A DNA stretch of 64,000 nt from Ectothiorhodospira sp. BSL-9 (GTDB taxonomy: Bacteria > Pseudomonadota > Gammaproteobacteria > Ectothiorhodospirales > Ectothiorhodospiraceae), in NCBI RefSeq assembly GCF_001632845.1, contig NZ_CP011994.1, forward strand, positions 1,612,001 to 1,676,000, written 5' to 3'. The notes under the pieces were generated by a model. That model saw only the letters and a list, made by a program, of their open reading frames with translations. It did not search any database and was not told the DNA's origin. A program made the translations under genes and the position numbers. The first letter of the stretch is position 1. Each line of letters opens with the position of its first letter. This document shows, piece by piece, positions 1-64,000 of the stretch.

Positions 1-2298
1 GGCAATTTCTGCACCCAGTGCGAGGCGGAGGGGTTTCGGCGCATCACCTGGTTCCTGGACCGGCCCGATGTGATGACCCTCTTCACCGTGCGCATCGAGG
101 CCGACAAGGCCCGCTACCCGGTGCTGCTGTCCAATGGCAATCTCACCGACGCCGGCGACCTGCCCGAAGGGCGCCATTATGCCGTCTGGCACGACCCCTT
201 CCCCAAACCCAGCTACCTGTTCGCCCTGGTGGCCGGGGATCTGGTCTGCCAGCAGGACAGCTTCACCACCTGTTCCGGTCGGGAGGTGGACCTGCGCATC
301 TATGTGCAGCGCCACAACCTGGATCAATGCGACCACGCCATGCGCTCCCTGAAAAAATCCATGCGCTGGGACGAGGACACCTACGGCCGGGAATACGATC
401 TGGATATCTACATGATCGTGGCCGTGGACGACTTCAACATGGGGGCCATGGAAAACAAGGGCCTCAATGTCTTCAACTCCAAGTACGTGCTGGCCCGGCC
501 GGATACCGCCACCGACGATGACTTCGTGGCCATCGAGAGCGTGATCGCCCATGAGTATTTCCATAACTGGTCAGGCAACCGGGTCACCTGCCGGGACTGG
601 TTCCAGCTCTCCCTCAAGGAAGGGCTTACCGTCTTCCGCGACCAGGAGTTCACTGCCGACCAGAGCCTGCGGGCGGTGAAGCGCATCGGCGATGTGCAGC
701 GCCTGCGCTCGTTGCAGTTCCCCGAGGATGCCGGCCCCATGGCCCATCCGGTGCGGCCCCAGTCCTATATCGAGATCAACAACTTCTACACCATGACGGT
801 GTACGAGAAGGGCGCCGAGGTGGTGCGCATGATCCAGACCCTGGTGGGCCGGGAAGGCTTCCGTCGTGGGCTGGATCTTTATTTCGAGCGCCACGACGGC
901 CAGGCGGTCACCACCGATGATTTCGTTCAGGCCATGGAAGACGCCAATGCCCGGGATCTGCGCCGTTTCCGCCGCTGGTATGACCAGGCCGGCACCCCCG
1001 TGCTGGACGTGGCCGGGGAATACGACGCGGCCACCCAAAGCTATCGCCTCACCGTGCGCCAGTCCTGCCCGCCCACCCAGGGGCAGTCGGAAAAGCTGCC
1101 CTTCCATATCCCCCTCACCGTGGCCCTGCTGGACAGTCAGGGCCGGGAGATCCCCCTGCGCCTGGAAGGCGAGAGCCAGGCCACCCCCGGCGAGCGGGTG
1201 ATAGAACTCACCGCCCCGGATCATGTGCTGGTGTTCCGCGACGTGCCCGAGGCCCCGGTGCCCTCGTTGCTGCGAGGATTCTCGGCGCCGGTGAAGCTGA
1301 AATTCCCCTACACCTCCGAGGAGCTGGCCTTCCTCATGGGCCACGACACCGACGACTTCAACCGCTGGGAGGCGGGCCAGCAGTTCGCCGTGCAGATGCT
1401 GCAGGGGCAGATCGCCCACATCCAGGCCGGCCGCGAGCCCCGGCTTGACCCCCTGTTTCAGGAGGCCTTCGCCAGGGTGCTGGACAACGACACCCTGGAT
1501 ACCGCCCTGGTGGCCGAGGCCCTCACCCTGCCGGGCGAGACCTACCTGGCCGAGCAGATGGACGTGGTGGACGTGGATGCCATCCACCAGGCGCGCCAGT
1601 TCACCCGCCGTGCATTGGGCGAGGCCCTGGCGGCGCGCTTCCGGGCCGTGTATGACTCGCTGCAGGACAGCCCCAGTAAGGATGGGCAACAGATGGATGC
1701 CGCCGCCATGGGGCGTCGGCGCCTGCGCAACCTGTGCCTGGCCTATCTGTGTGCCGCCGGCGACACCAACGCCCAGGCTCTGGCCGAGGCCCAGTACCAG
1801 GCCGCCGACAACATGACCGATGCCATGGGTGCCCTGCGGGCCCTGATGGACTGCCCTGGGGAGATTCAGGAACGCAGCCTGGCCCACTTCGAGGCCCGCT
1901 GGCGGGAAGAGCCACTGGTGCTGGACAAGTGGTTCGGCCTGCAGGCCACCGCCAGTGCCCCCGGGGCCCTGGACCGGATCCGTCGCCTGATGCAGCACCC
2001 GGTCTTTTCCATCCGCAACCCCAATCGGGTGCGCGCCGTGCTGGGGGCCTTTGCCATGGCCAACCCGGTGCATTTCCATGCCGCTGATGGCAGCGGCTAT
2101 GAACTGATCACCGATCAGGTGCTGGAACTGGATGGCCTGAACCCCCAGATCGCCGCCCGGCTGGTCACCAGCCTGAGCCGCTGGAAGCGATTCGATGAGC
2201 AGCGCCAGGGGCTGATGCGGGCCAGCCTGGAGCGCATCGTGGCCCACCCGGGGCTGTCCCGGGACGTGTACGAGATTGCCTCGCGGAGTCTGGGGTGA
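1..2298 (+). CDS. pepN: Aminopeptidase N, 3' part (5' end outside window)
   Basis: M1-family zinc aminopeptidase that removes N-terminal residues from peptides in the cytoplasm. The reading frame is open from base 1 and begins inside the conserved N-terminal domain ([13 protein letters not shown]), so the true start lies upstream. The exopeptidase motif GAMEN is near nt 440. The zinc motif HEYFH is at nt 550-564, with the third ligand Glu in LKEGL about 18 residues later. About 765 residues are visible and the gammaproteobacterial enzyme is about 870-880, so roughly 100 are missing. The C-terminal DUF3458-type helical domain is complete. The gene ends 13 bp before the recQ start, so the two may be co-transcribed. 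Confidence 0.96.
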
Positions 2299-2311
2299 AA
2301 AGATAGGCGGC

Positions 2312-4144
<1,833 letters not shown>

Positions 4145-4151
4145 CCTTTCA

Positions 4152-4790
4152 TCACCGCGCGTTGAACACCACCACGGTCTTCCCCTTGGCCGTGATCAGT
4201 TCCCGCTCTTCCAGGTCCTTGAGTACCCGCCCGGCCATCTCCCGGGAACAGCCCACGATCTTGGCCAGCTCCTGGCGGGTGACGCGGATCTGCATCCCCT
4301 TGGGGTGGGTCATGGCGTCCGGTTGCTGGGCCAGCTCCATCAGGGTGCGGGCGATGCGGCCGGTCACGTCCAGGAAGGCCAGGTCGATCACCTTGCGGCT
4401 GGTCTCGCGCAGGCGCACGGCCATCTGGGTGGCCAGCAGGAACAGGATGGTGGGGTCCTGCATGGCCAGTTCGATGAACTTGGGGTAGTGGATCTCCGCC
4501 GTCTCGGTGGGCGTGCGGGTCACGATGCCGGCGCTGCGCGCCTGGGAGGAAAACACACCCATCTCCCCGAAGAACTGCCCCGGGTTCAGGTAGGCCAGCA
4601 CCATCTCGTGCCCCAGTTCATCCTCGATCATCACGCTGACCGAACCCTGAATGATATAGTAGAGCGTATCCGGGCGATCCCCCGCGTGGATGATGGTGGC
4701 ACGGGCGGGGTATTGGCGACGATGGCAATGGGCAAGCAATTTATCCAGTGCCTCTTCAGGCGCCTGTTGTTGCTTGAGTAGACTACTCAT
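4152..4790 (-). CDS. crp: CRP/Vfr-family transcriptional regulator
   Basis: Cyclic-nucleotide-responsive DNA-binding regulator of 212 aa. The N-terminal beta-roll carries the residues that bind cAMP in E. coli CRP: Gly75-Glu76 (FFGEMG), Arg85-Ser86 and Thr130-Ser131. The C-terminal helix-turn-helix contains VGCSREMAGRVLK, which retains the Arg, Glu and Arg that read the TGTGA half-site. This fits the perfect TGTGA-N6-TCACA palindrome at 5505-5524. The ATG at 4790 follows GAGGTGG. A longer in-frame start at 4835 has no support. The gene is divergent from the OsmC-family gene. Clp or Vfr naming is equally possible; cAMP rather than c-di-GMP binding is inferred from the conserved pocket. Confidence 0.9.
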   Translation of the reverse strand: MSSLLKQQQAPEEALDKLLAHCHRRQYPARATIIHAGDRPDTLYYIIQGSVSVMIEDELGHEMVLAYLNPGQFFGEMGVFSSQARSAGIVTRTPTETAEIHYPKFIELAMQDPTILFLLATQMAVRLRETSRKVIDLAFLDVTGRIARTLMELAQQPDAMTHPKGMQIRVTRQELAKIVGCSREMAGRVLKDLEERELITAKGKTVVVFNAR

Positions 4791-4981
4791 TGTCCACCTC
4801 GTGGGGGCAGGACGACGAACCGCCAACGCTAACAATGGGGGAGGCGGGGCCTGTATCCGCTGATGCGTCGGATGAGCTGAGGGCGCTTATCTTATTATTT
4901 TCCCAGCGTCGAGTTTATGGTAGCCCGGGTGGATTGTCGAATATTTGCATCGGCCGAGCGCGCCGAAAGGAAGAAAGGGCT

Positions 4982-5398
4982 GTGAAAACCCGGATCAAAT
5001 GGCTGGATAACGCAACCTTTGTGGGCGAGTCGGGCAGTGGACATGCCGTGGTGATGGACGGCCCACCGGAGCACGGTGGACGCAACCTGGGCCCCCGCCC
5101 CATGGAGATGCTGCTGCTGGGCATGGGCGGCTGCACCGCCTTCGACGTGATGCAGATCCTCAAAAAATCCCGCCAGTCAGTGACCGACTGCGAACTGGAA
5201 GTGTCTGCCGAGCGCGCGGAGACCGACCCCAAGGTATTCACCCGCATCCATGTGAATTACATCGTCACCGGTCACGATCTGTCGGAAAAGCACGTGGCCA
5301 GGGCCGTGAGCCTGTCGGCAGAAAAATACTGCTCTGCCTCCATCATGCTGGGCAAGGTGGCCGAGATCACCCATGATTTCGAGATCCGGTCACCCTGA
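4982..5398 (+). CDS. OsmC/YhfA-family protein
   Basis: Small alpha/beta protein of the OsmC superfamily (138 aa), whose members include organic-hydroperoxide reductases. The OsmC motifs are present: GMGGCTAFDVMQILKK with the first cysteine and EKYCSASIMLGKVAEI with the second, the usual redox pair. The sequence is closest to the YhfA branch, whose physiological role is poorly defined. The GTG at 4982 is preceded by AGGAAGAAAGG. Upstream in-frame ATGs fall inside the divergent promoter region and would add an unrelated N-terminus. It is divergent from the CRP-family gene, so the 191 bp between them probably hold both promoters. No clear CRP palindrome is seen there. Confidence 0.88.
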   Translation: MKTRIKWLDNATFVGESGSGHAVVMDGPPEHGGRNLGPRPMEMLLLGMGGCTAFDVMQILKKSRQSVTDCELEVSAERAETDPKVFTRIHVNYIVTGHDLSEKHVARAVSLSAEKYCSASIMLGKVAEITHDFEIRSP

Positions 5399-5677
5399 GG
5401 AGCGCTGCGCGGGCGGGCGGTCTGTCGTAGCCGCGAATACGGGTGATACACTCAATCGCCCTGGGGATACCTGGCCATAACCAATTTTCCCAGTGCGGTA
5501 TTGAAATGTGAACTGGTTCACATTACTCTCTCAAGCAGTGACCGTCGCCCTTCGGCTTCGGGTCCCGCCTGCGTTTCAGGCGTCAACCCGTTCGGATGAG
5601 GGGTTTCACGCGAATATTCCGCCCGCCCGGGCATTCGGGTAAGCGGAGCAGGGTAGGCGCCAGAAAAGGAGAAGCAC
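5399..5677 (+). other. Leader region of the XrtA/EPS operon
   Basis: A 279-bp non-coding stretch upstream of the eleven-gene EPS operon. It contains the CRP-type palindrome (listed separately), then short inverted repeats such as CGCCTG-CGTTT-CAGGCG near 5570, and finally AGGAG at 5667-5671 in front of the GTG start at 5678. I see no convincing sigma-54 site. I also see no recognised riboswitch: the conserved GEMM (c-di-GMP) core was looked for by eye and not found. Confidence 0.6.
5505..5524. promoter_or_regulatory. CRP-type binding palindrome
   Basis: AATGTGAAC-TG-GTTCACATT is a perfect 9-bp inverted repeat and contains TGTGA-N6-TCACA, the CRP consensus. It lies about 155-175 bp before the first EPS gene. 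A CRP/Vfr-family gene with the matching recognition helix lies 0.7 kb upstream. Binding and the sign of regulation are inferred. Confidence 0.75.
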
Positions 5678-6301
5678 GTGAGCAAGCGAAGTGTCCAGGG
5701 GTTCATCCGATACCTTCTCGTCCTCCTCGCGGCATTGGCGCTGGGCGCCTGTGCGACCAAGCACCCCCCGCTGGAAGATGTGTCGCTGGACGGTAGTCCC
5801 GACTACATCATCGGCCCCGGCGATAATGTGAACATCTTCGTCTGGCGCCAGCCCGAGCTGTCCATGTCGGTGCCGGTGCGCCCCGACGGCAAGATCACCA
5901 CCCCGTTGATCGAAGACGTACCCGCCGCCAACAAGACCCCCACCGAACTGGCCCGGGACATGGAAGAGGTCCTGTCCGTGTATGTGCGGGATCCGGTGGT
6001 CACGGTCATCGTCACTGGTTTTCGCGGTCCCTACGATCAGCAGATCCGGGTGGTGGGTCAGGCCGCCAATCCTCAGGCCATCCCCTTTAACGAAAACATG
6101 ACGGTACTGGATGTGATGATCGCCGTGGGCGGGCTCACCGAGTTCGCGGCAGGCAATCGGGCCTCCATCGTGCGGCATGCCAACGGTGAAACCCGTCAGT
6201 TCAATGTGCGTCTCAATGATCTGCTCAACCGCGGTGACATTGATGCCAACGCCCATGTACTCCCCGGGGACATCCTGATCATTCCGGAATCCTGGTTCTA
6301 G
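5678..6301 (+). CDS. XrtA-system polysaccharide export lipoprotein (Wza/TIGR03027-like)
   Basis: Outer-membrane polysaccharide export protein of 207 aa. It has a signal peptide with lipobox LGAC (Cys25), then the poly-export domain (DYIIGPGDNVNIFVWRQPEL; RPDGKITTPLIEDVPA) and a SLBB-type domain (IRVVGQAANPQAIPFNENMT). It ends soon after GDILIIPESWF, without the long C-terminal helix of Wza, as expected for the short export proteins of exosortase A loci. It starts with GTG after AGGAG. First gene of the EPS operon, and so the gene that would be controlled directly by the CRP-type site upstream. Confidence 0.93.
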   Translation: MSKRSVQGFIRYLLVLLAALALGACATKHPPLEDVSLDGSPDYIIGPGDNVNIFVWRQPELSMSVPVRPDGKITTPLIEDVPAANKTPTELARDMEEVLSVYVRDPVVTVIVTGFRGPYDQQIRVVGQAANPQAIPFNENMTVLDVMIAVGGLTEFAAGNRASIVRHANGETRQFNVRLNDLLNRGDIDANAHVLPGDILIIPESWF

Positions 6302-6382
6302 GTCCTTTGTGGGGGCGTGAGGGATCGCGCCCCTTGTTCGATGTGCAGTCAAGTAGTTCGCGTAGGCGAGGAGGTCGCCGCC

Positions 6383-7945
6383 ATGCAGGAAATCCTCAAT
6401 CAGATCATGGGCTACGTCAGGTCCACCTGGCGTTACCGGTGGATCGTGCTCATCGTGGCCTGGATTGTCAGCCTGATCGGCTGGGCCCATGTCACCCAGA
6501 TTCCGGATCAATACCGCGCCTCCGCCCAAGTGCATGTGGACACCCAGTCCATGCTGCGTCCCCTGCTGCGGGGGCTGGCTGTGGACACCAATATCTCCCA
6601 GCGGGTGGAGTTCATGACCCGCACCATGCTCACCGGGCCCAACCTGGAAGAGGTGGCCCGGGAGGTGGATCTGCATCTGCAGGCTCGCACCGATGCGGAC
6701 ATGCAGCGGATCGTGAGTCAACTGCGCAGCGGTATCAACATCTCCTCGGGGCGCAGGAACGACGTCTACACGATTTCCTACACTCATGGCAGCCCTCAGC
6801 ATGCCTACGATGTGGTTCAGGCGCTCATCAATCGATTTGTGGAGGGCGCTCTGGGAGATACTCGTGCGGGCACAGACCATGCGCAGCGATTCCTGGATCA
6901 ACAGATCGCGGAGTACGAGGAGCGACTAACCGCCGCCGAGAGACGGCTGGCAGACTTCCGGCGTCAGAATGTAGGGATGCTGCCAGGGGATCGCGGTGAT
7001 TATTATGGGCGCCTCCAGCGGGCTCAGAATCAACTGGAGACCACCCAGCAGCAGATCAACGAACTGGAAAGACGGCGCGACGAGATCCGGCGTCAACTCT
7101 CTGGTGAAGGACCTTCCGTAGGCCCCTTGGGTGGAATGCGAACGTCCCAGGCCACCGCAGCCATTGACGCCAGGATCGAGAACCTCAGGACCCGTCTGGA
7201 TGAACTGCTGCTGACCTATACCGAGCGCCACCCGGACGTTCAAAGCATCCGGCGTACCATCGATGATCTCGAAAAACAGCGCGAGGAAGAGTTGATGCTC
7301 GCAAGTCAGACAGGCCCCACGGAAGATCAGTTGGCCTCCAATCCCTATTTTCAACAATTGCGCTCCAGCCTTTCCAATACGGAAGTGGAACTGGCCAGCC
7401 TGCGTTCCCGTGAACAGCGCCAGCAGTCCGATTTGGAAGAATTGGAGAGACTGGTGAACGTCATTCCCGATATTGAGGCGGAGTTGAAGCGTCTGGACAG
7501 GGATTACAACGTCAATCAGCAGCAATACAACCAGTTGTTGCAGCGCCGTGAATCAGCTGCCATCAGTCGTAGAGTGGAAGAAGGTGGCGATCAGGTGCAA
7601 TTCCGGGTGATCGAGCCGGCGCGGGTGCCTTCCTCTCCTTCGGCGCCAAATCGTCCCGCCATGTTCAGCGCTTCCCTGGTGGGTGGCCTGGCCGTGGGTG
7701 CTGGCCTGGCCTTCCTTATCGGCCTGCTGCGCCCGGTGTACGACAACCGGCGCACGCTGAACTCCGTGACCGGCTTCCCGGTGCTGGGCGTGGTCTCCCA
7801 GGTGAGCAACGCCCGTATCAAGCGGCGCGAGCGAATCGAACTGGTGGCCTTTGGGTCCGTCGGTGGCCTGCTGATCCTCACCTATTTCGTGGTGGTGGCA
7901 GCGGGCGGAATTCATCTACCCATCGTGGAGCGGCTGCTGGGATGA
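6383..7945 (+). CDS. XrtA-system polysaccharide chain-length determinant (TIGR03007-like)
   Basis: Inner-membrane Wzz/Wzc-type copolymerase of 520 aa that sets polymer length and works with the tyrosine kinase encoded next. A transmembrane segment lies near residues 19-38 (WRYRWIVLIVAWIVSLIGW). A long periplasmic coiled coil follows (AEYEERLTAAERRLADFRR; QLETTQQQINELERRRDEIR). Two C-terminal hydrophobic segments end the protein. No kinase domain is attached; it is the separate next gene. I chose the ATG at 6383 because it follows GAGGAGG. An earlier in-frame ATG at 6317 would add an unlike N-terminus. The stop overlaps the next start (ATGA). Confidence 0.93.
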   Translation: MQEILNQIMGYVRSTWRYRWIVLIVAWIVSLIGWAHVTQIPDQYRASAQVHVDTQSMLRPLLRGLAVDTNISQRVEFMTRTMLTGPNLEEVAREVDLHLQARTDADMQRIVSQLRSGINISSGRRNDVYTISYTHGSPQHAYDVVQALINRFVEGALGDTRAGTDHAQRFLDQQIAEYEERLTAAERRLADFRRQNVGMLPGDRGDYYGRLQRAQNQLETTQQQINELERRRDEIRRQLSGEGPSVGPLGGMRTSQATAAIDARIENLRTRLDELLLTYTERHPDVQSIRRTIDDLEKQREEELMLASQTGPTEDQLASNPYFQQLRSSLSNTEVELASLRSREQRQQSDLEELERLVNVIPDIEAELKRLDRDYNVNQQQYNQLLQRRESAAISRRVEEGGDQVQFRVIEPARVPSSPSAPNRPAMFSASLVGGLAVGAGLAFLIGLLRPVYDNRRTLNSVTGFPVLGVVSQVSNARIKRRERIELVAFGSVGGLLILTYFVVVAAGGIHLPIVERLLG

Positions 7946-9015
7946 GCGATAACGATCGAGATTTGAGCCTGATCGAAAAGGCTGCCCGCCGCCTGCGGGA
8001 GCAGGAGGAGGGCAAGGCAAGCGACGCTTCGCCCCCGCCTGCTTTCGAGCGGACACAGGTCCATGCCCGGGTGGCCGAACAGCCCGAGTCCACTCCGAAA
8101 CCGGATTCGGAAGCAACTCAAGTGGCTGCCCAGGACGAGGGCGGCCTCGGGGCCAATCCGGCAGAGCAGGCCCCCCTGCATCCCCTGCCGGATGTACCTC
8201 CGCCCCCGCCGGACCTGAATCCCGAACGGGACCGTTACGTGGAACTCAACCTGGCCCATCTGCGAGAGCAGGGATTTGTCACCGCTGGCTCCGAGCGTAC
8301 CCAGGTGGCCGAAGAGTTCCGCATGATCAAGCGCCCGCTGCTGGCCAATGCCTTCGGCCGCGGTGCCGACCTGGTGGAACAGGGCAATCTGGTGATGGTG
8401 ACCAGCGCCAAGTCCGGCGAGGGCAAGACCTTTACGGCCATCAACCTGGCCATCAGCATCGCCATGGAGATGGACAAGACGGTGCTGCTGGTGGATGCTG
8501 ACGTGGGGCGCTCCCGTGTGCATGAGATCCTGGGCACCCCCATGGGCCCCGGGCTCATCGACCTGCTGCTGGACGATAACCTGGATGTGGGCGATGTGAT
8601 GATCAAGACCAACATCCCCAAACTGCGTGTCGTGCCCATGGGTAAATACCATCCCCATGCCAACGAGTTGCTGGCCAGTGAGGACATGCTGCGTCTGACC
8701 AAGGAGCTGGCGGAACGCTACCCGGACCGCATGGTGATCTTCGATTCCCCGCCGCTGCTGCTCACCAGCGAGGCGGCCGTGCTGGGTACCCTCCTGGGGC
8801 AGATCGTCTTCGTGGTGGAATCCGAGAAGACCCTCCAGGGGGCCGTCAACGATGCCCTGGCCATGCTGGATCATTCCAAGCCCATCGGGCTGGTGCTCAA
8901 CAAGATGCGCTCGTCCCTGATCAGTCGCTACGCCGGCTATGGGTATGGCTACGGCTATGGTTATGGCTACGCGAAACAGGACAAAGACCAACCAGCACAG
9001 GGATCCGCCGCATGA
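7942..9015 (+). CDS. XrtA-associated tyrosine autokinase (CpsD/CapB-type, TIGR03018-like)
   Basis: Cytoplasmic bacterial tyrosine kinase that phosphorylates its own tyrosine tail to control EPS assembly. Residues 1-90 are acidic, proline-rich and variable. Walker A is SAKSGEGKT (about residues 155-163), Walker A' is VLLVDADVG (about 181-189) and the third motif is VIFDSPPLL. The C-terminus carries a tyrosine cluster of alternating Gly-Tyr dipeptides (nt about 8932-8972), the autophosphorylation tail. It overlaps the chain-length gene upstream and the outer-membrane gene downstream by 4 bp each, which supports translational coupling of the export module. Confidence 0.93.
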   Translation: MSDNDRDLSLIEKAARRLREQEEGKASDASPPPAFERTQVHARVAEQPESTPKPDSEATQVAAQDEGGLGANPAEQAPLHPLPDVPPPPPDLNPERDRYVELNLAHLREQGFVTAGSERTQVAEEFRMIKRPLLANAFGRGADLVEQGNLVMVTSAKSGEGKTFTAINLAISIAMEMDKTVLLVDADVGRSRVHEILGTPMGPGLIDLLLDDNLDVGDVMIKTNIPKLRVVPMGKYHPHANELLASEDMLRLTKELAERYPDRMVIFDSPPLLLTSEAAVLGTLLGQIVFVVESEKTLQGAVNDALAMLDHSKPIGLVLNKMRSSLISRYAGYGYGYGYGYGYAKQDKDQPAQGSAA

Positions 9016-10451
9016 GTCGCCCATGGGGTGGCGCGCTGCTGGGGGGCGCGGCCCTGCTCATCCTGAGCAGCGACGCCGCCGCCAACCGCTGGGACTTCAC
9101 GCCCCGGGCCAGCGTGTCGCAGACCTACACGGATAACGTCAACCTGGCCTCCGACTCGGGCGACAAGGAGTCCGAGTCCATCAGTCAGCTCAATACCGGC
9201 TTTTCGCTCAGCCGCGGCGGCGGGCGCACGGACCTGAATCTGGGCTACAACCTGCAAAGCCTGGCCTACTGGGGCGATGACAGTCGCAATACGGTGAATC
9301 ACACCTTTTCCGGCAACAGCACCACCGAGCTGCTCCGGGAAAGCTTCTTCGTGGATGCCTCCGCCAGTTACCGGGAGCGATTGGTGGATGGCCGGGATGG
9401 CTTTGCCGGGGATACGATCACCGATGGCAACAGAACGGGCGTGGCCACCTACCGGGTGAGCCCCTACTGGCGCCAGCAGTTCGGGCGCTTTGCCGGAGGT
9501 GAGGTGCGCTACACCTGGGACAAGACAGACTATCAGGATGCCAGCGTGGAGGGCTCCGGGAGTGAGTCCAACCGTGTTCAGGCGAGCCTCAACAGTGGTC
9601 CGCAGTTCACCACGATTGGTTGGGGCCTGACCTATAGCTGGGACCGAAGCGACTTCGAGGATGGCTCCCAGACCACCTTCGAGTCCATCGAGGGGCTGGT
9701 GCGGCTTAATCTCACGCCTCAGTTCAGTGTGTTTGCCGCTGGAGGAGAAGAGCGCAATGATTTCGAGCGCGACATTACCCGGGCAGATCCCGATGACAGC
9801 TTCTGGCGCGCCGGGTTTACCTGGTTGCCCACCCCGCGTACTTCTCTGGACGCCTTCTATGGCGAGCGGTTTTTCGGTGATACCTACGGACTGACCCTGA
9901 ACCACCGGTTCCGGCATGCCGCATGGTCGATTGCCTATTCGGAGACTGTGACCACACAAAGCCGCGTTGAACTGGTCGAGGCAGGCACTGGCCTGATCAT
10001 TTCTCCGATCGAGGGCACAGATGAGTTTGAAATCATCGAAGTACCCCTTTTCGATCAGGAGCTTGTACCCGACGTGTTTATCTCCCGCCAACTCAGCGTC
10101 AGCGCCTCCGGCCAGCGCTCCAAAGTCTCCTGGAGTGTCCGCGGCGCCCGCCAGGAGCGTGAGTTTGAAACCGTAAGAGGTGATCAGGAGGTCAACTCCC
10201 TCACCACCTCCACCAGCTACCAACTGGCCCCCCGCACCAGTGCCCAGGCCAGCCTGCAATGGCAAGGCACCGAGTACGATGTGGACAACCGCAAGGACGA
10301 CCTCTACGCCCTCAGCTTCGGTTTGAGCCGCACGCTGGGGCCACGCACTTCCGCCTCATTGACCTACCGCCATCAGCAGCGTGACTCGGACCTGCCGGGC
10401 GGCGACTACGAAGAAAACCGGGTGACCGCCACACTCAGCGCCACGTTCTAG
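9012..10451 (+). CDS. PEP-CTERM-system outer-membrane beta-barrel (TIGR03016-like)
   Basis: Predicted outer-membrane protein of 479 aa. It has an N-terminal signal peptide (hydrophobic GGALLGGAALLILSS, cleavage probably after DAAA). Many amphipathic strands rich in aromatic and polar residues follow, and it ends in a terminal Phe (VTATLSATF), as outer-membrane barrels do. In exosortase A loci this family sits between the tyrosine kinase and the ATPase and is thought to be the outer-membrane channel for the EPS. The start overlaps the kinase stop by 4 bp. No enzymatic motif is seen. Export function is inferred from family and position. Confidence 0.88.
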   Translation: MSRPWGGALLGGAALLILSSDAAANRWDFTPRASVSQTYTDNVNLASDSGDKESESISQLNTGFSLSRGGGRTDLNLGYNLQSLAYWGDDSRNTVNHTFSGNSTTELLRESFFVDASASYRERLVDGRDGFAGDTITDGNRTGVATYRVSPYWRQQFGRFAGGEVRYTWDKTDYQDASVEGSGSESNRVQASLNSGPQFTTIGWGLTYSWDRSDFEDGSQTTFESIEGLVRLNLTPQFSVFAAGGEERNDFERDITRADPDDSFWRAGFTWLPTPRTSLDAFYGERFFGDTYGLTLNHRFRHAAWSIAYSETVTTQSRVELVEAGTGLIISPIEGTDEFEIIEVPLFDQELVPDVFISRQLSVSASGQRSKVSWSVRGARQEREFETVRGDQEVNSLTTSTSYQLAPRTSAQASLQWQGTEYDVDNRKDDLYALSFGLSRTLGPRTSASLTYRHQQRDSDLPGGDYEENRVTATLSATF

Positions 10452-10459
10452 GGAGCGTC

Positions 10460-11494
10460 ATGTACGAAGCCTATTTCAAGCTGGATCGCAAACCCTTCCA
10501 GCTCAGCCCCGACCCGCGCTACTTCTTTGGCAGCCGCATCCACCGGCGGGCACTGGCCTATCTGCGCTACGGACTGAGCCAGGGTGAAGGCTTCATTGCC
10601 ATCACGGGGGATGTGGGCACGGGCAAGACCACCCTGGTGCGCATGCTCTTCAACGAGCTCAACGATGACAACCTCATCGCCGCCCAGATCGTCACCACCC
10701 AACTCCAGGCCGATGACCTGTTGCGCATGGTGGCCATGGCCTTCGGACTGGAGGTGGAGAAGGACAGCAAGGCAACCATCCTCTCCCGCCTGGAACGCTT
10801 CCTCACCGAGAGGGCCCGGGAAGGCAAACGCATGCTGCTGGTGGTGGACGAGGCCCAGAACCTGCCGCCCCATGCCCTGGAAGAGCTGCGCATGCTTTCC
10901 AACTTCCAGGTGGGGGGGCGCCCGCTGCTGCAGAGCTTCCTGCTGGGCCAGAACCAGTTCCGCCGCACCCTGCAGATGCCCGAACTGGAGCAGTTCCGCC
11001 AGCGCTTCCTGGCCGCCTGCCACCTCACGCCCCTGTCGGAAGAGGAAACCCGGGAATACATCGAGTACCGCCTGGAAAACTCCGGCTGGCAGCGAGACCC
11101 GGACTTCACCCCCGACTCCTTCACCGAGATCCATCGCCAGACCGAAGGCATCCCGCGGCGCATCAACAGCCTGGCCGACCGCCTGCTGCTGTTCGCCTTC
11201 CTGGAGGAGCGGCACGAGATCGACGATGCCGTGGTGCGCGCCGTGGCCCAGGAACTGGGCGAGGAGATGAACGCCCTCGCTGAAGAAACCGGTTCCGGGC
11301 CACTGGAAGGGGGCCTGGACCGTGGCGGTGTGTACGACGCCGAGGGCCTGCCGGCCCATTACTCCTGGAGCAACCTGGAACTGCGGGTCTCGGCACTGGA
11401 AAGCCGCATCCAGACCATGGAAAAGACCTTCTACCGGGAAATCTCCCAGGTCCGTCGCTTCATCAAGCATTTCCTGAAGGAGAAGACCCAGTGA
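10460..11494 (+). CDS. XrtA/PEP-CTERM-associated AAA ATPase (TIGR03015, ExeA-like)
   Basis: P-loop ATPase of 344 aa related to ExeA/GspA of type II secretion. N-terminal signature MYEAYFKLDRKPFQLSPDPR, Walker A TGDVGTGKTT (residues 49-58), Walker B LLVVDEAQNLPP (about 126-137) and a sensor region at NQFRRTLQMPELEQFRQRF. A short C-terminal coiled coil (SALESRIQTMEKTFYREISQVRRF) may mediate assembly. It is a standard member of the exosortase A operon; its role, presumably energising or organising assembly of the export apparatus, is not established. Starts 8 bp after the barrel gene and overlaps the deacetylase by 4 bp. Confidence 0.93.
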   Translation: MYEAYFKLDRKPFQLSPDPRYFFGSRIHRRALAYLRYGLSQGEGFIAITGDVGTGKTTLVRMLFNELNDDNLIAAQIVTTQLQADDLLRMVAMAFGLEVEKDSKATILSRLERFLTERAREGKRMLLVVDEAQNLPPHALEELRMLSNFQVGGRPLLQSFLLGQNQFRRTLQMPELEQFRQRFLAACHLTPLSEEETREYIEYRLENSGWQRDPDFTPDSFTEIHRQTEGIPRRINSLADRLLLFAFLEERHEIDDAVVRAVAQELGEEMNALAEETGSGPLEGGLDRGGVYDAEGLPAHYSWSNLELRVSALESRIQTMEKTFYREISQVRRFIKHFLKEKTQ

Positions 11495-12360
11495 CCCAGG
11501 CTCCCAACGCCCCCCAGCGCATCCGCAATGCCATGACCGTGGATGTGGAAGACTACTTCCAGGTCTCCGCCTTTGAGGAACACATCTCCCGGGGGAGTTG
11601 GGACGATCTGCCCTGCAGGGTGGAACAGAACGTGGATCGCATCCTGCAGCTCTTCGCAGACCAGGACGTGAAGGCCACCTTCTTTTATCTGGGTTGGGTG
11701 GCTCGCCGCTACCCGGAACTGGTGCGGCGCACCCGGGACGAGGGCCACGAGATCGCCAGCCACGGCTGGTCCCATATTCGGGCCACGGAACAGACCCAGG
11801 AGGCCTTCCGCCAGGATGTCTCCCGCACCAAGGCGCTGCTGGAGGACGTGACCGGCGACCCGGTGCAGGGCTATCGGGCCGCCAGTTACTCCATTGGTCG
11901 GGATAACCTCTGGGCCCTGGATGTCCTCCAGGACACGGGGCACCGTTACAGTTCCAGCATCTACCCCATCCGCCATGACCTCTACGGCATGCCCGAGGCC
12001 CCCCGGTTCGCCTTTTACCCCGTGGATGGCGACCTGCTGGAGGTGCCGGTGACCACCCTGGAACTGGCTGGCCAGAAATTCCCCTGCGGCGGTGGCGGCT
12101 ATTTTCGGCTCTTCCCCTATCACCTGTCCCGCTGGGCCATCCAGCGCATCAATCAGGCCGAGGGTCAGTCGGCGGTGTTCTACTTCCACCCCTGGGAGAT
12201 CGACCCGGACCAGCCCCGCCAGGAGAACATCGGTCTCAAGACCCGGGTCCGCCATTACCTCAACCTGAAGCGCACGGAATCGCGCCTCAAGCTACTGCTC
12301 AAGGACTTTCACTGGGACCGCATGGACCGCGTGTTCCTGGAGCCTGCCCCCAGCCCATGA
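11491..12360 (+). CDS. Polysaccharide deacetylase, DUF3473 type (TIGR03006-like)
   Basis: Carbohydrate esterase family 4 (NodB-fold) enzyme of 289 aa that probably removes N-acetyl groups from the nascent EPS. Visible motifs are the catalytic Asp region TVDVEDYFQVSAFEEHI, the metal-binding HEIASHGWSH and RAASYSIG. The DUF3473 tail is YFHPWEIDPDQPR to RVRHYLNLKRTESRLK. No signal peptide is seen, which suggests action on the cytoplasmic or lipid-linked intermediate. The start overlaps the ATPase gene by 4 bp and its stop overlaps the FemAB-like gene by 4 bp. Confidence 0.93.
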   Translation: MTQAPNAPQRIRNAMTVDVEDYFQVSAFEEHISRGSWDDLPCRVEQNVDRILQLFADQDVKATFFYLGWVARRYPELVRRTRDEGHEIASHGWSHIRATEQTQEAFRQDVSRTKALLEDVTGDPVQGYRAASYSIGRDNLWALDVLQDTGHRYSSSIYPIRHDLYGMPEAPRFAFYPVDGDLLEVPVTTLELAGQKFPCGGGGYFRLFPYHLSRWAIQRINQAEGQSAVFYFHPWEIDPDQPRQENIGLKTRVRHYLNLKRTESRLKLLLKDFHWDRMDRVFLEPAPSP

Positions 12361-13421
12361 CCGCACAGCCAAAGACCTCAAGCCCGCCCACGAACCTGAC
12401 CATCCGGCGCCTGGAGCCGGACATGGAATCCACCTGGGAGGCCTTCGTGGATGCCTGCCCCCATGCCACCTTCTTCCACCGGGCCGGCTGGAAACGGGTG
12501 CTGGAGCAGGCCCTGGGGCATAAGGGCTATTACCTTTATGCCGAGTCCGGGGGCCGCATCCGGGGTGTGTTGCCCCTGGGGCATGTGAAGACCCTGCTGT
12601 TCGGCAACGCCCTGATCTCCGTGCCCTTCTGTGTGTACGGTGGCGTGGCCGCCGAGGATGCCGAGGCCGAGCAGGCCCTGATCCAGGCCGCCCGGGAACT
12701 GGCCGAGGCACTTCAGGTGGACTATCTGGAACTGCGCCACCGGGAGCGGCGCCTGCCCGACTGGCCCTGCAAGGATGACCTGTACGTGACCTTCCGCAAG
12801 CCCATCGACCCGGACCCGGATGTGAACATGAAGGCCATCCCCCGCAAGCAGCGGGCCATGGTGCGCAAGGGCATCAAGCGGGAACTGGCCTCGGAGCTGG
12901 ATACGGGCATCGACCGCTTCTTCCCCATCTATGCCGACAGCGTGCGGCGCCACGGCACGCCGGTGTTCGCCCGCCGGTTCTTTCAGGCCCTGATGGATGA
13001 GTTTGGCGAGGCCGCACAGGTGACCACGGTCAGCCACGACGGACAGCCGGTCAGCAGCGTGCTGAGCTTTTATTTCCGGGACGAGGTGCTGCCGTACTAT
13101 GGCGGCGGCACCCCGGAAGCACGGGACCTGGCGGCGTTCGATTTTCTTTACTGGGAGGTGATGCGCCGGTCTGGCCAAGAGGGCTATCGCCTGTTCGACT
13201 ATGGCCGCAGCAAGCGGAGCACGGGTTCGTTCAGCTTCAAGAAGAACTGGGGCTTCGAACCTGAACCGTTGTACTACGAATACCACCTGGTGCGGGCGAA
13301 GGATGTTCCGGACATCAATCCCTTGAACCCCAAGTACCGGCTGTTCATCGCTGGCTGGAAGCGGCTGCCGTTGCCGGTGGCTAATTTATTGGGGCCGGTG
13401 ATCTCAAGGGGGCTGGGATGA
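12357..13421 (+). CDS. FemAB-like XrtA-associated protein (TIGR03019-like)
   Basis: Member of the GNAT/FemAB fold (354 aa) typical of exosortase A operons. The second half shows the FemAB/BioF2 layout: KAIPRKQRAMVRKGIKREL, then HGTPVFARRFFQALMDEFG, then YYGGGTPEARDLAAFDFLYW and FDYGRSKRSTGSFSFKKNWG. FemAB proteins transfer amino acids from aminoacyl-tRNA to peptidoglycan precursors, so an aminoacyl or acyl transfer onto the EPS precursor is plausible but not shown. Overlaps both neighbours by 4 bp. Confidence 0.9.
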   Translation: MTAQPKTSSPPTNLTIRRLEPDMESTWEAFVDACPHATFFHRAGWKRVLEQALGHKGYYLYAESGGRIRGVLPLGHVKTLLFGNALISVPFCVYGGVAAEDAEAEQALIQAARELAEALQVDYLELRHRERRLPDWPCKDDLYVTFRKPIDPDPDVNMKAIPRKQRAMVRKGIKRELASELDTGIDRFFPIYADSVRRHGTPVFARRFFQALMDEFGEAAQVTTVSHDGQPVSSVLSFYFRDEVLPYYGGGTPEARDLAAFDFLYWEVMRRSGQEGYRLFDYGRSKRSTGSFSFKKNWGFEPEPLYYEYHLVRAKDVPDINPLNPKYRLFIAGWKRLPLPVANLLGPVISRGLG

Positions 13422-14665
13422 TGGATAAGCCCCACTTGCTCTTCCTGGCCCACCGGATTCCCTATCCCCCCAACAAAGGGGACAAGATCCGCTCCTTCAA
13501 CCTGCTCAAGCACCTGGCCGGGCACTACCGGATCCATCTGGGATGCTTCGTGGACGACCCGGCGGACTGGCACTACCAGGACGACATCACCGCCTACTGC
13601 GAGGATGCCTTTCTCCATGCCCTGAACCCCCGCCTGGCCAAGTTGAAGAGCCTGCGCGGACTGCTCACCGGCCAGGCCCTCACGGAACCCTATTACGCCG
13701 ATGCCCGCATGGCCGAGTGGGTACACCGCACCCTGGACAGGGGCGACATGGATCGCGTGCTGGTCTTCTCCTCGGCCATGGCCCAGTACCTGCGGCCCGA
13801 GGACTACGCAAGGCGCCATGTGGTGGTGGACTTCGTGGATGTGGACTCCGATAAATGGCGTCAGTACGCCCCCACGCATCGGTTCCCCATGAGGCCGCTC
13901 TACCTGCGCGAATCACGCAAACTGCTGGCCTTCGAACGCCAGATTTCTGCTCGGGCCACCGCCGGGGTCTTCGTCAGCCACGAAGAGGCGGAACTGTTTC
14001 GCCAGCTGTCCCCCGAGACCGCGCGCACCACCCATGCCATCGACAATGGCGTGGACGTGGATTACTTCTCACCGGAGCAAGGCTATCCCTCTCCCTATAT
14101 TGCCGGGGACCGGCACCTGGTGTTCACCGGCGCCATGGATTACTGGGCCAATGTGGACGCCGTGCGCTGGTTTGCGGAGACGATCTTCCCAGGCATTTAC
14201 GAGCAGTGCCCCAAGGCCCGTTTCACCATCGTGGGCGCCCGCCCCAGTCCGGAGGTGACACGATTGGGAGAGATCGAGGGCGTGCATGTGACCGGGGCGG
14301 TGAAGGACGTGCGTCCTTACCTGGCCTACGCAGCGGCCGCCGTGGCGCCCCTGCGGATAGCCCGCGGGGTGCAGAACAAGGTACTGGAAGCCATGGCCAT
14401 GGCACGCCCGGTGATTGCCACCCCCCAGGCCATGGATGGCCTGCGGGTCTGTGAGGATGTGGACCCCCTGGTGGGCGAAACCCCCGAGGCCCTGCAGGCG
14501 CTGGCAGTGGCGGCCCTGACGGGGGAGATCCCGGATGATACCGGAGCGCGGAATCGGGCGTGTGTGTGCAGGCATTACAGTTGGGCGGAGCACATGGGGC
14601 GATTTGTGGATTTGCTGGAGAGTGAAAGGCCCGGGGATGAGGGGAACGGCGGGCACCATGCCTAA
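13418..14665 (+). CDS. GT4 glycosyltransferase, XrtA system (TIGR03087-like)
   Basis: Retaining GT-B glycosyltransferase of 415 aa that adds a sugar to the lipid-linked EPS unit at the inner face of the membrane. The N-terminal Rossmann domain opens with LLFLAHRIPYPPNKGDKIRS, the signature of the PEP-CTERM/EpsH1-associated subfamily. The donor-binding half has HLVFTGAMDYWANVDAVRWF and the RGVQNKVLEAMAMARPVIAT segment with the family-4 Glu pair. Overlaps the FemAB-like gene by 4 bp. The exosortase gene starts 16 bp downstream. Donor sugar unknown. Confidence 0.92.
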   Translation: MMDKPHLLFLAHRIPYPPNKGDKIRSFNLLKHLAGHYRIHLGCFVDDPADWHYQDDITAYCEDAFLHALNPRLAKLKSLRGLLTGQALTEPYYADARMAEWVHRTLDRGDMDRVLVFSSAMAQYLRPEDYARRHVVVDFVDVDSDKWRQYAPTHRFPMRPLYLRESRKLLAFERQISARATAGVFVSHEEAELFRQLSPETARTTHAIDNGVDVDYFSPEQGYPSPYIAGDRHLVFTGAMDYWANVDAVRWFAETIFPGIYEQCPKARFTIVGARPSPEVTRLGEIEGVHVTGAVKDVRPYLAYAAAAVAPLRIARGVQNKVLEAMAMARPVIATPQAMDGLRVCEDVDPLVGETPEALQALAVAALTGEIPDDTGARNRACVCRHYSWAEHMGRFVDLLESERPGDEGNGGHHA

Positions 14666-14680
14666 AACACCAGGAACACC

Positions 14681-16294
14681 ATGAACACCACTCCATCACC
14701 AACAGAAGCCCAACACGCCGCCCAGGCCCCCAGCAAGGCCAGCAAGAGTGGCCTCCCCTGGCCCCTGGCCCTGGGCCTGCTCGCCTTCACCTTCCTCGCC
14801 ATGCTGGCCCTCTACTGGCCCAGCGTGGAGCGCCTGGTGAACATCTGGGCCAGTTCCGACACCTATGCCCACGGCATGGTCATTCTCCCCCTGAGCCTCT
14901 TCCTGGCCTGGACCCAGCGCCATCGCCTGGCACAGGTGACCCCCACGCCCAGCCTCTTCGGCGCCCTGGTCATCCTCGCCCTGGGCATGGGCTGGTTCCT
15001 GGCGCGCGCCGCGGATGTCACCGTCGTGCAGACCTTCGTGGTGGTGGCCATGGTGCCCGGCCTGGTGCTGGCCATCATGGGCTGGCAGGTCTCCCGGGTG
15101 CTCATCTTCCCCCTGGCCTATCTGTTCTTCGCCTGGCCCGTGGGCAGCTTCCTGGTGCCCATCCTGCAGGACTACACCGCCTGGTTCACCGTGTGGATGC
15201 TGCGTTTCAGTGGCATCCCCACCTTCGCCGAAGGCTATTACATCAGCATCCCCGCCGGAGATTTCGTGGTGGCCGAGGTATGCAGCGGCATCCGCTACCT
15301 CATCGCCTCCGTGGCCCTGGGATTGGTGTATGCCTATCTGGTCTACCGCAGCATCTGGCGACGTCTGGCCTTCGTGGCCCTGTCCATCATCGTACCCATC
15401 GTCGCCAATGGCCTGCGCGCCTACGGCATCATCATGATCGCCCACTGGACCGACATGGAACACGCCGTGGGCGTGGATCACCTGATCTACGGCTGGCTCT
15501 TCTTTGGCGTGGTGATGTTCCTGCTGTTCTGGATAGGTACCTTCTTCCGGGACGACCATGAACCCCTGAGCACCAAAGTGGCTGGCGAGAAGGCCGCGTC
15601 GGCCGCCGGCACGGCGGTGTCCGGCACCCGCCGCCTGGCCTCTCATGCCACCCCCATCGTGGCCGTGATGGTGGCCCTCGCCCTGGCGCCTGCCAGCGAA
15701 CTCGGGCTGGATCAGCGCATGGCCAGGCTGGCCGGAGACCTGAAGCCCCTGGCGCCTGCGGTGACTCAATGGCAGGGCCCCGAGCGCCTGGAGGACCCCG
15801 CCTGGAGCCCCCGCTGGGCCGAGCCCGATGCGTTGTCCCAGGTGGTGTACACGGGCTCAACCAACGAAGTGGAACTGCACCTTTTCCACTACCACCACAA
15901 TCAACCGGGCACCGACCTGATCCGCTACGACAACCGCATCTTCGATGGCGATCAATGGCGAAGGATCGCTCAAGGCAGCGCAACCGTCACCTTGCCCGAT
16001 GGGGGGCAGCGCCCGGTGCGCGAGACCCTCCTGCGTGGCCGGGGAGGGCAGGACCGTGTGGTTTGGCACTGGTATCAGGTGGCAGGTCACACCACGGTGC
16101 GCCCCATCGAGGTGAAACTTCTGGAAGCCTGGGCTCGCCTCTCCGGCCATCGTGACGGCTCGATGCTCGTGGCGGTGAGTGCCGAGTTCCAGGTCTCACC
16201 CGATGAGGCGCGTGAGGTGCTGGCCGCCTTCCTGGAGCAGGCACCGCGCCGTGTCGATGTGGGCGAACGCAAGGCCCAAGCTGTCCATGACTGA
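14681..16294 (+). CDS. xrtA: Exosortase A with EpsI domain
   Basis: Polytopic inner-membrane cysteine transpeptidase/protease that recognises PEP-CTERM tails. Residues about 30-290 carry eight or so hydrophobic segments and the conserved triad: Cys201 (VAEVCSGIRYL), Arg246 (NGLRAYGI) and His267 (VDHLIYG). The C-terminal part (about 330-537) is the EpsI domain typical of XrtA and of methanolan EpsH/EpsI systems; here the two are fused. Total 537 aa. The final bases overlap the next glycosyltransferase start by 8 bp. A matching PEP-CTERM substrate is encoded at 62766-63509. Confidence 0.95.
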   Translation: MNTTPSPTEAQHAAQAPSKASKSGLPWPLALGLLAFTFLAMLALYWPSVERLVNIWASSDTYAHGMVILPLSLFLAWTQRHRLAQVTPTPSLFGALVILALGMGWFLARAADVTVVQTFVVVAMVPGLVLAIMGWQVSRVLIFPLAYLFFAWPVGSFLVPILQDYTAWFTVWMLRFSGIPTFAEGYYISIPAGDFVVAEVCSGIRYLIASVALGLVYAYLVYRSIWRRLAFVALSIIVPIVANGLRAYGIIMIAHWTDMEHAVGVDHLIYGWLFFGVVMFLLFWIGTFFRDDHEPLSTKVAGEKAASAAGTAVSGTRRLASHATPIVAVMVALALAPASELGLDQRMARLAGDLKPLAPAVTQWQGPERLEDPAWSPRWAEPDALSQVVYTGSTNEVELHLFHYHHNQPGTDLIRYDNRIFDGDQWRRIAQGSATVTLPDGGQRPVRETLLRGRGGQDRVVWHWYQVAGHTTVRPIEVKLLEAWARLSGHRDGSMLVAVSAEFQVSPDEAREVLAAFLEQAPRRVDVGERKAQAVHD

Positions 16295-17519
16295 TCAGCC
16301 CTCCAATGTGTCCAGGCCACCCCTGGTGGCCCATATCATCCACCGTCTGGATGTGGGCGGCATGGAAAACGGCCTGGTGAACCTGATCAACCACATGCCG
16401 GCCGACCGCTATCGACATGCCATCATCTGCATGACCGGTTACACGGATTTTGCCCAGCGCATCCAACGGGACGACGTCAGCCTCCATGCCCTGAACAAGC
16501 GCGAGGGCAAGGATCTGGCCGTGCATGGCCGACTCTGGCGCCTGCTGCGTGAACTCAGGCCCGAGATCGTTCACACCCGCAACATGGCGACCCTGGAGGC
16601 TCAGGTGCCCGCCGCTCTGGCAGGCATTCGCCGCCGGGTGCATGGTGAGCACGGCTGGGATATGGGGGATCTGGATGGCTCACGCCTCAAGACCCAGCGG
16701 CTGCGTCGGCTCGTGCGGCCGCTGGTGGGGCAGTACATCGCCCTGTCCCGGCATCAGCTGGGGTATCTGGCGGACCAGATCGGGGTGCCGGCCTCACGGT
16801 TGAATCATGTGTGCAACGGGGTGGATACGGGGCGATTTCGGCCGGCGGGGATGGGTGAATCCTCAGTATCTTCCGGGGCAGGAGGTGCGATCGAGGGTCG
16901 GGGCGTTGGTCTTCGCGGCCAGGGGCCGCTCCCACGGGTGCCCAGGGAGGCATTACCGGAGGGGTTCGCGCCGGAGGGGGCCACCGTGATCGGGGCCGTG
17001 ATGCGGATGCAGGCGGTGAAGGCGCCCGAGGTTCTGGCGGAGGCCTTCATTGCGTTATGCCAGCGCCCTGAGCATGAGGGAGCGCGATTGGTGATGATCG
17101 GCGATGGCCCGAAACTGGAGGCATTGCGTGAGCGCCTGGGTGAGGCGGGCGTGCTGGATCGCACCTGGCTTCCCGGTGCCCGGGATGATGTGCCGGACCT
17201 GATGCGGGCCATGGACCTGTTCGTCGTGCCCTCGCTGGCTGAGGGCATCTGCAACACCATCCTGGAAGCCATGGCCACCGGCCTGCCCGTGACCGCCACC
17301 CACGTGGGTGGCAACCCGGACCTGGTGGAGGAGGGGCACACCGGCCGCCTGATCCCCGCCGGGAATGTTGGGGCTCTGGCAGATGCCCTGGCCGAGTATC
17401 TGGCCTCGCCGGAGACTGCGGTAGCCCATGGGGCGAATGCACGCGCCCGCGCCGAGGCATCCTTCAGCATGGATGCCATGGTTCGGGGGTATCTGGATGT
17501 TTATGATGGGCTGATGTGA
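16287..17519 (+). CDS. GT4 glycosyltransferase, XrtA system (TIGR03088-like)
   Basis: GT-B family 4 glycosyltransferase of about 410 aa. N-terminus LVAHIIHRLDVGGMENGLVNL is the signature of the exosortase-A-associated subfamily. The C-terminal half has the donor motif VPSLAEGICNTILEAMATGLP. The ATG at 16287 overlaps xrtA by 8 bp; longer in-frame starts lie inside xrtA. Odd feature: between NGVDTGRFRPAG and the core strand TVIGAVMRMQAVK there is a Gly/Pro-rich stretch of roughly 40 residues (nt about 16849-16980) longer than I expect for this linker. Sugar specificity unknown. Confidence 0.9.
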   Translation: MTDQPSNVSRPPLVAHIIHRLDVGGMENGLVNLINHMPADRYRHAIICMTGYTDFAQRIQRDDVSLHALNKREGKDLAVHGRLWRLLRELRPEIVHTRNMATLEAQVPAALAGIRRRVHGEHGWDMGDLDGSRLKTQRLRRLVRPLVGQYIALSRHQLGYLADQIGVPASRLNHVCNGVDTGRFRPAGMGESSVSSGAGGAIEGRGVGLRGQGPLPRVPREALPEGFAPEGATVIGAVMRMQAVKAPEVLAEAFIALCQRPEHEGARLVMIGDGPKLEALRERLGEAGVLDRTWLPGARDDVPDLMRAMDLFVVPSLAEGICNTILEAMATGLPVTATHVGGNPDLVEEGHTGRLIPAGNVGALADALAEYLASPETAVAHGANARARAEASFSMDAMVRGYLDVYDGLM

Positions 17520-17552
17520 GCGGTCCTCACCTCAATCAAAGAGAACAAGTTT

Positions 17553-19466
17553 ATGTGCGGCATCACAGGGATATTCGACACCCGCGAACAGCGCCCCATC
17601 GATCGGGCATTGCTGGAACGCATGAACCAGACCCAGTTCCACCGGGGCCCGGACGAGGGCGGCATCCACGTGGAACCCGGGCTGGGCCTGGCCCATCGAC
17701 GCCTGTCCATCATCGACCTTTCCAGCGGCCAACAGCCCCTGTTCAACGAGAACGGCTCCGTGGTGGTCACCTACAACGGCGAGATCTACAACTTCCCGGA
17801 GCTGACCGAAGAGCTCAAGGCCGCCGGCCACGATTTTCGCACCCATTGCGACACCGAGGTCATCGTGCACGCGTGGGAAGAATGGGGCGAGGCCTGCGTG
17901 AAACGCTTCCGGGGCATGTTTGCCTTTGCCGTGTGGGACCGGAACGTGGATACCCTGTTCATCGCCCGGGATCGCCTGGGCATCAAGCCGGTCTACTACG
18001 CCATCAGGCCCGACGGCATGCTCACCTTCGCCTCCGAGCTCAAGGCCCTCATGGCCGACCCGAACCTGCCCCGGGCCCTGGACCCGCAGGCCGTGGACGA
18101 CTACTTCGCCTACGGCTACGTTCCCGAACCGCGCACCATCTACGATGCCGTTCACAAACTCCCGCCAGGGCACACCCTGTCCATCCATCGCGGCCTGCGG
18201 GTGCCGGAACCCCGCATTTACTGGGACGTGCCGTTCCGCGACACCGGCCCCATGAGCGAGGCCGACGCCATGGAAGGGCTGGAGGAACGCCTGCGTGAGG
18301 CCGTGCGCGTGCGCCTGGTGGCCGAGGTGCCGCTGGGGGCCTTCCTCTCCGGCGGCGTGGACTCCAGTGCCGTGGTGGCCATGATGGCCGGCCTGTCATC
18401 CGACCCGGTGAAGACCTGCTCCATCGCCTTCAGCGACCCAGCCTATGACGAATCCGCCCACGCCGCCCAGGTGGCGGAGCGCTTTGGCACCAGTCATCAG
18501 GTGCGGCAGGTGGATCCGGATGATTTCGGGCTGCTGGACCGCCTGGCGGAGCTCTACGATGAGCCCTATGCCGACAGCTCGGCCCTGCCCACCTACCGGG
18601 TGTGCGAGCTGGCGCGGGAGCAGGTGACCGTAGCGCTGTCCGGCGATGGCGGGGATGAGAATCTGGCCGGCTATCGGCGCTACCGTTTCCATGTGCAGGA
18701 AGAGCGCCTGCGGTCCATGATGCCCCTGGGCCTGCGCCGTCCGCTGTTTGGCGCCCTGGCACACCTCTACCCCAAGGCCGACTGGGCGCCCCGGATGTTC
18801 CGTGCCAAGGCCACCTTCCAGGCTCTGGCCCGGGATGCCGTGGAGGGGTATTTCAACAACAACGCCATTATCCGCGACGAGCAGCGCAACCGCCTCTACA
18901 GCGAGTCCTTCCGGCGCAGCCTGCAGGGTTATCACCCAGTGGAGGTCCTGCGCTACCACGCCCAGCGCTCCCCCACGGACCACCCCCTGTCGCTGGTGCA
19001 GTACCTGGACATGAAGACCTACCTCCCCGGCGACATCCTCACCAAGGTGGACCGCGCCAGCATGGCCCACGCCCTGGAAGTGCGCGTACCGATCCTGGAC
19101 CACCCCCTGGTGGAGTGGATCTCGGGTTTGTCACCGGACATGAAGCTCAAGGGCGGGGAGGGCAAGTACATCTTCAAGAAGGCCATGGAGCCCCACCTGC
19201 CCCACGATATCCTCTACCGCCGCAAACAGGGCTTCGCCGTCCCCCTGGCCCAGTGGTTCCGCGGGCCTCTAAAACAACGCTTACAGGAAACCATCCTGGG
19301 CGACCGGCTCAGGGACTCCGGCATCTTCGACATGAACACCCTCCAGCACTTGGTAGACGCCCACGTCAGCGGCCAGCGGGACTACAGCGCCCCGCTGTGG
19401 AGTCTGTTCATGTTCGAGGCGTTCTTGCGGCGCAATGAGGGGGGAGGGAATCCGGGCGCTCAATAG
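17553..19466 (+). CDS. XrtA-associated amidotransferase 1 (asparagine synthase-like, TIGR03108-like)
   Basis: Two-domain glutamine amidotransferase of 637 aa. The N-terminal class II glutaminase begins MCGITGIFD with the nucleophile Cys2, so the domain should be active. The synthetase domain has the PP-loop SGGVDSS and the downstream SGDGGDENLAGYRRY. The family is a fixed part of exosortase A operons and probably amidates a carboxylated sugar or related EPS substituent; the true acceptor is unknown. It starts 34 bp after the glycosyltransferase and is the last gene of the core operon. Its 3' end overlaps the convergent HEPN gene by 59 bp. Confidence 0.93.
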   Translation: MCGITGIFDTREQRPIDRALLERMNQTQFHRGPDEGGIHVEPGLGLAHRRLSIIDLSSGQQPLFNENGSVVVTYNGEIYNFPELTEELKAAGHDFRTHCDTEVIVHAWEEWGEACVKRFRGMFAFAVWDRNVDTLFIARDRLGIKPVYYAIRPDGMLTFASELKALMADPNLPRALDPQAVDDYFAYGYVPEPRTIYDAVHKLPPGHTLSIHRGLRVPEPRIYWDVPFRDTGPMSEADAMEGLEERLREAVRVRLVAEVPLGAFLSGGVDSSAVVAMMAGLSSDPVKTCSIAFSDPAYDESAHAAQVAERFGTSHQVRQVDPDDFGLLDRLAELYDEPYADSSALPTYRVCELAREQVTVALSGDGGDENLAGYRRYRFHVQEERLRSMMPLGLRRPLFGALAHLYPKADWAPRMFRAKATFQALARDAVEGYFNNNAIIRDEQRNRLYSESFRRSLQGYHPVEVLRYHAQRSPTDHPLSLVQYLDMKTYLPGDILTKVDRASMAHALEVRVPILDHPLVEWISGLSPDMKLKGGEGKYIFKKAMEPHLPHDILYRRKQGFAVPLAQWFRGPLKQRLQETILGDRLRDSGIFDMNTLQHLVDAHVSGQRDYSAPLWSLFMFEAFLRRNEGGGNPGAQ

Positions 19467-19968
19467 CCCCAGGAAGTCGCTCCTCTGGCAGATTCAGGCG
19501 CGTGCGGGCATCCTGGCGCAGGCTCTCATAGGTGTCCATCAGCATCAGGGCATGATCCCTGGCCAGCAGCAGGCTCGCGGCAAACTCCGCGGGGCAGGTC
19601 ATGTATTCATGGACCATTTCGTTGCGAAGCTTCCGTGCTTCCAACCACTCCGACGTGCTGCTCAGCACCCCAAGTCGCTCAGCTCGATTCAGCACCTCAA
19701 TCTGGCTGCCTGGGGTTTCCGCCAGTGCCCTCAGCCAACGAGGCAGCAGCTTGTCGGCGATGGTGTCCTGCATTCTGGAGAATCTCGATACAAAGGCCTC
19801 GAGCCTCTCAGCCATGTCCGGTCGATCTTCCAGTTGGCGAACCCATTCCTCGGAGATGTTTTCGGTGTAAAGGCGTCGCCAACTGTAGGCCAGGTGATGT
19901 CCCTCTCGAGATACAATCTCCAGGGTGTGAAGAAAACGATCAACCGGTAAGAATTCCTCCCGACTCAT
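19408..19968 (-). CDS. HEPN-domain protein (HepT-like toxin partner)
   Basis: All-helical protein of 186 aa with the HEPN signature R-x4-H at Arg115 and His120 in ARKLRNEMVHEY. This is the catalytic motif of HepT-type RNases. The upstream gene encodes a minimal nucleotidyltransferase (overlap 4 bp), the standard MNT/HEPN toxin-antitoxin arrangement, in which MNT modifies and silences HepT. At 186 aa it is longer than the usual 110-150. The 3' end runs 59 bp into the convergent amidotransferase gene. Function inferred from motif and pairing. Confidence 0.78.
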   Translation of the reverse strand: MSREEFLPVDRFLHTLEIVSREGHHLAYSWRRLYTENISEEWVRQLEDRPDMAERLEAFVSRFSRMQDTIADKLLPRWLRALAETPGSQIEVLNRAERLGVLSSTSEWLEARKLRNEMVHEYMTCPAEFAASLLLARDHALMLMDTYESLRQDARTRLNLPEERLPGAIERPDSLPPHCAARTPRT

Positions 19969-20264
19969 AAACGTATACCTGTTTTCAGCGCCCGATCATG
20001 GATCGGCTGGCGGGGAGTGTTCGGGTCCAGCACCAGCACATCGATGGGTTGGTCGCCCAGTGCCATCTGAAGCCGCGCCACCATCCGCAGGGATTGGCGC
20101 TTTCGCTCCTCCTGGGGATGACGGCACTGGATCAGCAGGTCAATATCCCCACCGCGCAGGGAGTCGTCTACCCTTGAGCCAAACAGCCACACCTGTGCCT
20201 CGGGGCCAAACACATCCCGCGCCGTTTGCTTGATGACCCTAGTCTGATCGGTTGACAGTCGCAT
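19965..20264 (-). CDS. Minimal nucleotidyltransferase (MntA-like antitoxin)
   Basis: 99-aa nucleotidyltransferase of the pol-beta superfamily. The active-site motif is WLFGSRVDDSLRGGDIDLL, with Gly29-Ser30 and the metal-binding Asp40 and Asp42; a third acidic residue is probably in QPIDVLVLD. Such minimal nucleotidyltransferases pair with HEPN RNases and neutralise them, in studied cases by adenylylating a tyrosine of HepT. It is upstream of, and overlaps, the HEPN gene. The gene starts 30 bp from the stop of the DAHP synthase gene on the same strand, so it may be read through from it. Confidence 0.82.
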   Translation of the reverse strand: MRLSTDQTRVIKQTARDVFGPEAQVWLFGSRVDDSLRGGDIDLLIQCRHPQEERKRQSLRMVARLQMALGDQPIDVLVLDPNTPRQPIHDRALKTGIRL

Positions 20265-20293
20265 TGGCTCACTCGAAGACTCAAAACAGGCTC

Positions 20294-21379
20294 TCAGGCC
20301 TGTTCACGGACCTTCCGCAGCACCTCGGCCCCTTCCCGGATCATCTCCTCCGTGGTGGCCCAGTTCACGCAGGCATCGGTGATGGAGCAGCCGTAGCGCA
20401 GCTGCGACCGATCCTCCGGCATGGGCTGATTGCCTGCCTCCAGGAAGCTCTCCACCATCAGACCAACGATGGACTGATTGCCCTCGCGGATCTGGTGCAT
20501 CACATCCTTCATCACCAGTGGCTGCAGTTCCGGCTTCTTGGAAGAATTGGCATGGGAGCAGTCCACCACGATGTTCTTCGGGATGCCCGCCTTCTCCAGG
20601 GCCTGCTCGGCCAGGGCCACCGAGACCGTGTCGTAGTTGGGCTGACCATTGCCGCCGCGCAGTACCAGATGCCCATAACGGTTACCCCGGGTGCGCAGGA
20701 TCACCGACTGGCCATCACTGCCGATCCCCAGAAAACTATGGGGACTGGAAGCCGACAAGATGGCGTTCACCGCCACGCCCAGATCCCCATCCGTGCCATT
20801 CTTGAAGCCCACCGGCGTGGACAACCCCGAGGACATCTCCCGGTGGGTCTGCGACTCTGCCGTGCGGGCGCCGATGGCCGTCCAGGCGATCAGGTCCCCG
20901 TAATACTGGGGCGCGATGGGGTCCAGGGCCTCGGTGGCCGCAGGCAGGCCCAGCTCGTTGATGTCCATGAGGAAACGCCGCGCCTTGGCCATCCCCTCGT
21001 CGATCCGGAAGCTGTCATCCAGATAGGGGTCGTTGATGAAACCCTTCCAGCCCACCGCAGTACGGGGCTTCTCGAAATACACCCGCATCACCAGCAGCAT
21101 GGTGTCGGACACCTCGTCGGCCAGCACTTTCAGCCGCCGCGCATAATCCAGCCCCGCCTCCGGGTCGTGGATGGAGCAGGGCCCCAGCACCACGAACAGC
21201 CGCGGATCCTTGCGATCCAGGATGTCGCACAGGGCCTGACGCCCCTGCAGCACCGTGTGCTCCGCCGCCTCGGACATGGGCAACTGGGACTTGATCTCCC
21301 GAGGCGAGGGCATGTAATCCACGGAGGCGATGTTGAGGTTGTCGGTCTGTGCGCTGCTCATACGGCGTGTCCGGGTCAT
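20294..21379 (-). CDS. aroG: 3-deoxy-7-phosphoheptulonate (DAHP) synthase, class I
   Basis: First enzyme of the shikimate pathway; condenses phosphoenolpyruvate and erythrose 4-phosphate in the cytoplasm. Class I alpha motifs are clear: VVLGPCSIHDPEAGLDYARR, MRVYFEKPRTAVGWKGFIND, GSDGQSVILRTRGNRYGHLVLRGG split over two strands, and DCSHANSSKKPELQP with the metal ligands. 361 aa, the usual size. ATG at 21379 or 21361 (MSSAQ) are both possible. The AroF/AroG/AroH isozyme type cannot be decided by eye, so the symbol is provisional. It has no evident link to EPS synthesis. Confidence 0.94.
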   Translation of the reverse strand: MTRTRRMSSAQTDNLNIASVDYMPSPREIKSQLPMSEAAEHTVLQGRQALCDILDRKDPRLFVVLGPCSIHDPEAGLDYARRLKVLADEVSDTMLLVMRVYFEKPRTAVGWKGFINDPYLDDSFRIDEGMAKARRFLMDINELGLPAATEALDPIAPQYYGDLIAWTAIGARTAESQTHREMSSGLSTPVGFKNGTDGDLGVAVNAILSASSPHSFLGIGSDGQSVILRTRGNRYGHLVLRGGNGQPNYDTVSVALAEQALEKAGIPKNIVVDCSHANSSKKPELQPLVMKDVMHQIREGNQSIVGLMVESFLEAGNQPMPEDRSQLRYGCSITDACVNWATTEEMIREGAEVLRKVREQA

Positions 21380-21485
21380 GTGAATGGCAATCTGGTCAGT
21401 TTAACGCGAAAAGCTGGGGCTGTGCGTTGCGGGGTGGGGGATAGCCCAATAGACTGAGTCGTCAAATCCTGGATGATTTCGGCCC

Positions 21486-22826
21486 ATGACCCTCAAAGAG
21501 CAACTCACCCGGCATGCCCTGCTGCCGCTGCATGAATGGCTGCGGGGGCGGAACACCATTCGGGAATGGAAACGGTTTCGCGCCAACGATCGACTCTCGC
21601 CCGAGGCATTCCGGGAGCTACGCCTCACCAAGCTGCGGCAACTGCTGCAGCACTGCGCCCATCATGTTCCCTACTACCGCGAGGTGTTCGAGCAGGCCGG
21701 CATCACCGACCCGGGGCACTGCGGCCTGCAGGATCTACAGCGCCTGCCCATCCTGGAGCGTTCCATCCTCCGAAACGAGGGCAATCGCCTTATTACCGAA
21801 GGCTGGGAACCCCGGCTCATCCGCTACAGCACCGGCGGCTCCACCGGCGAGCCTTTGGTGTTTTATACGGACAAGCATCGCGAATCCTGCCTCAACGCCC
21901 AGAAACTGCGGGCCCGGTCCTGGTTCGGTGTGCATCCGGGGGATCGGCAGGTGGACTTCTGGGGCTCGCCCATCGAGATGTCCCGGCAGAGCCGCGTTCG
22001 CGTCCTCAAGGATCGCTGGCTGCTCAACCAGGTGGTGCTCTCCGCATCCAACCTCACCCCGCAGCGCATCGCCGACTACCTGGACTTCCTCGGCCATTTC
22101 CGGCCCCGCCTGATCTACGGCTACCCCACGGTGATCTATCGCGTAGCCCAGCATCTGCTGGAACACCCGGGCCTGTTGGGCGATTACCGCCCGCGCCTGA
22201 TCGCCTGCACCTCCGAGATGCTCCTGCCCCACCTGCGCGAGACCATCACCCAGGCCTTCGATTGCCCCGTGGCCAATGAATATGGATCCAGAGACGGCGG
22301 CCTGATCGCTCACGAATGCCCCGAGGGGCATCTCCATATCATCGCGGAGCAGGTCATCGTGGAAGTGGATCAGCCGGACGACAACGGCGTGGGTGATCTG
22401 CTGGTGACCAACCTGGATGGCTACGGCATGCCCTTCATCCGCTATCGCATCGGGGATCGCGGCGCCCTGACCGACGAACCTTGTCCCTGTGGGATACCCC
22501 TGCCGCGCCTTCGCGAAATTCAGGGCCGGGCGAACGATTTTCTGGTGGGGCGCGATGGCCGCCTGATCCACAGTTCCACCGCCAACTACATTCTCCGCGA
22601 GATCCCCATTCTCCGGCAGTATCAATTGCGCCAGCGGCCCGATCACAGCTTCGACCTGACCATGGTTCCGTCCCGCCCCCTGACGGAAGGGGAGCAGGAC
22701 CATATCCGCGCTGGCCTGTGCCGCATCCTGGATGAATCCGTGGCGGTGCGTTTCCAGCCGACCGAGAGTATCCCTCCCGAGAAGTCTGGCAAGTATCGCT
22801 GGGTGATCAGTGAGGCAGCGGCATGA
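21486..22826 (+). CDS. CapK-like phenylacetate-CoA ligase family adenylase
   Basis: Member of the ANL adenylating superfamily, CapK/PaaK branch (446 aa). The ATP-binding P-loop is YSTGGSTGEPLVFYTD. The core motif EYGSRDGGLIAHEC, the arginine region GYGMPFIRYRIGDRG and the Cys-containing CPCGIPLPRLREIQGR are all present. CapK relatives in capsule clusters are thought to activate an acyl or amino acid group for polymer decoration; the substrate is not known. It is divergent from the DAHP synthase gene and opens the second block of EPS genes. No acyl carrier domain is attached, but two free carrier proteins are encoded at 30.7 and 32.7 kb. Confidence 0.85.
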   Translation: MTLKEQLTRHALLPLHEWLRGRNTIREWKRFRANDRLSPEAFRELRLTKLRQLLQHCAHHVPYYREVFEQAGITDPGHCGLQDLQRLPILERSILRNEGNRLITEGWEPRLIRYSTGGSTGEPLVFYTDKHRESCLNAQKLRARSWFGVHPGDRQVDFWGSPIEMSRQSRVRVLKDRWLLNQVVLSASNLTPQRIADYLDFLGHFRPRLIYGYPTVIYRVAQHLLEHPGLLGDYRPRLIACTSEMLLPHLRETITQAFDCPVANEYGSRDGGLIAHECPEGHLHIIAEQVIVEVDQPDDNGVGDLLVTNLDGYGMPFIRYRIGDRGALTDEPCPCGIPLPRLREIQGRANDFLVGRDGRLIHSSTANYILREIPILRQYQLRQRPDHSFDLTMVPSRPLTEGEQDHIRAGLCRILDESVAVRFQPTESIPPEKSGKYRWVISEAAA

Positions 22827-22935
22827 GTGTGACCCCCAAACACCTGAGCCCGCTGCCATGCCTCAAGTGATGAGTTTGCTCAGGGCCCATCGACGAGATG
22901 CTCATGACAACGGGAACGCTAGCGGAGAAGTGCCC

Positions 22936-23916
22936 ATGATGACCCCAAACCTGATCGGGGCGATGCGCCCCGTCATTCGCTGGTTGGCCCCCGGAGAATC
23001 TCAGGCGCGTTTGTCCATCCTGATTTACCACCGTGTACTCCCCGAGCCCGACCCTTTGTTGCCCAGCGACCCGGATGCCGCCACCTTTCGATGGCAGATG
23101 CAGGTGGTCTCGAAATTATTCAATGTCGTGCCCTTGTCGGAGGCGGTAAAACGCCTGCAAAACGGCACTCTGCCGCCCCGTGCCGCCTGCATCACGTTCG
23201 ATGACGGCTACGCGGACAACCACGACGTGGCGCTCCCCATCCTCAGAGAGCAGGGCCTGCCGGCCACGTTTTTTGTAGCCACCGGCTTCCTCGATGGCGG
23301 CATGATGTTCAACGACCGCGTGCTGGAGACCATTCGCCGTATGCCGTCGGGGGACCTTGATCTGGTGGATATCGGTCTTGGCAAGCGCCGTATCGACGGC
23401 CTGGGCGAACGCAAGGCCCTGATCAAGGAAGTGATTCAATCGGTGAAGTACCTGGAGAGCGGCGAGCGCGAGGAGAAGGTCGCACAACTGGCGGCCGAAT
23501 GTCCGCAGGCCTTGCCCACAGATCTGATGATGACCTCGGCACAACTGAAGGGCCTGGATGCCGCCGGTATGGAGATCGGAGGCCACACCCACAGCCATCC
23601 GATCCTGGCGCGCCTCGAGGATGATCAGGCTCGGGCTGACATCCTCAAGGGCAAGGAGATACTGGAATCGCTGCTAAGTCATGATGTGCGTCTGTTCGCC
23701 TATCCCAATGGCAAGCCGGGTTCAGACTATTTGGCAACACATGCGGAGATGGTGCGCGCCTGCGGTTTCGACGCCGCTGTGTCCACCGCCTGGGGCGTTT
23801 CCACAGCGCAAACCGATCGTTACCAACTGGCCCGATTCACACCCTGGGATGCCACGCCAGGCCGCTTTGGCCTCAGGCTGGCCAGAAACCTTCTCAACTG
23901 CCATCGCCCTGATTGA
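22936..23916 (+). CDS. Polysaccharide deacetylase family protein
   Basis: CE4/NodB-fold deacetylase of about 326 aa. Motif 1 is AACITFDDGYADNHDVALPIL with the catalytic and metal-binding Asp pair. The His motif is GMEIGGHTHSHPIL, and LFAYPNGKPGSDY corresponds to the arginine/proline region. The N-terminal ILIYHRVLPEPDPLLPSDPDA is typical of deacetylases in exosortase/EPS loci. I chose the ATG at 22936 because GGAGAAG lies 5 bases upstream; frame-open codons before it overlap the adenylase gene and give an unlike N-terminus. Probably acts on the same polymer as the DUF3473 enzyme. Confidence 0.87.
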   Translation: MMTPNLIGAMRPVIRWLAPGESQARLSILIYHRVLPEPDPLLPSDPDAATFRWQMQVVSKLFNVVPLSEAVKRLQNGTLPPRAACITFDDGYADNHDVALPILREQGLPATFFVATGFLDGGMMFNDRVLETIRRMPSGDLDLVDIGLGKRRIDGLGERKALIKEVIQSVKYLESGEREEKVAQLAAECPQALPTDLMMTSAQLKGLDAAGMEIGGHTHSHPILARLEDDQARADILKGKEILESLLSHDVRLFAYPNGKPGSDYLATHAEMVRACGFDAAVSTAWGVSTAQTDRYQLARFTPWDATPGRFGLRLARNLLNCHRPD

Positions 23917-23986
23917 TTCCCGCCTGCCGTCTGCGCCTCTCCAATCCCTGTGAGGTGTGTCAGTCGGATCTCTTTCAAAGGCAGGA

Positions 23987-25234
23987 TCACCGGCCCTCAA
24001 GGTCGGAGCACGGGACGGAAGACTCGCTCCGGGCATGGATGGCGCGGAAGATCTCGACGAGTTCCGGGATGCGATGCTGCCATGCGTTATCACGGGCATG
24101 ACGCAGTATCGCCTCTGTGTCCCATGTGGCTGTTAACGCTTGATGCAGGGCGTCCTCAAGGGCCTTGGCGTCTCCGAAGGGCACCAGCAAACCCACATCC
24201 GGTGAGTTGACCACTTCCGCGTTACCACCCACGCGGGTGGTAACGATGGGAAGACCGCAAGCGGAAGCTTCAAGGAATACATTGGCCCAGCCTTCGAAGC
24301 GTGTGGCCAATACAAAGACATCACCGGCGGAATAGAGGTATCTCAGTTCATCGGGGGATACCGGCCCGAGAAGATGGACACGGTCCTCCAGCTGAAGGTC
24401 CTGGATTTGTTGTCTGAGTTGCGGTTCGTTGTTGCCCTCGGGCGTGGCTCCACCGGCGATTGCAAAATGCAGGTCCGGGATCCGTTCAAGCAACGACGGC
24501 ATCACCTCGATCACGCGATGAAAGCCTTTTCGTTCCGTTAATCCACCCACCGACACCAACAGGCGTGCATTGGCAGGCAATCCATACCGCTCGCGACCTG
24601 ACACCCGGTCCTCTGGTCCGAAGCGATCAAGATCCACCCCATTGCCCACAACTCGCACATGATCAGGCGGATGTCCCCAGGCAATGGCATCCTGACGTAA
24701 CGAGTCGGCAACGGACAGCACTAAAGACGCCCCCTTGAGCGCCTGTTGGATTTGTTTTTTTTCCATTGGGCTGCGCTCGAACCGCCTCAGGCTACCTCGA
24801 AGCGTCACCGTGTAAGGGCAGCCAAGCCATCGGCTAAGCAGTTTGGCGGCCACGCCATCTGGATAGATAAAATGGGCATCAATGATGTCGAAGCGATGTT
24901 CCCGCTTCAGTCGACGCATGAGCCTCCAGGATCCAAGGGCCTGAAACCAGCCGTCTGTCCATTTGAGAAAGCCTGGAAACGAAAAGTAGCGTGGATGATA
25001 GACATCAATACCATCCTGGGTCTCGTGCAGAGGCAAGCGAGGACGGTATTCTGGTTTGAATCGTCTCAGTAAACCTTGAAAGGGAAACCAAGGTGCTGGG
25101 GCCACGACCACCAGTTCCAGTTCCTGAGCGACACGGCGCATGCGTTCCCGAACAAACAATCCGAAGTTGGGCTGGCTTGAGTTCGGGTATACATGGGTGT
25201 AAACCACGAGCCGAGGGCGTCGTTCAGGTGACAT
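23987..25234 (-). CDS. GT4 glycosyltransferase
   Basis: GT-B glycosyltransferase of about 415 aa. N-terminal RLVVYTHVYPNSSQPNFGLFV, acceptor-side AHFIYPDGVAAKLLSRWLG and donor-side motif RFEGWANVFLEASACGLPIV with the family-4 Glu positions. LLVSVGGLTERKGFHRVIE marks the start of the second Rossmann domain. The ATG at 25234 gives an 11-bp overlap with the upstream glycosyltransferase gene; a longer frame would intrude deep into it. The two are probably translated together and act in sequence on one repeat unit. Donor unknown. Confidence 0.88.
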   Translation of the reverse strand: MSPERRPRLVVYTHVYPNSSQPNFGLFVRERMRRVAQELELVVVAPAPWFPFQGLLRRFKPEYRPRLPLHETQDGIDVYHPRYFSFPGFLKWTDGWFQALGSWRLMRRLKREHRFDIIDAHFIYPDGVAAKLLSRWLGCPYTVTLRGSLRRFERSPMEKKQIQQALKGASLVLSVADSLRQDAIAWGHPPDHVRVVGNGVDLDRFGPEDRVSGRERYGLPANARLLVSVGGLTERKGFHRVIEVMPSLLERIPDLHFAIAGGATPEGNNEPQLRQQIQDLQLEDRVHLLGPVSPDELRYLYSAGDVFVLATRFEGWANVFLEASACGLPIVTTRVGGNAEVVNSPDVGLLVPFGDAKALEDALHQALTATWDTEAILRHARDNAWQHRIPELVEIFRAIHARSESSVPCSDLEGR

Positions 25235-26441
25235 GGCTCTTCTCCAGGGGGCCCAGAGAGGCACGGTAAACGCCCTGATAGCGTGCAACACTGGTGCTCC
25301 AATTCCGTTCCTGCTCAACAAAGCGCCGTCCGGAGGCCCTGACGCCATCCCAGTCCGACTCTCGTGTGAGGGTTCCGATAATGGTTTCAGCGAGGGCCTT
25401 GGAGTCTCCCGCTTGGAACAGCCAACCTGTTTCGCCGTGGCGGATCAACTCCCGGTGTCCGCCCACGTCGGATGCAACCAGTAATCGACCCTGCGCCATG
25501 GCTTCTAGTGGCTTGAGCGGGGTTACCAGTTCCGTTAGGCGCATCGATAAGCGAGGATAAACAAGGAGGTGAACAAGATCGTAATAGGTCTGTATTTGCT
25601 CGTTGGGGATGCGGCCGGTGAAGATCACATCTTTCTCGACGCCCATGCGCGCGGCCTGCTGCTTGAGGTTATCTTCCTGTGGTCCTCCGCCGACCAATAA
25701 TATCCGTATATCCGGTGCCTGCTGTTTGATCAGCGGATAAGCGTCGAGCAGCAGCCTTAAACCTTCATAAGCATAAAAAGATCCGATAAAACCCAGCACG
25801 AGGCAACCTTTCAGGCCCAACGACTCTTGCAGTGTCGGATCGGCCTGGCCGCCCAATGTGAAACGGTCCGGGTCGACTGCGTTTGGGATGACGGTGACCT
25901 TTTCCGGCGGGACACCCCGGTCAATGATGTCCTTGCGTAGCCCCTCGCAAATCGTCGTGACGTGGTCTGCTCGCTTGAGCGCAAATGTTTCCAAGGCACG
26001 ACTTAGACGGTAGCGGAGGCCTCCCTCACGACTCGTTCCGTGATCCACGGCGGCGTCCTCCCAGAAGGCGCGCACCTCGTACACCACGGGTATGCCGAGC
26101 CGTTTCCCCACCCATAACGCTGGTAAGGCGTTCAAAACCGGTGAGTGAGCATGCAGGATATCGGGGCGGAGGGTTTCGGCAAGCCGCCTCAAGCGCCGAC
26201 TTAACTGTTGCATCAGACGCAATTCCCGAAGTACCGGCAGTTTGGGTAGATCGGCTGGAGTGCGATGGAAGTGCAGCCCTTCCACATCCTCCTCAAGCAC
26301 CCCGTTCCCCGTATGTTTCGGGCTGGTGAGGTGGAAGGTTTCCCAGCCAAGCCGGCGCTGCTCCTTCAGGATGGCGACGGTACGAAATGTATAGCCGCTG
26401 TGGTGGGGGATGGAATGGTCAAGGATGTGTAGGATTTTCAT
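25224..26441 (-). CDS. GT4 glycosyltransferase, exosortase A-associated (Daro_2409/TIGR04063-like)
   Basis: GT-B glycosyltransferase of 405 aa. The N-terminus MKILHILDHSIPHHSGYTFR and LGWETFHLTSPKHTGNG are diagnostic of the Daro_2409 subfamily found only with exosortase A loci. Further motifs are VYEVRAFWEDAAVDHGTS, GFIGSFYAYEGLRLLLDA and the donor region LTELVTPLKPLEAMAQGRLL. First gene of a two-gene minus-strand unit with the following GT4. It is divergent from wecB with 221 bp between the starts. The specific sugar is unknown. Confidence 0.92.
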   Translation of the reverse strand: MKILHILDHSIPHHSGYTFRTVAILKEQRRLGWETFHLTSPKHTGNGVLEEDVEGLHFHRTPADLPKLPVLRELRLMQQLSRRLRRLAETLRPDILHAHSPVLNALPALWVGKRLGIPVVYEVRAFWEDAAVDHGTSREGGLRYRLSRALETFALKRADHVTTICEGLRKDIIDRGVPPEKVTVIPNAVDPDRFTLGGQADPTLQESLGLKGCLVLGFIGSFYAYEGLRLLLDAYPLIKQQAPDIRILLVGGGPQEDNLKQQAARMGVEKDVIFTGRIPNEQIQTYYDLVHLLVYPRLSMRLTELVTPLKPLEAMAQGRLLVASDVGGHRELIRHGETGWLFQAGDSKALAETIIGTLTRESDWDGVRASGRRFVEQERNWSTSVARYQGVYRASLGPLEKSHVT

Positions 26442-26662
26442 GGGCTTGGGGAATGGCTGTTGGGGCGTGCGTGCAGGACATGAAGCCCTGGGCGCCTAAG
26501 ACGGCGGGTGCTTGAGTGGCTCCGCCGGGAAGTGTGCCGGTTCTTGGGCCGGCTTGCCAAATTCTTGGTCACATTTTAACTCCAATGGGCGGGAAGTAGG
26601 GCAGAGCTTCAATTCTGCAGGTTCACCGACTACCATGGAGTTCGTTCCAAGGAGAGTTCCCT

Positions 26663-27793
26663 ATGCCCAGTTCGCAGCTGCGCCCGATTCTGTGTGTCGT
26701 TGGCGCTCGTCCCAACTTCATGAAAATCGCCCCCATCATGCGGGCATTCCGTGAAGAAGGCATACCCGCCTGGCTCCTGCATACCGGACAGCATTACGAT
26801 GAGGAGATGAACGCCTCTTTTTTCAGGGACTTGGGCATACCCGAACCCGATGTCAATCTTGGTATCGGTTCGGGAACCCACGCACAGCAAACAGCGGACA
26901 TCATGCGTAAGGTCGAACCGGTGATGGACGAGCAAAATCCTGCCGCCGTGCTGGTCGTGGGTGATGTCAATTCCACCATTGCCTGTGCGCTCGTCGCTTC
27001 AAAGAAGGGCATCCCGGTGATCCACGTGGAAGCGGGGCTACGGAGCGGAGATCGGAGCATGCCTGAGGAAATCAATCGGGTGCTCACGGATCAGATATCC
27101 GATCTGCTCTTTACAACCGAGCGCTCAGCGGCGGATAACCTGGTTCGTGAGGGCATCGACATCGAGCGGGTTCACTTCGTCGGTAACGTGATGATTGACA
27201 CGCTTTATTACAATCTCCAGAGCGCCAAGCCGGTTGCCGAGACCCTGGCGGAATATGGTCTCGATCCCAGGATCGCTCATGATCCTGCAGGATTCGCCTT
27301 GGTAACGCTTCATCGGCCATCCAACGTGGATGACCCCAAGATTCTCGGCGGTATCGTGGATTGCCTGAGCCAGATTTCTCGTGATCTCCCCTTGATCTTC
27401 CCTATTCACCCCCGTACCCGGGGGAGGTTGGAGAGCTTCGGTCTGATGGAAAAGCTGGCCTCGAACCGGATTACATGCACTCCACCGATGGGGTATCTGC
27501 AGTTGCTGGGGATCATGAAGGAATCTCGCGTCGTTCTCACGGATTCCGGGGGCATTCAGGAGGAAACCACTGCGCTAGGCATCCCCTGCATCACCCTGCG
27601 CGAGAACACGGAACGGCCGATTACCGTGACGGAAGGGGGCAATGTGCTCGTGGGGCATGACCCGCAGCGGATCATCGCGGCTCTGGGGGAGGCAATCAAT
27701 CACCGCAGGGGAGAACCAATGCGCCCGGAGCACTGGGATGGTAAAGCCTCTCAGCGGATCGCGTGCATCCTCCGGGCCTGGTTGACGTCATAG
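26663..27793 (+). CDS. wecB: UDP-N-acetylglucosamine 2-epimerase (non-hydrolysing)
   Basis: Converts UDP-GlcNAc to UDP-ManNAc, a precursor for ManNAc or ManNAcA residues of surface polymers. GT-B-like fold, 376 aa, the usual length. Conserved segments: VVGARPNFMKIAPIMRAF, TGQHYDEEMNASFF, VHVEAGLRSGDRSMPEEINR, VTLHRPSNVDD, LTDSGGIQEETTALGIPCIT and LRENTERPITV. AAGGAGAG precedes the ATG. Its presence suggests that the locus makes its own ManNAc-type donor. The 3' end converges on the second amidotransferase gene with 24 bp between stops. Confidence 0.94.
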   Translation: MPSSQLRPILCVVGARPNFMKIAPIMRAFREEGIPAWLLHTGQHYDEEMNASFFRDLGIPEPDVNLGIGSGTHAQQTADIMRKVEPVMDEQNPAAVLVVGDVNSTIACALVASKKGIPVIHVEAGLRSGDRSMPEEINRVLTDQISDLLFTTERSAADNLVREGIDIERVHFVGNVMIDTLYYNLQSAKPVAETLAEYGLDPRIAHDPAGFALVTLHRPSNVDDPKILGGIVDCLSQISRDLPLIFPIHPRTRGRLESFGLMEKLASNRITCTPPMGYLQLLGIMKESRVVLTDSGGIQEETTALGIPCITLRENTERPITVTEGGNVLVGHDPQRIIAALGEAINHRRGEPMRPEHWDGKASQRIACILRAWLTS

Positions 27794-27817
27794 CATTGGC
27801 ACCCATCATGGCGCTTC

Positions 27818-29659
27818 TCAGGGGCTGTGTGGACCCCTGGCATCATGTGACTCCATCCACAGATCCAGCATCATCAAGATCCACACCATCTCCCCATAAT
27901 AGGCCGCATGCTGCTGGTGCAATTGGATGAGCTCATCAATGAAGGCAGGCTTCATGATCCTCCGCCCCTTGAAGCGCAGCAGGCCATCGTAGGCCATCTC
28001 CCTGAGCGGGGGATGGTCCTGCATCCACACCCCGAACGGCAAACCAAACCCGTGTTTCTTCTTGTGGATGATCTCATCGGGCAGGAAGCCCGTCATGGCT
28101 TCCTTGTAAAAGTGCCGCAAACGCCCCTTTGAGGCCTTCATGCGGGAAGGCACACGGCAGGAAAACTCAATCAGGCCGTCATCGAGCATCGGATACACCA
28201 CATCCACACCCGCCAACTGGCACATACGACTCACCTTGCGCAGATCGTTGTCCGCCAGGGTCTGCTGCCAGTCCAGGTACATCATGCGGTTCAGTGCCGA
28301 GGCCTCAGCGGGGCGGTGGTAGATATCCCTAAGGAGTGACCAGGGGGCATCTTGATCCACTCGCCCCAAAAAATCCGGCTGGAACATGTCGGCCAGAGTC
28401 AGGCGGTACAGATGGTTGTAGGTCTGCAGCCGGTCGGGCAGCGGGACGCGGGCCTGTTCCACATAGCTGCGGGCCTTGCCCAGCAGGGGCACGCCTCGGG
28501 GCAGCCTCGTGAACAGGGGCTCCAATAGGGAACGGCGCAGCGGCCCTGGCAGGCGGCCCCAGAGTTCGAACACATCCTGCTTCACGTAACGGGCATTGCC
28601 GGCAAAGAGCTCATCGCCGCCATCCCCCGCCAGCATGCGCTTGATGCCGGCATCCGCGGCCATCCGCGCACAGAAGTAGGCGGGCAGGGCCGAGGAGTTG
28701 CCGAAGGGTTCATCGTAGGCCGCCGCGATCAGCGGCACTGCCTCCACCACGTCCTCGGGGGTCACATAGTATTCATGGGCCCGGGTGTTGAAATGGCGCG
28801 AGGCCGTTCGGGCGTATTCCATCTCATCGTAGCCCGGAGCATCGAAGCCGATGCTGAAGGTGTCGGCCTCGCCGGGGCGCTGCCGGGCCAGGAAGCCGCT
28901 CACCGTGGAGCTATCCAGCCCGCCGCTGAGAAATGCCCCGGTCTGTGGCTCATCGCTCAGGCGTTGCACCGAGGCCTCCAGGCGCTGGCGCAACTCCTGC
29001 CCCAGGGCGGCCCCGTCGGCCCCGGCCGGTTCCTGGAACACCGGCTGCCAGTAGGGCTTCACCCGGGCCGGGCCCTCGCCTTCCAGGATCAGGCACTGGC
29101 CGCCCTGGAGCTTTTCCAGCCCGTCATACAGGCTGACCGGGGCTGGCAGCATGTGGAAGAAGAGATAATGAAAGAGGCCGTTGGGTGTGACTCGCCGCTC
29201 CATCCCCGGATGGGCCAGTACGCTGGCGGCCGAGGTGCCGAAGGCCACACCGCCCGGAATGCGGGAGAAGAACAGGGGGAACTGGCCGATGCGGTCGATG
29301 CCCACCATCAGGCGGCGGTTGTCCGGGTCCAGCACGCAGGCGGAAAAGTCTCCACCCAGGTGCTCGAAGGTGCCCAATCCGTGCCGCTGGTAGGCTTCCA
29401 GCAGGGCGGTCGCCGGGCTGTGGTCACGGGCCAGCGCGGCGAGTTCAGCTTCATGCCACTGGGGGTGCCCCACAATGGCCCCGATCACGCCGCCGGGCTG
29501 TCCCGCCACCCAGCCATCCCGCGTCGTGCAGGCACCACCCCGCGTGTTTTGTGCATCTGTCTGGGCGCTGGGCATGGCCTGCAATGCATCGGCGCACGCG
29601 CCCCCAGTGTGGCTGGCCCCCTCGCCATCCGTGATGAACCATCCGCAGAGTCCTGACAT
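27818..29659 (-). CDS. Asparagine synthase-like amidotransferase 2
   Basis: Second asparagine synthase-type protein of the locus (613 aa). The synthetase domain is complete: FLSGGLDSSTVSGFL PP-loop, DEPFGNSSALPAYF and AGDGGDELFAGNARYV. The N-terminal domain begins MSGLCGWFITDGE, so the cysteine is residue 5 rather than residue 2. The usual class II glutaminase needs its Cys as the N-terminal residue after Met removal, so this domain is probably inactive or uses another nitrogen source. Glutaminase-less relatives make amide or lactam bonds with free amines. Divergent from the methyltransferase gene. Acceptor unknown. Confidence 0.88.
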   Translation of the reverse strand: MSGLCGWFITDGEGASHTGGACADALQAMPSAQTDAQNTRGGACTTRDGWVAGQPGGVIGAIVGHPQWHEAELAALARDHSPATALLEAYQRHGLGTFEHLGGDFSACVLDPDNRRLMVGIDRIGQFPLFFSRIPGGVAFGTSAASVLAHPGMERRVTPNGLFHYLFFHMLPAPVSLYDGLEKLQGGQCLILEGEGPARVKPYWQPVFQEPAGADGAALGQELRQRLEASVQRLSDEPQTGAFLSGGLDSSTVSGFLARQRPGEADTFSIGFDAPGYDEMEYARTASRHFNTRAHEYYVTPEDVVEAVPLIAAAYDEPFGNSSALPAYFCARMAADAGIKRMLAGDGGDELFAGNARYVKQDVFELWGRLPGPLRRSLLEPLFTRLPRGVPLLGKARSYVEQARVPLPDRLQTYNHLYRLTLADMFQPDFLGRVDQDAPWSLLRDIYHRPAEASALNRMMYLDWQQTLADNDLRKVSRMCQLAGVDVVYPMLDDGLIEFSCRVPSRMKASKGRLRHFYKEAMTGFLPDEIIHKKKHGFGLPFGVWMQDHPPLREMAYDGLLRFKGRRIMKPAFIDELIQLHQQHAAYYGEMVWILMMLDLWMESHDARGPHSP

Positions 29660-29779
29660 ATGCCTGTTCGCCTGTGGGGATTGGGTTATATACTTCGTGG
29701 CTTAAAAATCATCCATTCAGCGGGTCATCATAAAACATCCATGCCCCTGGGGGCATCCGGCCCGGTCAACTGGCTTGCC

Positions 29780-30517
29780 ATGAGATCCCAATTCGAAGAA
29801 GTCTGGCGTAAACGTTTCACGGAGCGCGGGCGCCTTTTCGAGGACGATGCCGGCATTGCCGGCTGGACCGACACCGGCCTGGAAACCCGTTTGAGACACT
29901 TTCAGCGGATGTGGCCGGGCGATACCGCGGGTGCCCACTGGCTGGATGTGGGCTGCGGCGCGGGCAGCTACACCCGCTACCTGTTGGAGCAGGGAGTAGC
30001 GCCGGTGGGGGCAGATTATTCCCTCCCCTCGGTGCAAAAGGCCCGGTTGCGCAGTGATGCGACCCTTCAGTGGTTGGTGGCCGACGCCACTCGGCTGCCA
30101 CTGAAGCCCGGCACCATGGATGGGGTCATGTGCTTTGGCGTGATGCAGGCACTCTCAGGTCCCGAAAAGGCCTTGAGTGAGCTGGTTTCGGCCACCCGGC
30201 CGGGGGGGCAGATCTGGATCGACGCCCTCAACCGGGGGTGTCTCACCACCCTGATCAAGCGCCTGATGGCCAGGCTACGCCGCCGACCGCTGAACCTGCG
30301 TTACGATGACCCCTGGGCGCTGGCCGCGCTCCTGGAAAAACTCGGTGCCGAGCAGGTTCGGTTGTACTGGATTCCCATCCTGCCGGGGCGTTTGAGTCGC
30401 TTTCAGCCCTGGGTGGAGTCCGAGCCGGTCCATGCAATCCTCAAGCATCTGCCCTGGCTGGGTGCGTTGTTGAGCCACGCCTTTCTGGTGTCGGCCAAGA
30501 GAGGCATGGAATCTTGA
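29780..30517 (+). CDS. Class I SAM-dependent methyltransferase
   Basis: Rossmann-fold methyltransferase of about 245 aa. SAM-binding motif I is HWLDVGCGAGSYTRYLLEQG, motif II region VGADYSLPSVQKAR, motif III LVADATRLPLKPGTMDGVMC and the post-motif PGGQIWIDALNRG. I placed the start at the ATG at 29780 (MRSQFEEVWRKRF); ATGs at 29741 and 29660 are in frame, but none has a strong ribosome site. It could methylate a sugar of the EPS unit; the acceptor is not known. Followed by a 156-bp gap and the first acyl carrier protein gene. Confidence 0.82.
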   Translation: MRSQFEEVWRKRFTERGRLFEDDAGIAGWTDTGLETRLRHFQRMWPGDTAGAHWLDVGCGAGSYTRYLLEQGVAPVGADYSLPSVQKARLRSDATLQWLVADATRLPLKPGTMDGVMCFGVMQALSGPEKALSELVSATRPGGQIWIDALNRGCLTTLIKRLMARLRRRPLNLRYDDPWALAALLEKLGAEQVRLYWIPILPGRLSRFQPWVESEPVHAILKHLPWLGALLSHAFLVSAKRGMES

Positions 30518-30673
30518 GTAAACTATCGCTGGATACCGTTCGTCAGGTCGGGCATTTCATCCAGTTTGGCTGGTGTTGCCGTAGGTGGGACGTGATACGA
30601 TTTTGTGACCAACCTCCCAAAAATCCTTGATTGACGCCAGTCCGAAAGAAGACAACAGAGGGTCGTGTACAGC

Positions 30674-30922
30674 ATGTCAACGGAAGCAGCCATCAAAAAG
30701 ATCCTGGACTCGGTTCTCAACCTGGGGGGGCGAGCCGAGGGTTTCGATCGATCAACGCCACTGCTTGGCAGCGTGCCTGAACTGGACTCCATGGCGGTGG
30801 TGAATCTGCTCACGTCCCTGGAAGAACAATTCGGCATCATCGTTGACGATGATGAGGTGAGTGCGGAAACCTTCGAGACCCTAGGGAGCCTGGCCGATTT
30901 CGTCGAGGCCAAGAGCAACTGA
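30674..30922 (+). CDS. Acyl carrier protein (exosortase A-associated) 1
   Basis: 82-aa phosphopantetheine carrier. The attachment serine is Ser39 in VPELDSMAVVNLL, and the remainder fits a four-helix ACP (EEQFGIIVDDDEVSAETFET). GAGGG precedes the ATG at 30674; a GTG at 30665 is also in frame. It is the first gene of an ACP-hydrolase-hydrolase-ACP string. It resembles the second ACP at 32653 over almost the whole length (shared GGRA, LLGS, PELDSMA, DFVE), suggesting duplication. Partner enzymes could be the adenylating proteins at 21.5 or 44.7 kb. Confidence 0.9.
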   Translation: MSTEAAIKKILDSVLNLGGRAEGFDRSTPLLGSVPELDSMAVVNLLTSLEEQFGIIVDDDEVSAETFETLGSLADFVEAKSN

Positions 30923-30935
30923 GCGGTCATTCTCC

Positions 30936-31742
30936 ATGGAGGCAGCGTTCATCCAAGGCACTGCGGGACGTTTGTTCACCGTGGTCCACCCTCCCGCCCA
31001 GGGCGCGGCCCGTGGGTGTGTGCTCTTTGTGCCCCCCTTTGCCGAAGAGATGAACAAGTCCCGTCGCATGGTCAATCTTCAGGCTCGGCGGTTGGCGGCG
31101 GCGGGCTATGCCGCGATGATTCCCGACCCGTTTGGCACTGGCGATAGCGAAGGGGATTTTGGCGAGGCCACATGGGATATCTGGCTGGATGATCTGGATC
31201 GTTGCCTGGATGTCTTGCGTCAGCGCTGGAATGCCCCGTTGGTGCTTTGGGGGCTGCGCACCGGGTGCCTTCTCATCTCCGATTTCTTGCAGCGACATGA
31301 GAGTTTGCGCCCACAAGCCACGCTGCTGTGGCAGCCGGTCACCCAGGGCGAGCGTTTCCTTGTCCAGTTTCTGCGCCTGCGCATGGCCTCGGGCATGATG
31401 GGGGGCACCAAGGAGACCACCGGGGCCCTCAAGGCGCGGCTGGACGCGGGAGAGGATCTGGAGATCGCAGGTTACCGATTGTCCCCCAGCCTGGCCCGGT
31501 CCTTGGGCGAAGCTCAGCTAAGTCCGCCAAAGAGCGGTGCCATCATCTGGCTGGAGGTACTACCGGGCGGCATGGATGAGTTGCCCGCCATCTCCCAGAA
31601 GTGCCTCACGGAATGGACCGGGCAGGGCGCTGTTGTCGTAACCGGCACCGTGCCGGGTGACCCCTTCTGGACCACGCACGATATTTGCGAGGTGCCCGCA
31701 CTCCTGGATCGGACGCAGCGCTATCTGGATGAGGTCGCCTGA
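30936..31742 (+). CDS. Exosortase A-associated alpha/beta hydrolase 2 (TIGR03101-like)
   Basis: Alpha/beta-hydrolase-fold protein of 268 aa. The start (MEAAFIQGTAGRLFTVVHPP) and the segment LFVPPFAEEMNKSRRMVNLQ are typical of hydrolase 2 of exosortase A systems. At the nucleophile elbow the sequence reads VLWGLRTGCLLI: Arg stands where Ser is expected. This seems normal for the family from memory and implies a non-classical mechanism or a binding role. Starts 14 bp after the ACP gene and overlaps hydrolase 1. Probably acts on an ACP-bound or EPS-bound acyl group. Confidence 0.88.
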   Translation: MEAAFIQGTAGRLFTVVHPPAQGAARGCVLFVPPFAEEMNKSRRMVNLQARRLAAAGYAAMIPDPFGTGDSEGDFGEATWDIWLDDLDRCLDVLRQRWNAPLVLWGLRTGCLLISDFLQRHESLRPQATLLWQPVTQGERFLVQFLRLRMASGMMGGTKETTGALKARLDAGEDLEIAGYRLSPSLARSLGEAQLSPPKSGAIIWLEVLPGGMDELPAISQKCLTEWTGQGAVVVTGTVPGDPFWTTHDICEVPALLDRTQRYLDEVA

Positions 31743-32656
31743 TGGAACAGGTGGTGAACTTTCCGGTACAGGGCGAAGAACTCCTCGGCGTGTTACACCG
31801 ACCGGAGGTGGAACCTCTGCGGCAGGGGGTGTTGATCGTTGTGGGAGGGCCGCAATATCGCGTGGGTAGCCATCGCCAATTCGTTCTGCTGGCCCGTCAC
31901 CTCGAAGCAAATGGCGTGGCGGCCATGCGTTTCGACTACCGAGGCATGGGCGATGCCAGCGGTGACCAGCGGGATTTCGAGGACGTGGATGAGGATATCA
32001 AGGCTGCCATTGATGCCTTCCTGACGGAGTGCCCGGAATTGGATCGGGTGGTCATCTGGGGGCTGTGCGGTGCGGCGTCAGGCGGTCTGACCTACGCATG
32101 GCGTGATCCCCGTGTGTCGGGTCTGATCCTGCTCAATCCCTGGGTGAGAACGGAGGAAGGGCTCGCCAAGGCCTACCTCAAACACTACTATCTCCAGCGC
32201 CTGTTCAGCCGCAGCCTGTGGGCGGATCTGTTGCGAGGCCGCTTGAATCCCATCACCTCCTTGCATTCCATTCTGCAGCTGGCTCGTCGGGCCCTGGGCA
32301 GAAAATCCGCGGGCGGGGGCGACCCTGGCGCTGCCACACAGGACAAAAGCCAGCCCCTGCCGGACCGTATGGCTGAAGGCTGGCGGCGGTTCCAGGGTGA
32401 CATTCTCGTGATCCTCAGCGGCGAGGATCTCACGGCCGCCGAGTTTCGGGATACGGCGGCCCAGGCGCCTGCATGGGATGGGCTGCTGGCCGACTCCCGA
32501 GTGGAAGTAAAGGAATTGCGGGCTGCCAATCATACCTTTTCCCGCCAGGAATGGCGGGCACAAGTGGAACGTTGGACCCTGCAATGGGTGCAGCGGCGAG
32601 CCTCGGGTGGGTCGAGTCGATCCGCCCCGGTATCGATGGAGAAGGTCATTTCATGA
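31742..32656 (+). CDS. Exosortase A-associated alpha/beta hydrolase 1 (TIGR03100-like)
   Basis: Alpha/beta hydrolase of 304 aa. Typical opening: FPVQGEELLGVLHRPE and VLIVVGGPQYRVGSHRQFV, then MRFDYRGMGDASGDQRDF. The nucleophile elbow is VIWGLCGAASGGL, with Cys where most hydrolases have Ser. A late His is in RAANHTFSRQEW, the expected position of the catalytic His. So a Cys-His thioesterase- or transferase-like chemistry is possible. The start shares one base with the stop of hydrolase 2, and its stop overlaps the second ACP gene (ATGA), so the four genes are one translational unit. Confidence 0.88.
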   Translation: MEQVVNFPVQGEELLGVLHRPEVEPLRQGVLIVVGGPQYRVGSHRQFVLLARHLEANGVAAMRFDYRGMGDASGDQRDFEDVDEDIKAAIDAFLTECPELDRVVIWGLCGAASGGLTYAWRDPRVSGLILLNPWVRTEEGLAKAYLKHYYLQRLFSRSLWADLLRGRLNPITSLHSILQLARRALGRKSAGGGDPGAATQDKSQPLPDRMAEGWRRFQGDILVILSGEDLTAAEFRDTAAQAPAWDGLLADSRVEVKELRAANHTFSRQEWRAQVERWTLQWVQRRASGGSSRSAPVSMEKVIS

Positions 32657-32949
32657 CAGCCACGATTGATCAGGTGCGAGTGCTCATAGACAACGCCCTT
32701 GGAACGGGGGGCCGGGCGCTTCGTCTGGACAGGGATTCCCGCCTGTTGGGGAGCATACCGGAGCTCGATTCCATGGCGATCGCTGCGTTGATCACCGCGC
32801 TGAGCGATCATTTCGACATCGTCATTGATGATGGTGAACTCGATGCCGAGTTATTCGCTACCCTGGGCACCCTGACGGACTTCGTGGAGCAAAAGCGTGG
32901 GGGAGAGACACCGGCAATGAGTCCTCAGCGTGACTCGCACGGCGGCTAG
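32653..32949 (+). CDS. Acyl carrier protein 2
   Basis: 98-aa carrier protein with the phosphopantetheine Ser40 in SIPELDSMAIAALI. The body is about as long as ACP 1, with an extra polar C-terminal tail (GGETPAMSPQRDSHGG). The ATG at 32653 overlaps the stop of hydrolase 1 by 4 bp, which decides the start against longer open frame upstream. Two nearly parallel ACPs around two hydrolases suggest separate loading and transfer stages or two acyl groups. The 3' end overlaps the longest possible form of the next gene. Confidence 0.9.
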   Translation: MTATIDQVRVLIDNALGTGGRALRLDRDSRLLGSIPELDSMAIAALITALSDHFDIVIDDGELDAELFATLGTLTDFVEQKRGGETPAMSPQRDSHGG

Positions 32950-32983
32950 CCAAAATTCATCCAGGGAGATGCCGGATTCCAAA

Positions 32984-33679
32984 ATGCTGGATCGCATTCG
33001 ACAACGTGCAGCGGAACTGGGGTGGTGGAACGCGCTGCTGCTCCTGGTAAGCCGTGTTTGCGAGCGAGCCACGACAGGCCATGTCAAACTCATCAAGTAC
33101 GAACTGATGGTCCAGCCGCTTGGTCCCGATCCGCTGTTGCCGTCAAATCGGGGCGTTTCCGTCGATGTGCACGAAGTGGCCCCGGATCACCCATTGTTGC
33201 TGTCCACCACATTCCGCGACCCGGCTATCCTTCAGGCTCGGTTCGAGAGCGGTGCGCGCTGTTTTCTCGCCGAATGTCGGGGTCAGCTGGCAGGATTCCT
33301 GTGGGTGACGCAGGGTGAGTACCTGGAGGACGAAGTCCGTTGCCGTTTCCTGGCGGCCCCGGTCGATCGTGCTGTCTGGGATTTCGACGTCTACGTCGTT
33401 GACTCCTATCGCCTCACTCCCGTGTTTGCCCGATTGTGGGATGTGACTCGGGAAGCGCTACGCGCCCAAGGGGTTCGCCACTCCTGCAGTCGCATCTCCG
33501 CGTTCAACCAGGCCTCCATCCGGGCCCATCGCCACCTGGGTGCAATAAAGGTGGGTTGGTTGGCCGTCATCGTGCTTGGATCATGGCAGTGTTTCTTTTC
33601 CAATCAGCGCCCGTGGCTTTGGATTTCCTGGTTCATGCGATCACGGCCCCTGTTTGTGTTGGGGGATAAGCAGAATTGA
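32984..33679 (+). CDS. GNAT-fold acyltransferase-like protein
   Basis: Protein of about 231 aa with weak similarity to GNAT N-acyltransferases: central beta strands GARCFLAECRGQLAGFLWVT, then the acceptor region WDFDVYVVDSYRLTPVFARLWD and SRISAFNQASIRAHRHLGA, typical of the GNAT C-terminal half. The start is uncertain. ATG codons at 32984 and 32969 and a GTG at 32930 are all in frame, and none has a well-spaced ribosome site. It follows the ACP-hydrolase-ACP string, so acyl transfer from an ACP is a reasonable idea. A protein with the same layout is encoded at 47914-48543. Confidence 0.68.
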   Translation: MLDRIRQRAAELGWWNALLLLVSRVCERATTGHVKLIKYELMVQPLGPDPLLPSNRGVSVDVHEVAPDHPLLLSTTFRDPAILQARFESGARCFLAECRGQLAGFLWVTQGEYLEDEVRCRFLAAPVDRAVWDFDVYVVDSYRLTPVFARLWDVTREALRAQGVRHSCSRISAFNQASIRAHRHLGAIKVGWLAVIVLGSWQCFFSNQRPWLWISWFMRSRPLFVLGDKQN

Positions 33680-33857
33680 GGGCAAGCATGATGGGTGTGC
33701 TTGATATGCGGCGACGGGAAACAACATTGATACGGTAGGTGCGCCACTCAAGCAGGCCGATGCGATGTTCCTGCTGAAAATTGGTGTTTTTGAAGCCCAG
33801 GTTAATTACATCCTTCCTAAAAAGTGATGTTGTAGCCCGAATATATCAAGGCAATAT

Positions 33858-35231
33858 ATGCGTGATCTTCTGCTTTTTGCGATCCTTCTGGTGCTTGTCG
33901 TGGCAATAATGCGGCGGCCCTGGATTGGTGTCGTGGCCTGGTTCTGGGTGGGGCTCATGTTGCCTCACGCGCATACTTGGGGGTTTATGCGGACTTTCCC
34001 GATGGCCGTTGTGATTGGTGGAGTCACGTTGATCGCGCTTGTTTTTGCCAAGGATAAAAGGCTCCCTCCCATGACGCGCGAAATGGTCATGATGGGTTTA
34101 TTGGTGGCCTGGGTGACGATGACCAGCTTTTTTGCGGTCTCGCCAGACGCTTGGGGGCAGTGGGATCGCTTCATGAGAATTCTGGTGCTGGTCTTTGTGA
34201 CGCCCATGTTGTTGTTCGGTCAGGTAAAAATCGCCTGGGTCCTGGTGATTACAGTGCTCTCTCTGGGTTTTTATGGATTCAAAGGAGGGCTGTTCGCGAT
34301 CCAGACAGGCGGCCAATACCATGTGCTTGGACCCGCAGGCACTTTTTTGGGGGGAAATACCTATATTGGGATGGCGATGCTCATGGTGCTTCCCCTGATG
34401 CTCGTCATGGCCAGAGCCTTCTATCATCGCTGGATTGATCTGGGTGTGCCTTTCTTGGTCCGCTTTTACATGCCCATATCCTGGGGCTTCTATGCGACTT
34501 TCTGGCTCACTGCAATCGCCATTCTGGCCACTCATTCGCGAGGCGCTTTCGTTGGTGTTCTAGTAGTGGCACCCTTAATTTTCCTTCATATGCAGCGTAA
34601 GGGGCTAATCGTAGCGACTGCCCTGCTGCTTGTCTTGGGTGTTGGCGTTACGGCACCTGACAAATTAGTGGATCAGTGGCGAACTATTGTTGAATACGAG
34701 CAAGATGCATCAGCAATGCAGCGGGTGCAGTCATGGGGCGCCTATTGGAATATGGCTGTTGAGCGCCCTATAACCGGTATGGGATTCAGAGCACACTGGA
34801 TGGGTTATGATTGGTATGCTCAGTATACAAACTTTGACGGTGGATGGGGGATTGCCTTTTCGCCTCATAGTATTTACTTTCAGATGCTTGGCCAGCATGG
34901 GTTTGGGGGGCTGGCGGTCTATATCCTCTTGATGGTCTTTACCATCATGACACTGAACCGGGTCCGCGTTGTAGCTAAACGAAGGCCAGGGAAGATGTGG
35001 TTATCAGAGTCCGCGTGGGCGCTTCAGGTTGGGATAATTGGCTTCCTTGTGGCGGGCACCTTTCTGGATATGGCGTATTTCAACCTTACGTATGGGCTTA
35101 TTGCGTTGGCCATCATTCTACGCAGGGAGCTGGATGAAAATGATGGTAGTGTGCCGATAAAGGCAACAGTCGATAAAGGGCCGAATAACGGCCCCTCGTT
35201 GCGCTTTCCGGACTTTGTTGTCAAGTCCTGA
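33858..35231 (+). CDS. O-antigen ligase-like protein, exosortase A-associated (TIGR03097-like)
   Basis: Polytopic inner-membrane protein of 457 aa with about ten hydrophobic segments. The N-terminus (RDLLLFAILLVLVVAIMRRP and WFWVGLMLPHAHTWGF) is typical of the exosortase A-associated O-ligase family. The Wzy_C/O-ligase core is at ILATHSRGAFVGVLVVAPL, followed by a periplasmic loop (SAMQRVQSWGAYWNMAVERP) and FSPHSIYFQMLGQHGFGG, including the Arg and His expected of such ligases. It probably polymerises the repeat unit or transfers glycan to an acceptor. Preceded by a 178-bp gap with AAGG before the ATG. Converges on a methyltransferase gene. Confidence 0.9.
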   Translation: MRDLLLFAILLVLVVAIMRRPWIGVVAWFWVGLMLPHAHTWGFMRTFPMAVVIGGVTLIALVFAKDKRLPPMTREMVMMGLLVAWVTMTSFFAVSPDAWGQWDRFMRILVLVFVTPMLLFGQVKIAWVLVITVLSLGFYGFKGGLFAIQTGGQYHVLGPAGTFLGGNTYIGMAMLMVLPLMLVMARAFYHRWIDLGVPFLVRFYMPISWGFYATFWLTAIAILATHSRGAFVGVLVVAPLIFLHMQRKGLIVATALLLVLGVGVTAPDKLVDQWRTIVEYEQDASAMQRVQSWGAYWNMAVERPITGMGFRAHWMGYDWYAQYTNFDGGWGIAFSPHSIYFQMLGQHGFGGLAVYILLMVFTIMTLNRVRVVAKRRPGKMWLSESAWALQVGIIGFLVAGTFLDMAYFNLTYGLIALAIILRRELDENDGSVPIKATVDKGPNNGPSLRFPDFVVKS

Positions 35232-35253
35232 CATGCGCCATGTACCCAGTGAT

Positions 35254-35991
35254 TCATTGATGGTTTTCTGGCTTTTTCAGGATGCAGAAGATCCAGCCTC
35301 GCAAACCCGACAGGCTCTCGAATCGTCCCAATAGACGCTCGTAATGGCACCCCAGCCAGAACAGAGGTCGATTGAATGTCAGGTAGGCCGGATATTGTGT
35401 GAGGTACTCAAAGCGGGTGATTTGAAATCCATTGGCAGCGGCAAGCCTTGAGATATCCTTGTGTGTGTTGGAGCGATAGATGGTCGGGAATACATCCTCC
35501 TCTGCACGTCCACTTGTGAGTCGTACCAAGCGAGGATGGAATCGATTCGGGATCAATCTAGCGCCGATGGCAACGTAATCCCATTTATTAGGGGTCAGGA
35601 ATATATATTGCCCACCCGGCTTGAGCACACGGTAGAGCTCCTGATATGCACCTTCGACATCCTCTACATGCTCCATGACGGAGCGAGAGTAGGCAATATC
35701 AATGCTTTCGTCATCCAGAAACGGCATGCTGGCTACGCTTGCATTGTAAAGCAGGATGTCGGTGTGCTTGTCTTTATTGGGGAAATCGACAAGGTCTACC
35801 CCTATCAGGGACCGCCCCTGCCCAGCGAACTCGCGAAGAACAGGCGCTTTCCTGCCGCAGCCAATATCGAGCAGCGCTGTATCATCAGATAGGTGTTCGC
35901 CCACGACCTCTCTCAAAAGACGGTACGGGTGCGTTGATTGCGGGAAATAATATTCTTTTTGTTCCTGTACGGGGGATAAGGGTGTAACCAT
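35254..35991 (-). CDS. Class I SAM-dependent methyltransferase
   Basis: Methyltransferase of 245 aa with motif I TALLDIGCGRKAPVLREFAG, motif II LIGVDLVDFPNKD, motif III SVASMPFLDDESIDIAYS and LKPGGQYIFLTPN. AAGGAA lies 7 bases before the ATG at 35991. The codon and base composition is more A+T-rich than in the core operon, and this gene marks the start of the accessory block. The closing YERLLGRFESLSGLRGWIF is hydrophobic and may touch the membrane. Substrate unknown; a sugar O-methyltransferase is one possibility. Confidence 0.82.
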   Translation of the reverse strand: MVTPLSPVQEQKEYYFPQSTHPYRLLREVVGEHLSDDTALLDIGCGRKAPVLREFAGQGRSLIGVDLVDFPNKDKHTDILLYNASVASMPFLDDESIDIAYSRSVMEHVEDVEGAYQELYRVLKPGGQYIFLTPNKWDYVAIGARLIPNRFHPRLVRLTSGRAEEDVFPTIYRSNTHKDISRLAAANGFQITRFEYLTQYPAYLTFNRPLFWLGCHYERLLGRFESLSGLRGWIFCILKKPENHQ

Positions 35992-36179
35992 CGGGCAGTT
36001 CCTTTCGTTATGTTACGCCGGTGGATGGCGGTCATGCCATAATGACGATGTATCATGGAGGGGGTAATGCTGGTAAAGTATGGTAACGCAGTATTGGTTG
36101 CCATGAAACGGAGAGTGGGCGTTTCCGTCCCGACCATCTTCCGTATCAAGCGTGAATAAATGGTTAGGTGAATATCCGC

Positions 36180-37940
36180 ATGACGTTGGATGGATTGGAT
36201 TTTCTGGTGCTGGCGTTGGGTGACCACATCAAGCCTGATGGCGCTATTTGGGATCCTGTTCTGAACCGTCGGACGCCTGATAATCACTACGCACATACAA
36301 GTCTCGGGTTAGCGCTCAGTGTAAGGGGAGACCCGCGCTGGAAGCTGGTGCTGGAGAACTGGCTCAAGCTGGACCCTGCATCCAGGGGGCATCACCCGTT
36401 CAATCGTCTGAATTTGTTGTTGCTGCGGTCGGTAGCGCTTGAGGCTGACTCCCCCCCTGAAGAAGCCGTTGTTCGGTTATCGCGGGCGATTGACGCTTGC
36501 CCATTGGCGAAATCCTATCCCTCCAATAATTGGGCACTTCTTGCACAGCTATGTCGAATTTTGGAGTCATCGTCCACATCAGGGTCCCAAAGGTCTCTTG
36601 ACGAGTTCTTCAAATTGCTGGACGTATGGACTTCGCCATCCGGTGCCTTTATTGACTTCCCGCGAGATCCCTCTGTCAGTGCGGCTACGCCCATGGCTTA
36701 CCACCACAAGGCTCTGTTCCTGGCATCGGTGGCGAGCTGGCACTGTGATGATTCTGAACTTGTCGACCGGCTGACCACGTTATTGCTCTGGTCCTTGCGT
36801 ACGTGGGATGGGGCTGGTCATGCAGGGGGGATGGGTCGTAGCACACATGCCTTATTCGGCGATGCCTGTCTAGTGGCTTCGTTGTTGCTTTTGGGGCTGG
36901 ACGAGGATGCCGTCGGGGCGCAAATCCTGGAAGGCATCATGGTGCGCCTGAAATCGCAGCGCCGAGAAGATGGCTTGTATTGGCTCAACCCCGGGCTAGG
37001 TGGGGGCATGACTTCCTGGGACGGCTACATGTGCCTGTCCGTCTACAATGCCTGGTTTGCGGGTATCGTGAGTTGGGCCTCTCATTTGAGAGCAACGAAA
37101 GCACTGCCAGGTTGCCTGCAGTCGGGCCCCGGCGCGGTTTCGCTTGTTCGGCATTTGTCCGATCTGCCAGCCAACGGGCAGCAATCGGCTGCTGAGTTCG
37201 CAAAGTGCACACGGGACGAATTTACGGCATTGGTGAGTTCTTCTGGGCAACCGCCACAAGGATTCAGTCGTACCGAGGTGGAACTTCGCTACGCGGGCGG
37301 CGTTCCCTTTCATGTTCGGCTGGGTGAGCAAGTCGTGGTCCCGCCACCCTGTCGCATTGCTGAGTGCGCCATCAAGGAAACACCTGCCTTGGCTGGCTGG
37401 ACGCCCATCTTTAGCCACAATGACAGGTTGTATGGGCTGGATGTCTTCACCAACTGGCAGGTCGAGCAGAACGCTGATGGTACTGTGATCTTGCTCCTCA
37501 GTGGGAGCCCGAGCAGGCTATGCCAAGTGAGTCCGGAAGGCCTGTGGGGTCGAGTTTTGGCCGGACTCGACTGGAGAGTGCTTGGAGGGAGGTTGAGTCG
37601 TCAGCGTGTATTGCGGCGCCCAACCCTGAGGTCTGTCAAGGCCGTGATCGAAATTCGTATCAATCCAGACGATCATCAAGTCGTATACACTATCAAGCTG
37701 GATAATACCGAAGCCGAAGTGCATTATCTGAACCCACTCGGACATACCCATGTAGCCTCCTACCCGGTCAAGCGCCTTCTTGAGGTGGGGGGCAGTGCGG
37801 TAGATCCGGCATGCCTCGTGAGCGCCGAGTTACCTTCAGCAATTTACCAGGCTCGCGCCTCGGCTATGCCATTGATCCGTTTGCCGTTGGGGGCGTTCGA
37901 GGGTACTCTCAGCCTGCAGTGGGGTAACGCCCTGACATGA
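36180..37940 (+). CDS. Hypothetical protein, probable helical-toroid plus beta-rich architecture
   Basis: 586-aa protein that I do not recognise. The first 300 residues are helix-rich, with Trp/His-rich segments such as NHYAHTSLGLALSVRGDPRW and GHAGGMGRSTHALFGDACLV spaced like the repeats of (alpha/alpha) toroid glycosidases or polysaccharide lyases. The C-terminal 250 residues look beta-rich (ELRYAGGVPFHVRLGEQVVV; AVIEIRINPDDHQVVYTIKL). No signal peptide is seen. TAGGTGA lies 8 bases before the ATG at 36180; an upstream GTG at 36168 is in frame. It heads a plus-strand group that ends with the Stealth gene, so a role in glycan processing is likely but unproved. Confidence 0.7.
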   Translation: MTLDGLDFLVLALGDHIKPDGAIWDPVLNRRTPDNHYAHTSLGLALSVRGDPRWKLVLENWLKLDPASRGHHPFNRLNLLLLRSVALEADSPPEEAVVRLSRAIDACPLAKSYPSNNWALLAQLCRILESSSTSGSQRSLDEFFKLLDVWTSPSGAFIDFPRDPSVSAATPMAYHHKALFLASVASWHCDDSELVDRLTTLLLWSLRTWDGAGHAGGMGRSTHALFGDACLVASLLLLGLDEDAVGAQILEGIMVRLKSQRREDGLYWLNPGLGGGMTSWDGYMCLSVYNAWFAGIVSWASHLRATKALPGCLQSGPGAVSLVRHLSDLPANGQQSAAEFAKCTRDEFTALVSSSGQPPQGFSRTEVELRYAGGVPFHVRLGEQVVVPPPCRIAECAIKETPALAGWTPIFSHNDRLYGLDVFTNWQVEQNADGTVILLLSGSPSRLCQVSPEGLWGRVLAGLDWRVLGGRLSRQRVLRRPTLRSVKAVIEIRINPDDHQVVYTIKLDNTEAEVHYLNPLGHTHVASYPVKRLLEVGGSAVDPACLVSAELPSAIYQARASAMPLIRLPLGAFEGTLSLQWGNALT

Positions 37941-38022
37941 GTTGTCCATTATTGGGGCAAGGGGCGCGAGTAGGCAGACGAATGCAATCGTGGGTGTGCC
38001 AGCCAGCTACTAGGCGGAAATC

Positions 38023-38919
38023 ATGGATCTGGAAAATAGCGAATACACCGAGGAAACGAGAAACCTGCTGCGTGAGGCAAAAGGGAATTGGGATGTTTTT
38101 ACCCTGGCCAAGGCGCGGGAAATGGCGGCGGCGGCTCGGGATTGGGAGGCAGCGCTTACCGATGTGGAACGCCCCTGGCTGTGCTGGAACGTCGATGAGG
38201 ACTGGTGCCGGATCCAGCAACGACTGGTCCGGACGGTAGGCTGGACGCCCGTTGTGGGCGGAGATCCGCGCTCCGGTACCCCACCGCTGGAGGCCGGCTC
38301 AATCGCGATAGATTTCAATGCCCGATTCAACTACCCGATCATGCATTTTCTATTTCCAATCGAGTTTGCCCATTTTTTCACGCGCAAGATAGCCTTCTGG
38401 CATTCCGATTTGGTTGTGCGAAAGCCCGTGATGCAACAACTGGCAAGGACCTTTGACACTCTCCCGGATGGCGCCACCGCCGCGGTTGACGTTCGGCGAC
38501 CCTGGTACAAGCGCTGGAATGGGCAGCGCGGCCGATTCTGGGAGTTGGCTGGCTGCACAACGGCCGGTGCGAGTCGGGACCAGTTTGAAAAAGGGGCTGG
38601 CTGGTGGCGCAATATCTGGCGCCATCCCAATTGCCCGGGGCATCTGCGGTCGAAGCTTCAGCGCCGGTATGATTACGACCATGGCGCTGGAATCCTCGCC
38701 TGGCATGAGGTTCATGGTGGTCGGGTCGTACCTCTGTCGCACGACCTTGTGGAGGAAGGCCATTGTACCAGGGTGAGTAACCCGAACTACGAGCGCCAAA
38801 GCCCGCAGGACGATCGCCGGGATTTGAGTAAGGACCTCAGCCACAATTTCGACCTGCGTGAAGTGTGCCAGCGACTGGAAATAGATGATCTGCTACCATC
38901 GATGCCCGAGTTTTCCTAA
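38023..38919 (+). CDS. Hypothetical protein of the Stealth-linked gene group
   Basis: 298-aa soluble protein without a family I can name. Notable segments are RPWLCWNVDEDWCRIQQRLV (a D-E-D stretch that could be a DxD-like metal site), YPIMHFLFPIEFAHFF, IAFWHSDLVV, WELAGCTTAGASRDQF and VEEGHCTRVSNPNY. The pattern of conserved-looking Trp, His, Cys and Asp positions recalls a GT-A type transferase, but no defining motif is certain. The ATG at 38023 follows GGCGGAAA. Located between the unknown 586-aa protein and a glycosyltransferase on the same strand. Confidence 0.62.
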   Translation: MDLENSEYTEETRNLLREAKGNWDVFTLAKAREMAAAARDWEAALTDVERPWLCWNVDEDWCRIQQRLVRTVGWTPVVGGDPRSGTPPLEAGSIAIDFNARFNYPIMHFLFPIEFAHFFTRKIAFWHSDLVVRKPVMQQLARTFDTLPDGATAAVDVRRPWYKRWNGQRGRFWELAGCTTAGASRDQFEKGAGWWRNIWRHPNCPGHLRSKLQRRYDYDHGAGILAWHEVHGGRVVPLSHDLVEEGHCTRVSNPNYERQSPQDDRRDLSKDLSHNFDLREVCQRLEIDDLLPSMPEFS

Positions 38920-38988
38920 CGAATTTCTGATCCTTGTCGCCCTGAATAAAGAGCGGCACAAGTATCAAATCCCGAGGGCTGACCATTG

Positions 38989-39903
38989 ATGAAACAAGCC
39001 AAGGCGCTGGTCAGGCGTCTATTGCCTGACCGGGTTGAAGCGGCGGCCACTCGTGTGGTTCGGACGACGGAAACCGCGATGCGGGTGCAGTACTTCAGCA
39101 TCCGGAACCGGCTGTCCACTCAAGGTCTTGGAGATTCACCGAACAAGCCGATCGTAAGTCTCACCACTTTTCCGGCCCGACTGGGACTGGTTCATCTGGC
39201 CATCGAGAGCCTTTTTCGGCAATCCGAGCCGCCGGGCTGTGTCTATCTGTGGCTTTATGAGGGTGAGGTTAAACACTCCGAACTGCCGTTGACACTTCGG
39301 CGCCTGGAGCGCCGTGGACTACGTATCGAGTTTGTTCCCGAAAATTTGCGCGGAGCCAAGAAACTGGTCTACGCCGCCCGGACTTTTCCCGAGCGCACGA
39401 TCGTTACCGCCGATGACGACCTGCTCTACCCTCGGGACTGGCTGCAACGGCTAACGCAGGCCGGTCTGGATACGCCGGGAGCGGTTATCTGCCACCGTGG
39501 CCATACGATCAGGCGGCGTCCGGATGGGGGCTTCCACCGTTACTGGGATTGCATGAGACTGGATCAGGGCGGGGCTGATCCGTCCTTCGCGTTGCTTCCC
39601 ACGGGAGGTGCTGGCGCCTTGTATCCGCCCGGTGCTCTCAGCTCTCAGATTTTTGATACTGAACTCATGCACCGACTCTGCCCCACAGCCGACGACATCT
39701 GGTTCAAGGCCATGACCCTGCTCAATGGGGTGAAGTCACGACGGGTTGCGGCACAGAACTTCATGCCCATCGTGATTCCCGGCAGTCAGGCGCAGGCGTT
39801 GATCCATGGCAACAAGCATGCTAACGATGAACAGATCGAGGCCACCTTCACCCACTTTGGTCTCAAGGACTATTTCCCCAGGGAGCCCGTCAGCCATGAG
39901 TAA
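38989..39903 (+). CDS. GT-A fold glycosyltransferase
   Basis: 304-aa probable glycosyltransferase. It contains PIVSLTTFPARLGLVHLAIE at the nucleotide-binding start, ESLFRQSEPPGCVYLWLYEG, the metal-binding acidic motif TIVTADDDLLYPRDWL, and an acceptor region (AVICHRGHTIRRR; PTGGAGALYPPGAL) seen in small glycosyltransferases of capsule clusters. The ATG at 38989 is preferred over the TTG immediately before it. Its last 8 bp overlap the next gene. It probably works with the Stealth protein on the same polymer. Sugar unknown. Confidence 0.8.
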   Translation: MKQAKALVRRLLPDRVEAAATRVVRTTETAMRVQYFSIRNRLSTQGLGDSPNKPIVSLTTFPARLGLVHLAIESLFRQSEPPGCVYLWLYEGEVKHSELPLTLRRLERRGLRIEFVPENLRGAKKLVYAARTFPERTIVTADDDLLYPRDWLQRLTQAGLDTPGAVICHRGHTIRRRPDGGFHRYWDCMRLDQGGADPSFALLPTGGAGALYPPGALSSQIFDTELMHRLCPTADDIWFKAMTLLNGVKSRRVAAQNFMPIVIPGSQAQALIHGNKHANDEQIEATFTHFGLKDYFPREPVSHE

Positions 39904-40924
39904 AGCCTACCGAGTGGTAAAACGCCTCAGCCCGGGTTTTATCTGGCGGCCCATGCGACGCACGCTTCATGACATTGCCATGGAAGCGGGGTATCGGCGT
40001 GATGCAGAGGGGCCACCATGTGATTTGCGGGGGTTGATTGACGATCCCTTTGAGGCGCTTCGCCGTGCCAATGGCCATACGGCACTGGTGGAGATTCCGC
40101 TGGCCAAGTGTCGCACTTTGCATGCGCTGGCCTTCCCGGCAGCCCAGGAGTCGGATAACCCTTACATCCTGACTGCGCGTTGGATTCGAGCCACTCCATC
40201 GGCTCAAGCCCTTGCGGATCGTTCGCCGCTGGCGGCCTACTTCGAGGCCGTACAGCCGACAAGCGCTGCGGACCTGTTTGGTGTGGCGAGTGAGCCGCTC
40301 TCTCGTCTGGAACCCATGGGAGCTGAGTTCCCTTGGCAAGGTAGGGGGGGGCGCATGGTTAAATTGCGACGATTAAATACAGCCAAAATGCATGCGCTCG
40401 CCAAAGGTTTTGCGTTGGATGGTCTTCACGGGTGGCATCACTATGGACCAGTCGCCGAGGAGAAATTTACGCTGGAGTTTACCCGCACTGCTACGCTGGT
40501 GGACTCTATAGAAGATCGCGGGTATCAAGTCACTGTAGCAGCGCACCCCTCCCGGTTAGGGGAAACTCCGATTAGAGGAGCGGTGCTCGTGAATGAGCAG
40601 GGCGGGTGGCGATATGCCGTCGATGATGGTCAGCACCGGGTCTCGGTTCTCGCGGCATTGGGCTTCACCTCGTTCTCCGGCGTCGTGCGCCCCCAGGCGG
40701 TCTATCATCGTTCCAGCGTCGAACAGTGGCCAGGGGTGATTGCCGGCGATCTCGACGCCGAGGCGGCCAGGCAACTCTTTGATCGGGTTTTTGCCGGGCA
40801 GCAGCCGGGTTTCGTGAAATCCACGTGGGGGCCGGTGGCCGAACGCTTCAGGCAGGCCTTGAGTGATCAACCCGGGGGCAATTCACGGCGCTCCGTGGAC
40901 CCGAACCAGCCCGGTGCGGTGTGA
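39896..40924 (+). CDS. ParB/sulfiredoxin-like domain protein of unknown role
   Basis: 342-aa protein. Near the C-terminal third it carries YAVDDGQHRVSVLAALGFTS, which matches the D-G-x-H-R core of the ParB/sulfiredoxin fold (nucleotide-dependent phosphotransfer or CTP binding in known members). The N-terminal part (WRPMRRTLHDIAMEAGYRRD) is basic. The ATG at 39896 overlaps the glycosyltransferase stop by 8 bp; earlier frame-open codons fall inside that gene. It abuts the Stealth gene. Such a domain next to a sugar-phosphate transferase suggests a phosphotransfer or kinase role rather than DNA partition; this is inference. Confidence 0.65.
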   Translation: MSKAYRVVKRLSPGFIWRPMRRTLHDIAMEAGYRRDAEGPPCDLRGLIDDPFEALRRANGHTALVEIPLAKCRTLHALAFPAAQESDNPYILTARWIRATPSAQALADRSPLAAYFEAVQPTSAADLFGVASEPLSRLEPMGAEFPWQGRGGRMVKLRRLNTAKMHALAKGFALDGLHGWHHYGPVAEEKFTLEFTRTATLVDSIEDRGYQVTVAAHPSRLGETPIRGAVLVNEQGGWRYAVDDGQHRVSVLAALGFTSFSGVVRPQAVYHRSSVEQWPGVIAGDLDAEAARQLFDRVFAGQQPGFVKSTWGPVAERFRQALSDQPGGNSRRSVDPNQPGAV

Positions 40925-41865
40925 TGGTGGATGCAGTCATCACCTGGGTTGACGGGGCTGATCCGGCGCATCGCGCGAAGCGGGTGCGCTGGCTGGCGAA
41001 GGTGCAGGGGCGCGAAGCTAAGCCCAGGCCCGGCACGGCGGACACCCGCTGGGACTCCCGGTTCGAACTGTATTACTGCATTCGGTTGATTCGTCGCAAT
41101 GCCCCCTGGATCCAGCGTATCTTTCTCGTGACCGATGACCAGCGCCCGGACTGGCTCACGGATCAGGAGGCTCAGCGCAACAATGTGGTGCTTGTGGATC
41201 ACAAAACCATCTTTGCAGGACATGAGCACGTCCTGCCCACGTTTAATTCGACGGCCATCGATACCGTGCTTCACCGAATACCGGGATTGTCCGAGCGTTA
41301 TCTTTATTTCAATGACGATGTGTTCTTGTTGCGGCCTACGCGGGAGCAGGATTATTTCGACGGCGAACACGGGCGCTGGCGGGGTCGGTTCCAGAAACGC
41401 TACACGGTCAAGAAGCTGGTTCAGCTCCTGCGCTGGCTCACCCGGACGCCAAAACGCGATGGCTACGTGGGAGTGCGCAAAGAACAGACTATCCTTGGCC
41501 AAAAGCGGATGTTTATCATGGCGCATGCCCCCTATCCATTTGTCCGCAGCCTCACTCGTGAGCTGATTGAACTCGACGGGCGACTGGAGCGGAACATCGT
41601 CCATCGATTTCGCCACTGGGATACCTTTTGTGTTCCGTCGTTGCTGGCCAACTATGGTCTGATGCAAGGCCGAGCCAGGAAGGGCCCGAACGACTGGGAG
41701 TACATCCATGCTCACCACACCGAGGATGAAATCCTGCGGCGCCTGGAACGCTGCCGCCGGGATGAGAAGATCAAGTCGCTCTGTGTGCAGTCGCTGGATA
41801 TGATGCCGGATAACCTCCAAACACAGATCGAAATGCTCTTGCGCGAATGTCTCCAGAAGGCCTGA
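40924..41865 (+). CDS. Stealth-family capsular polysaccharide phosphotransferase
   Basis: 313-aa protein with all the Stealth blocks: CR1 VDAVITWVDGADP, CR2 RFELYYCIRLIRRNAPWIQR with IFLVTDDQ and HVLPTFNSTAIDTVLHRIPG, then LYFNDDVFLLRP, CR3 MAHAPYPFVRS and CR4 WEYIHAHHTEDEI. Characterised Stealth proteins move hexose-1-phosphate (or GlcNAc-1-phosphate) to a growing glycan and form phosphodiester-linked polymers. ATG 40924, or the GTG three bases earlier; both overlap the preceding stop. Cytoplasmic. It implies that this locus can make or decorate a polymer with sugar-phosphate links. Confidence 0.92.
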   Translation: MVDAVITWVDGADPAHRAKRVRWLAKVQGREAKPRPGTADTRWDSRFELYYCIRLIRRNAPWIQRIFLVTDDQRPDWLTDQEAQRNNVVLVDHKTIFAGHEHVLPTFNSTAIDTVLHRIPGLSERYLYFNDDVFLLRPTREQDYFDGEHGRWRGRFQKRYTVKKLVQLLRWLTRTPKRDGYVGVRKEQTILGQKRMFIMAHAPYPFVRSLTRELIELDGRLERNIVHRFRHWDTFCVPSLLANYGLMQGRARKGPNDWEYIHAHHTEDEILRRLERCRRDEKIKSLCVQSLDMMPDNLQTQIEMLLRECLQKA

Positions 41866-41990
41866 GTGTAGGGCGCCGGGATGTTCAAATTGCATTGCCG
41901 TACCAACACCATGCCGCTCATTGAGAGATCATGAACCTCCTCGGTTTTCCTTGGGGTCTTTTGGAGTCCCTGAGAATGATGCCGGGAACC

Positions 41991-42094
41991 TATTAACCCG
42001 GCAATCAAACAAATCACTTTATCTTGCTTTTATTTGCTTCAAAATCAGCGACTTAACGGAGCCACGACGAACATGAATGGTCGCCGGGTTAATA
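41991..42094. repeat. 104-bp MITE-like repeat, copy A
   Basis: The 12-bp ends TATTAACCCGGC and GCCGGGTTAATA are perfect inverted repeats. The body is A+T-rich and non-coding. It matches copy B (50691-50794, reversed) without gaps at 84 of 104 positions by hand count. TA at each outer end suggests insertion at a TA dinucleotide, as for IS630/Tc1-type elements. The right end overlaps the last bases of the ABC transporter gene and holds its stop codon. Confidence 0.8.
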
Positions 42095-43894
42095 GCTTGC
42101 ACCCGCGACGAGCTCTTGGAAATCCTGACTCGAACTGGACAATTGATCCCAGTCGCCGGCAGCGACCACTCGGCCGTGGTTGAGCACGTAGATGTGATCA
42201 CAGGGCTTCACGGTGGACAGTCGGTGCGCCACTAGGATGATCGTCTTTTCTCCAGCCAGGTTGTGTATGGCCTCCATCACTGCATGTTCAGTGGCGTTGT
42301 CCAGCGCACTGGTGGCTTCATCAAAGAACAGCACCGCCGGGTCGCGATAAAGAGCGCGGGCGATACCGATGCGCTGGCGCTGGCCCCCCGAGAGGCGGGT
42401 GCCCCGTTCGCCAATGAGGGTGTTATAGCGATCCGGTAACTCCTCGGTCACGAAGTGATGCAGGTTGGCGAGCCGTGCGGCCTTTTCCACTGCGGTATGG
42501 TCGATCTGGTCTTCGGGCAAGCCCAATGCGATGTTAGCGGCTACCGATTGATCCGCAAGGAAGATGTGCTGTGGTACGTAGCCGATGGCCGCCTGCCAGT
42601 TTCGCGTGTTATTTGAGTCGAGTCGGGTATCGTCGATGTGTATTTCGCCGCGCTCGGGTGTGAGCAGCCCCAACAGAAGATCCACAATCGTGCTCTTGCC
42701 CGCGCCGGAGGAGCCAACGAAGCCCACAGTGGTATTGGCCCCTATTTGGAGTGACATGTCATCGATCGCGATTTTTTCGTATTCCGGGTAGCGGTAGGTG
42801 ACATCGGTCATCCGGATCGCCGTTTTGGGTTTTAACGGAATGGTTGCTTGCGACGTGTTGGGAAGGGGCGTGCTGCCGGGGTGGCGGCCAAGATCCTTGA
42901 TGATGTTGTCAACGGCGGCGGTGCTGAACCGCAGAGTGGTCATGGTAGAGAAGATCTTCTGAAATGCTGGGATCAACTGTCTACCGGCGAGGGCGTAAAC
43001 CCCGATCAGGGGCAGCGCCTGGGCGAGCCCACCGTCTCCGGCCATCAGGAACAGCACCAGGAGCAGTACGCCCCCAAACGCGATCGCCTCAATGGCGTAT
43101 TTCGGCATGCTTTGCAGCAGCAGAGCATTAGCCTGGTGGAGGGCATACCTCTTTGAGGGTCGCCGATAGCGTTCCAGATAGTCGCGTTCGCGACCGAGCA
43201 GGCGAATTTCCTTGGCTCCGGCAAAGGCTTCGGCCGCTGCCGTAAAACGTTGGCGGTTGGCCTCCACCCGGTCTTTTCCGATGCGACCCAGCCAGGTGCG
43301 GGCGAGGAGGTAGATGCCGCCATAGATACTGCCTAACAATAGTGCAACCGTTATGGAAAGTGCCGGATCCACCACGATCAGGAGCGCTATGATGAAAAGG
43401 GCCAGCAGGATCTGACTGACAAGACGCATCAGCGGCATGATCGCGCCGTTGGTGGCGTGGGTTGTTTCTTCCAGGATGGTTTTGGCCAGGTCTCCCGAGT
43501 TGCGGCCCAGAAAGAAGATGAAGGGGCGGCGCAGGTAGTCGCCCATCAGTCGCCGGGATAATTCATATTGCTGCATGTGCCCGAAGCGGGTAATGGCCCA
43601 GTGGGTGAAGGCCTGCAGGGCGGTACCGGTCAGGAAAATCACGAACGCCGCGACACCAAGGAAGTAAAGGAATCTGTCTGTGGACTCGAAGCCAAACCAC
43701 TCGAACAGGGTGCTGAGGAGACTGTTGGAGTGTACGACCTCAGGGTCGGAAAGTACTGCCAGGAAGGGCATGACAGACGCGACCCCCGCCGTCTGCATGA
43801 AGGCGGTGAAGATCATCAGGATCATCAAGATGACCACTTTGCTGCGGTCTCTGCGGTCGATCAGCCTGACGGTCTTGCGAACGATTTCCAGCAT
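42089..43894 (-). CDS. ABC exporter, fused membrane and ATPase domains (MsbA/PglK-like)
   Basis: About 601-aa half transporter that probably flips a lipid-linked glycan or exports a product. About six membrane segments lie in residues 15-310 (ILMILMIFTAFMQTAG; FLYFLGVAAFVIFLTGTALQ). The ATPase domain has Walker A GSSGAGKST, signature LSGGQRQRIG, Walker B VLFFDEATSALD and H-loop VAHRLST. The ATG at 43894 follows GGAGAA; a longer frame to 43966 lacks support. The stop codon TAA lies in the terminal repeat of the MITE-like element. Last gene of the minus-strand group 42-50.5 kb. Confidence 0.92.
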   Translation of the reverse strand: MLEIVRKTVRLIDRRDRSKVVILMILMIFTAFMQTAGVASVMPFLAVLSDPEVVHSNSLLSTLFEWFGFESTDRFLYFLGVAAFVIFLTGTALQAFTHWAITRFGHMQQYELSRRLMGDYLRRPFIFFLGRNSGDLAKTILEETTHATNGAIMPLMRLVSQILLALFIIALLIVVDPALSITVALLLGSIYGGIYLLARTWLGRIGKDRVEANRQRFTAAAEAFAGAKEIRLLGRERDYLERYRRPSKRYALHQANALLLQSMPKYAIEAIAFGGVLLLVLFLMAGDGGLAQALPLIGVYALAGRQLIPAFQKIFSTMTTLRFSTAAVDNIIKDLGRHPGSTPLPNTSQATIPLKPKTAIRMTDVTYRYPEYEKIAIDDMSLQIGANTTVGFVGSSGAGKSTIVDLLLGLLTPERGEIHIDDTRLDSNNTRNWQAAIGYVPQHIFLADQSVAANIALGLPEDQIDHTAVEKAARLANLHHFVTEELPDRYNTLIGERGTRLSGGQRQRIGIARALYRDPAVLFFDEATSALDNATEHAVMEAIHNLAGEKTIILVAHRLSTVKPCDHIYVLNHGRVVAAGDWDQLSSSSQDFQELVAGASY

Positions 43895-44007
43895 GAGGGG
43901 AATTTTCTCCGGGTAGTGCGACCACACTGTGCGCCCTGCTGGGGCGTTTCTGTGTGATTTTTTCAACGGTCATAAATATCTGGCAACGGGCTTGAGATAT
44001 TCGTCGA

Positions 44008-44712
44008 TTATGCTGATGTGCAAGCCTTCTTATGGAAAATGACGACTCGGCCGATAGGTGGCTTGCTCCAAAGGCCCATCCTATAGTGACTGTCATGAAT
44101 GACTTCAAAATAAGGGGAATTATCAAACAGATTCCTGTGTAATGGGTTTTGATAAATGACCAGGATTTCCCCGTTCTCGTTTTGGGGTAATTCCGTCAGT
44201 TTGGCCAGTACCTCGGCTAGAATAGGGGAACCGAAAGGGTTGAAGAGGTAAACCAAAAGATTTCCGGCAGGGTATTCAACTTCCCTGGCATCGCCATGAC
44301 GGCACTCAATGGCATCAAGGCGGTTAGCAGAGGGCCGATAGCGCCGGAGGTTGTTCAATGAGGCCTCATGAAGATGAAGGTCATATTCGATGCCCAGGAT
44401 TCGTTGGAAGGGATGGTGCGCAGCCAGCATCAATGCCTTACCCTTACCAGAGCCCAGGTCTACGAAGGTGTATCCACGCAAGTCGACATCCAGTTGGGCA
44501 ATGATCTTATGAAACAATCGATGCGGAACGCCTTCGTAACCTTCGTGGTGGCTCGGTAGCTCCATACCTTGAGCGCCTATGTCACATCGAGTGTCGGTGC
44601 CGTGCCTTATATCAAAGTCTGTGAGCAGGAATTTGATATTCTTCGGGACTAAAGCGAGCGTTCCGATCCATCCATTTTGGTCAATGGATTTGCGTAGCTT
44701 GGCTGAAATCAT
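44008..44712 (-). CDS. Class I SAM-dependent methyltransferase
   Basis: 234-aa methyltransferase with motif I YTFVDLGSGKGKALMLAAHH and motif II RILGIEYDLHLHEASLNNLR. The LVYLFNPFGSPILAEVL segment carries an NPF-like motif in the place of the usual acidic or NPPY residues. N-terminal DFDIRHGTDTRCDIGAQGME is similar to a group of uncharacterised methyltransferases. The start overlaps the stop of the adenylating ligase gene by 4 bp (ATGA), so the two are coupled. It could methylate the activated acyl or amino acid group or a sugar. Confidence 0.8.
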   Translation of the reverse strand: MISAKLRKSIDQNGWIGTLALVPKNIKFLLTDFDIRHGTDTRCDIGAQGMELPSHHEGYEGVPHRLFHKIIAQLDVDLRGYTFVDLGSGKGKALMLAAHHPFQRILGIEYDLHLHEASLNNLRRYRPSANRLDAIECRHGDAREVEYPAGNLLVYLFNPFGSPILAEVLAKLTELPQNENGEILVIYQNPLHRNLFDNSPYFEVIHDSHYRMGLWSKPPIGRVVIFHKKACTSA

Positions 44713-46325
44713 CCGCCCTCCGATTTTTGCTCCAGTCGCTCTAATAGAGCTTTTCGATCGACTTTCCCATTAACATTCAACGGAAGTGCATCAAGGGTCA
44801 GGATCTGCCGTGGCACCATCACCATGGGCAGGCGCTCTTTAAGCTGGTCACGCATGAGTTCTGTGGAAAATGTGCCGCCGCAGATGAATCCGACGAGTCC
44901 AGCTGCTCCGCTAGATGTGAGTGGCCAACCTAGAGCGACCGCCTGATCCGTGCCAGAGACATCTCTAAGCGCCTGTTCCACTTCGCCGAGTTCAATGCGC
45001 ACCCCCCCGATCTTGATCTGATGATCAATCCTGCCAAGGAAGATATAGGGCTTACCAGGCTCGGGCTGCCGTACCAAGTCCCCGGTGCGGTAGTAGCGCC
45101 TGGCTTGGTCTGGTAACTGCATGAAGGCGGCTTCGGTACGTTTGTCGTCCTTCCAGTATCCCTGGGTGACATGCTGACCGGCAATGAGCAACTCGCCATC
45201 GTGGCCAGGTGAAACGGCACTGAATGCTTCATCCACTACAAGAAAGCTTACACCATTACCTGGGTAGCCGATGGGTACCATGCCATGTTCGCATTCAGAC
45301 GGCGAGTGTTCTCGATCCCATCGGTAATAGGCAGAATCTACCGTGCACTCGGTCGGGCCATATGCATTGTCGATTTCTGCATTTGGCGCAGCCTCGCACA
45401 TGGCCAAGGCAAGGTCTGAAGACAGCGCTTCACCCCCAAAACGGCATAAGCGCAACAATGGGAAACGACCAGCCCGCCATCCGTTTCGGCGGCTCATGGC
45501 GTGACCGGCCGAAGGGACGATGTCTATCACTGTGAGGGATTTATCCAGAATGTAACGATTGGGGTTGATCCATTCACTGGCAGAAGGCACACACAGGCAA
45601 GCCCCTACTGACCATGAAACGAATAGGTCAAACAAGGAGGAATCGAAGGTGATGTCGTAGAATTGGGAAAAACGATCATTTTCGTTGATGCCCCAAGGGA
45701 TATAGCGATCCAGCGACATTTCAACAAAGCTGACAAGATTGCTATGTGACATCCCCACTCCCTTGGGGGTGCCGGTGCTTCCCGAGGTAAAAAACAGGTA
45801 GCCCAGGTCATCAGGATTGGCAGGCGGTGGCGTCCATGAGGGATCGAATCCGAGATCCGGGACTGAAACGAAGTTGTGTTCCGGCCAGCGAGCCGCGAAC
45901 TCGTCCGGGATCTCGCCCGACGGGAGCACAAGAGTCAAAGCGGCGTCCAGGCAATCAAGGAATTCTGGCAGGAGCTTGACCGCACCGGCATCAACGACGA
46001 TAGTCCTCAAACCTGAAAGGTTGATCATGTGTCGAATGCGGGCAGGAGGGAACGCAGGGTTAAGGGGCACGATCCCAAAACCTGCCATCAGGCCGCCCAA
46101 TATGCCGGTATACACTGGTAAAGTGCGCGACCCCAGGATCCCCACTAAGGAGGTGTCAGCTTGCTTACCAGTTTGTAAAAGGCTTTGCCCTACACGCTGT
46201 GCATGATGAAGAAGTTGAGCATAGGTCAACACCTGCCCTTCCACATCGATTGCCGGTCGTTCCGGGAAAGATGCTGCGGAGGAGAGGAAGAACCTGTGGA
46301 GGCCGTCGGTTTTCTCGATGTTCAT
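44709..46325 (-). CDS. AMP-forming ligase, amino-acid adenylation (DltA/NRPS A-domain) type
   Basis: 538-aa ANL-superfamily enzyme that should activate a carboxylic acid with ATP and load it on a carrier. Motifs: A3 LFFTSGSTGTPKGVGMSHSN, A4 region FYDITFDSSLFDLFV, A5 NAYGPTECTVDSAYY, A7 YRTGDLV, A8 GRIDHQIKIGGVRIELGEVE and A10 NVNGKVDRKALL with the catalytic Lys. The A4/A5 region looks more like NRPS A-domains and DltA than fatty acyl ligases, so an amino acid substrate is likely. No fused carrier; the free ACPs at 30.7 and 32.7 kb are candidates. Confidence 0.88.
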   Translation of the reverse strand: MNIEKTDGLHRFFLSSAASFPERPAIDVEGQVLTYAQLLHHAQRVGQSLLQTGKQADTSLVGILGSRTLPVYTGILGGLMAGFGIVPLNPAFPPARIRHMINLSGLRTIVVDAGAVKLLPEFLDCLDAALTLVLPSGEIPDEFAARWPEHNFVSVPDLGFDPSWTPPPANPDDLGYLFFTSGSTGTPKGVGMSHSNLVSFVEMSLDRYIPWGINENDRFSQFYDITFDSSLFDLFVSWSVGACLCVPSASEWINPNRYILDKSLTVIDIVPSAGHAMSRRNGWRAGRFPLLRLCRFGGEALSSDLALAMCEAAPNAEIDNAYGPTECTVDSAYYRWDREHSPSECEHGMVPIGYPGNGVSFLVVDEAFSAVSPGHDGELLIAGQHVTQGYWKDDKRTEAAFMQLPDQARRYYRTGDLVRQPEPGKPYIFLGRIDHQIKIGGVRIELGEVEQALRDVSGTDQAVALGWPLTSSGAAGLVGFICGGTFSTELMRDQLKERLPMVMVPRQILTLDALPLNVNGKVDRKALLERLEQKSEGG

Positions 46326-46482
46326 ATTTGCGGGTTCCCTCCTTCCAGTGTGTTTATCGGGTCAGCTGCAAGCTTGCCCGCGGGAATTGGGACTCTCGTG
46401 CATTCGTCTGCCACGGGCCATGGTAGCACGAAGATAATTCCGAGCCTATGGAGTCCGGCGATCTAACGGTAGCCGCATCCGG

Positions 46483-47553
46483 TCAGGTTCTGGTGCGGCC
46501 AGATGCTCTGGGTGCTCCAATGCGGGACCAAATGGCTTTTGCCAGGCTGGCAGCAAGGTAACGCCAGCTGGCGGTATGCCATGGATTTAGCTGAATGGCT
46601 TCAAGGCATGATTTTGCGGCGAGACGAGGTTGCCCTCCCCAGTAGTGGTGATGGGCAAAATCAAAGTGCGTTTGTGCGATGCGTCGTTTAACTGCTGTCC
46701 CATCCGCGATTTGTCCATCGGGCCCCTCAAGGCCCCAACGCGAGATGGTTCGTTTTAAAATTAGACCCTCATAGTTGAGGTCTGGCCATTTCCTAATACA
46801 CCCATTGCCATGGAGCCGGTACAAGGCCAGAACCGGTTCCAATTGATGAATCTCGGTATGGCGGGAGGCTCGGATCCAGTAGTCGTAGTCCTGGCCTCGC
46901 TTGAGCTCTGGGTCGAATCTCCCAACTCTTTCGATTAGTTCACGTCGCGCTACCACTGTAATTGTGTGGAGGAGCGAGCCACCTGTGAGCAATCGGTCAT
47001 AAAGCCAGCCGGAACATTCTGGAATGATACTGGCCTGAGGTGAGTGCGGGGCAGCGCCAACGAGGCTCATGGCATGCGGAGGTGGGAATCGGCCCTTGGC
47101 ATCTGGCTTCCATGTTTGCCATCGAGAGTAAACCAATCCAATTTCAGGGTGGGCTTCCAGATAGGCAATTTGGGTAGAGAGTTTGGCGGGCAGCCAGATG
47201 TCATCGGAGTCCAGGAAAGCAATGTAGTGTCCTTGTGCCACGTCCAATCCACGATTCCTAGCCACCGCCGCACCTTGGTTACCCTGTTGGATAACCCTTA
47301 TGCGGTCACCATAGGCGGCGAGTATGTTAAGTGTCTCATCCGTGGAGCCATCGTCGATGACAATAACTTCCTTGTTCGGGTAGTCCTGGTCCAACACGCT
47401 ATTAATGGATTCGGAGATAAATTGGGCGGTGTTGTAGCTGGGGATAAGTATCGAAACCTTTGGCTGGCTTCGTTGCGGGATGGTCTCACTCAATGTCCGG
47501 GTCTCCTGGGGTGAGGTGTTCTTGCGGTATGCTCGAAAATGACGAGTGTGCAT
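46483..47553 (-). CDS. GT2 glycosyltransferase
   Basis: 356-aa inverting GT-A glycosyltransferase. Nucleotide-binding start KVSILIPSYNTAQFISESIN, then VIVIDDGSTDETLNILAAYG and the metal-binding region IAFLDSDDIWLPAKL. ELKRGQDYDYWIRASRH carries the probable catalytic acidic residue. I used the ATG at 47553; a TTG at 47631 extends the frame but has no support. The C-terminal 60 residues are helical and Trp-rich (HHHYWGGQPRLAAKSCLEAI). Donor and acceptor unknown. Confidence 0.87.
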   Translation of the reverse strand: MHTRHFRAYRKNTSPQETRTLSETIPQRSQPKVSILIPSYNTAQFISESINSVLDQDYPNKEVIVIDDGSTDETLNILAAYGDRIRVIQQGNQGAAVARNRGLDVAQGHYIAFLDSDDIWLPAKLSTQIAYLEAHPEIGLVYSRWQTWKPDAKGRFPPPHAMSLVGAAPHSPQASIIPECSGWLYDRLLTGGSLLHTITVVARRELIERVGRFDPELKRGQDYDYWIRASRHTEIHQLEPVLALYRLHGNGCIRKWPDLNYEGLILKRTISRWGLEGPDGQIADGTAVKRRIAQTHFDFAHHHYWGGQPRLAAKSCLEAIQLNPWHTASWRYLAASLAKAIWSRIGAPRASGRTRT

Positions 47554-47913
47554 TAGTAGGCGGTAGCAATCAAAGTGAGTTTGAACAGCGGGATTGATAG
47601 AGGTTGTTCTACGGGAGTTTCCGAATTCCAATATCTGGATATATCAGGGATATCCAATATAACGCCTTGCACAGTGAGGCGGGTCGCGCGACTTGGCTTA
47701 TATGTAAAGAGGACATTAGCGGTGCGGACCCCATATTCGCGCGTTTTAATGCATGCTTGCAGAAAGGGGGGAGATCAATAAACCGAAAACACGCGATAAG
47801 TGGCTTGAAGGGAGAATGCCTCGCGCCTCAAAAGTGGCGGTATGACATTTGATCATACATCACGACCGCCAACTGGCCTCCCGTTCAAAATGCAAGAAAT
47901 AGGCTCTCCCGGA
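47554..47913. other. Intergenic gap, no gene seen
   Basis: 360 bp between two minus-strand genes, clearly more A+T-rich than the surroundings. Both strands carry only short frames without ribosome sites. There is a short palindromic stretch (ATATCTGGATATATCAGGGATATCC region near 47630-47655). It could hold the promoter of the GT2 gene, but I see no strong consensus. Confidence 0.5.
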
Positions 47914-48543
47914 TCAGATTATCGTGACGCTGAGTGCTGGCCTTGGAAACGATGAATATCGAAGAACAACACAGTTAAGAATAAGAATTATTTTTACCGT
48001 GCCCTGGGGGGAAAGCCCGGCTCGTGCGAGCGCCTTCTGAGAGGCATAATTACGAGGTGAAGTCTCGGATACAGCGGCCCTGAAACCAGCATCCCTCGCG
48101 GCAACAAGACGAGCCCGGATCGATTGCGTCTGCAGTCCGCGCCCACGGAAGGGGGTAAGCGTTCTGGCGTTACCGAGAAGCGCGAAATCGGTTCCAAAAC
48201 CCAGCATCTTGAGGGTCGCAGAGCCTTTCATGACGAAGGCGAAGTGTGCGAGCTGACTTCCCTCGTAGGCGACAATACCTAAAGCCGTGCCCTTGCGGAT
48301 GTCATCAAGGTAAGCTTGGTTTGAGATGGTGGCCGTGAGCAGGTCTGTAATGATGGGTTCTGACAGGTCTTCGGGGCTCCTGAGTAGCGAAAGCTTGATG
48401 CCTTCAGGCCACTCCGGCCCTTGGATACCGACGAGTTCGTGCTTGAACACGACATGCGACTTATAGCGCACGACGCGGCTCGCGACAAAGCGTAGCAGTT
48501 CATCCGGCCCCATACCTTGGGTCCGGGCTCGAATTCTATTCAT
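47914..48543 (-). CDS. GNAT-like N-acyltransferase
   Basis: 209-aa GNAT-fold protein. The beta-strand ALGIVAYEGSQLAHFAFVMK leads to the acetyl-CoA loop LTPFRGRGLQTQSIRARLVA, a good match to the R/Q-x-x-G-x-G/A signature, and then AAVSETSPRNYASQKALARA. The ATG at 48543 is preferred; a GTG at 48567 also fits. The N-terminal layout (RTQGMGPDELLRFVASRVVR, then KHELVG) parallels the GNAT-like protein at 32984. The 3' third (IILILNCVVLRYSSF) is hydrophobic. Acyl donor and acceptor unknown. Confidence 0.75.
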   Translation of the reverse strand: MNRIRARTQGMGPDELLRFVASRVVRYKSHVVFKHELVGIQGPEWPEGIKLSLLRSPEDLSEPIITDLLTATISNQAYLDDIRKGTALGIVAYEGSQLAHFAFVMKGSATLKMLGFGTDFALLGNARTLTPFRGRGLQTQSIRARLVAARDAGFRAAVSETSPRNYASQKALARAGLSPQGTVKIILILNCVVLRYSSFPRPALSVTII

Positions 48544-48596
48544 CAAGTTGCCACTGGAGGTGGTCACTGTGGTGTCATAGGTGAGGTCATTTGAAA

Positions 48597-49541
48597 TCAG
48601 GCAGCCTTCCGTCGGATGAACTTCTTCAGTCCATGCTTTAGCCCTATCTTGTCGAGAATACTGCCAGCCGTATCGCTGCAGGTGTTGAGCGCGCGGTGCG
48701 TCTGCAAGCTGATTCGGTTACCAGCGGTTGGCCTGAGCAGGAGAATATTGGAGCATGCAACCTGATGTGTGCTGAAGAGCAGTTTATGTTCGCCCCCCCC
48801 CTCGGTGAAATCGAAGAAGCGATAACGCTTTTCGGCAAAAAGGTGTTCCAGAGCAAGCCATAGTAGCACTGTGCCCGGTGAGTACTTGCCATAGGCGGGG
48901 TCGTAGCCAAGGTAAGCGTACTCCACGCTGGCACCTTTTACGGGACAATAAAGATACGAAACGGGACGGCCCCGATCGTATAGCAGGAAGCCGCGAACGC
49001 TGTTATTCGCCGCATGCTGGTGAAGACGTTCGACAAACACCGGGCCATCAGGCATGCCGGCGTCAAGCAGGCGCTCTTGGTAGGTAAGGGCGGATACCGT
49101 GCGTGCGTCAGCGTGAAATACTGCCATATCTTGAACCTCGTGGAATACCCGAAAATCCAGGCCCAAAGTGAACTCAGAGAATTTCTTTATTTTTCGTTTG
49201 AGGGTTGAGCGGGTCTTGCTAGAAAAACGCGCCAAGTAGTCGTCGAAAGTGCCCGATAAGTCGATGTAGCAGTGCTGGTATTGCTTGGCCTCGTAGGTGG
49301 TGAGCCCAGAAGTATCGGAAAGTGCGGCATCGCGCGCGACCTGCGGTAGCCTGGCCAGATATACTCCCGCGCATTCATCAGGAAGCACTGAGGGGACTGG
49401 TACTGACCTGCCGGCGGCGATCTCGTCCATTGAATGGATTTTCCGGAGCACAGGAATCTTTCGCTCGGCCAAGCCGATTTCGCCGAGTCGAAAGTTCAGA
49501 TAGAAGACGAATGGGGCGAATTCTTCGGTGTACGAATTCAC
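48597..49541 (-). CDS. FemAB/BioF2-like GNAT protein
   Basis: 314-aa protein of the BioF2 (CelD-like) GNAT group found in polysaccharide loci. The core is QHCYIDLSGTFDDYLARFSS with KTRSTLKRKIKKF (basic), then VRGFLLYDRGRPVSYLYCPV, EYAYLGYDPAYGKYSPGTVL and YRFFDFTEGGGEHKLLF, matching the second half of FemAB-type enzymes. The GTG start at 49541 overlaps the deacetylase stop (GTGA), which supports this start. It probably transfers an acyl or aminoacyl group to the glycan. Substrate unknown. Confidence 0.8.
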   Translation of the reverse strand: MNSYTEEFAPFVFYLNFRLGEIGLAERKIPVLRKIHSMDEIAAGRSVPVPSVLPDECAGVYLARLPQVARDAALSDTSGLTTYEAKQYQHCYIDLSGTFDDYLARFSSKTRSTLKRKIKKFSEFTLGLDFRVFHEVQDMAVFHADARTVSALTYQERLLDAGMPDGPVFVERLHQHAANNSVRGFLLYDRGRPVSYLYCPVKGASVEYAYLGYDPAYGKYSPGTVLLWLALEHLFAEKRYRFFDFTEGGGEHKLLFSTHQVACSNILLLRPTAGNRISLQTHRALNTCSDTAGSILDKIGLKHGLKKFIRRKAA

Positions 49542-50500
49542 AGCAATCTCCGCAGCAACTGCTCACCATGACGAATGATGGTGGGGAAGATGCCTACTCG
49601 TGGTATGGGTGGTGTGCTCGCGTGATATCCGGAGAAACTCGTCAAGTCCTGAAACCCGATGGTTGGAAAACGATCGGCGTTCTCAGAAAGAAACCCGCAA
49701 AGCCGTTCAAAGCGCCGGACAACCACCATGTCGGGCACAGAACGTCCCGACTTGAGTAATTCGAAGTTGTGGCTGAGTATGACGAAGTTCTCCCAGCCAT
49801 GTGCTTGGGCATCATTCATCGCTTCAGTCAATTCTTGCGCACTGCACGCGCCAATTTGAGCGTGGCGTGGACGGCCAAGCCCGTCCACGAAGATGGTCAT
49901 CGGGTAAAGCGAAAGGTCACATCTTCTGAAAGGACTATAATGGGGGTGATCGTCTTGTAAATCCGGTGCACTGACAGCGCGAGTAGCGTTGAGGCTGCTG
50001 TCGAAGGTGATGCCGTTGTCCTGCAAGGCCCAGAAGGTATCGGCATTGCAGGCGAAATTGCCGGCCCGGAAGGCATTGATCCCCTCAATGCCTGCTTCGC
50101 GCATCAATCGCAAGCCATGGGCCATGAGAGCGCGCTGCTCTTCGCGCGTGTAATAGGATAGGTGTTGGCGTTTTCGGTCGCTATCTGGTATGAGGCGAGG
50201 CCTAATCTCGTCTGTCCACTCGGGGTGAAGGTGCAACTGCACCTCATGGCCCGCCTCCGAGATCAACCCAGTGATCTCTGCCAAGCGCTCAACGCCAAAG
50301 CGTCCCGCAAACAGAGGTTCCACAAAGAACACGCCAATGAGTCCATGGCGATTGAGGATCTCCAGGGTCTTGGGCAGGGCGTAGTGCCCGGCAGCGGAAC
50401 GACCGTACACATAACGACTAAACGCATCGGGAAAGTCCGCATCAAGGGACTCCCAGCCGTTGCACCAAATTTCGATATCGAAAGTGAGCAGTATATTCAA
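49538..50500 (-). CDS. Polysaccharide deacetylase-like protein
   Basis: 320-aa NodB-fold protein. It opens NILLTFDIEIWCNGW, whose acidic residues take the place of the TFDDG motif. VQLHLHPEW supplies histidines and FRAGNFACNADTFWALQDNG the Arg/Ala motif, then FVILSHNFELL. The start is a TTG (no ATG nearby), unusual but supported by the conserved-looking N-terminus. First gene of the minus-strand run that ends with the ABC exporter at 42.1 kb. It is the third deacetylase-like gene of the locus. Confidence 0.82.
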   Translation of the reverse strand: MNILLTFDIEIWCNGWESLDADFPDAFSRYVYGRSAAGHYALPKTLEILNRHGLIGVFFVEPLFAGRFGVERLAEITGLISEAGHEVQLHLHPEWTDEIRPRLIPDSDRKRQHLSYYTREEQRALMAHGLRLMREAGIEGINAFRAGNFACNADTFWALQDNGITFDSSLNATRAVSAPDLQDDHPHYSPFRRCDLSLYPMTIFVDGLGRPRHAQIGACSAQELTEAMNDAQAHGWENFVILSHNFELLKSGRSVPDMVVVRRFERLCGFLSENADRFPTIGFQDLTSFSGYHASTPPIPRVGIFPTIIRHGEQLLRRLL

Positions 50501-50788
50501 GAGCGTCTTACCATCGCATTGTTGGGGCTAAGCCCATTTGGCTGTGACGTTTTAGCACAACGGGCAAGCTATTTCGATAAGGGATGGGGGGTGCGCGCGA
50601 CTTTGTGCCGAAATGGTCCGTGTCCGGCGTGCTAGGAGCACACAAGGCAGGCACTAACGTAGCGACTATGGTGCGCTGCGAGCCTGTGGTTATTAACCCG
50701 GCGACTATTTATGTCCGTCACGGCTCCGATAAATTTCTGATTTAAAAGAAATTAACTGCAAAATGAAGTGATTTGTTTGATTGCCGCG
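50501..50788. other. Intergenic region holding MITE copy B
   Basis: 288 bp between the deacetylase start and the stop of the beta-helix gene. The first 190 bp presumably hold the promoter of the minus-strand run, but I find no clear sigma-70 or sigma-54 consensus by eye. The rest is the MITE-like repeat copy B. No credible small gene. Confidence 0.5.
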
Positions 50789-50794
50789 CTAATG
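50691..50794. repeat. 104-bp MITE-like repeat, copy B (inverted relative to copy A)
   Basis: Starts with TATTAACCCGGC as copy A does, but the other end (GCCGCGCTAATG) differs from the perfect inverted repeat at three positions, so this copy is more decayed. Same length, 104 bp, and about 80% identical to copy A when reversed. Its degenerate end covers the last bases of the beta-helix gene including its stop codon. Confidence 0.78.
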
Positions 50795-53674
50795 GTATCG
50801 CTGACAGGGTTTACAATTCTCTACATTTGGCCCGATTCGACCCGATCGTCCGGGGTTTTCCTTGGCGTTGTCATCATAGGCACCCCATGTGTTGTGGTGT
50901 CGTGTTCGGTTGTTGAAGTCCACATTCAGCCCTGGGGCGACCAGTGTGTGTTCAATTGGATTAGGGGATTGCAAGGACCGATTGCGCGGGTATAAGTCCA
51001 GTCCTTCCAAGCCGGACTCTGGGGATATTAGCAATGCTCGTGCATCCGCACGATCCGCTGTGAAGTTCTGCCTGGAGTCGACGTGTCCCGGAAGCACAAG
51101 GGGATTGTCCGAAAAGACGGCGTTCCCCGCCACTACTTGTTCATAATCCGTGTCTGGCTGGACGATGTTGATACCGAAACCATTGGCCACGAACGTGTTC
51201 TTCAGGATGTGTACCTGCCTGGGCGTGTGGTTATGGGGCCGGACGATCAGTCCGTCTCCATGGTGGTTGACAAAAAGGTTGTTGTAGATTGCCAGATTGC
51301 CCTCGCCCTGAAACAGGCGCTCACTCGGGTTTTGGTAAAAGATATTCCCGTAAACGAGATACCTGTCATGCATTCCTACGCCTTCTGGCGGCCAGTGCCC
51401 AAGCAGGAGGTTAGGGCGGGCACTATTCCCCGTGCTTGAGCTTTGAGCCTTGCTGAAGACGTTGTAGCGGATGATGGTCTGTTGAGGATGGGATGGCATC
51501 CCGGGAACGAGATCCCGCACGTTCTGGTGCTTGATCTGAGCGTTGTAGCCGGTCGTTTTTTCGAACAGGTTGTTTTCGATGAGGCCGGCTACAAAGGGGG
51601 CAGATCCATCGGGTCGGCCAAGGTACATGCCGGTGCCAACGTTTCGAATCTCATTGTTGCGGATCACCCAGTTCCAGGCTGGCACCCGGGTGCTGATGCC
51701 TATGTGGCCCTGCGAGCGGTCGTAGTTCGATATCCGCAGGTACTGGATGGTGATGCTGTGCGTGTGCTCCCCCTCGCTTTCGGCCACGATGGCGGCGGCG
51801 TTCTGTCCGCGCCCGTCCAGGGTGAGGTGTTGTATGACGAGGTGCGCTGAGTTTCGTAACTGGATTGTATTACGCCCGCTCCTGGCGAGGAATATTGCCG
51901 GCTCCCCCTCTGATGGGCCGGAGATGACGATGGGTGCGTCTGCCGTGCCACGCAGTTCGCGTAAATTGAGGGATTGGGTGTATTCACCGGGGGCGAGCTG
52001 AAGATGATCTCCTGGTTGGAGTTGGGACACCATCTCCCGAAGGTTGCCAGGATTGGCTTTTTTGGTTGTATTTTCGGGGATGTGGGTGACGGGGTGCTGT
52101 TCCGATGTCTGGACCTGTCGAGACCAGTCTGGAGGTGCGACCGAGCGAGGGTGATTCAGCAGATTCATCACCAAGTGGTGATGGCGGTCCTCGATCTCTG
52201 ACAATAGGTCGCATTCCCCGGATTTGTATTCAATGGCGCCAATGTCCGAGGGGCTTGACCGTGATTGCCCGCAGAAGTCGTGCGCGATAGCTGATGGGAA
52301 GGAGCCTTGGGCGACGATTCGGCGGCCATCATTGAGTTGCATATTGCCGAGGTGGGGAGCCAGCATCCATTTTTTTTGGGAGCCAATCCCCTTTCCCAGT
52401 GCGGTGTCCCCGAGCCAGTCGACTGCCGATACAGCGGCTTCACTGGACGTGCGTACCAAACGATCCACCCATGCTATGTCGGCCACAGGTCGGGTAGGGT
52501 TGGGAATGGAGAGTCTTCGTTTGATCGCGGGGATGTAGCTGGCACGGCTGAACCAGCCCGTCTCGATGTTGTGGGTGGATTCGACGTCGCTGCCATCGCG
52601 TGGCCATACGGTGCCGGTTAGCAGGTTATCCGTGATGAGGGCCGTGGTTTCGGGATATCGTGCCTGGATTCCGTAGGCGTTATGGATGGTGTTGTTGGAA
52701 ACCTGAGTGTTTGGGGCGCGATGTAGGTGGATGCCCGGCTCGTCCGGACAGTTGAGGATGATGTTATTGGTGATTTGGGCGGACTCCACTTCCGGGCAGT
52801 TTCCGGCACAGGTGCCGATGCGTCGGAAATCCATATGTTGTTGATGTGTGCCGCTACTCCCGAGAGAGAGGCCGATACGCTGGCCACCTTGATGTCTCCA
52901 TTCGCACATGATCAGGTTTCTGTCGATGCGGGTTCCATAGGCGCCTCCCCGGATGATGGCGCCTGTGGCGTAGCGATCCTGTCGATGAGGGGAGGGGGCG
53001 ATGTCGGCGATGAAGTTTTGAGTGATGGTCCAGTCCTGGCCTCCCGTCACCCGCATGGCAGCGACCGGGGTGCTGGTCTCACGGGGGTAGTCATTGATAA
53101 ACACGTTGGCTTTGACGGTGACGTGATCCGGGAATCGGCGCTCGCCCGAATCCCTACCCCCACTGCTCTCCAGAGCCGTATGGAAATTCTGGAATCGGTT
53201 CTCAATGACCTGCACGTGATTGGCCCCTTGAGTGAGATGGAGGGCGCGATGGGCCTGTTGGGTGCCCTGAAAATCCAGGCCACGGATGATCCAGTAAGCG
53301 CCCGACAGCTGGATTTGGGCGCTGCCACTGGACCAGAGACGTGCCTCCCCCGGAATGATTCCCTGTACGGTGATGGGGGTTTTGGGATGGCCGCTTTGCT
53401 CAAGCGTGAGGCCGGATATAAAGTAATCGCCCGGGGCGACGTTGATTGTGTCCCCGGGCTTTGCGGCCCTCAGTGCCTGGCGTAGTTCGCCAGCATCGCG
53501 GACGGTAACGAAATCACCATCAGCCAGGGCTGGCGTGGAGAGGCTTAGCCAGCCGGCCAGCGCCAAGGCGATGTTGATGAAAAGTGCCGGTTGCCACCTG
53601 CCGTTTTGGCTCGGGACCGGGGCGGTGCCCCCTGACGGTCTCATCACCGAGGCTGAGTTGGTGGGTGTTGTCAT
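50789..53674 (-). CDS. Exported double parallel beta-helix protein (PL6/chondroitinase B-like)
   Basis: About 961-aa secreted or periplasmic protein. The signal peptide is ALFINIALALAGWLSLSTPALA. Two right-handed beta-helix domains follow. The first is at about residues 55-480 (FVTVRDAGELRQALRAAKPG; DTINVAPGDYFISGLTLEQS). The second is at about 530-950 (LREMVSQLQPGDHLQLAPGE; DAPIVISGPSEGEPAIF). Each begins with the same GDxxxxAPGxY rung seen in alginate and chondroitin lyases. A fusion of two such domains is unusual. It may trim or bind the EPS. Start at ATG 53674; a GTG 12 bases earlier is possible. Confidence 0.83.
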   Translation of the reverse strand: MTTPTNSASVMRPSGGTAPVPSQNGRWQPALFINIALALAGWLSLSTPALADGDFVTVRDAGELRQALRAAKPGDTINVAPGDYFISGLTLEQSGHPKTPITVQGIIPGEARLWSSGSAQIQLSGAYWIIRGLDFQGTQQAHRALHLTQGANHVQVIENRFQNFHTALESSGGRDSGERRFPDHVTVKANVFINDYPRETSTPVAAMRVTGGQDWTITQNFIADIAPSPHRQDRYATGAIIRGGAYGTRIDRNLIMCEWRHQGGQRIGLSLGSSGTHQQHMDFRRIGTCAGNCPEVESAQITNNIILNCPDEPGIHLHRAPNTQVSNNTIHNAYGIQARYPETTALITDNLLTGTVWPRDGSDVESTHNIETGWFSRASYIPAIKRRLSIPNPTRPVADIAWVDRLVRTSSEAAVSAVDWLGDTALGKGIGSQKKWMLAPHLGNMQLNDGRRIVAQGSFPSAIAHDFCGQSRSSPSDIGAIEYKSGECDLLSEIEDRHHHLVMNLLNHPRSVAPPDWSRQVQTSEQHPVTHIPENTTKKANPGNLREMVSQLQPGDHLQLAPGEYTQSLNLRELRGTADAPIVISGPSEGEPAIFLARSGRNTIQLRNSAHLVIQHLTLDGRGQNAAAIVAESEGEHTHSITIQYLRISNYDRSQGHIGISTRVPAWNWVIRNNEIRNVGTGMYLGRPDGSAPFVAGLIENNLFEKTTGYNAQIKHQNVRDLVPGMPSHPQQTIIRYNVFSKAQSSSTGNSARPNLLLGHWPPEGVGMHDRYLVYGNIFYQNPSERLFQGEGNLAIYNNLFVNHHGDGLIVRPHNHTPRQVHILKNTFVANGFGINIVQPDTDYEQVVAGNAVFSDNPLVLPGHVDSRQNFTADRADARALLISPESGLEGLDLYPRNRSLQSPNPIEHTLVAPGLNVDFNNRTRHHNTWGAYDDNAKENPGRSGRIGPNVENCKPCQRYH

Positions 53675-53840
53675 GGTCCTTGGCACTCAGGGTGTTGTTG
53701 GCCCACCCAAATTCAATCACTGAATGGGTTGGGTTACAACCGCTGTTGGAATGAAGGCCTCTTTCGAGGGGCGCCCTGTGCGATTTCCCTTCATGATGAG
53801 ATGATGCTGCCTACTCACGTTTAGAGCAACGCATTTACCC

Positions 53841-55349
53841 ATGTCAAAGAGAGTGGTTCTTTGGGCCTGGCTATCCTGGGTGGCAGTCCTGTACGCCACC
53901 CTGATGCCCTTCGAGTTCGGCAACCAGAGTTTTGCCCAGGCCTGGTCTCATTTCACAAGCCTAAGCTTCCCTCAGATGAGCGCCTCGGCGCGGCAGCAGT
54001 GGGTGGCCAATATCCTCATGTTCTTGCCCCTTGGGCTGTTCTGGGCGGCCTGGTTGTCCGGCTATGTGCGCGGTTTCCTGGGCCATTTACTGGTGGGGCT
54101 GTTCGTGGCCCTGCTGGCCCTGGCAACCACCGCGATGGTGGAGTTTCTGCAGTTCTGGTTGCCCCGCCGAGAGCCTTCGCTGCTGGATATGAGTGGCAAC
54201 TTTATCGGCGGGGTACTGGGGGTGTTGGCATGGTACGGCTTATCGGGGCCTGGACGTCGGTGGCTTGCCATGTTGCGCCAGGGGGGGCTTGGGGCCCTGC
54301 GGAGGGGGTTGGTGCTATATGTTGTCGCCTATGTGCTGTTTGCCTGGTTGCCGCTGGATTTCATGGTGTCCTGGCAGGAGTGGGCGGGCAAGCTGGATTC
54401 GGACAGCTGGGGGCTGTGGCGCGCGCCCGTGGGCGAGGACTTGGGGATTCGCTGGTGGGTGCTGCGGAGCATGATAGTGGTGATGACCTTGCCCATGGGG
54501 GTCCTGTTGGGCTGGTGGCTGGTGGAGCGTGTTCCGGCGGTGTCGGCGTTTGGCGTCATCCTGCTTGCTTTGGTGCCTGGTGTGGCGTTTGGTTTGCTGG
54601 TGGAGTTCGGCCAGTTTCTCACCGTGTCGGGCGTCGCCGAAGGGGGATCGGCCCTCTCACGCGCCTTGGGTGTGACGCTGGGCGTGGTGCTGTACGTTGG
54701 TCGCGCTTATTTCACCCCGCATCGGATGCGTTTTTGGGCACGCCCGGCGGTGCTTTTGCTGTTTATTCCCTATCTGCTTCTCATGGTGGTGCTCAACCTT
54801 GGGGGCAAGGGCTTTGCGCTGGAGACGGGGTCGGTGCTGGCCAAACTGGAATCGGTACGATTCCTGCCCTTCTGGTATCACTATATGGTGCCGGAGGCGG
54901 TTGCGATCGGAAGCCTGCTGCTGCATGTGGTGATGTATGTGCCGGTGGGCATCGGTGTGTGGTTGTGGCGCTGGGGGCCGGGGGGCATCACGCCTCGGCG
55001 GGGTTTGTGGCTGGCGGTCCTGTTGGCGTTCATGCTCGCTTTGGTGATGGAGACGGGCAAACTGTACATGGCGGGGTTGAGGCCGGATCCGACGAGCGTG
55101 TGGATTGCGGCGGCGGCCGGTTGGTTGGGGTGGCAGGCGTGTGCGGCGGCTTGGTGGGGGTTGCGTGGTGTTCGTGACTGGGGTGGTTGGGAGAAGGCCC
55201 ACCCTGGACGACCGGCTGTGCGGGAGAAGGGTTCACGCCAGCGTTTGGCGGATTCAGGGAGCGAATATCCGGGGGTGGAACCGGCGGATGCGGGGTTTGT
55301 TCGTGGCGAGGCGTTGGGGAGGGGGGGTGCACCGAGGCGGCAGGGCTGA
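53841..55349 (+). CDS. VanZ-family membrane protein
   Basis: 502-aa polytopic membrane protein with about ten hydrophobic segments. The VanZ signature is in the first part: WLSWVAVLYATLMPFEFG and QQWVANILMFLPLGLFWAAW, then TTAMVEFLQFWLPRREPSLLD. A second VanZ-like half is present (LLLHVVMYVPVGIGVWLWRW, then ALVMETGKLYMAGLRPDPTS). VanZ proteins are linked to envelope polymer genes and teicoplanin resistance; their biochemistry is not settled. The C-terminal 60 residues are charged and disordered-looking. Divergent from the beta-helix gene. Confidence 0.85.
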   Translation: MSKRVVLWAWLSWVAVLYATLMPFEFGNQSFAQAWSHFTSLSFPQMSASARQQWVANILMFLPLGLFWAAWLSGYVRGFLGHLLVGLFVALLALATTAMVEFLQFWLPRREPSLLDMSGNFIGGVLGVLAWYGLSGPGRRWLAMLRQGGLGALRRGLVLYVVAYVLFAWLPLDFMVSWQEWAGKLDSDSWGLWRAPVGEDLGIRWWVLRSMIVVMTLPMGVLLGWWLVERVPAVSAFGVILLALVPGVAFGLLVEFGQFLTVSGVAEGGSALSRALGVTLGVVLYVGRAYFTPHRMRFWARPAVLLLFIPYLLLMVVLNLGGKGFALETGSVLAKLESVRFLPFWYHYMVPEAVAIGSLLLHVVMYVPVGIGVWLWRWGPGGITPRRGLWLAVLLAFMLALVMETGKLYMAGLRPDPTSVWIAAAAGWLGWQACAAAWWGLRGVRDWGGWEKAHPGRPAVREKGSRQRLADSGSEYPGVEPADAGFVRGEALGRGGAPRRQG

Positions 55350-55389
55350 TGTGTTCGGTGCGGGATAGGTCCGTTGGGCTGGTTTTGGC

Positions 55390-56520
55390 TCAGCCGTGGG
55401 TCTCGGGGCCTCTGTCATCGGATTGAGGGGTTTCCGGTTCTTTGGCGAGAAAGGCCTTGTGGAATAGATGCCGGGTTAGTAGAGGTAGCGGCATCTTGAG
55501 GTAATGGCCTCGCAGAAACAGCAGTCCGCGCGCCAGGGCGTCGGTGCGCGGTGTGTGGCTGTTGCGGGTGTTCAGGCCATGCAGGAATAGCTGTCTGTTG
55601 GCTGCCTGGAACGGCTTTGAGAGGGCGTGAGCCTTGAGATGCTGCTGGGCTTCGTTAGGAACGGGTGTGAGAAGACGTGCCTGACAGCAGGCAATGGCAC
55701 GCTCCAGCAGCCAGCCTATCCGTAGTTGTTCGGCTTCATCCAGAAGCTTCGACCAGAACGAGTCTCCCTGTTGTGACACGAAGTGCGTCACCAGGGTGTG
55801 AATGTCGTACAGGTCACGCAGGCCGCGATCCCACTCTGTTTCCGAAAACAGATGCACAACGCTGTGAAGCACCAGGTGGGTGGGAGCCAGTGTTTTGAAG
55901 CGCCAGGAGCCTGGCACTGAGGTGGCTTGGGTGATCAGTGGTGTGGCGTCGGTCCGAACCTTGAAGGTTTCCGGGAGGATGTTGTGGTGCAGATCCAGTG
56001 TGGTGCCGCGTTTATGGTGCTGCAGTGGCGGTAGTTCGTGCATCCACTGGCGGTAATAGCGCTGGTCGTATTCGTCGTGGTGGGTGGTGTTCCAGCCTTC
56101 GAAGAAGAGTAGCGACTCGGCTTGTTCCACCTGATCCCGCGGGAAGAGAAGGTCCAGATCATTGGCGACGCGACCGGGCGCGTTGGGCAACTCCGCCAGC
56201 AGATAGGCGGCCCCTTTGAGTGCGATAGCGGGGGGCAGCTTGGTGAGCAGTCCCTGATCCAGAATTTGCAGTTCCCAGCGCAGGGCTTCTGCGTTGTGCT
56301 GGGACAGACGGTATCCGCCCAGTAGATGTTGCGCGGGCTTTGTGGGCAGTTGACCGTGGATGCCGGCCAGTACGGCTAGATGCCACAAGGTGCCTAGCAG
56401 CGAGGTCTCGCGTGCGGCCGCCACCGTCCCCTCCCATTGTCGGGGGCTCAGTTCGGTCATGCTTTCCGGTCTGGCCAGTGCCCTGCATAGGCAGGCAGTG
56501 CCGTCAGGCTGCGATCTCAT
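55390..56520 (-). CDS. Nucleotidyltransferase-fold protein (NTP_transf_5 type), HPr-rel-A cassette
   Basis: 376-aa protein of the uncharacterised NTP_transf_5 group. Typical opening CLCRALARPESMTELSPRQW, core ALKGAAYLLAELPNAPGRVA followed by NDLDLLFPRDQVEQAESLL, where the D-x-D pair is the probable metal site, and DLHHNIL. The ATG at 56520 overlaps the kinase gene by 17 bp and includes the conserved N-terminal helix; a shorter start at 56460 would delete it. Relatives occur with PqqD-like and HprK-like proteins in peptide-modification clusters. Reaction unknown; nucleotidyl transfer to a protein or peptide is inferred. Confidence 0.8.
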   Translation of the reverse strand: MRSQPDGTACLCRALARPESMTELSPRQWEGTVAAARETSLLGTLWHLAVLAGIHGQLPTKPAQHLLGGYRLSQHNAEALRWELQILDQGLLTKLPPAIALKGAAYLLAELPNAPGRVANDLDLLFPRDQVEQAESLLFFEGWNTTHHDEYDQRYYRQWMHELPPLQHHKRGTTLDLHHNILPETFKVRTDATPLITQATSVPGSWRFKTLAPTHLVLHSVVHLFSETEWDRGLRDLYDIHTLVTHFVSQQGDSFWSKLLDEAEQLRIGWLLERAIACCQARLLTPVPNEAQQHLKAHALSKPFQAANRQLFLHGLNTRNSHTPRTDALARGLLFLRGHYLKMPLPLLTRHLFHKAFLAKEPETPQSDDRGPETHG

Positions 56521-57409
56521 CGAAGAGTTGAACGGCCTCCTCCAGACGGCTGTAGACGAAGTCAAAGGCTTCCACCTGTTCCATGAGATCTGCGGTTCGA
56601 TGAAAGGCAATGGTGCCAAGGGCCGCATAGTTGAAGGAATTGCCCGCCAGCCGCATGAAGGCCTCGCCGGGCGGGTGAGGGGTCAGGCGAGTTTCGGCGT
56701 TGGCTTCATAACGAGGGAAGACCACCCATCTGGGCTTGGCCAGTTCGCCTGCCCGTGCAACACTTTCGGCGGGTGGTCGCAGGTGTGCGACGGTGCCTTT
56801 CAGTGTGTCGTGGCAAATGGGGCCCATGCTTGCTCCCGGTGCGAATGACTGTATCACATCGATTGAGGCGTTCTTGAGGCTTACAGGGCGTGCCGGGCCG
56901 GTGATCTGGGCGGTTTCAAGGTCTACCAGTGTGGACTCATCGGTCAGCAAGCGCCAGCCTCGGCATGCCAACCCTGCGCAAAGGGTGCTTTTTCCGGACC
57001 CCGGTGGCGCGGGAAGGATGAGTGCCTTGCCGTTTTTTTCCAGCGCGGCGGCATGGAACACCAGGTATTGCGGGGCCTGCATGGCGATGCACCAGTTCAT
57101 GCCCCATTCGAGCATCGGGAAGGCTTGGTAGTAGGCCAGGGGTTTGAAGACGCTGCGGCCGTCGGCAAGGAACAGGACCTGGGGGTTATAGTAGCGGCGA
57201 ATACTGTTTGGCGGGCGCAACTCACAGTAGAAGTCGGCGAAGCTGTCTTCCGGGGCTAGGGTGAAGTCGCCGTACAGCGTTTTGAGGCCGATAGCAACCG
57301 AGGGGATGCGACTGCGGATTCTCGTGGTGAAAGGGCCGGTCACCAGCTTGAGTTGGCCTGTGGAGAGGCTTTGCTCTGTCTCTGGTAGTGAGAGGTCGGA
57401 GATCCTCAT
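56504..57409 (-). CDS. HprK-related kinase A
   Basis: 301-aa P-loop kinase related to HPr kinase/phosphorylase (TIGR04352-like). Walker A is APPGSGKST (about residues 134-142). The upstream His119 (YLVFHAAALEKNG) and the downstream acidic motif LLTDEST (Asp157-Glu158) correspond to the HprK catalytic elements. In classical HprK the target is Ser46 of HPr; no HPr or PTS gene is present here, so the target differs. The start overlaps the PqqD-like gene by 4 bp. Candidate target: the 232-aa protein at the head of the cassette. Confidence 0.88.
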   Translation of the reverse strand: MRISDLSLPETEQSLSTGQLKLVTGPFTTRIRSRIPSVAIGLKTLYGDFTLAPEDSFADFYCELRPPNSIRRYYNPQVLFLADGRSVFKPLAYYQAFPMLEWGMNWCIAMQAPQYLVFHAAALEKNGKALILPAPPGSGKSTLCAGLACRGWRLLTDESTLVDLETAQITGPARPVSLKNASIDVIQSFAPGASMGPICHDTLKGTVAHLRPPAESVARAGELAKPRWVVFPRYEANAETRLTPHPPGEAFMRLAGNSFNYAALGTIAFHRTADLMEQVEAFDFVYSRLEEAVQLFDEIAA

Positions 57410-57705
57410 TTTGAGCAGTCTAAGGCGAGACCAGACTGTACCAACGTGTCAATGATGGCTTGAAGTGTGTCTTCGATGTTCGCGAGGTTATCTTCATCCA
57501 GCGTCAGCAGGGTGGCGGCCTGAGGCTGGATGGCTTCCAGCGATCTGGGTTCGGTTGGGCTGAGTAGTCTCAGAATGTGCGCTGCTGGAGAGGAAAGCAT
57601 GTATGTCTCACCAGTGCCGCGGTGGAATCCCATGCATGTGGAACTCCACTGGCGGATTTCCACGTAAGGGTTGCAAATCCATGCGGGCGCATTGCATATG
57701 GTCAT
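57406..57705 (-). CDS. PqqD-family protein of the HPr-rel-A system
   Basis: 99-aa PqqD-like protein (TIGR04353-like). PqqD folds are winged-helix peptide-recognition elements that bind leader peptides for modifying enzymes. Visible features are the GETYMLSSPAAHILRLLS segment with the helix-capping Ser-x-x-Ala pattern of the family and the C-terminal helices DEDNLANIEDTLQAIIDTLV. It overlaps the HprK-related kinase gene (ATGA), indicating joint production of kinase and recognition element. Peptide binding here is inferred from the fold. Confidence 0.83.
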   Translation of the reverse strand: MTICNAPAWICNPYVEIRQWSSTCMGFHRGTGETYMLSSPAAHILRLLSPTEPRSLEAIQPQAATLLTLDEDNLANIEDTLQAIIDTLVQSGLALDCSK

Positions 57706-57816
57706 GGAGCGTTAAGTCTTGGCTGGGTAGTGCGTGGCTGTATTGTCATACAAAGCCGTCTGTGTCCTTATTGACTTGATGGCTAAGTATATCTGCCCCC
57801 ATGCTCCAAACCAAAA

Positions 57817-58515
57817 CTACAGTGTGATTTGTGGTCCCCAAGATGGTGTGTTCATGGTGTTCTCAAGGAAATTCTTGACCACTTCTGCACTCAGTTGTAC
57901 TTGCGTGCTCGTGGTGTAGAATCCTGTATTCAGAACCTCAGTGACAATCTCTTTCACCATCTCCTCGCTGAGCGGGTAGTCATGAGTGTCGCGCGCGTTC
58001 AGGAGCGCCGCAGCGCCGAAACGGATCAGTTGGCGCTTCATGTTTTCGACGGCAGTCCAACTCCTATCATAAATATCGTCATCGTCTTCGTTTTCATCAT
58101 GGTAGACGCCGTAGTTCCTCTGCACTGCATGTTCCATTGTGGCTTTAACGTATTCCTGAGCACTAGCATTATAGGCATAGTACTGTTCAATGACATCCTC
58201 GAATTCGTCATTGAACTTATCGCCTCTGCCCCATTCCCCGGACGCATCCCCCTGCCAGTAGCCAGGGGTCCGGCCTCCACAATCGACAGGATCCGTTTGA
58301 AGAGATGTATTGGCGGATATCCAACCCGATGGGTGGCAGTTGGCCATCCGCATCGTGTCCGCCATCAGGGGTTTGCTGCTCAATGTCATGAGCACGGGAC
58401 CCGACGCGAGGGCGGCCTTGGTGAGGCGACGGCGCTTCCGAGCCTGTTTGGACAGGGTCTCCTGAGGGCTGGTCTGCTCGGGTTGTGTTTGATCTGCGTG
58501 ATCATCTTGAGACAT
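57817..58515 (-). CDS. Unknown protein heading the HPr-rel-A cassette (candidate substrate)
   Basis: 232-aa protein of no family I can name. Residues 1-25 are polar and acidic. A basic run (KQARKRRRLTK, residues 23-33) leads into a hydrophobic stretch (AALASGPVLMTLSSKPLMA) like a Tat/Sec-type or leader region with possible cleavage near residue 52. Cys60 and Cys79 follow, then GGRTPGYWQGD, a TPGYW motif I have seen near the N-terminus of secreted proteins. The rest is helical and acidic (NEDDDDIYDRS). Start ATG 58515. A sigma-54-like promoter lies about 50 bp upstream. It is 111 bp before the PqqD-like gene on the same strand. Confidence 0.7.
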   Translation of the reverse strand: MSQDDHADQTQPEQTSPQETLSKQARKRRRLTKAALASGPVLMTLSSKPLMADTMRMANCHPSGWISANTSLQTDPVDCGGRTPGYWQGDASGEWGRGDKFNDEFEDVIEQYYAYNASAQEYVKATMEHAVQRNYGVYHDENEDDDDIYDRSWTAVENMKRQLIRFGAAALLNARDTHDYPLSEEMVKEIVTEVLNTGFYTTSTQVQLSAEVVKNFLENTMNTPSWGPQITL

Positions 58516-58572
58516 GTGAAACCCTCAGGGGAGCCGTTACGCGTTCCCCGTATTTGACTCGATGCCACTTTT

Positions 58573-58590
58573 AAGCAATTCTCAGGCCAT
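58573..58590 (-). promoter_or_regulatory. Candidate sigma-54 (-24/-12) promoter for the HPr-rel-A cassette
   Basis: On the minus strand the site reads ATGGCCTGAGAATTGCTT. It has GG and GC separated by ten bases and the TTGCT -12 element, matching TGGCAC-N5-TTGCW with two changes in the -24 part. It ends about 58 bp before the start codon at 58515, placing the expected transcription start about 48 bp before it. Confidence 0.6.
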
Positions 58591-59102
58591 CGTTGCTTGC
58601 TGGCTTAAGTGGTTGCTTTTGCGCCGCTATTTTCGCGTGGTTGGTTGCGTGGGGGCGGTGGCCTCTGCTTACTGTAAGGATATCCGTCGCCATGGCTGTT
58701 GCTGTTAGTCGATGGCGTCGGTTCAAGGGCGCTTGAAGCGCTCGACTGCCTCATTATGAGGCCAGCGTCGCGTATTTCAAGCACTACGCTCAAGGCATCT
58801 CCCGTGGCAGGGTCATGGATCAGGGAATCAACGCCCTACGGTACGCAGTCGTTCGGGTGGGCCAGAAGGCTTTCCAGAGAGACCGCCCCGCTTCGGTCAA
58901 TGGCGCATCCGTGTGGATGGCCGTGGAGAGCGGGTCTCAGGTTGCTTTAGGGTCAGCAATGGGCGGCCCTTTCTTGCGAGCTGCGTCACAGGTTTGCTTG
59001 TTGGATTGTAAACCGTTCCGACATGTCGAGGCCGCCGAACGTGGCCACGCTGAGTGGCTGCTCTTTGGGTGTTGTCGTGGCACCGGGAGGTTCTTACTTT
59101 GG
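58591..59102. other. Non-coding stretch left of the insertion element, with a possible gene remnant
   Basis: About 510 bp without an intact credible gene. On the minus strand one frame looks protein-like from about 58925 to 58605 (DRSGAVSLESLLAHPNDCVP, then GVDSLIHDPATGDALSVVLE), but it is broken by TAG at 58836-58838 and has no clear start. It may be a decayed small gene. Plus-strand frames here run into the insertion element and look spurious. Confidence 0.4.
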
Positions 59103-59287
59103 CGGGGTGTTGTTTCCCACCCCTGATCGCTGATCACCACCTGATTTGAGGCAGATTATTCCCCCGGTGAGGGAGTCGGGACGGTGGCAGAGTGTGGGTG
59201 GGCTCTGTGGGGGAGATGTCCAGATTGATTCACCGGGACTGGTAGACCGGGGCGTGCCAGGGCATGATTTGAGGCCAACCCATAAAA

Positions 59288-59947
59288 GTGGCCCGCCACG
59301 GTAGCCGCCGTGCGGGCCGGTGGCCGGTGCTACTGCGCTTGAGAACGCCCTTTACCGGCGAACAATACGTTACCGAGCAAGGCTGGTTGAAGGCAAGCCT
59401 GACGTGTTGTCCGCTGCATCCCGCCGGGGGCTGTGGCTTTGCCCGCCACGGCAGCTATGCGCGCAAGCGCCCCTGGGGAGCGCGGATCGCCCGCTGGTAT
59501 TGCCCGTTGGGGCATCGCACGTTTTCCCTGATACCCGATTGTCTGGCGGCCCGCTGGCCGGGAACGCTGCAGACGGTAGAGGTGGCGGTGATGACCGCGG
59601 AGACCGCACCCAGTCTGGTGGCGGCCGCCAGGATCCTGCGCCCCGACATCGAGGAGGCGGGGGCGGTGCGCTGGGTGCGTCGCCGCAAGGATGCGGTGGG
59701 CGATTGCTTGCACCGCCTCAGGGGCCTGCTGCCCGACCTGCTCACTGACTGCGCTCCCACCGTGACTGCCTGCCAGATCGCATTGGGTCAGACGCCCTTG
59801 CTTCCCGCCCTGCGTGAGATTACCGCGCCCTGGCTTGATCAGTTGCCGCCGCCACTCGGTTTTGCCCACCGCGGCAGTGGCGGTGCGTCCAGTCCATCAC
59901 TGGACCAACACACAATGGGCCCTGACCCGCCTGGCAGCGGGGCGTAG
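59288..59947 (+). CDS. Zinc-ribbon-like accessory protein of the insertion element
   Basis: 219-aa protein. Two Cys/His clusters (LTCCPLHPAGGCGFARHG and IARWYCPLGHRTFSLIPDCL) look like the zinc ribbon of DUF6431-type transposon proteins; the middle is helical with RWVRRRKDAVGDCLHRLRGL. The start is a GTG at 59288 and uncertain. It precedes the transposase gene by 45 bp and is probably a DNA-binding helper in target or end recognition. Its exact role is not known to me. The C-terminal GPDPPGSGA is low-complexity. Confidence 0.68.
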   Translation: MARHGSRRAGRWPVLLRLRTPFTGEQYVTEQGWLKASLTCCPLHPAGGCGFARHGSYARKRPWGARIARWYCPLGHRTFSLIPDCLAARWPGTLQTVEVAVMTAETAPSLVAAARILRPDIEEAGAVRWVRRRKDAVGDCLHRLRGLLPDLLTDCAPTVTACQIALGQTPLLPALREITAPWLDQLPPPLGFAHRGSGGASSPSLDQHTMGPDPPGSGA

Positions 59948-59992
59948 CGTCGTGGAGCGACCGTTTGGGTCGTTCGCCCTGGAGACGCTGCC

Positions 59993-61337
59993 ATGCCCGA
60001 TCCCTCCCATGACCTGCGCCACGAGATCGCCCTGTTCCGTTTCGGGCTGATCGCCGACCTGGTGCGTCGACCGCCCGGCGCGCCCGGCCTCTATACCCAG
60101 CTCCATGCCATTGCCGCCCGCTCCCATCAGATCCCCGGCAGTGATCGCACCCATGTGGCCGCCGAGACCCTGCGGGACTGGATGAAGAAGTACCGCCAGG
60201 GGGGGCTTTGACGCCCTGCTGCCCAGGTCACGCCAGGATCGTGGCCAGCCCCGGCGTCTACCTGCAGCCGTGGCTGAGGCCCTGATCGCCTTGAAGGAGG
60301 AACATGCCTCCTGGTCCGTGCGCCAGGTGATCCGACACCTGCGCGACAATGGCGCGGTGGACGCGGATCTGCCGCTGCCGCCCTCCACCATCCACCGCCT
60401 GTTCACCCGTCATGGGCTGATGCAGCGCCAGGCCGAGGCCACTCATGACCAGGATCGCCGCCGCTTCGCCTTCGCCCGGGCCGGTCAACTCTGGTCCAGC
60501 GATGTCATGCACGGCCCCAGTGTCACTGTCGAGGGGCGCGTGCGCCGCAAGACCTATCTGATCGCCTTCATGGATGATGCCACCCGCGTGATCCCCCATG
60601 CCGCCTTCGCCCTGTCGGAGAACACCCGCGCCTTCCTGCCCGTGCTCCGCCAGGCGCTGAGCAAGCGTGGCCTCCCTGAACGCTTATACGTCGATAACGG
60701 CGCGAACTACCGCTCCCACCACCTGGCCCTGGTCTGCGCCAAGCTGGGCATTGCCCTGATCCACGCGCGCCCCTATCGCCCTCAGGGCAAGGGTAAAATT
60801 GAAAGGTTTTTCAGGACTGTACGGGCCCAACTGCTGAACACCCTCACACCGGAGGATACCGCCAGCCTGGAGGCCCTGAACCGGCGCCTGTGGGCCTGGG
60901 TCGAGGGGGAATATCACCACAACCCCCATCGCGGCCTGGAGGGGCTGACGCCCCTGGAGCGCTGGGCCCAGGACGGTGACCAGGTGCGCTATCTGGACCC
61001 GGGGATGGACCTGGAGGATCTGTGCCTGTTCGAGGCGGTGCGCAAGGTCCACAAGGACCGTACCGTCAGCCTTGATGGCGTGATCTACGAAGTGGATGCT
61101 GCCCTGATCGGTGAGCGCGTCACGCTGCGCTACGACCCCGGGGCCACCCGGCGCACCGTGCAGATCGTTCATCAAGGCCGGTACGTGGAAACCGCCAAGC
61201 CCGTGGATCTGTACGCCAACTGCTTCGTCAAGCGCAACACGCCCTCGCGCGAGGCCCGCAGCGAGGATCAGGCCCCGGAACCCAACCCCTCAGGGATGCA
61301 CTGGCGGCACTTCGACGCCGAGTCGGCGGAGGACTGA
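59993..61337 (+). CDS. DDE transposase (rve/TniA-like), split by a +1 shift at G7
   Basis: Transposase of about 447 aa if read across the shift. Part 1 (59993-60211) encodes PDPSHDLRHEIALFRFGLIA through KKYRQGGL and stops. Part 2 continues in the next frame (FDALLPRSRQDRGQPRRL, then MAEALIALKEEHASW near 60270). The change of frame falls in seven G at 60199-60205; removal of one G joins the frames exactly. The catalytic triad is intact: SSDVMHG, YVDNGANY and GKGKIERFF. The Mu-C-like beta-barrel follows (DRTVSLDGVIYEVDAAL). Either a programmed or slippage frameshift, a real mutation, or a sequencing indel. Confidence 0.85.
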
Positions 61338-61341
61338 GGCC

Positions 61342-62142
61342 ATGTACCGCAAGCACTTCGGCCTGACCGACTACCCCTTCGAACCCAACGTGAACAGTGA
61401 AGATCTGTTCGAGTCCCAGACCCTGCGGGAGGCTCAGGCCCGGCTCAGACACCTGCTGCGTCTGCGCGGCATCGGCCTGCTCACCGGCGAGGCTGGCAGC
61501 GGCAAGACCACCGCCTGCCGGCGCATCACCAGCACCTTGCACTCGGGGCTCTACCGCACCTTCTACATCCCCCTGACCACCGGCAACGTCATGGACATGT
61601 ACAAGTCCATCGCCTGGGAACTGGGCCTGCCCACCGAACGCAACCGCGCCAGCGCCTTCCGCCAGGTGCGCGCCGAGATCTCCCGGCTCACCCTGGAGAG
61701 CAAGCAGCTACCGGTGCTGATCATCGACGAGGCGCATCACCTGCGCAACGACGTCCTGGAGGATCTGCGCCTGCTCACCAACTACGCCATGGACTCCGAT
61801 CCCCGCCTGTGCCTGCTGTTCGTCGGCCTCACCGAACTGCGCCGGCGCCTGGGCATGGCGGTGCATGAGTCCCTGGCCCAGCGCCTTGTCGTGCGCCATC
61901 ACCTGGGGGGACTCAGCCGCGAGGAACTGCCCGACTATCTGGCCCACCGCCTGCGCCGGGTCGGCTGCGAACTGCCCCTGTTCGAACCCGAGGCCATCGA
62001 AGGCCTCTACCAGGCCACCCACGGCATGCCACGCCCCGTCGGCCGCCTGGCCCATTACGCCCTGACCTGCGCCGCCCAGGATCAGGTCCACCGGGTCAGC
62101 GCCGACCACCTGCAGACCGCCCTGGAGGAGTTGCGACCATGA
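61342..62142 (+). CDS. ExeA/TniB-like AAA ATPase of the insertion element
   Basis: 266-aa ATPase that would activate the transposase and help target choice. MYRKHFGLTDYPFEPNVNSE opening, Walker A TGEAGSGKTTACR, Walker B LPVLIIDEAHHLRN, sensor and Arg-finger region (ELRRRLGMAVHESLAQRLVV). The ATG at 61342 follows GGAGGACTGAGG; the frame is open further upstream but inside the transposase gene. It resembles the XrtA-operon ATPase at 10460 because both belong to the ExeA group. The 3' end overlaps the 68-aa gene by 4 bp. Confidence 0.9.
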   Translation: MYRKHFGLTDYPFEPNVNSEDLFESQTLREAQARLRHLLRLRGIGLLTGEAGSGKTTACRRITSTLHSGLYRTFYIPLTTGNVMDMYKSIAWELGLPTERNRASAFRQVRAEISRLTLESKQLPVLIIDEAHHLRNDVLEDLRLLTNYAMDSDPRLCLLFVGLTELRRRLGMAVHESLAQRLVVRHHLGGLSREELPDYLAHRLRRVGCELPLFEPEAIEGLYQATHGMPRPVGRLAHYALTCAAQDQVHRVSADHLQTALEELRP

Positions 62143-62345
62143 CCCACCATCACACCCTCACCATCCCCCTACCGGCTCACTGGACCCCGGAACAGGTCCT
62201 GGCCGTATGGGAACTGCTGGAAATCCTCACCGAGCACATCGGCCACCGCTACGCCATCGCCCTGCATGAGGCCATGGCCGCCGAGCGTCAATCCGTCAAC
62301 CTGCGCCAGACCTCCCTGTTCGACGACGAGCAGGATCCCTTCTGA
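62139..62345 (+). CDS. Small accessory protein of the insertion element
   Basis: 68-aa acidic protein (LTIPLPAHWTPEQVLAVWEL, then LFDDEQDPF at the C-terminus). It overlaps the ATPase gene by 4 bp and ends 151 bp before the right inverted repeat. No motif identified. The position, tight overlap and good start context support a real gene. A small last gene is common in elements of this type. Function unknown. Confidence 0.65.
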   Translation: MTHHHTLTIPLPAHWTPEQVLAVWELLEILTEHIGHRYAIALHEAMAAERQSVNLRQTSLFDDEQDPF

Positions 62346-62668
62346 ACCCTCTCCCGGGCGCGAGTCACCAAAGGCTCGCGCCTACGCTCTCCCGCATCCG
62401 TTCACCTTCCAGGAATCCTTCACCCGAGGCCATAATCCGGGAAAAGCCTCGGCCTGCAGCCAGAATCCGTGTGGGAAAAGTGGGGTGGAATAGTCTGGGA
62501 AACAACACGGGGCATGCAGAGAGTGTCGGTTTTTTTTACTTTTACTCCGCCTGCAATGAGAGCTGAGTCACGTGGCTCCGCTTGCGGTTTGGTGCGTTGG
62601 GGACGTCTTGAGCGGTACGGCCGGCGCCGGAAAATGTTACGGCGAGCGCATTTTTTGAGACTTTCATC

Positions 62669-62681
62669 ACATTTTAAATGT
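62669..62681. promoter_or_regulatory. Palindrome upstream of the sigma-54 promoter
   Basis: ACATTT-T-AAATGT is a perfect 6-bp inverted repeat around one base, 25 bp upstream of the -24 element. It is a candidate binding site for an enhancer-binding activator such as PrsR, which works with RpoN in PEP-CTERM systems. A-T-rich palindromes occur by chance, so this is tentative. Confidence 0.35.
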
Positions 62682-62705
62682 AATCGAATTCACGTTTTTC
62701 TCATG

Positions 62706-62722
62706 TTGGCATGGCATGTGCA
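62706..62722 (+). promoter_or_regulatory. Candidate sigma-54 (-24/-12) promoter of the PEP-CTERM gene
   Basis: TTGGCAT-GGCATG-TGCA matches the sigma-54 pattern: GG and GC exactly ten bases apart, TTGGCA at -24 and TGCA at -12. The predicted start is near 62733, about 33 bp before the ATG at 62766. PEP-CTERM genes are often RpoN-dependent, which supports the call. Confidence 0.7.
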
Positions 62723-62765
62723 TTTGCTTGGCCGTCGATAGAACACTGAAAACAAGGAGCTTCCA

Positions 62766-63509
62766 ATGGGGTTCAAGGCAGGCATGATGAAGAGGATGTC
62801 GGTGGCGGCGGCCATCGCAGGCGGGGTGTGTTTTGGGGGGGGCGCCCAGGCGAGCCTGATCACTTACACTTTGACCCCGTCGGACAAATCGAGCTTCGAG
62901 CTTGCCTCACCGGATCCCCATGGCCGGGTGAGCATCACTACGAATTGGCAGCCATTTGACGTGACGGTGGACCCTGATGACGGCTATCGGGTGACTGGCA
63001 TTGATGGCTTCAACCCGGTGCAAATTTCGTTTGATAATGCCGAGAGGAGCGCGAATGACTCCGGGAGTGGCTGGTCCTCTCGGTCAGGGTCAGAGAGTTT
63101 CTCCAGTGAATTCACCCTGAAGCTTGATTTGGCCGAGGCTCCGTATGGGGCGTGGGAGGGCACACATGAGGTGCGGGGTGAGCTGAGCTATAACGTAGCA
63201 TGGAGCTGGGATAGGAAATTCTTGTTTATTTTCCCATTGCCTTGGGAGCTTTCGAGTCATCAAAGCTCTGCGAGAATCGACTGGACTGACGCGCTTTTGC
63301 TTGGGTCGATTGAGGATGAAGCTTACATTGAGGTGAGTTTTTCTGATCATTATCTCCGGCCTGGGGGGAGTAATGCACTGGCCACCCCAGTCAGCGTGAC
63401 CGGGCACGCCAATCCTCCCAGTGAGGTGCCCGAGCCGACGGTGTTGATGTTGTTCGGGGCCGGACTCCTCGGTTTGGGCTTCCTGCGTCGCCGTCGTAAT
63501 ACGGTTTAA
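62766..63509 (+). CDS. PEP-CTERM protein (exosortase A substrate)
   Basis: 247-aa exported protein. Signal peptide at residues 8-29 (MKRMSVAAAIAGGVCFGGGA). The body is beta-rich and polar, with a Ser-rich stretch (SGSGWSSRSGSESFSSEF) that could be glycosylated. It ends with a canonical sorting tail: VPEPT, a hydrophobic helix (VLMLFGAGLLGLGFL) and RRRRNTV. XrtA at 14.7 kb should cleave at the PEP motif. AAGGAG lies 6 bases before the ATG. Its promoter region now sits directly beside the insertion element. Function of the mature protein unknown. Confidence 0.93.
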   Translation: MGFKAGMMKRMSVAAAIAGGVCFGGGAQASLITYTLTPSDKSSFELASPDPHGRVSITTNWQPFDVTVDPDDGYRVTGIDGFNPVQISFDNAERSANDSGSGWSSRSGSESFSSEFTLKLDLAEAPYGAWEGTHEVRGELSYNVAWSWDRKFLFIFPLPWELSSHQSSARIDWTDALLLGSIEDEAYIEVSFSDHYLRPGGSNALATPVSVTGHANPPSEVPEPTVLMLFGAGLLGLGFLRRRRNTV

Positions 63510-63523
63510 CCCAACTGCCTTAC

Positions 63524-63541
63524 GGGCCCCGCACGGGGCCC
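63524..63541. terminator. Strong hairpin after the PEP-CTERM gene
   Basis: GGGCCCCG-CA-CGGGGCCC is a perfect 8-bp stem 15 bp after the stop codon. No T-run follows, so it is either an mRNA-stabilising hairpin or a non-classical terminator between the PEP-CTERM gene and the convergent HipA-like gene. Confidence 0.5.
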
Positions 63542-63625
63542 CGACGCCCACCGCTGACGACGGTTCGCCGGGGGCAGTCTCGCGCCCAGGGCTTCGGCCA
63601 GTTGATTGGGCGATTCCTGGAAACG

Positions 63626-64000
63626 CTACCAACAGTGAGCAGTGGGGTCCGCCGCCTCTGGGGTGGTCAACGCGACTTCCACGGCCTCCGCCCTCCTGGC
63701 CGCCACGGCGCGAAAGTCCGGCGAGATCCGCTCATCCACCGCCGCTCGCCGCCAGAAATCCAGTGCCATGGCGCCGCCCTGGCGCCACGGCTCGATGCCT
63801 CCGTGGGCTGGTGGGGGCTGGAAGACCGGTGTCGGTGGCACCTCACCAGGACGGGGTGCGTGGAGCATGGGCAGCATGTCATAGACCGGGGCCAGGGCCA
63901 GCCGCCCGTTGGGGTGGGGCTGGAGGGTCAGGTTGCCCAGGTGCTGGTCGCTGTTCTCGATCCAGTGGGCGAAGGCCTGAAGCAGGGTGACGGTCGCTGG
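63626..64000 (-). CDS. HipA-like Ser/Thr kinase, C-terminal part
   Basis: The window ends inside this minus-strand gene; about 124 C-terminal residues are visible. The kinase motif WIENSDQHLGNLTL (N-S-D-x-H-x-x-N catalytic loop) is followed by LALAPVYDMLPMLHAP, the HipA equivalent of the DFG region. HipA toxins phosphorylate aminoacyl-tRNA synthetases and cause dormancy; the PRPGEVPPTPVFQPPP insert recalls the YjjJ/HipA-like branch. The 5' end and any HipB antitoxin lie outside the window. Converges on the PEP-CTERM gene. Confidence 0.85.
   Translation of the reverse strand, partial: PATVTLLQAFAHWIENSDQHLGNLTLQPHPNGRLALAPVYDMLPMLHAPRPGEVPPTPVFQPPPAHGGIEPWRQGGAMALDFWRRAAVDERISPDFRAVAARRAEAVEVALTTPEAADPTAHCW

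Follow-up and report, generated by a model that had tools for sequence, protein, structure and literature searches.

The closest described counterparts of the operon analyzed here come from Bacillota. Linear polyphosphorylated peptides (LPP), a kinase/RRE/NTP-transferase RiPP family of 2026, share several features with it (PMC13381572): (i) a precursor is accompanied by a discrete RRE, an HprK-like kinase, and an NTP transferase, (ii) the N terminus of the precursor is conserved and its C terminus variable, and (iii) the genes lie in polysaccharide loci. LPP clusters encode a leader peptidase of the SpI type and an exporter resembling MsbA, their leaders carry [Y/W]xxP, and their precursors measure 35-200 aa; the phosphorylated serine is residue 3 after the leader, and the authors describe the family as confined to Bacillota. 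The LPP paper mentions Pseudomonadota/Proteobacteria, PqqD, and a twin-arginine (Tat) pathway nowhere. The tailoring of paeninodin and pseudomycoidin (PadeK, PsmK, and PsmN) likewise uses an HprK-like kinase and a nucleotidyltransferase, with a B1-type RRE (PMC9266682); PsmN is reported to add a sugar in pseudomycoidin.

Two of the protein families concerned, TIGR04352 and TIGR04353, belong to the NCBIfam "HPr-rel-A system"; as retrieved here, its models specify neither a substrate nor a mode of regulation or export. The first-pass annotation, made from the sequence alone, had called the function of the system undescribed; the NCBIfam entry and the Bacillota LPP (PMC13381572) narrow this claim, but an exact-name literature search for HPr-rel-A, TIGR04352, TIGR04353, and PF14907/NTP_transf_5 found no paper. 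As to regulation, the PEP-CTERM/exosortase regulon of PrsK/PrsR has the same two-part upstream signal as many loci of the operon family, namely motif 1 ending in TTTACA and a sigma-54 site; the published spacing to the 17-nt motif 2 has a mean of 62.8 and a range of 32-92 (PMC1569441).

The window, the whole stretch of DNA that was analyzed, comprises 64,000 nt of Ectothiorhodospira sp. BSL-9 (contig NZ_CP011994.1, positions 1612001-1676000). Our own check of its ORFs confirmed the positions of the four minus-strand genes and their order, in which a head gene is followed by genes for a PqqD-like protein, an HprK-related kinase, and a nucleotidyltransferase. The features are:

57817..58515, minus strand: head protein, 232 aa, candidate substrate by co-occurrence and alignment
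57406..57705, minus strand: PqqD-like (RRE) protein, 99 aa, TIGR04353
56504..57409, minus strand: HprK-related kinase A, 301 aa, TIGR04352
55390..56520, minus strand: NTP_transf_5 nucleotidyltransferase-fold protein, PF14907, probable start ATG 56520, 376 aa
58574..58589, minus strand: sigma-54-like -24/-12 site TGGCCTGAGAATTGCT, 74 nt before the head start codon
59007..59023, minus strand: PEP-CTERM box TGTCGGAACGGTTTACA, 17.3 bits, motif 1 of PMC1569441

As had been noticed in the first-pass annotation, the last three genes overlap, the PqqD-like and kinase genes by 4 nt, and the kinase and nucleotidyltransferase genes by 17 nt (with ATG 56520) or 125 nt (with the longest ORF, 55390 to 56628, 412 aa); homologues fit ATG 56520 instead of the longest ORF. 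In one genome, kinase and nucleotidyltransferase are fused in a single 706-aa ORF. A family scan of 39 window proteins identified the window as an XrtA exopolysaccharide locus.

We consider it moderately likely that this operon makes and modifies a single exported protein, by a logic akin to that of the LPP and paeninodin RRE-kinase-nucleotidyltransferase pathways of Bacillota, and often as part of the exosortase regulon. The head is probably chemically modified by the cassette enzymes before leaving the cell, because its gene travels with those of a small docking protein, a kinase, and a nucleotide-transferring enzyme and is often controlled by the DNA signal that also switches on slime-associated genes.

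The co-occurrence counts show that the arrangement of the cassette is not due to chance. With a leader profile seeded from the order and phylum locus sets, a head relative was found directly upstream of the kinase in every one of the 24 order loci, in 36/40 phylum loci, and in 74 of the 80 named loci. The named loci are the 80 best among 587 confirmed places, a choice that favors close relatives of the window kinase. Carriers among these best 80 of 587 places include Thiobacillus denitrificans, T. thioparus, and Massilia species; the cassette hosts are mainly Pseudomonadota, as opposed to the stated restriction of LPP to Bacillota. The kinase scored over the TIGR04352 cut-off in 61 of the 398 sampled phylum genomes. 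Head homologues are not widespread without the cassette, as the substrate role given to the head in the first-pass annotation had implied: the leader was found at E<=1e-6 in 49 of these 61 genomes and in 0 of the 337 without TIGR04352, its seeds coming from the 40 of the 61 genomes that were fetched and from the order set. Of the 20 kinase genomes that had contributed no seeds, 13 (E<=1e-6) or 17 (E<=1e-3) have the leader as well, and 20 control windows from genomes of the same sets gave no leader match below E 0.05 and no cassette match. By these sequence comparisons, the 232-aa head is a conserved partner of the cassette.

The components are sometimes encoded apart. In 5 genomes, the head and PqqD-like genes are adjacent on a stretch from which the kinase is absent, and in one genome (G260) the head is separate from the other three genes. 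The kinase lacks a nearby head in 4 of the 40 phylum loci, three of which retain the nucleotidyltransferase, and some headless loci lie, as judged by eye, beside glycosyltransferase or FemAB-type genes. Such loci, and the XrtA exopolysaccharide setting of the window, would suit a cassette that modifies another small peptide or a sugar or lipid intermediate of the exopolysaccharide, the head being merely a co-regulated exported partner. We regard this as unlikely, since a head-PqqD pair occurs at another place in three of the four genomes with headless loci, the remaining genome having the two genes on different contigs, and since the leader never occurred without the kinase at E<=1e-6 in 398 genomes, a tighter association than co-regulation needs.

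The head family is characterized by a conserved N terminus and a variable C terminus. In the window head, a polar N-terminal tail (residues 1-26) precedes a twin-arginine, Tat-like basic-hydrophobic signal (about 27-52); the only cysteines, at 60 and 79, open the conserved motifs C60-x-x-S63-G-x-x-S67-A-N69-x-S71 and C79-G-G-R-T-P-G-Y-W87, and the C-terminal helices carry AAxLNA (169-174). Heads were counted in a set of 138, comprising 24, 36, and 78 loci with leader E<=1e-4; loci L080-L083, which had been retrieved because of weak matches to the kinase or the head, were excluded from the head and neighbor counts, and alignment A3 contains 60 of the 109 non-redundant leaders. Because script rules found twin arginines before a hydrophobic stretch in 137/138 heads, the heads look like Tat-exported proteins, and export is predicted. 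A basic residue occurs in the c-region of 114/138 heads by the same kind of rule, and the genome encodes TatC; against this, the generic TAT model TIGR01409 matches only one of 46 heads at E<=0.1 (E 0.029). No Pfam or NCBIfam family matched the window head better than E 0.17 or any of 46 heads better than E 0.009, and no PDB chain matched the head by sequence at E<=1. Structure comparison of the head model reached a best Z of only 2.6; a match to a known fold was thus not obtained, although this is no proof that the fold is new. A broader GYW-domain superfamily was considered for the head and rejected, with no family, PDB-sequence, or structural match of weight.

The window protein belongs to subtype i, in which a serine cluster directly follows the signal. 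Among 57 subtype-i heads picked by a motif rule (46 of these form alignment A5), S63, S67, and S71 are conserved in 98, 98, and 95%, respectively, and all three lie within one helix of the window head model. The position of this cluster behind the predicted signal is compatible with LPP-type serine phosphorylation near the site of leader cleavage. The cluster is absent or in a minority in subtypes ii and iii; thus, the phosphosite cannot be the same everywhere.

Another possible reading is that the head is a RiPP-like precursor, cut to a shorter and perhaps secreted product, as in the case of LPP and lasso peptides. The core enzymes agree with those of LPP (PMC13381572), the pattern of a conserved N terminus and variable C terminus is the same, f46 heads are short (129-165 aa), and the window encodes a PglK-like ABC transporter (42089-43966). 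In a neighbor survey that was systematic for ORFs of at least 100 aa, a short exported trypsin/HtrA-like protease was found near the cassette in 51/144 loci versus 0/20 control windows; however, this protease was not found among the window ORFs, and elsewhere it occurs on either strand and on either side of the cassette. The N terminus resembles a Tat signal with a basic c-region and not an RRE leader with YxxP: the [Y/W]xxPx[LVIFA] motif, tried as a recognition motif, was rejected as being present in only 1/138 heads, and therefore recognition must differ from that of the lasso and LPP RREs. The heads, moreover, are mostly 160-290 aa long by longest ORF, and the helical C-terminal part of the window protein is confidently modeled. 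We thus hold processing to a small product to be doubtful.

Other neighbors were assessed by family scans. No SpI-like peptidase of the LPP kind was among the matches listed for the 39 window proteins (best 25 of 334 families) or seen in the scans of the cassette and neighbor proteins, and, in contrast to the paeninodin type, the lasso cyclase NF033535 was not among the matches listed for the same proteins (down to E 5e-96) and was absent from NCBIfam and Pfam scans of the cassette proteins. An asparagine-synthase neighbor in other loci, of which one member was scanned, is the XrtA amidotransferase TIGR03108, scoring over its cut-off and far below that of the lasso cyclase. An ABC neighbor cluster from 12 loci is a mix of unrelated ABC proteins, one of them ABC-F, and was not counted as an exporter.

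The PqqD-like protein scores 33.8 bits against TIGR04353 ("PqqD family peptide chaperone"), just below the cut-off of 35, and 39/40 cassette members (alignment A7, 40 sequences) match this model at E<=0.01. By its profile, the family resembles the lasso B1 recognition proteins (TfuB1, 6jx3, E 8e-5; TbiB1, 5v1u, E 0.024), and PF05402 is found in 10/40 members. The likeness to lasso-peptide kinase modules proposed in the first-pass annotation therefore holds at the family level, as judged from this B1-type RRE profile and from PMC9266682 and PMC13381572. TIGR04353 is missing at E<=1e-3 in 7/61 kinase genomes; of six of these seven loci, two contain a fairly clear diverged PqqD-like ORF and two others a weak one, whereas none was found in the remaining two.

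The kinase scores 399 bits against TIGR04352 (cut-off 200). Its invariant residues H119, K140 (P-loop), D157, and E158 (26-sequence alignment A2) give an H-K-D-E signature versus H-K-D-D in paeninodin and pseudomycoidin tailoring (PMC9266682). As had been said of the window, it contains no HPr gene; the single PTS-HPr match of the genome (437461) and its single Hpr_kinase_C match (435635; 202 bits) lie 1.3 kb apart and more than 1.1 Mb from the window. Despite the family likeness to HprK (PDB 1jb1, E 7e-4; Hpr_kinase_C in 7/26 family members), an ordinary HPr kinase in a carbon-regulation module is thus highly improbable and was rejected, since the genome owns this separate pair and since TIGR04352, an equivalog in its own right, was encountered here mostly in the company of head, PqqD, and NTP_transf_5 genes.

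The nucleotidyltransferase scores 169 bits against PF14907 (cut-off 31) and matched no PDB chain by sequence at E<=1. Its model (pLDDT 91) has MenT1 (Z 12.6; 178 residues, rmsd 2.8) and ANT(2'') (Z 9.6) as best structural matches in the PDB, and on this model the protein has a pol-beta-type nucleotidyltransferase core. D116, D118, and D171, invariant in 26 sequences (alignment A4 numbering), are the putative catalytic residues. A toxin-antitoxin role, suggested by the MenT1 match, was dropped, as the gene regularly forms part of an operon of the biosynthesis type.

The proposed tie of the sigma-54-like promoter to the PEP-CTERM regulon stood for many lineages but not for all. A PEP-CTERM box precedes 105/138 heads versus 0.58% of 1200 control pieces, and the box-to-sigma-54 spacing is 79.7 ± 12 nt for the 89 loci with a site scoring 16.5 or more (137/138 heads entered the sigma-54 counts, their upstream sequence being long enough). 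In the window the spacing is abnormal: the box lies 417 nt before TGGCCTGAGAATTGCT, compared to the usual spacing of about 80, a weaker sigma-54-like site, AGGGCCGCCCATTGCT, lies 36 nt after the box, and no sigma-54 site is paired with the box at the usual spacing. The box was found in 10/12 loci of PrsR-positive genomes outside f46, in 0/19 loci of PrsR-negative genomes (one of which, L140, has only 168 nt upstream), and, despite PrsR, in 0/5 f46 loci. Thus, the regulon link is not general. In contrast to the PEP-CTERM regulon (PMC1569441), the regulated gene here is the head of a modification operon and not a PEP-CTERM protein. The head family, the Tat-like leader, and the PEP-CTERM box are what the present work adds to the HPr-rel-A system.

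If the operon makes and modifies an exported protein, the pathway may be reconstructed as follows. To judge from the DNA motifs, the exosortase regulator PrsK/PrsR and sigma-54 would, in this and many other lineages, turn the operon on together with the PEP-CTERM and exopolysaccharide genes. The gene pairing and the family of the PqqD-like RRE suggest that it would bind the N-terminal part of the head in the cytoplasm and hand the head to the enzymes. The HprK-related kinase would phosphorylate a serine, in subtype i most likely S63, S67, or S71, and the NTP_transf_5 enzyme would then add a nucleotide, or a sugar as reported for PsmN, to the phosphorylated residue. The modified head would be exported by Tat with removal of the signal, and the regulon and locus suggest the cell surface or the exopolysaccharide as its place of action.

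A further possibility, which we offer tentatively, is that the RRE acts as an export gatekeeper by reading the Tat signal region, so that the full-size protein is retained in the cytoplasm until the HprK-like kinase and the nucleotidyltransferase have attached a phosphate-linked group; after export, this group would join the protein to the exopolysaccharide. If so, the exosortase regulon of Pseudomonadota would include, in the heads, protein-polysaccharide anchors or primers of a new class.

What the analysis offers for this gene set, the kinase of which scores over the curated cut-off in 61 of 398 sampled phylum genomes, is a candidate substrate, a regulator, and chemistry that can be tested. 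The prediction is directly testable, because named bacteria such as T. denitrificans, T. thioparus, and Massilia species carry the cassette. If it is true, the RRE-kinase-nucleotidyltransferase logic of small Bacillota peptides reaches the exported proteins of Gram-negative bacteria and, in many of its Gram-negative carriers, is tied to the exopolysaccharide genes.

The four minus-strand genes proposed by the first-pass annotation are present at the position claimed for them. According to profile scans, which establish the family relations of the encoded proteins at the sequence level, the HprK-related kinase falls clearly within TIGR04352 (399 bits, NCBIfam), the PqqD-like protein lies slightly under the TIGR04353 cut-off (33.8 versus 35 bits), and the last protein, with a nucleotidyltransferase fold, belongs to PF14907. 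No curated Pfam or NCBIfam family matched the product of the first gene, the candidate substrate, hereafter the head. The genome (3.55 Mb, one contig) contains a single TIGR04352 gene and a single PF14907 gene; an Hpr_kinase_C protein is encoded elsewhere, with an HPr gene 1.3 kb from it. The scan of 39 window proteins against NCBIfam (25 of 334 families shown) indicated an exosortase A locus comprising XrtA, a chain-length determinant, three PEP-CTERM/XrtA glycosyltransferase families, and FemAB-type and O-ligase-type proteins. The features of the window are as follows:

57817..58515, minus strand: head (232 aa)
57406..57705, minus strand: PqqD-like protein
56504..57409, minus strand: HprK-related kinase
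55390..56520, minus strand: nucleotidyltransferase-fold protein (NTP_transf_5)
42089-43966: PglK-like ABC transporter, from the NCBIfam scan of window proteins
59023-59007: PEP-CTERM box, matrix match, 36 nt to a weak and 417 nt to a better sigma-54-like site, either a candidate promoter site
62524-62540: PEP-CTERM box, matrix match, ahead of the PEP-CTERM gene at 62766

A probable transposon at 60270-62142 (plus strand) separates the cassette from the latter gene; it encodes an AAA ATPase as well as an integrase-core/Mu-type transposase (rve, Mu-transpos_C). A VanZ-like protein (PF04892; 53841-55349, plus strand) is encoded immediately past the 3' end of the cassette, and a related-looking ORF cluster recurs in 19 of 144 loci, exclusively in the order set. 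The same locus encodes a protein of 965 aa (50789-53686, minus strand) whose beta-helix regions resemble pectate lyase and chondroitinase B (PF14592, PF13229); it is possibly an EPS-modifying enzyme.

The head is the regular partner of the cassette, and the genes are co-inherited. TIGR04352 scored above cut-off in 24 of 47 genomes of the order, and a related protein is encoded immediately upstream of the kinase in all 24 order loci (the window and 23 fetched). In a phylum sample of 398 genomes, 61 were kinase-positive; 40 of their loci were fetched, and 36 of these have a head upstream of the kinase. An N-terminal (leader) profile built from 59 heads of both sets was applied to every six-frame ORF of 40 aa or more in 80 further named loci, picked by the kinase alone as the best 80 of 587 confirmed places, a choice favouring close relatives of the window kinase. 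It matched at E 1e-4 or better in 78 of them, with a same-strand head at most 1.2 kb upstream of the kinase in 74; matches in L166, L215, L219 and L222 fall outside this rule. L209 and L213 gave no leader match, L209 having a look-alike ORF by eye, and 20 control windows gave none below E 0.05.

In the reverse direction, a 60-sequence leader alignment was searched against the 398 genomes. Head homologues occurring widely without the cassette would speak against the partnership suggested by the first-pass annotation; at E<=1e-6 the leader was found in 49/61 kinase-positive and 0/337 kinase-negative genomes, the seeds coming partly from the genomes searched. At E<=1e-3 the counts were 57/61 versus 14/337, all 14 at E 1e-5 or worse. 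Among the 20 kinase genomes that contributed no seeds, the leader was detected in 13 (E<=1e-6) or 17 (E<=1e-3).

Several loci depart from the common arrangement. L130, L131, L137 and L144 carry a TIGR04352 kinase with no adjoining head or PqqD-like gene, some of them, as judged by eye, near genes of glycosyltransferase, FemAB-like or sugar-nucleotide type; three of these genomes have a head-PqqD pair elsewhere. G142, a genome under the kinase cut-off, has a diverged version of the cassette (L273): a weak leader match and a weak HprK-like protein, together with a diverged PF14907-like ORF on the opposite strand, all within about 4 kb. The cassette extends beyond Pseudomonadota, since it was found in an Acidobacteria MAG (L201) and in Malonomonas rubra (Thermodesulfobacteriota; L212).

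The head and the PqqD-like gene travel as a pair. In five genomes (G171, G115, G314, G068 and G231; loci L265, L266, L267, L270 and L272) they directly adjoin, with no kinase on the fetched stretch; G231 carries, in addition, a complete second set in which kinase and nucleotidyltransferase are fused into one ORF of 706 aa (L132:8968-11088), an arrangement seen in this one genome. The counter-examples are G127, with the two genes on separate contigs, and G260, with the head alone and the remaining three genes together at another place. TIGR04353 is absent at E<=1e-3 from seven kinase genomes; inspection of six such loci revealed a diverged PqqD-like ORF between head and kinase in L143 (E 6e-5) and L148 (E 5e-4) and a weak match there in L141 (E 0.014) and L145 (E 0.04), while a search of the same gap in L146 and L147 found no PqqD-like ORF.

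Of 138 heads (24 order, 36 phylum and 78 named loci), 137 carry a twin arginine ahead of a hydrophobic stretch; the N-terminal tail before it has a median length of 31 residues, and 114 heads have a basic c-region residue. Such an order is the usual look of a Tat signal; the generic TAT model, however, matches only 1 of 46 heads. In 57 heads of the window subtype (i), C60, S63, S67, S71, C79, W87, N173 and A174 are 95-100% conserved. The model of the window head (mean pLDDT 71) has a disordered leader, one helix with S63, S67 and S71, and a confident helical C-terminal part. Since the other subtypes often end differently (SCWxS in 14 of 33 subtype ii heads, GFTCFASLQ in the short heads of family f46), the acceptor residue is a prediction for subtype i alone.

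In a PDB search, the PqqD family profile matches two lasso B1 proteins, TfuB1 and TbiB1. Kinase residues H119, K140, D157 and E158 are kept in 26/26 aligned sequences; the available text of PMC9266682 gives His-Lys-Asp-Asp as the lasso kinase signature. D116, D118 and D171 of the nucleotidyltransferase are invariant in the alignment, and its model (pLDDT 91) has its best structural match in MenT1 (Z 12.6, 178 residues, rmsd 2.8), followed by TM1012 (Z 10.2), MenT3/TglT (up to 10.1) and ANT(2'') (9.6); FKRP scores 5.1. Therefore, both enzymes look active by sequence.

A regulatory DNA signal precedes the head in many lineages. Of 137 usable heads, 52 have a sigma-54-like site (score at least 18) no more than 200 nt away; the same criterion selected 1 of 280 control-window genes and 69 of 1744 other genes of cassette loci. 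In an unsupervised word count over 79 sequences that precede the stronger sites, TGTCGGAA occurred in 23 and AATTTACA in 17 (shuffle maximum 10). PEP-CTERM motif 1 is described in the available text of PMC1569441 as a 17-mer with a TTTACA end ahead of a sigma-54 site, and both words read as a form of it. The proposed tie to the sigma-54/PEP-CTERM regulon is supported for much of the family, but not throughout. With the motif-1 matrix this box turns up before 105/138 heads, compared with 0.58% of control pieces (1200 scanned) and 0.24% of shuffled upstream sequences. In the phylum set, genomes with the exosortase-regulon regulator PrsR outside families f46 and f79 have the box in 10/12 loci, whereas it occurs in 0/19 loci of PrsR-negative genomes and in 0/5 f46 loci although PrsR is present. 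PrsR scored above cut-off in 24/61 kinase-positive versus 21/337 kinase-negative genomes.

Neighbours were surveyed by clustering crude gene calls of at least 100 aa from 144 loci. A short exported protease with a trypsin/HtrA-like domain (for example, L210:5211-5987 and L135:7258-8040) was detected by profile in 51/144 cassette loci and 0/20 control windows, within a few kb of the cassette on either strand and either side, and 39 of 40 proteins of its cluster have a G[DN]SG motif. It is a candidate head-processing enzyme; a profile search of the window did not find it. An XrtA amidotransferase is among the neighbours in 13 loci, all in the phylum set (TIGR03108 for the one member scanned). 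Many remaining recurrent neighbours reflect shared synteny of close relatives.

A literature search under the system and family names, with subscription journals largely outside its scope, found no paper on the cassette. In pseudomycoidin, PsmK phosphorylates Ser and PsmN then adds hexoses onto phospho-Ser, nucleotidylation being left possible in the available text of PMC9266682. The linear polyphosphorylated peptide (LPP) clusters of Bacillota comprise a precursor, RRE, HprK-like kinase, NTP transferase, SpI-like peptidase and exporter; their kinase places several phosphates onto core Ser 3, and no change was apparent in the test host when the NTP transferase was deleted (available text of PMC13381572). 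The cassette has the three-component RRE-kinase-nucleotidyltransferase logic in common with LPP and lasso tailoring; unlike LPP clusters, it has a YxxP leader in only 1 of 138 heads, no SpI-like peptidase was seen, and it belongs to another phylum. By analogy, it appears to work like LPP and lasso tailoring while being a member of neither by the features tested. We infer that its action would involve RRE binding, a phosphorylation site, a second modification and Tat export, and that it may have a polysaccharide role.
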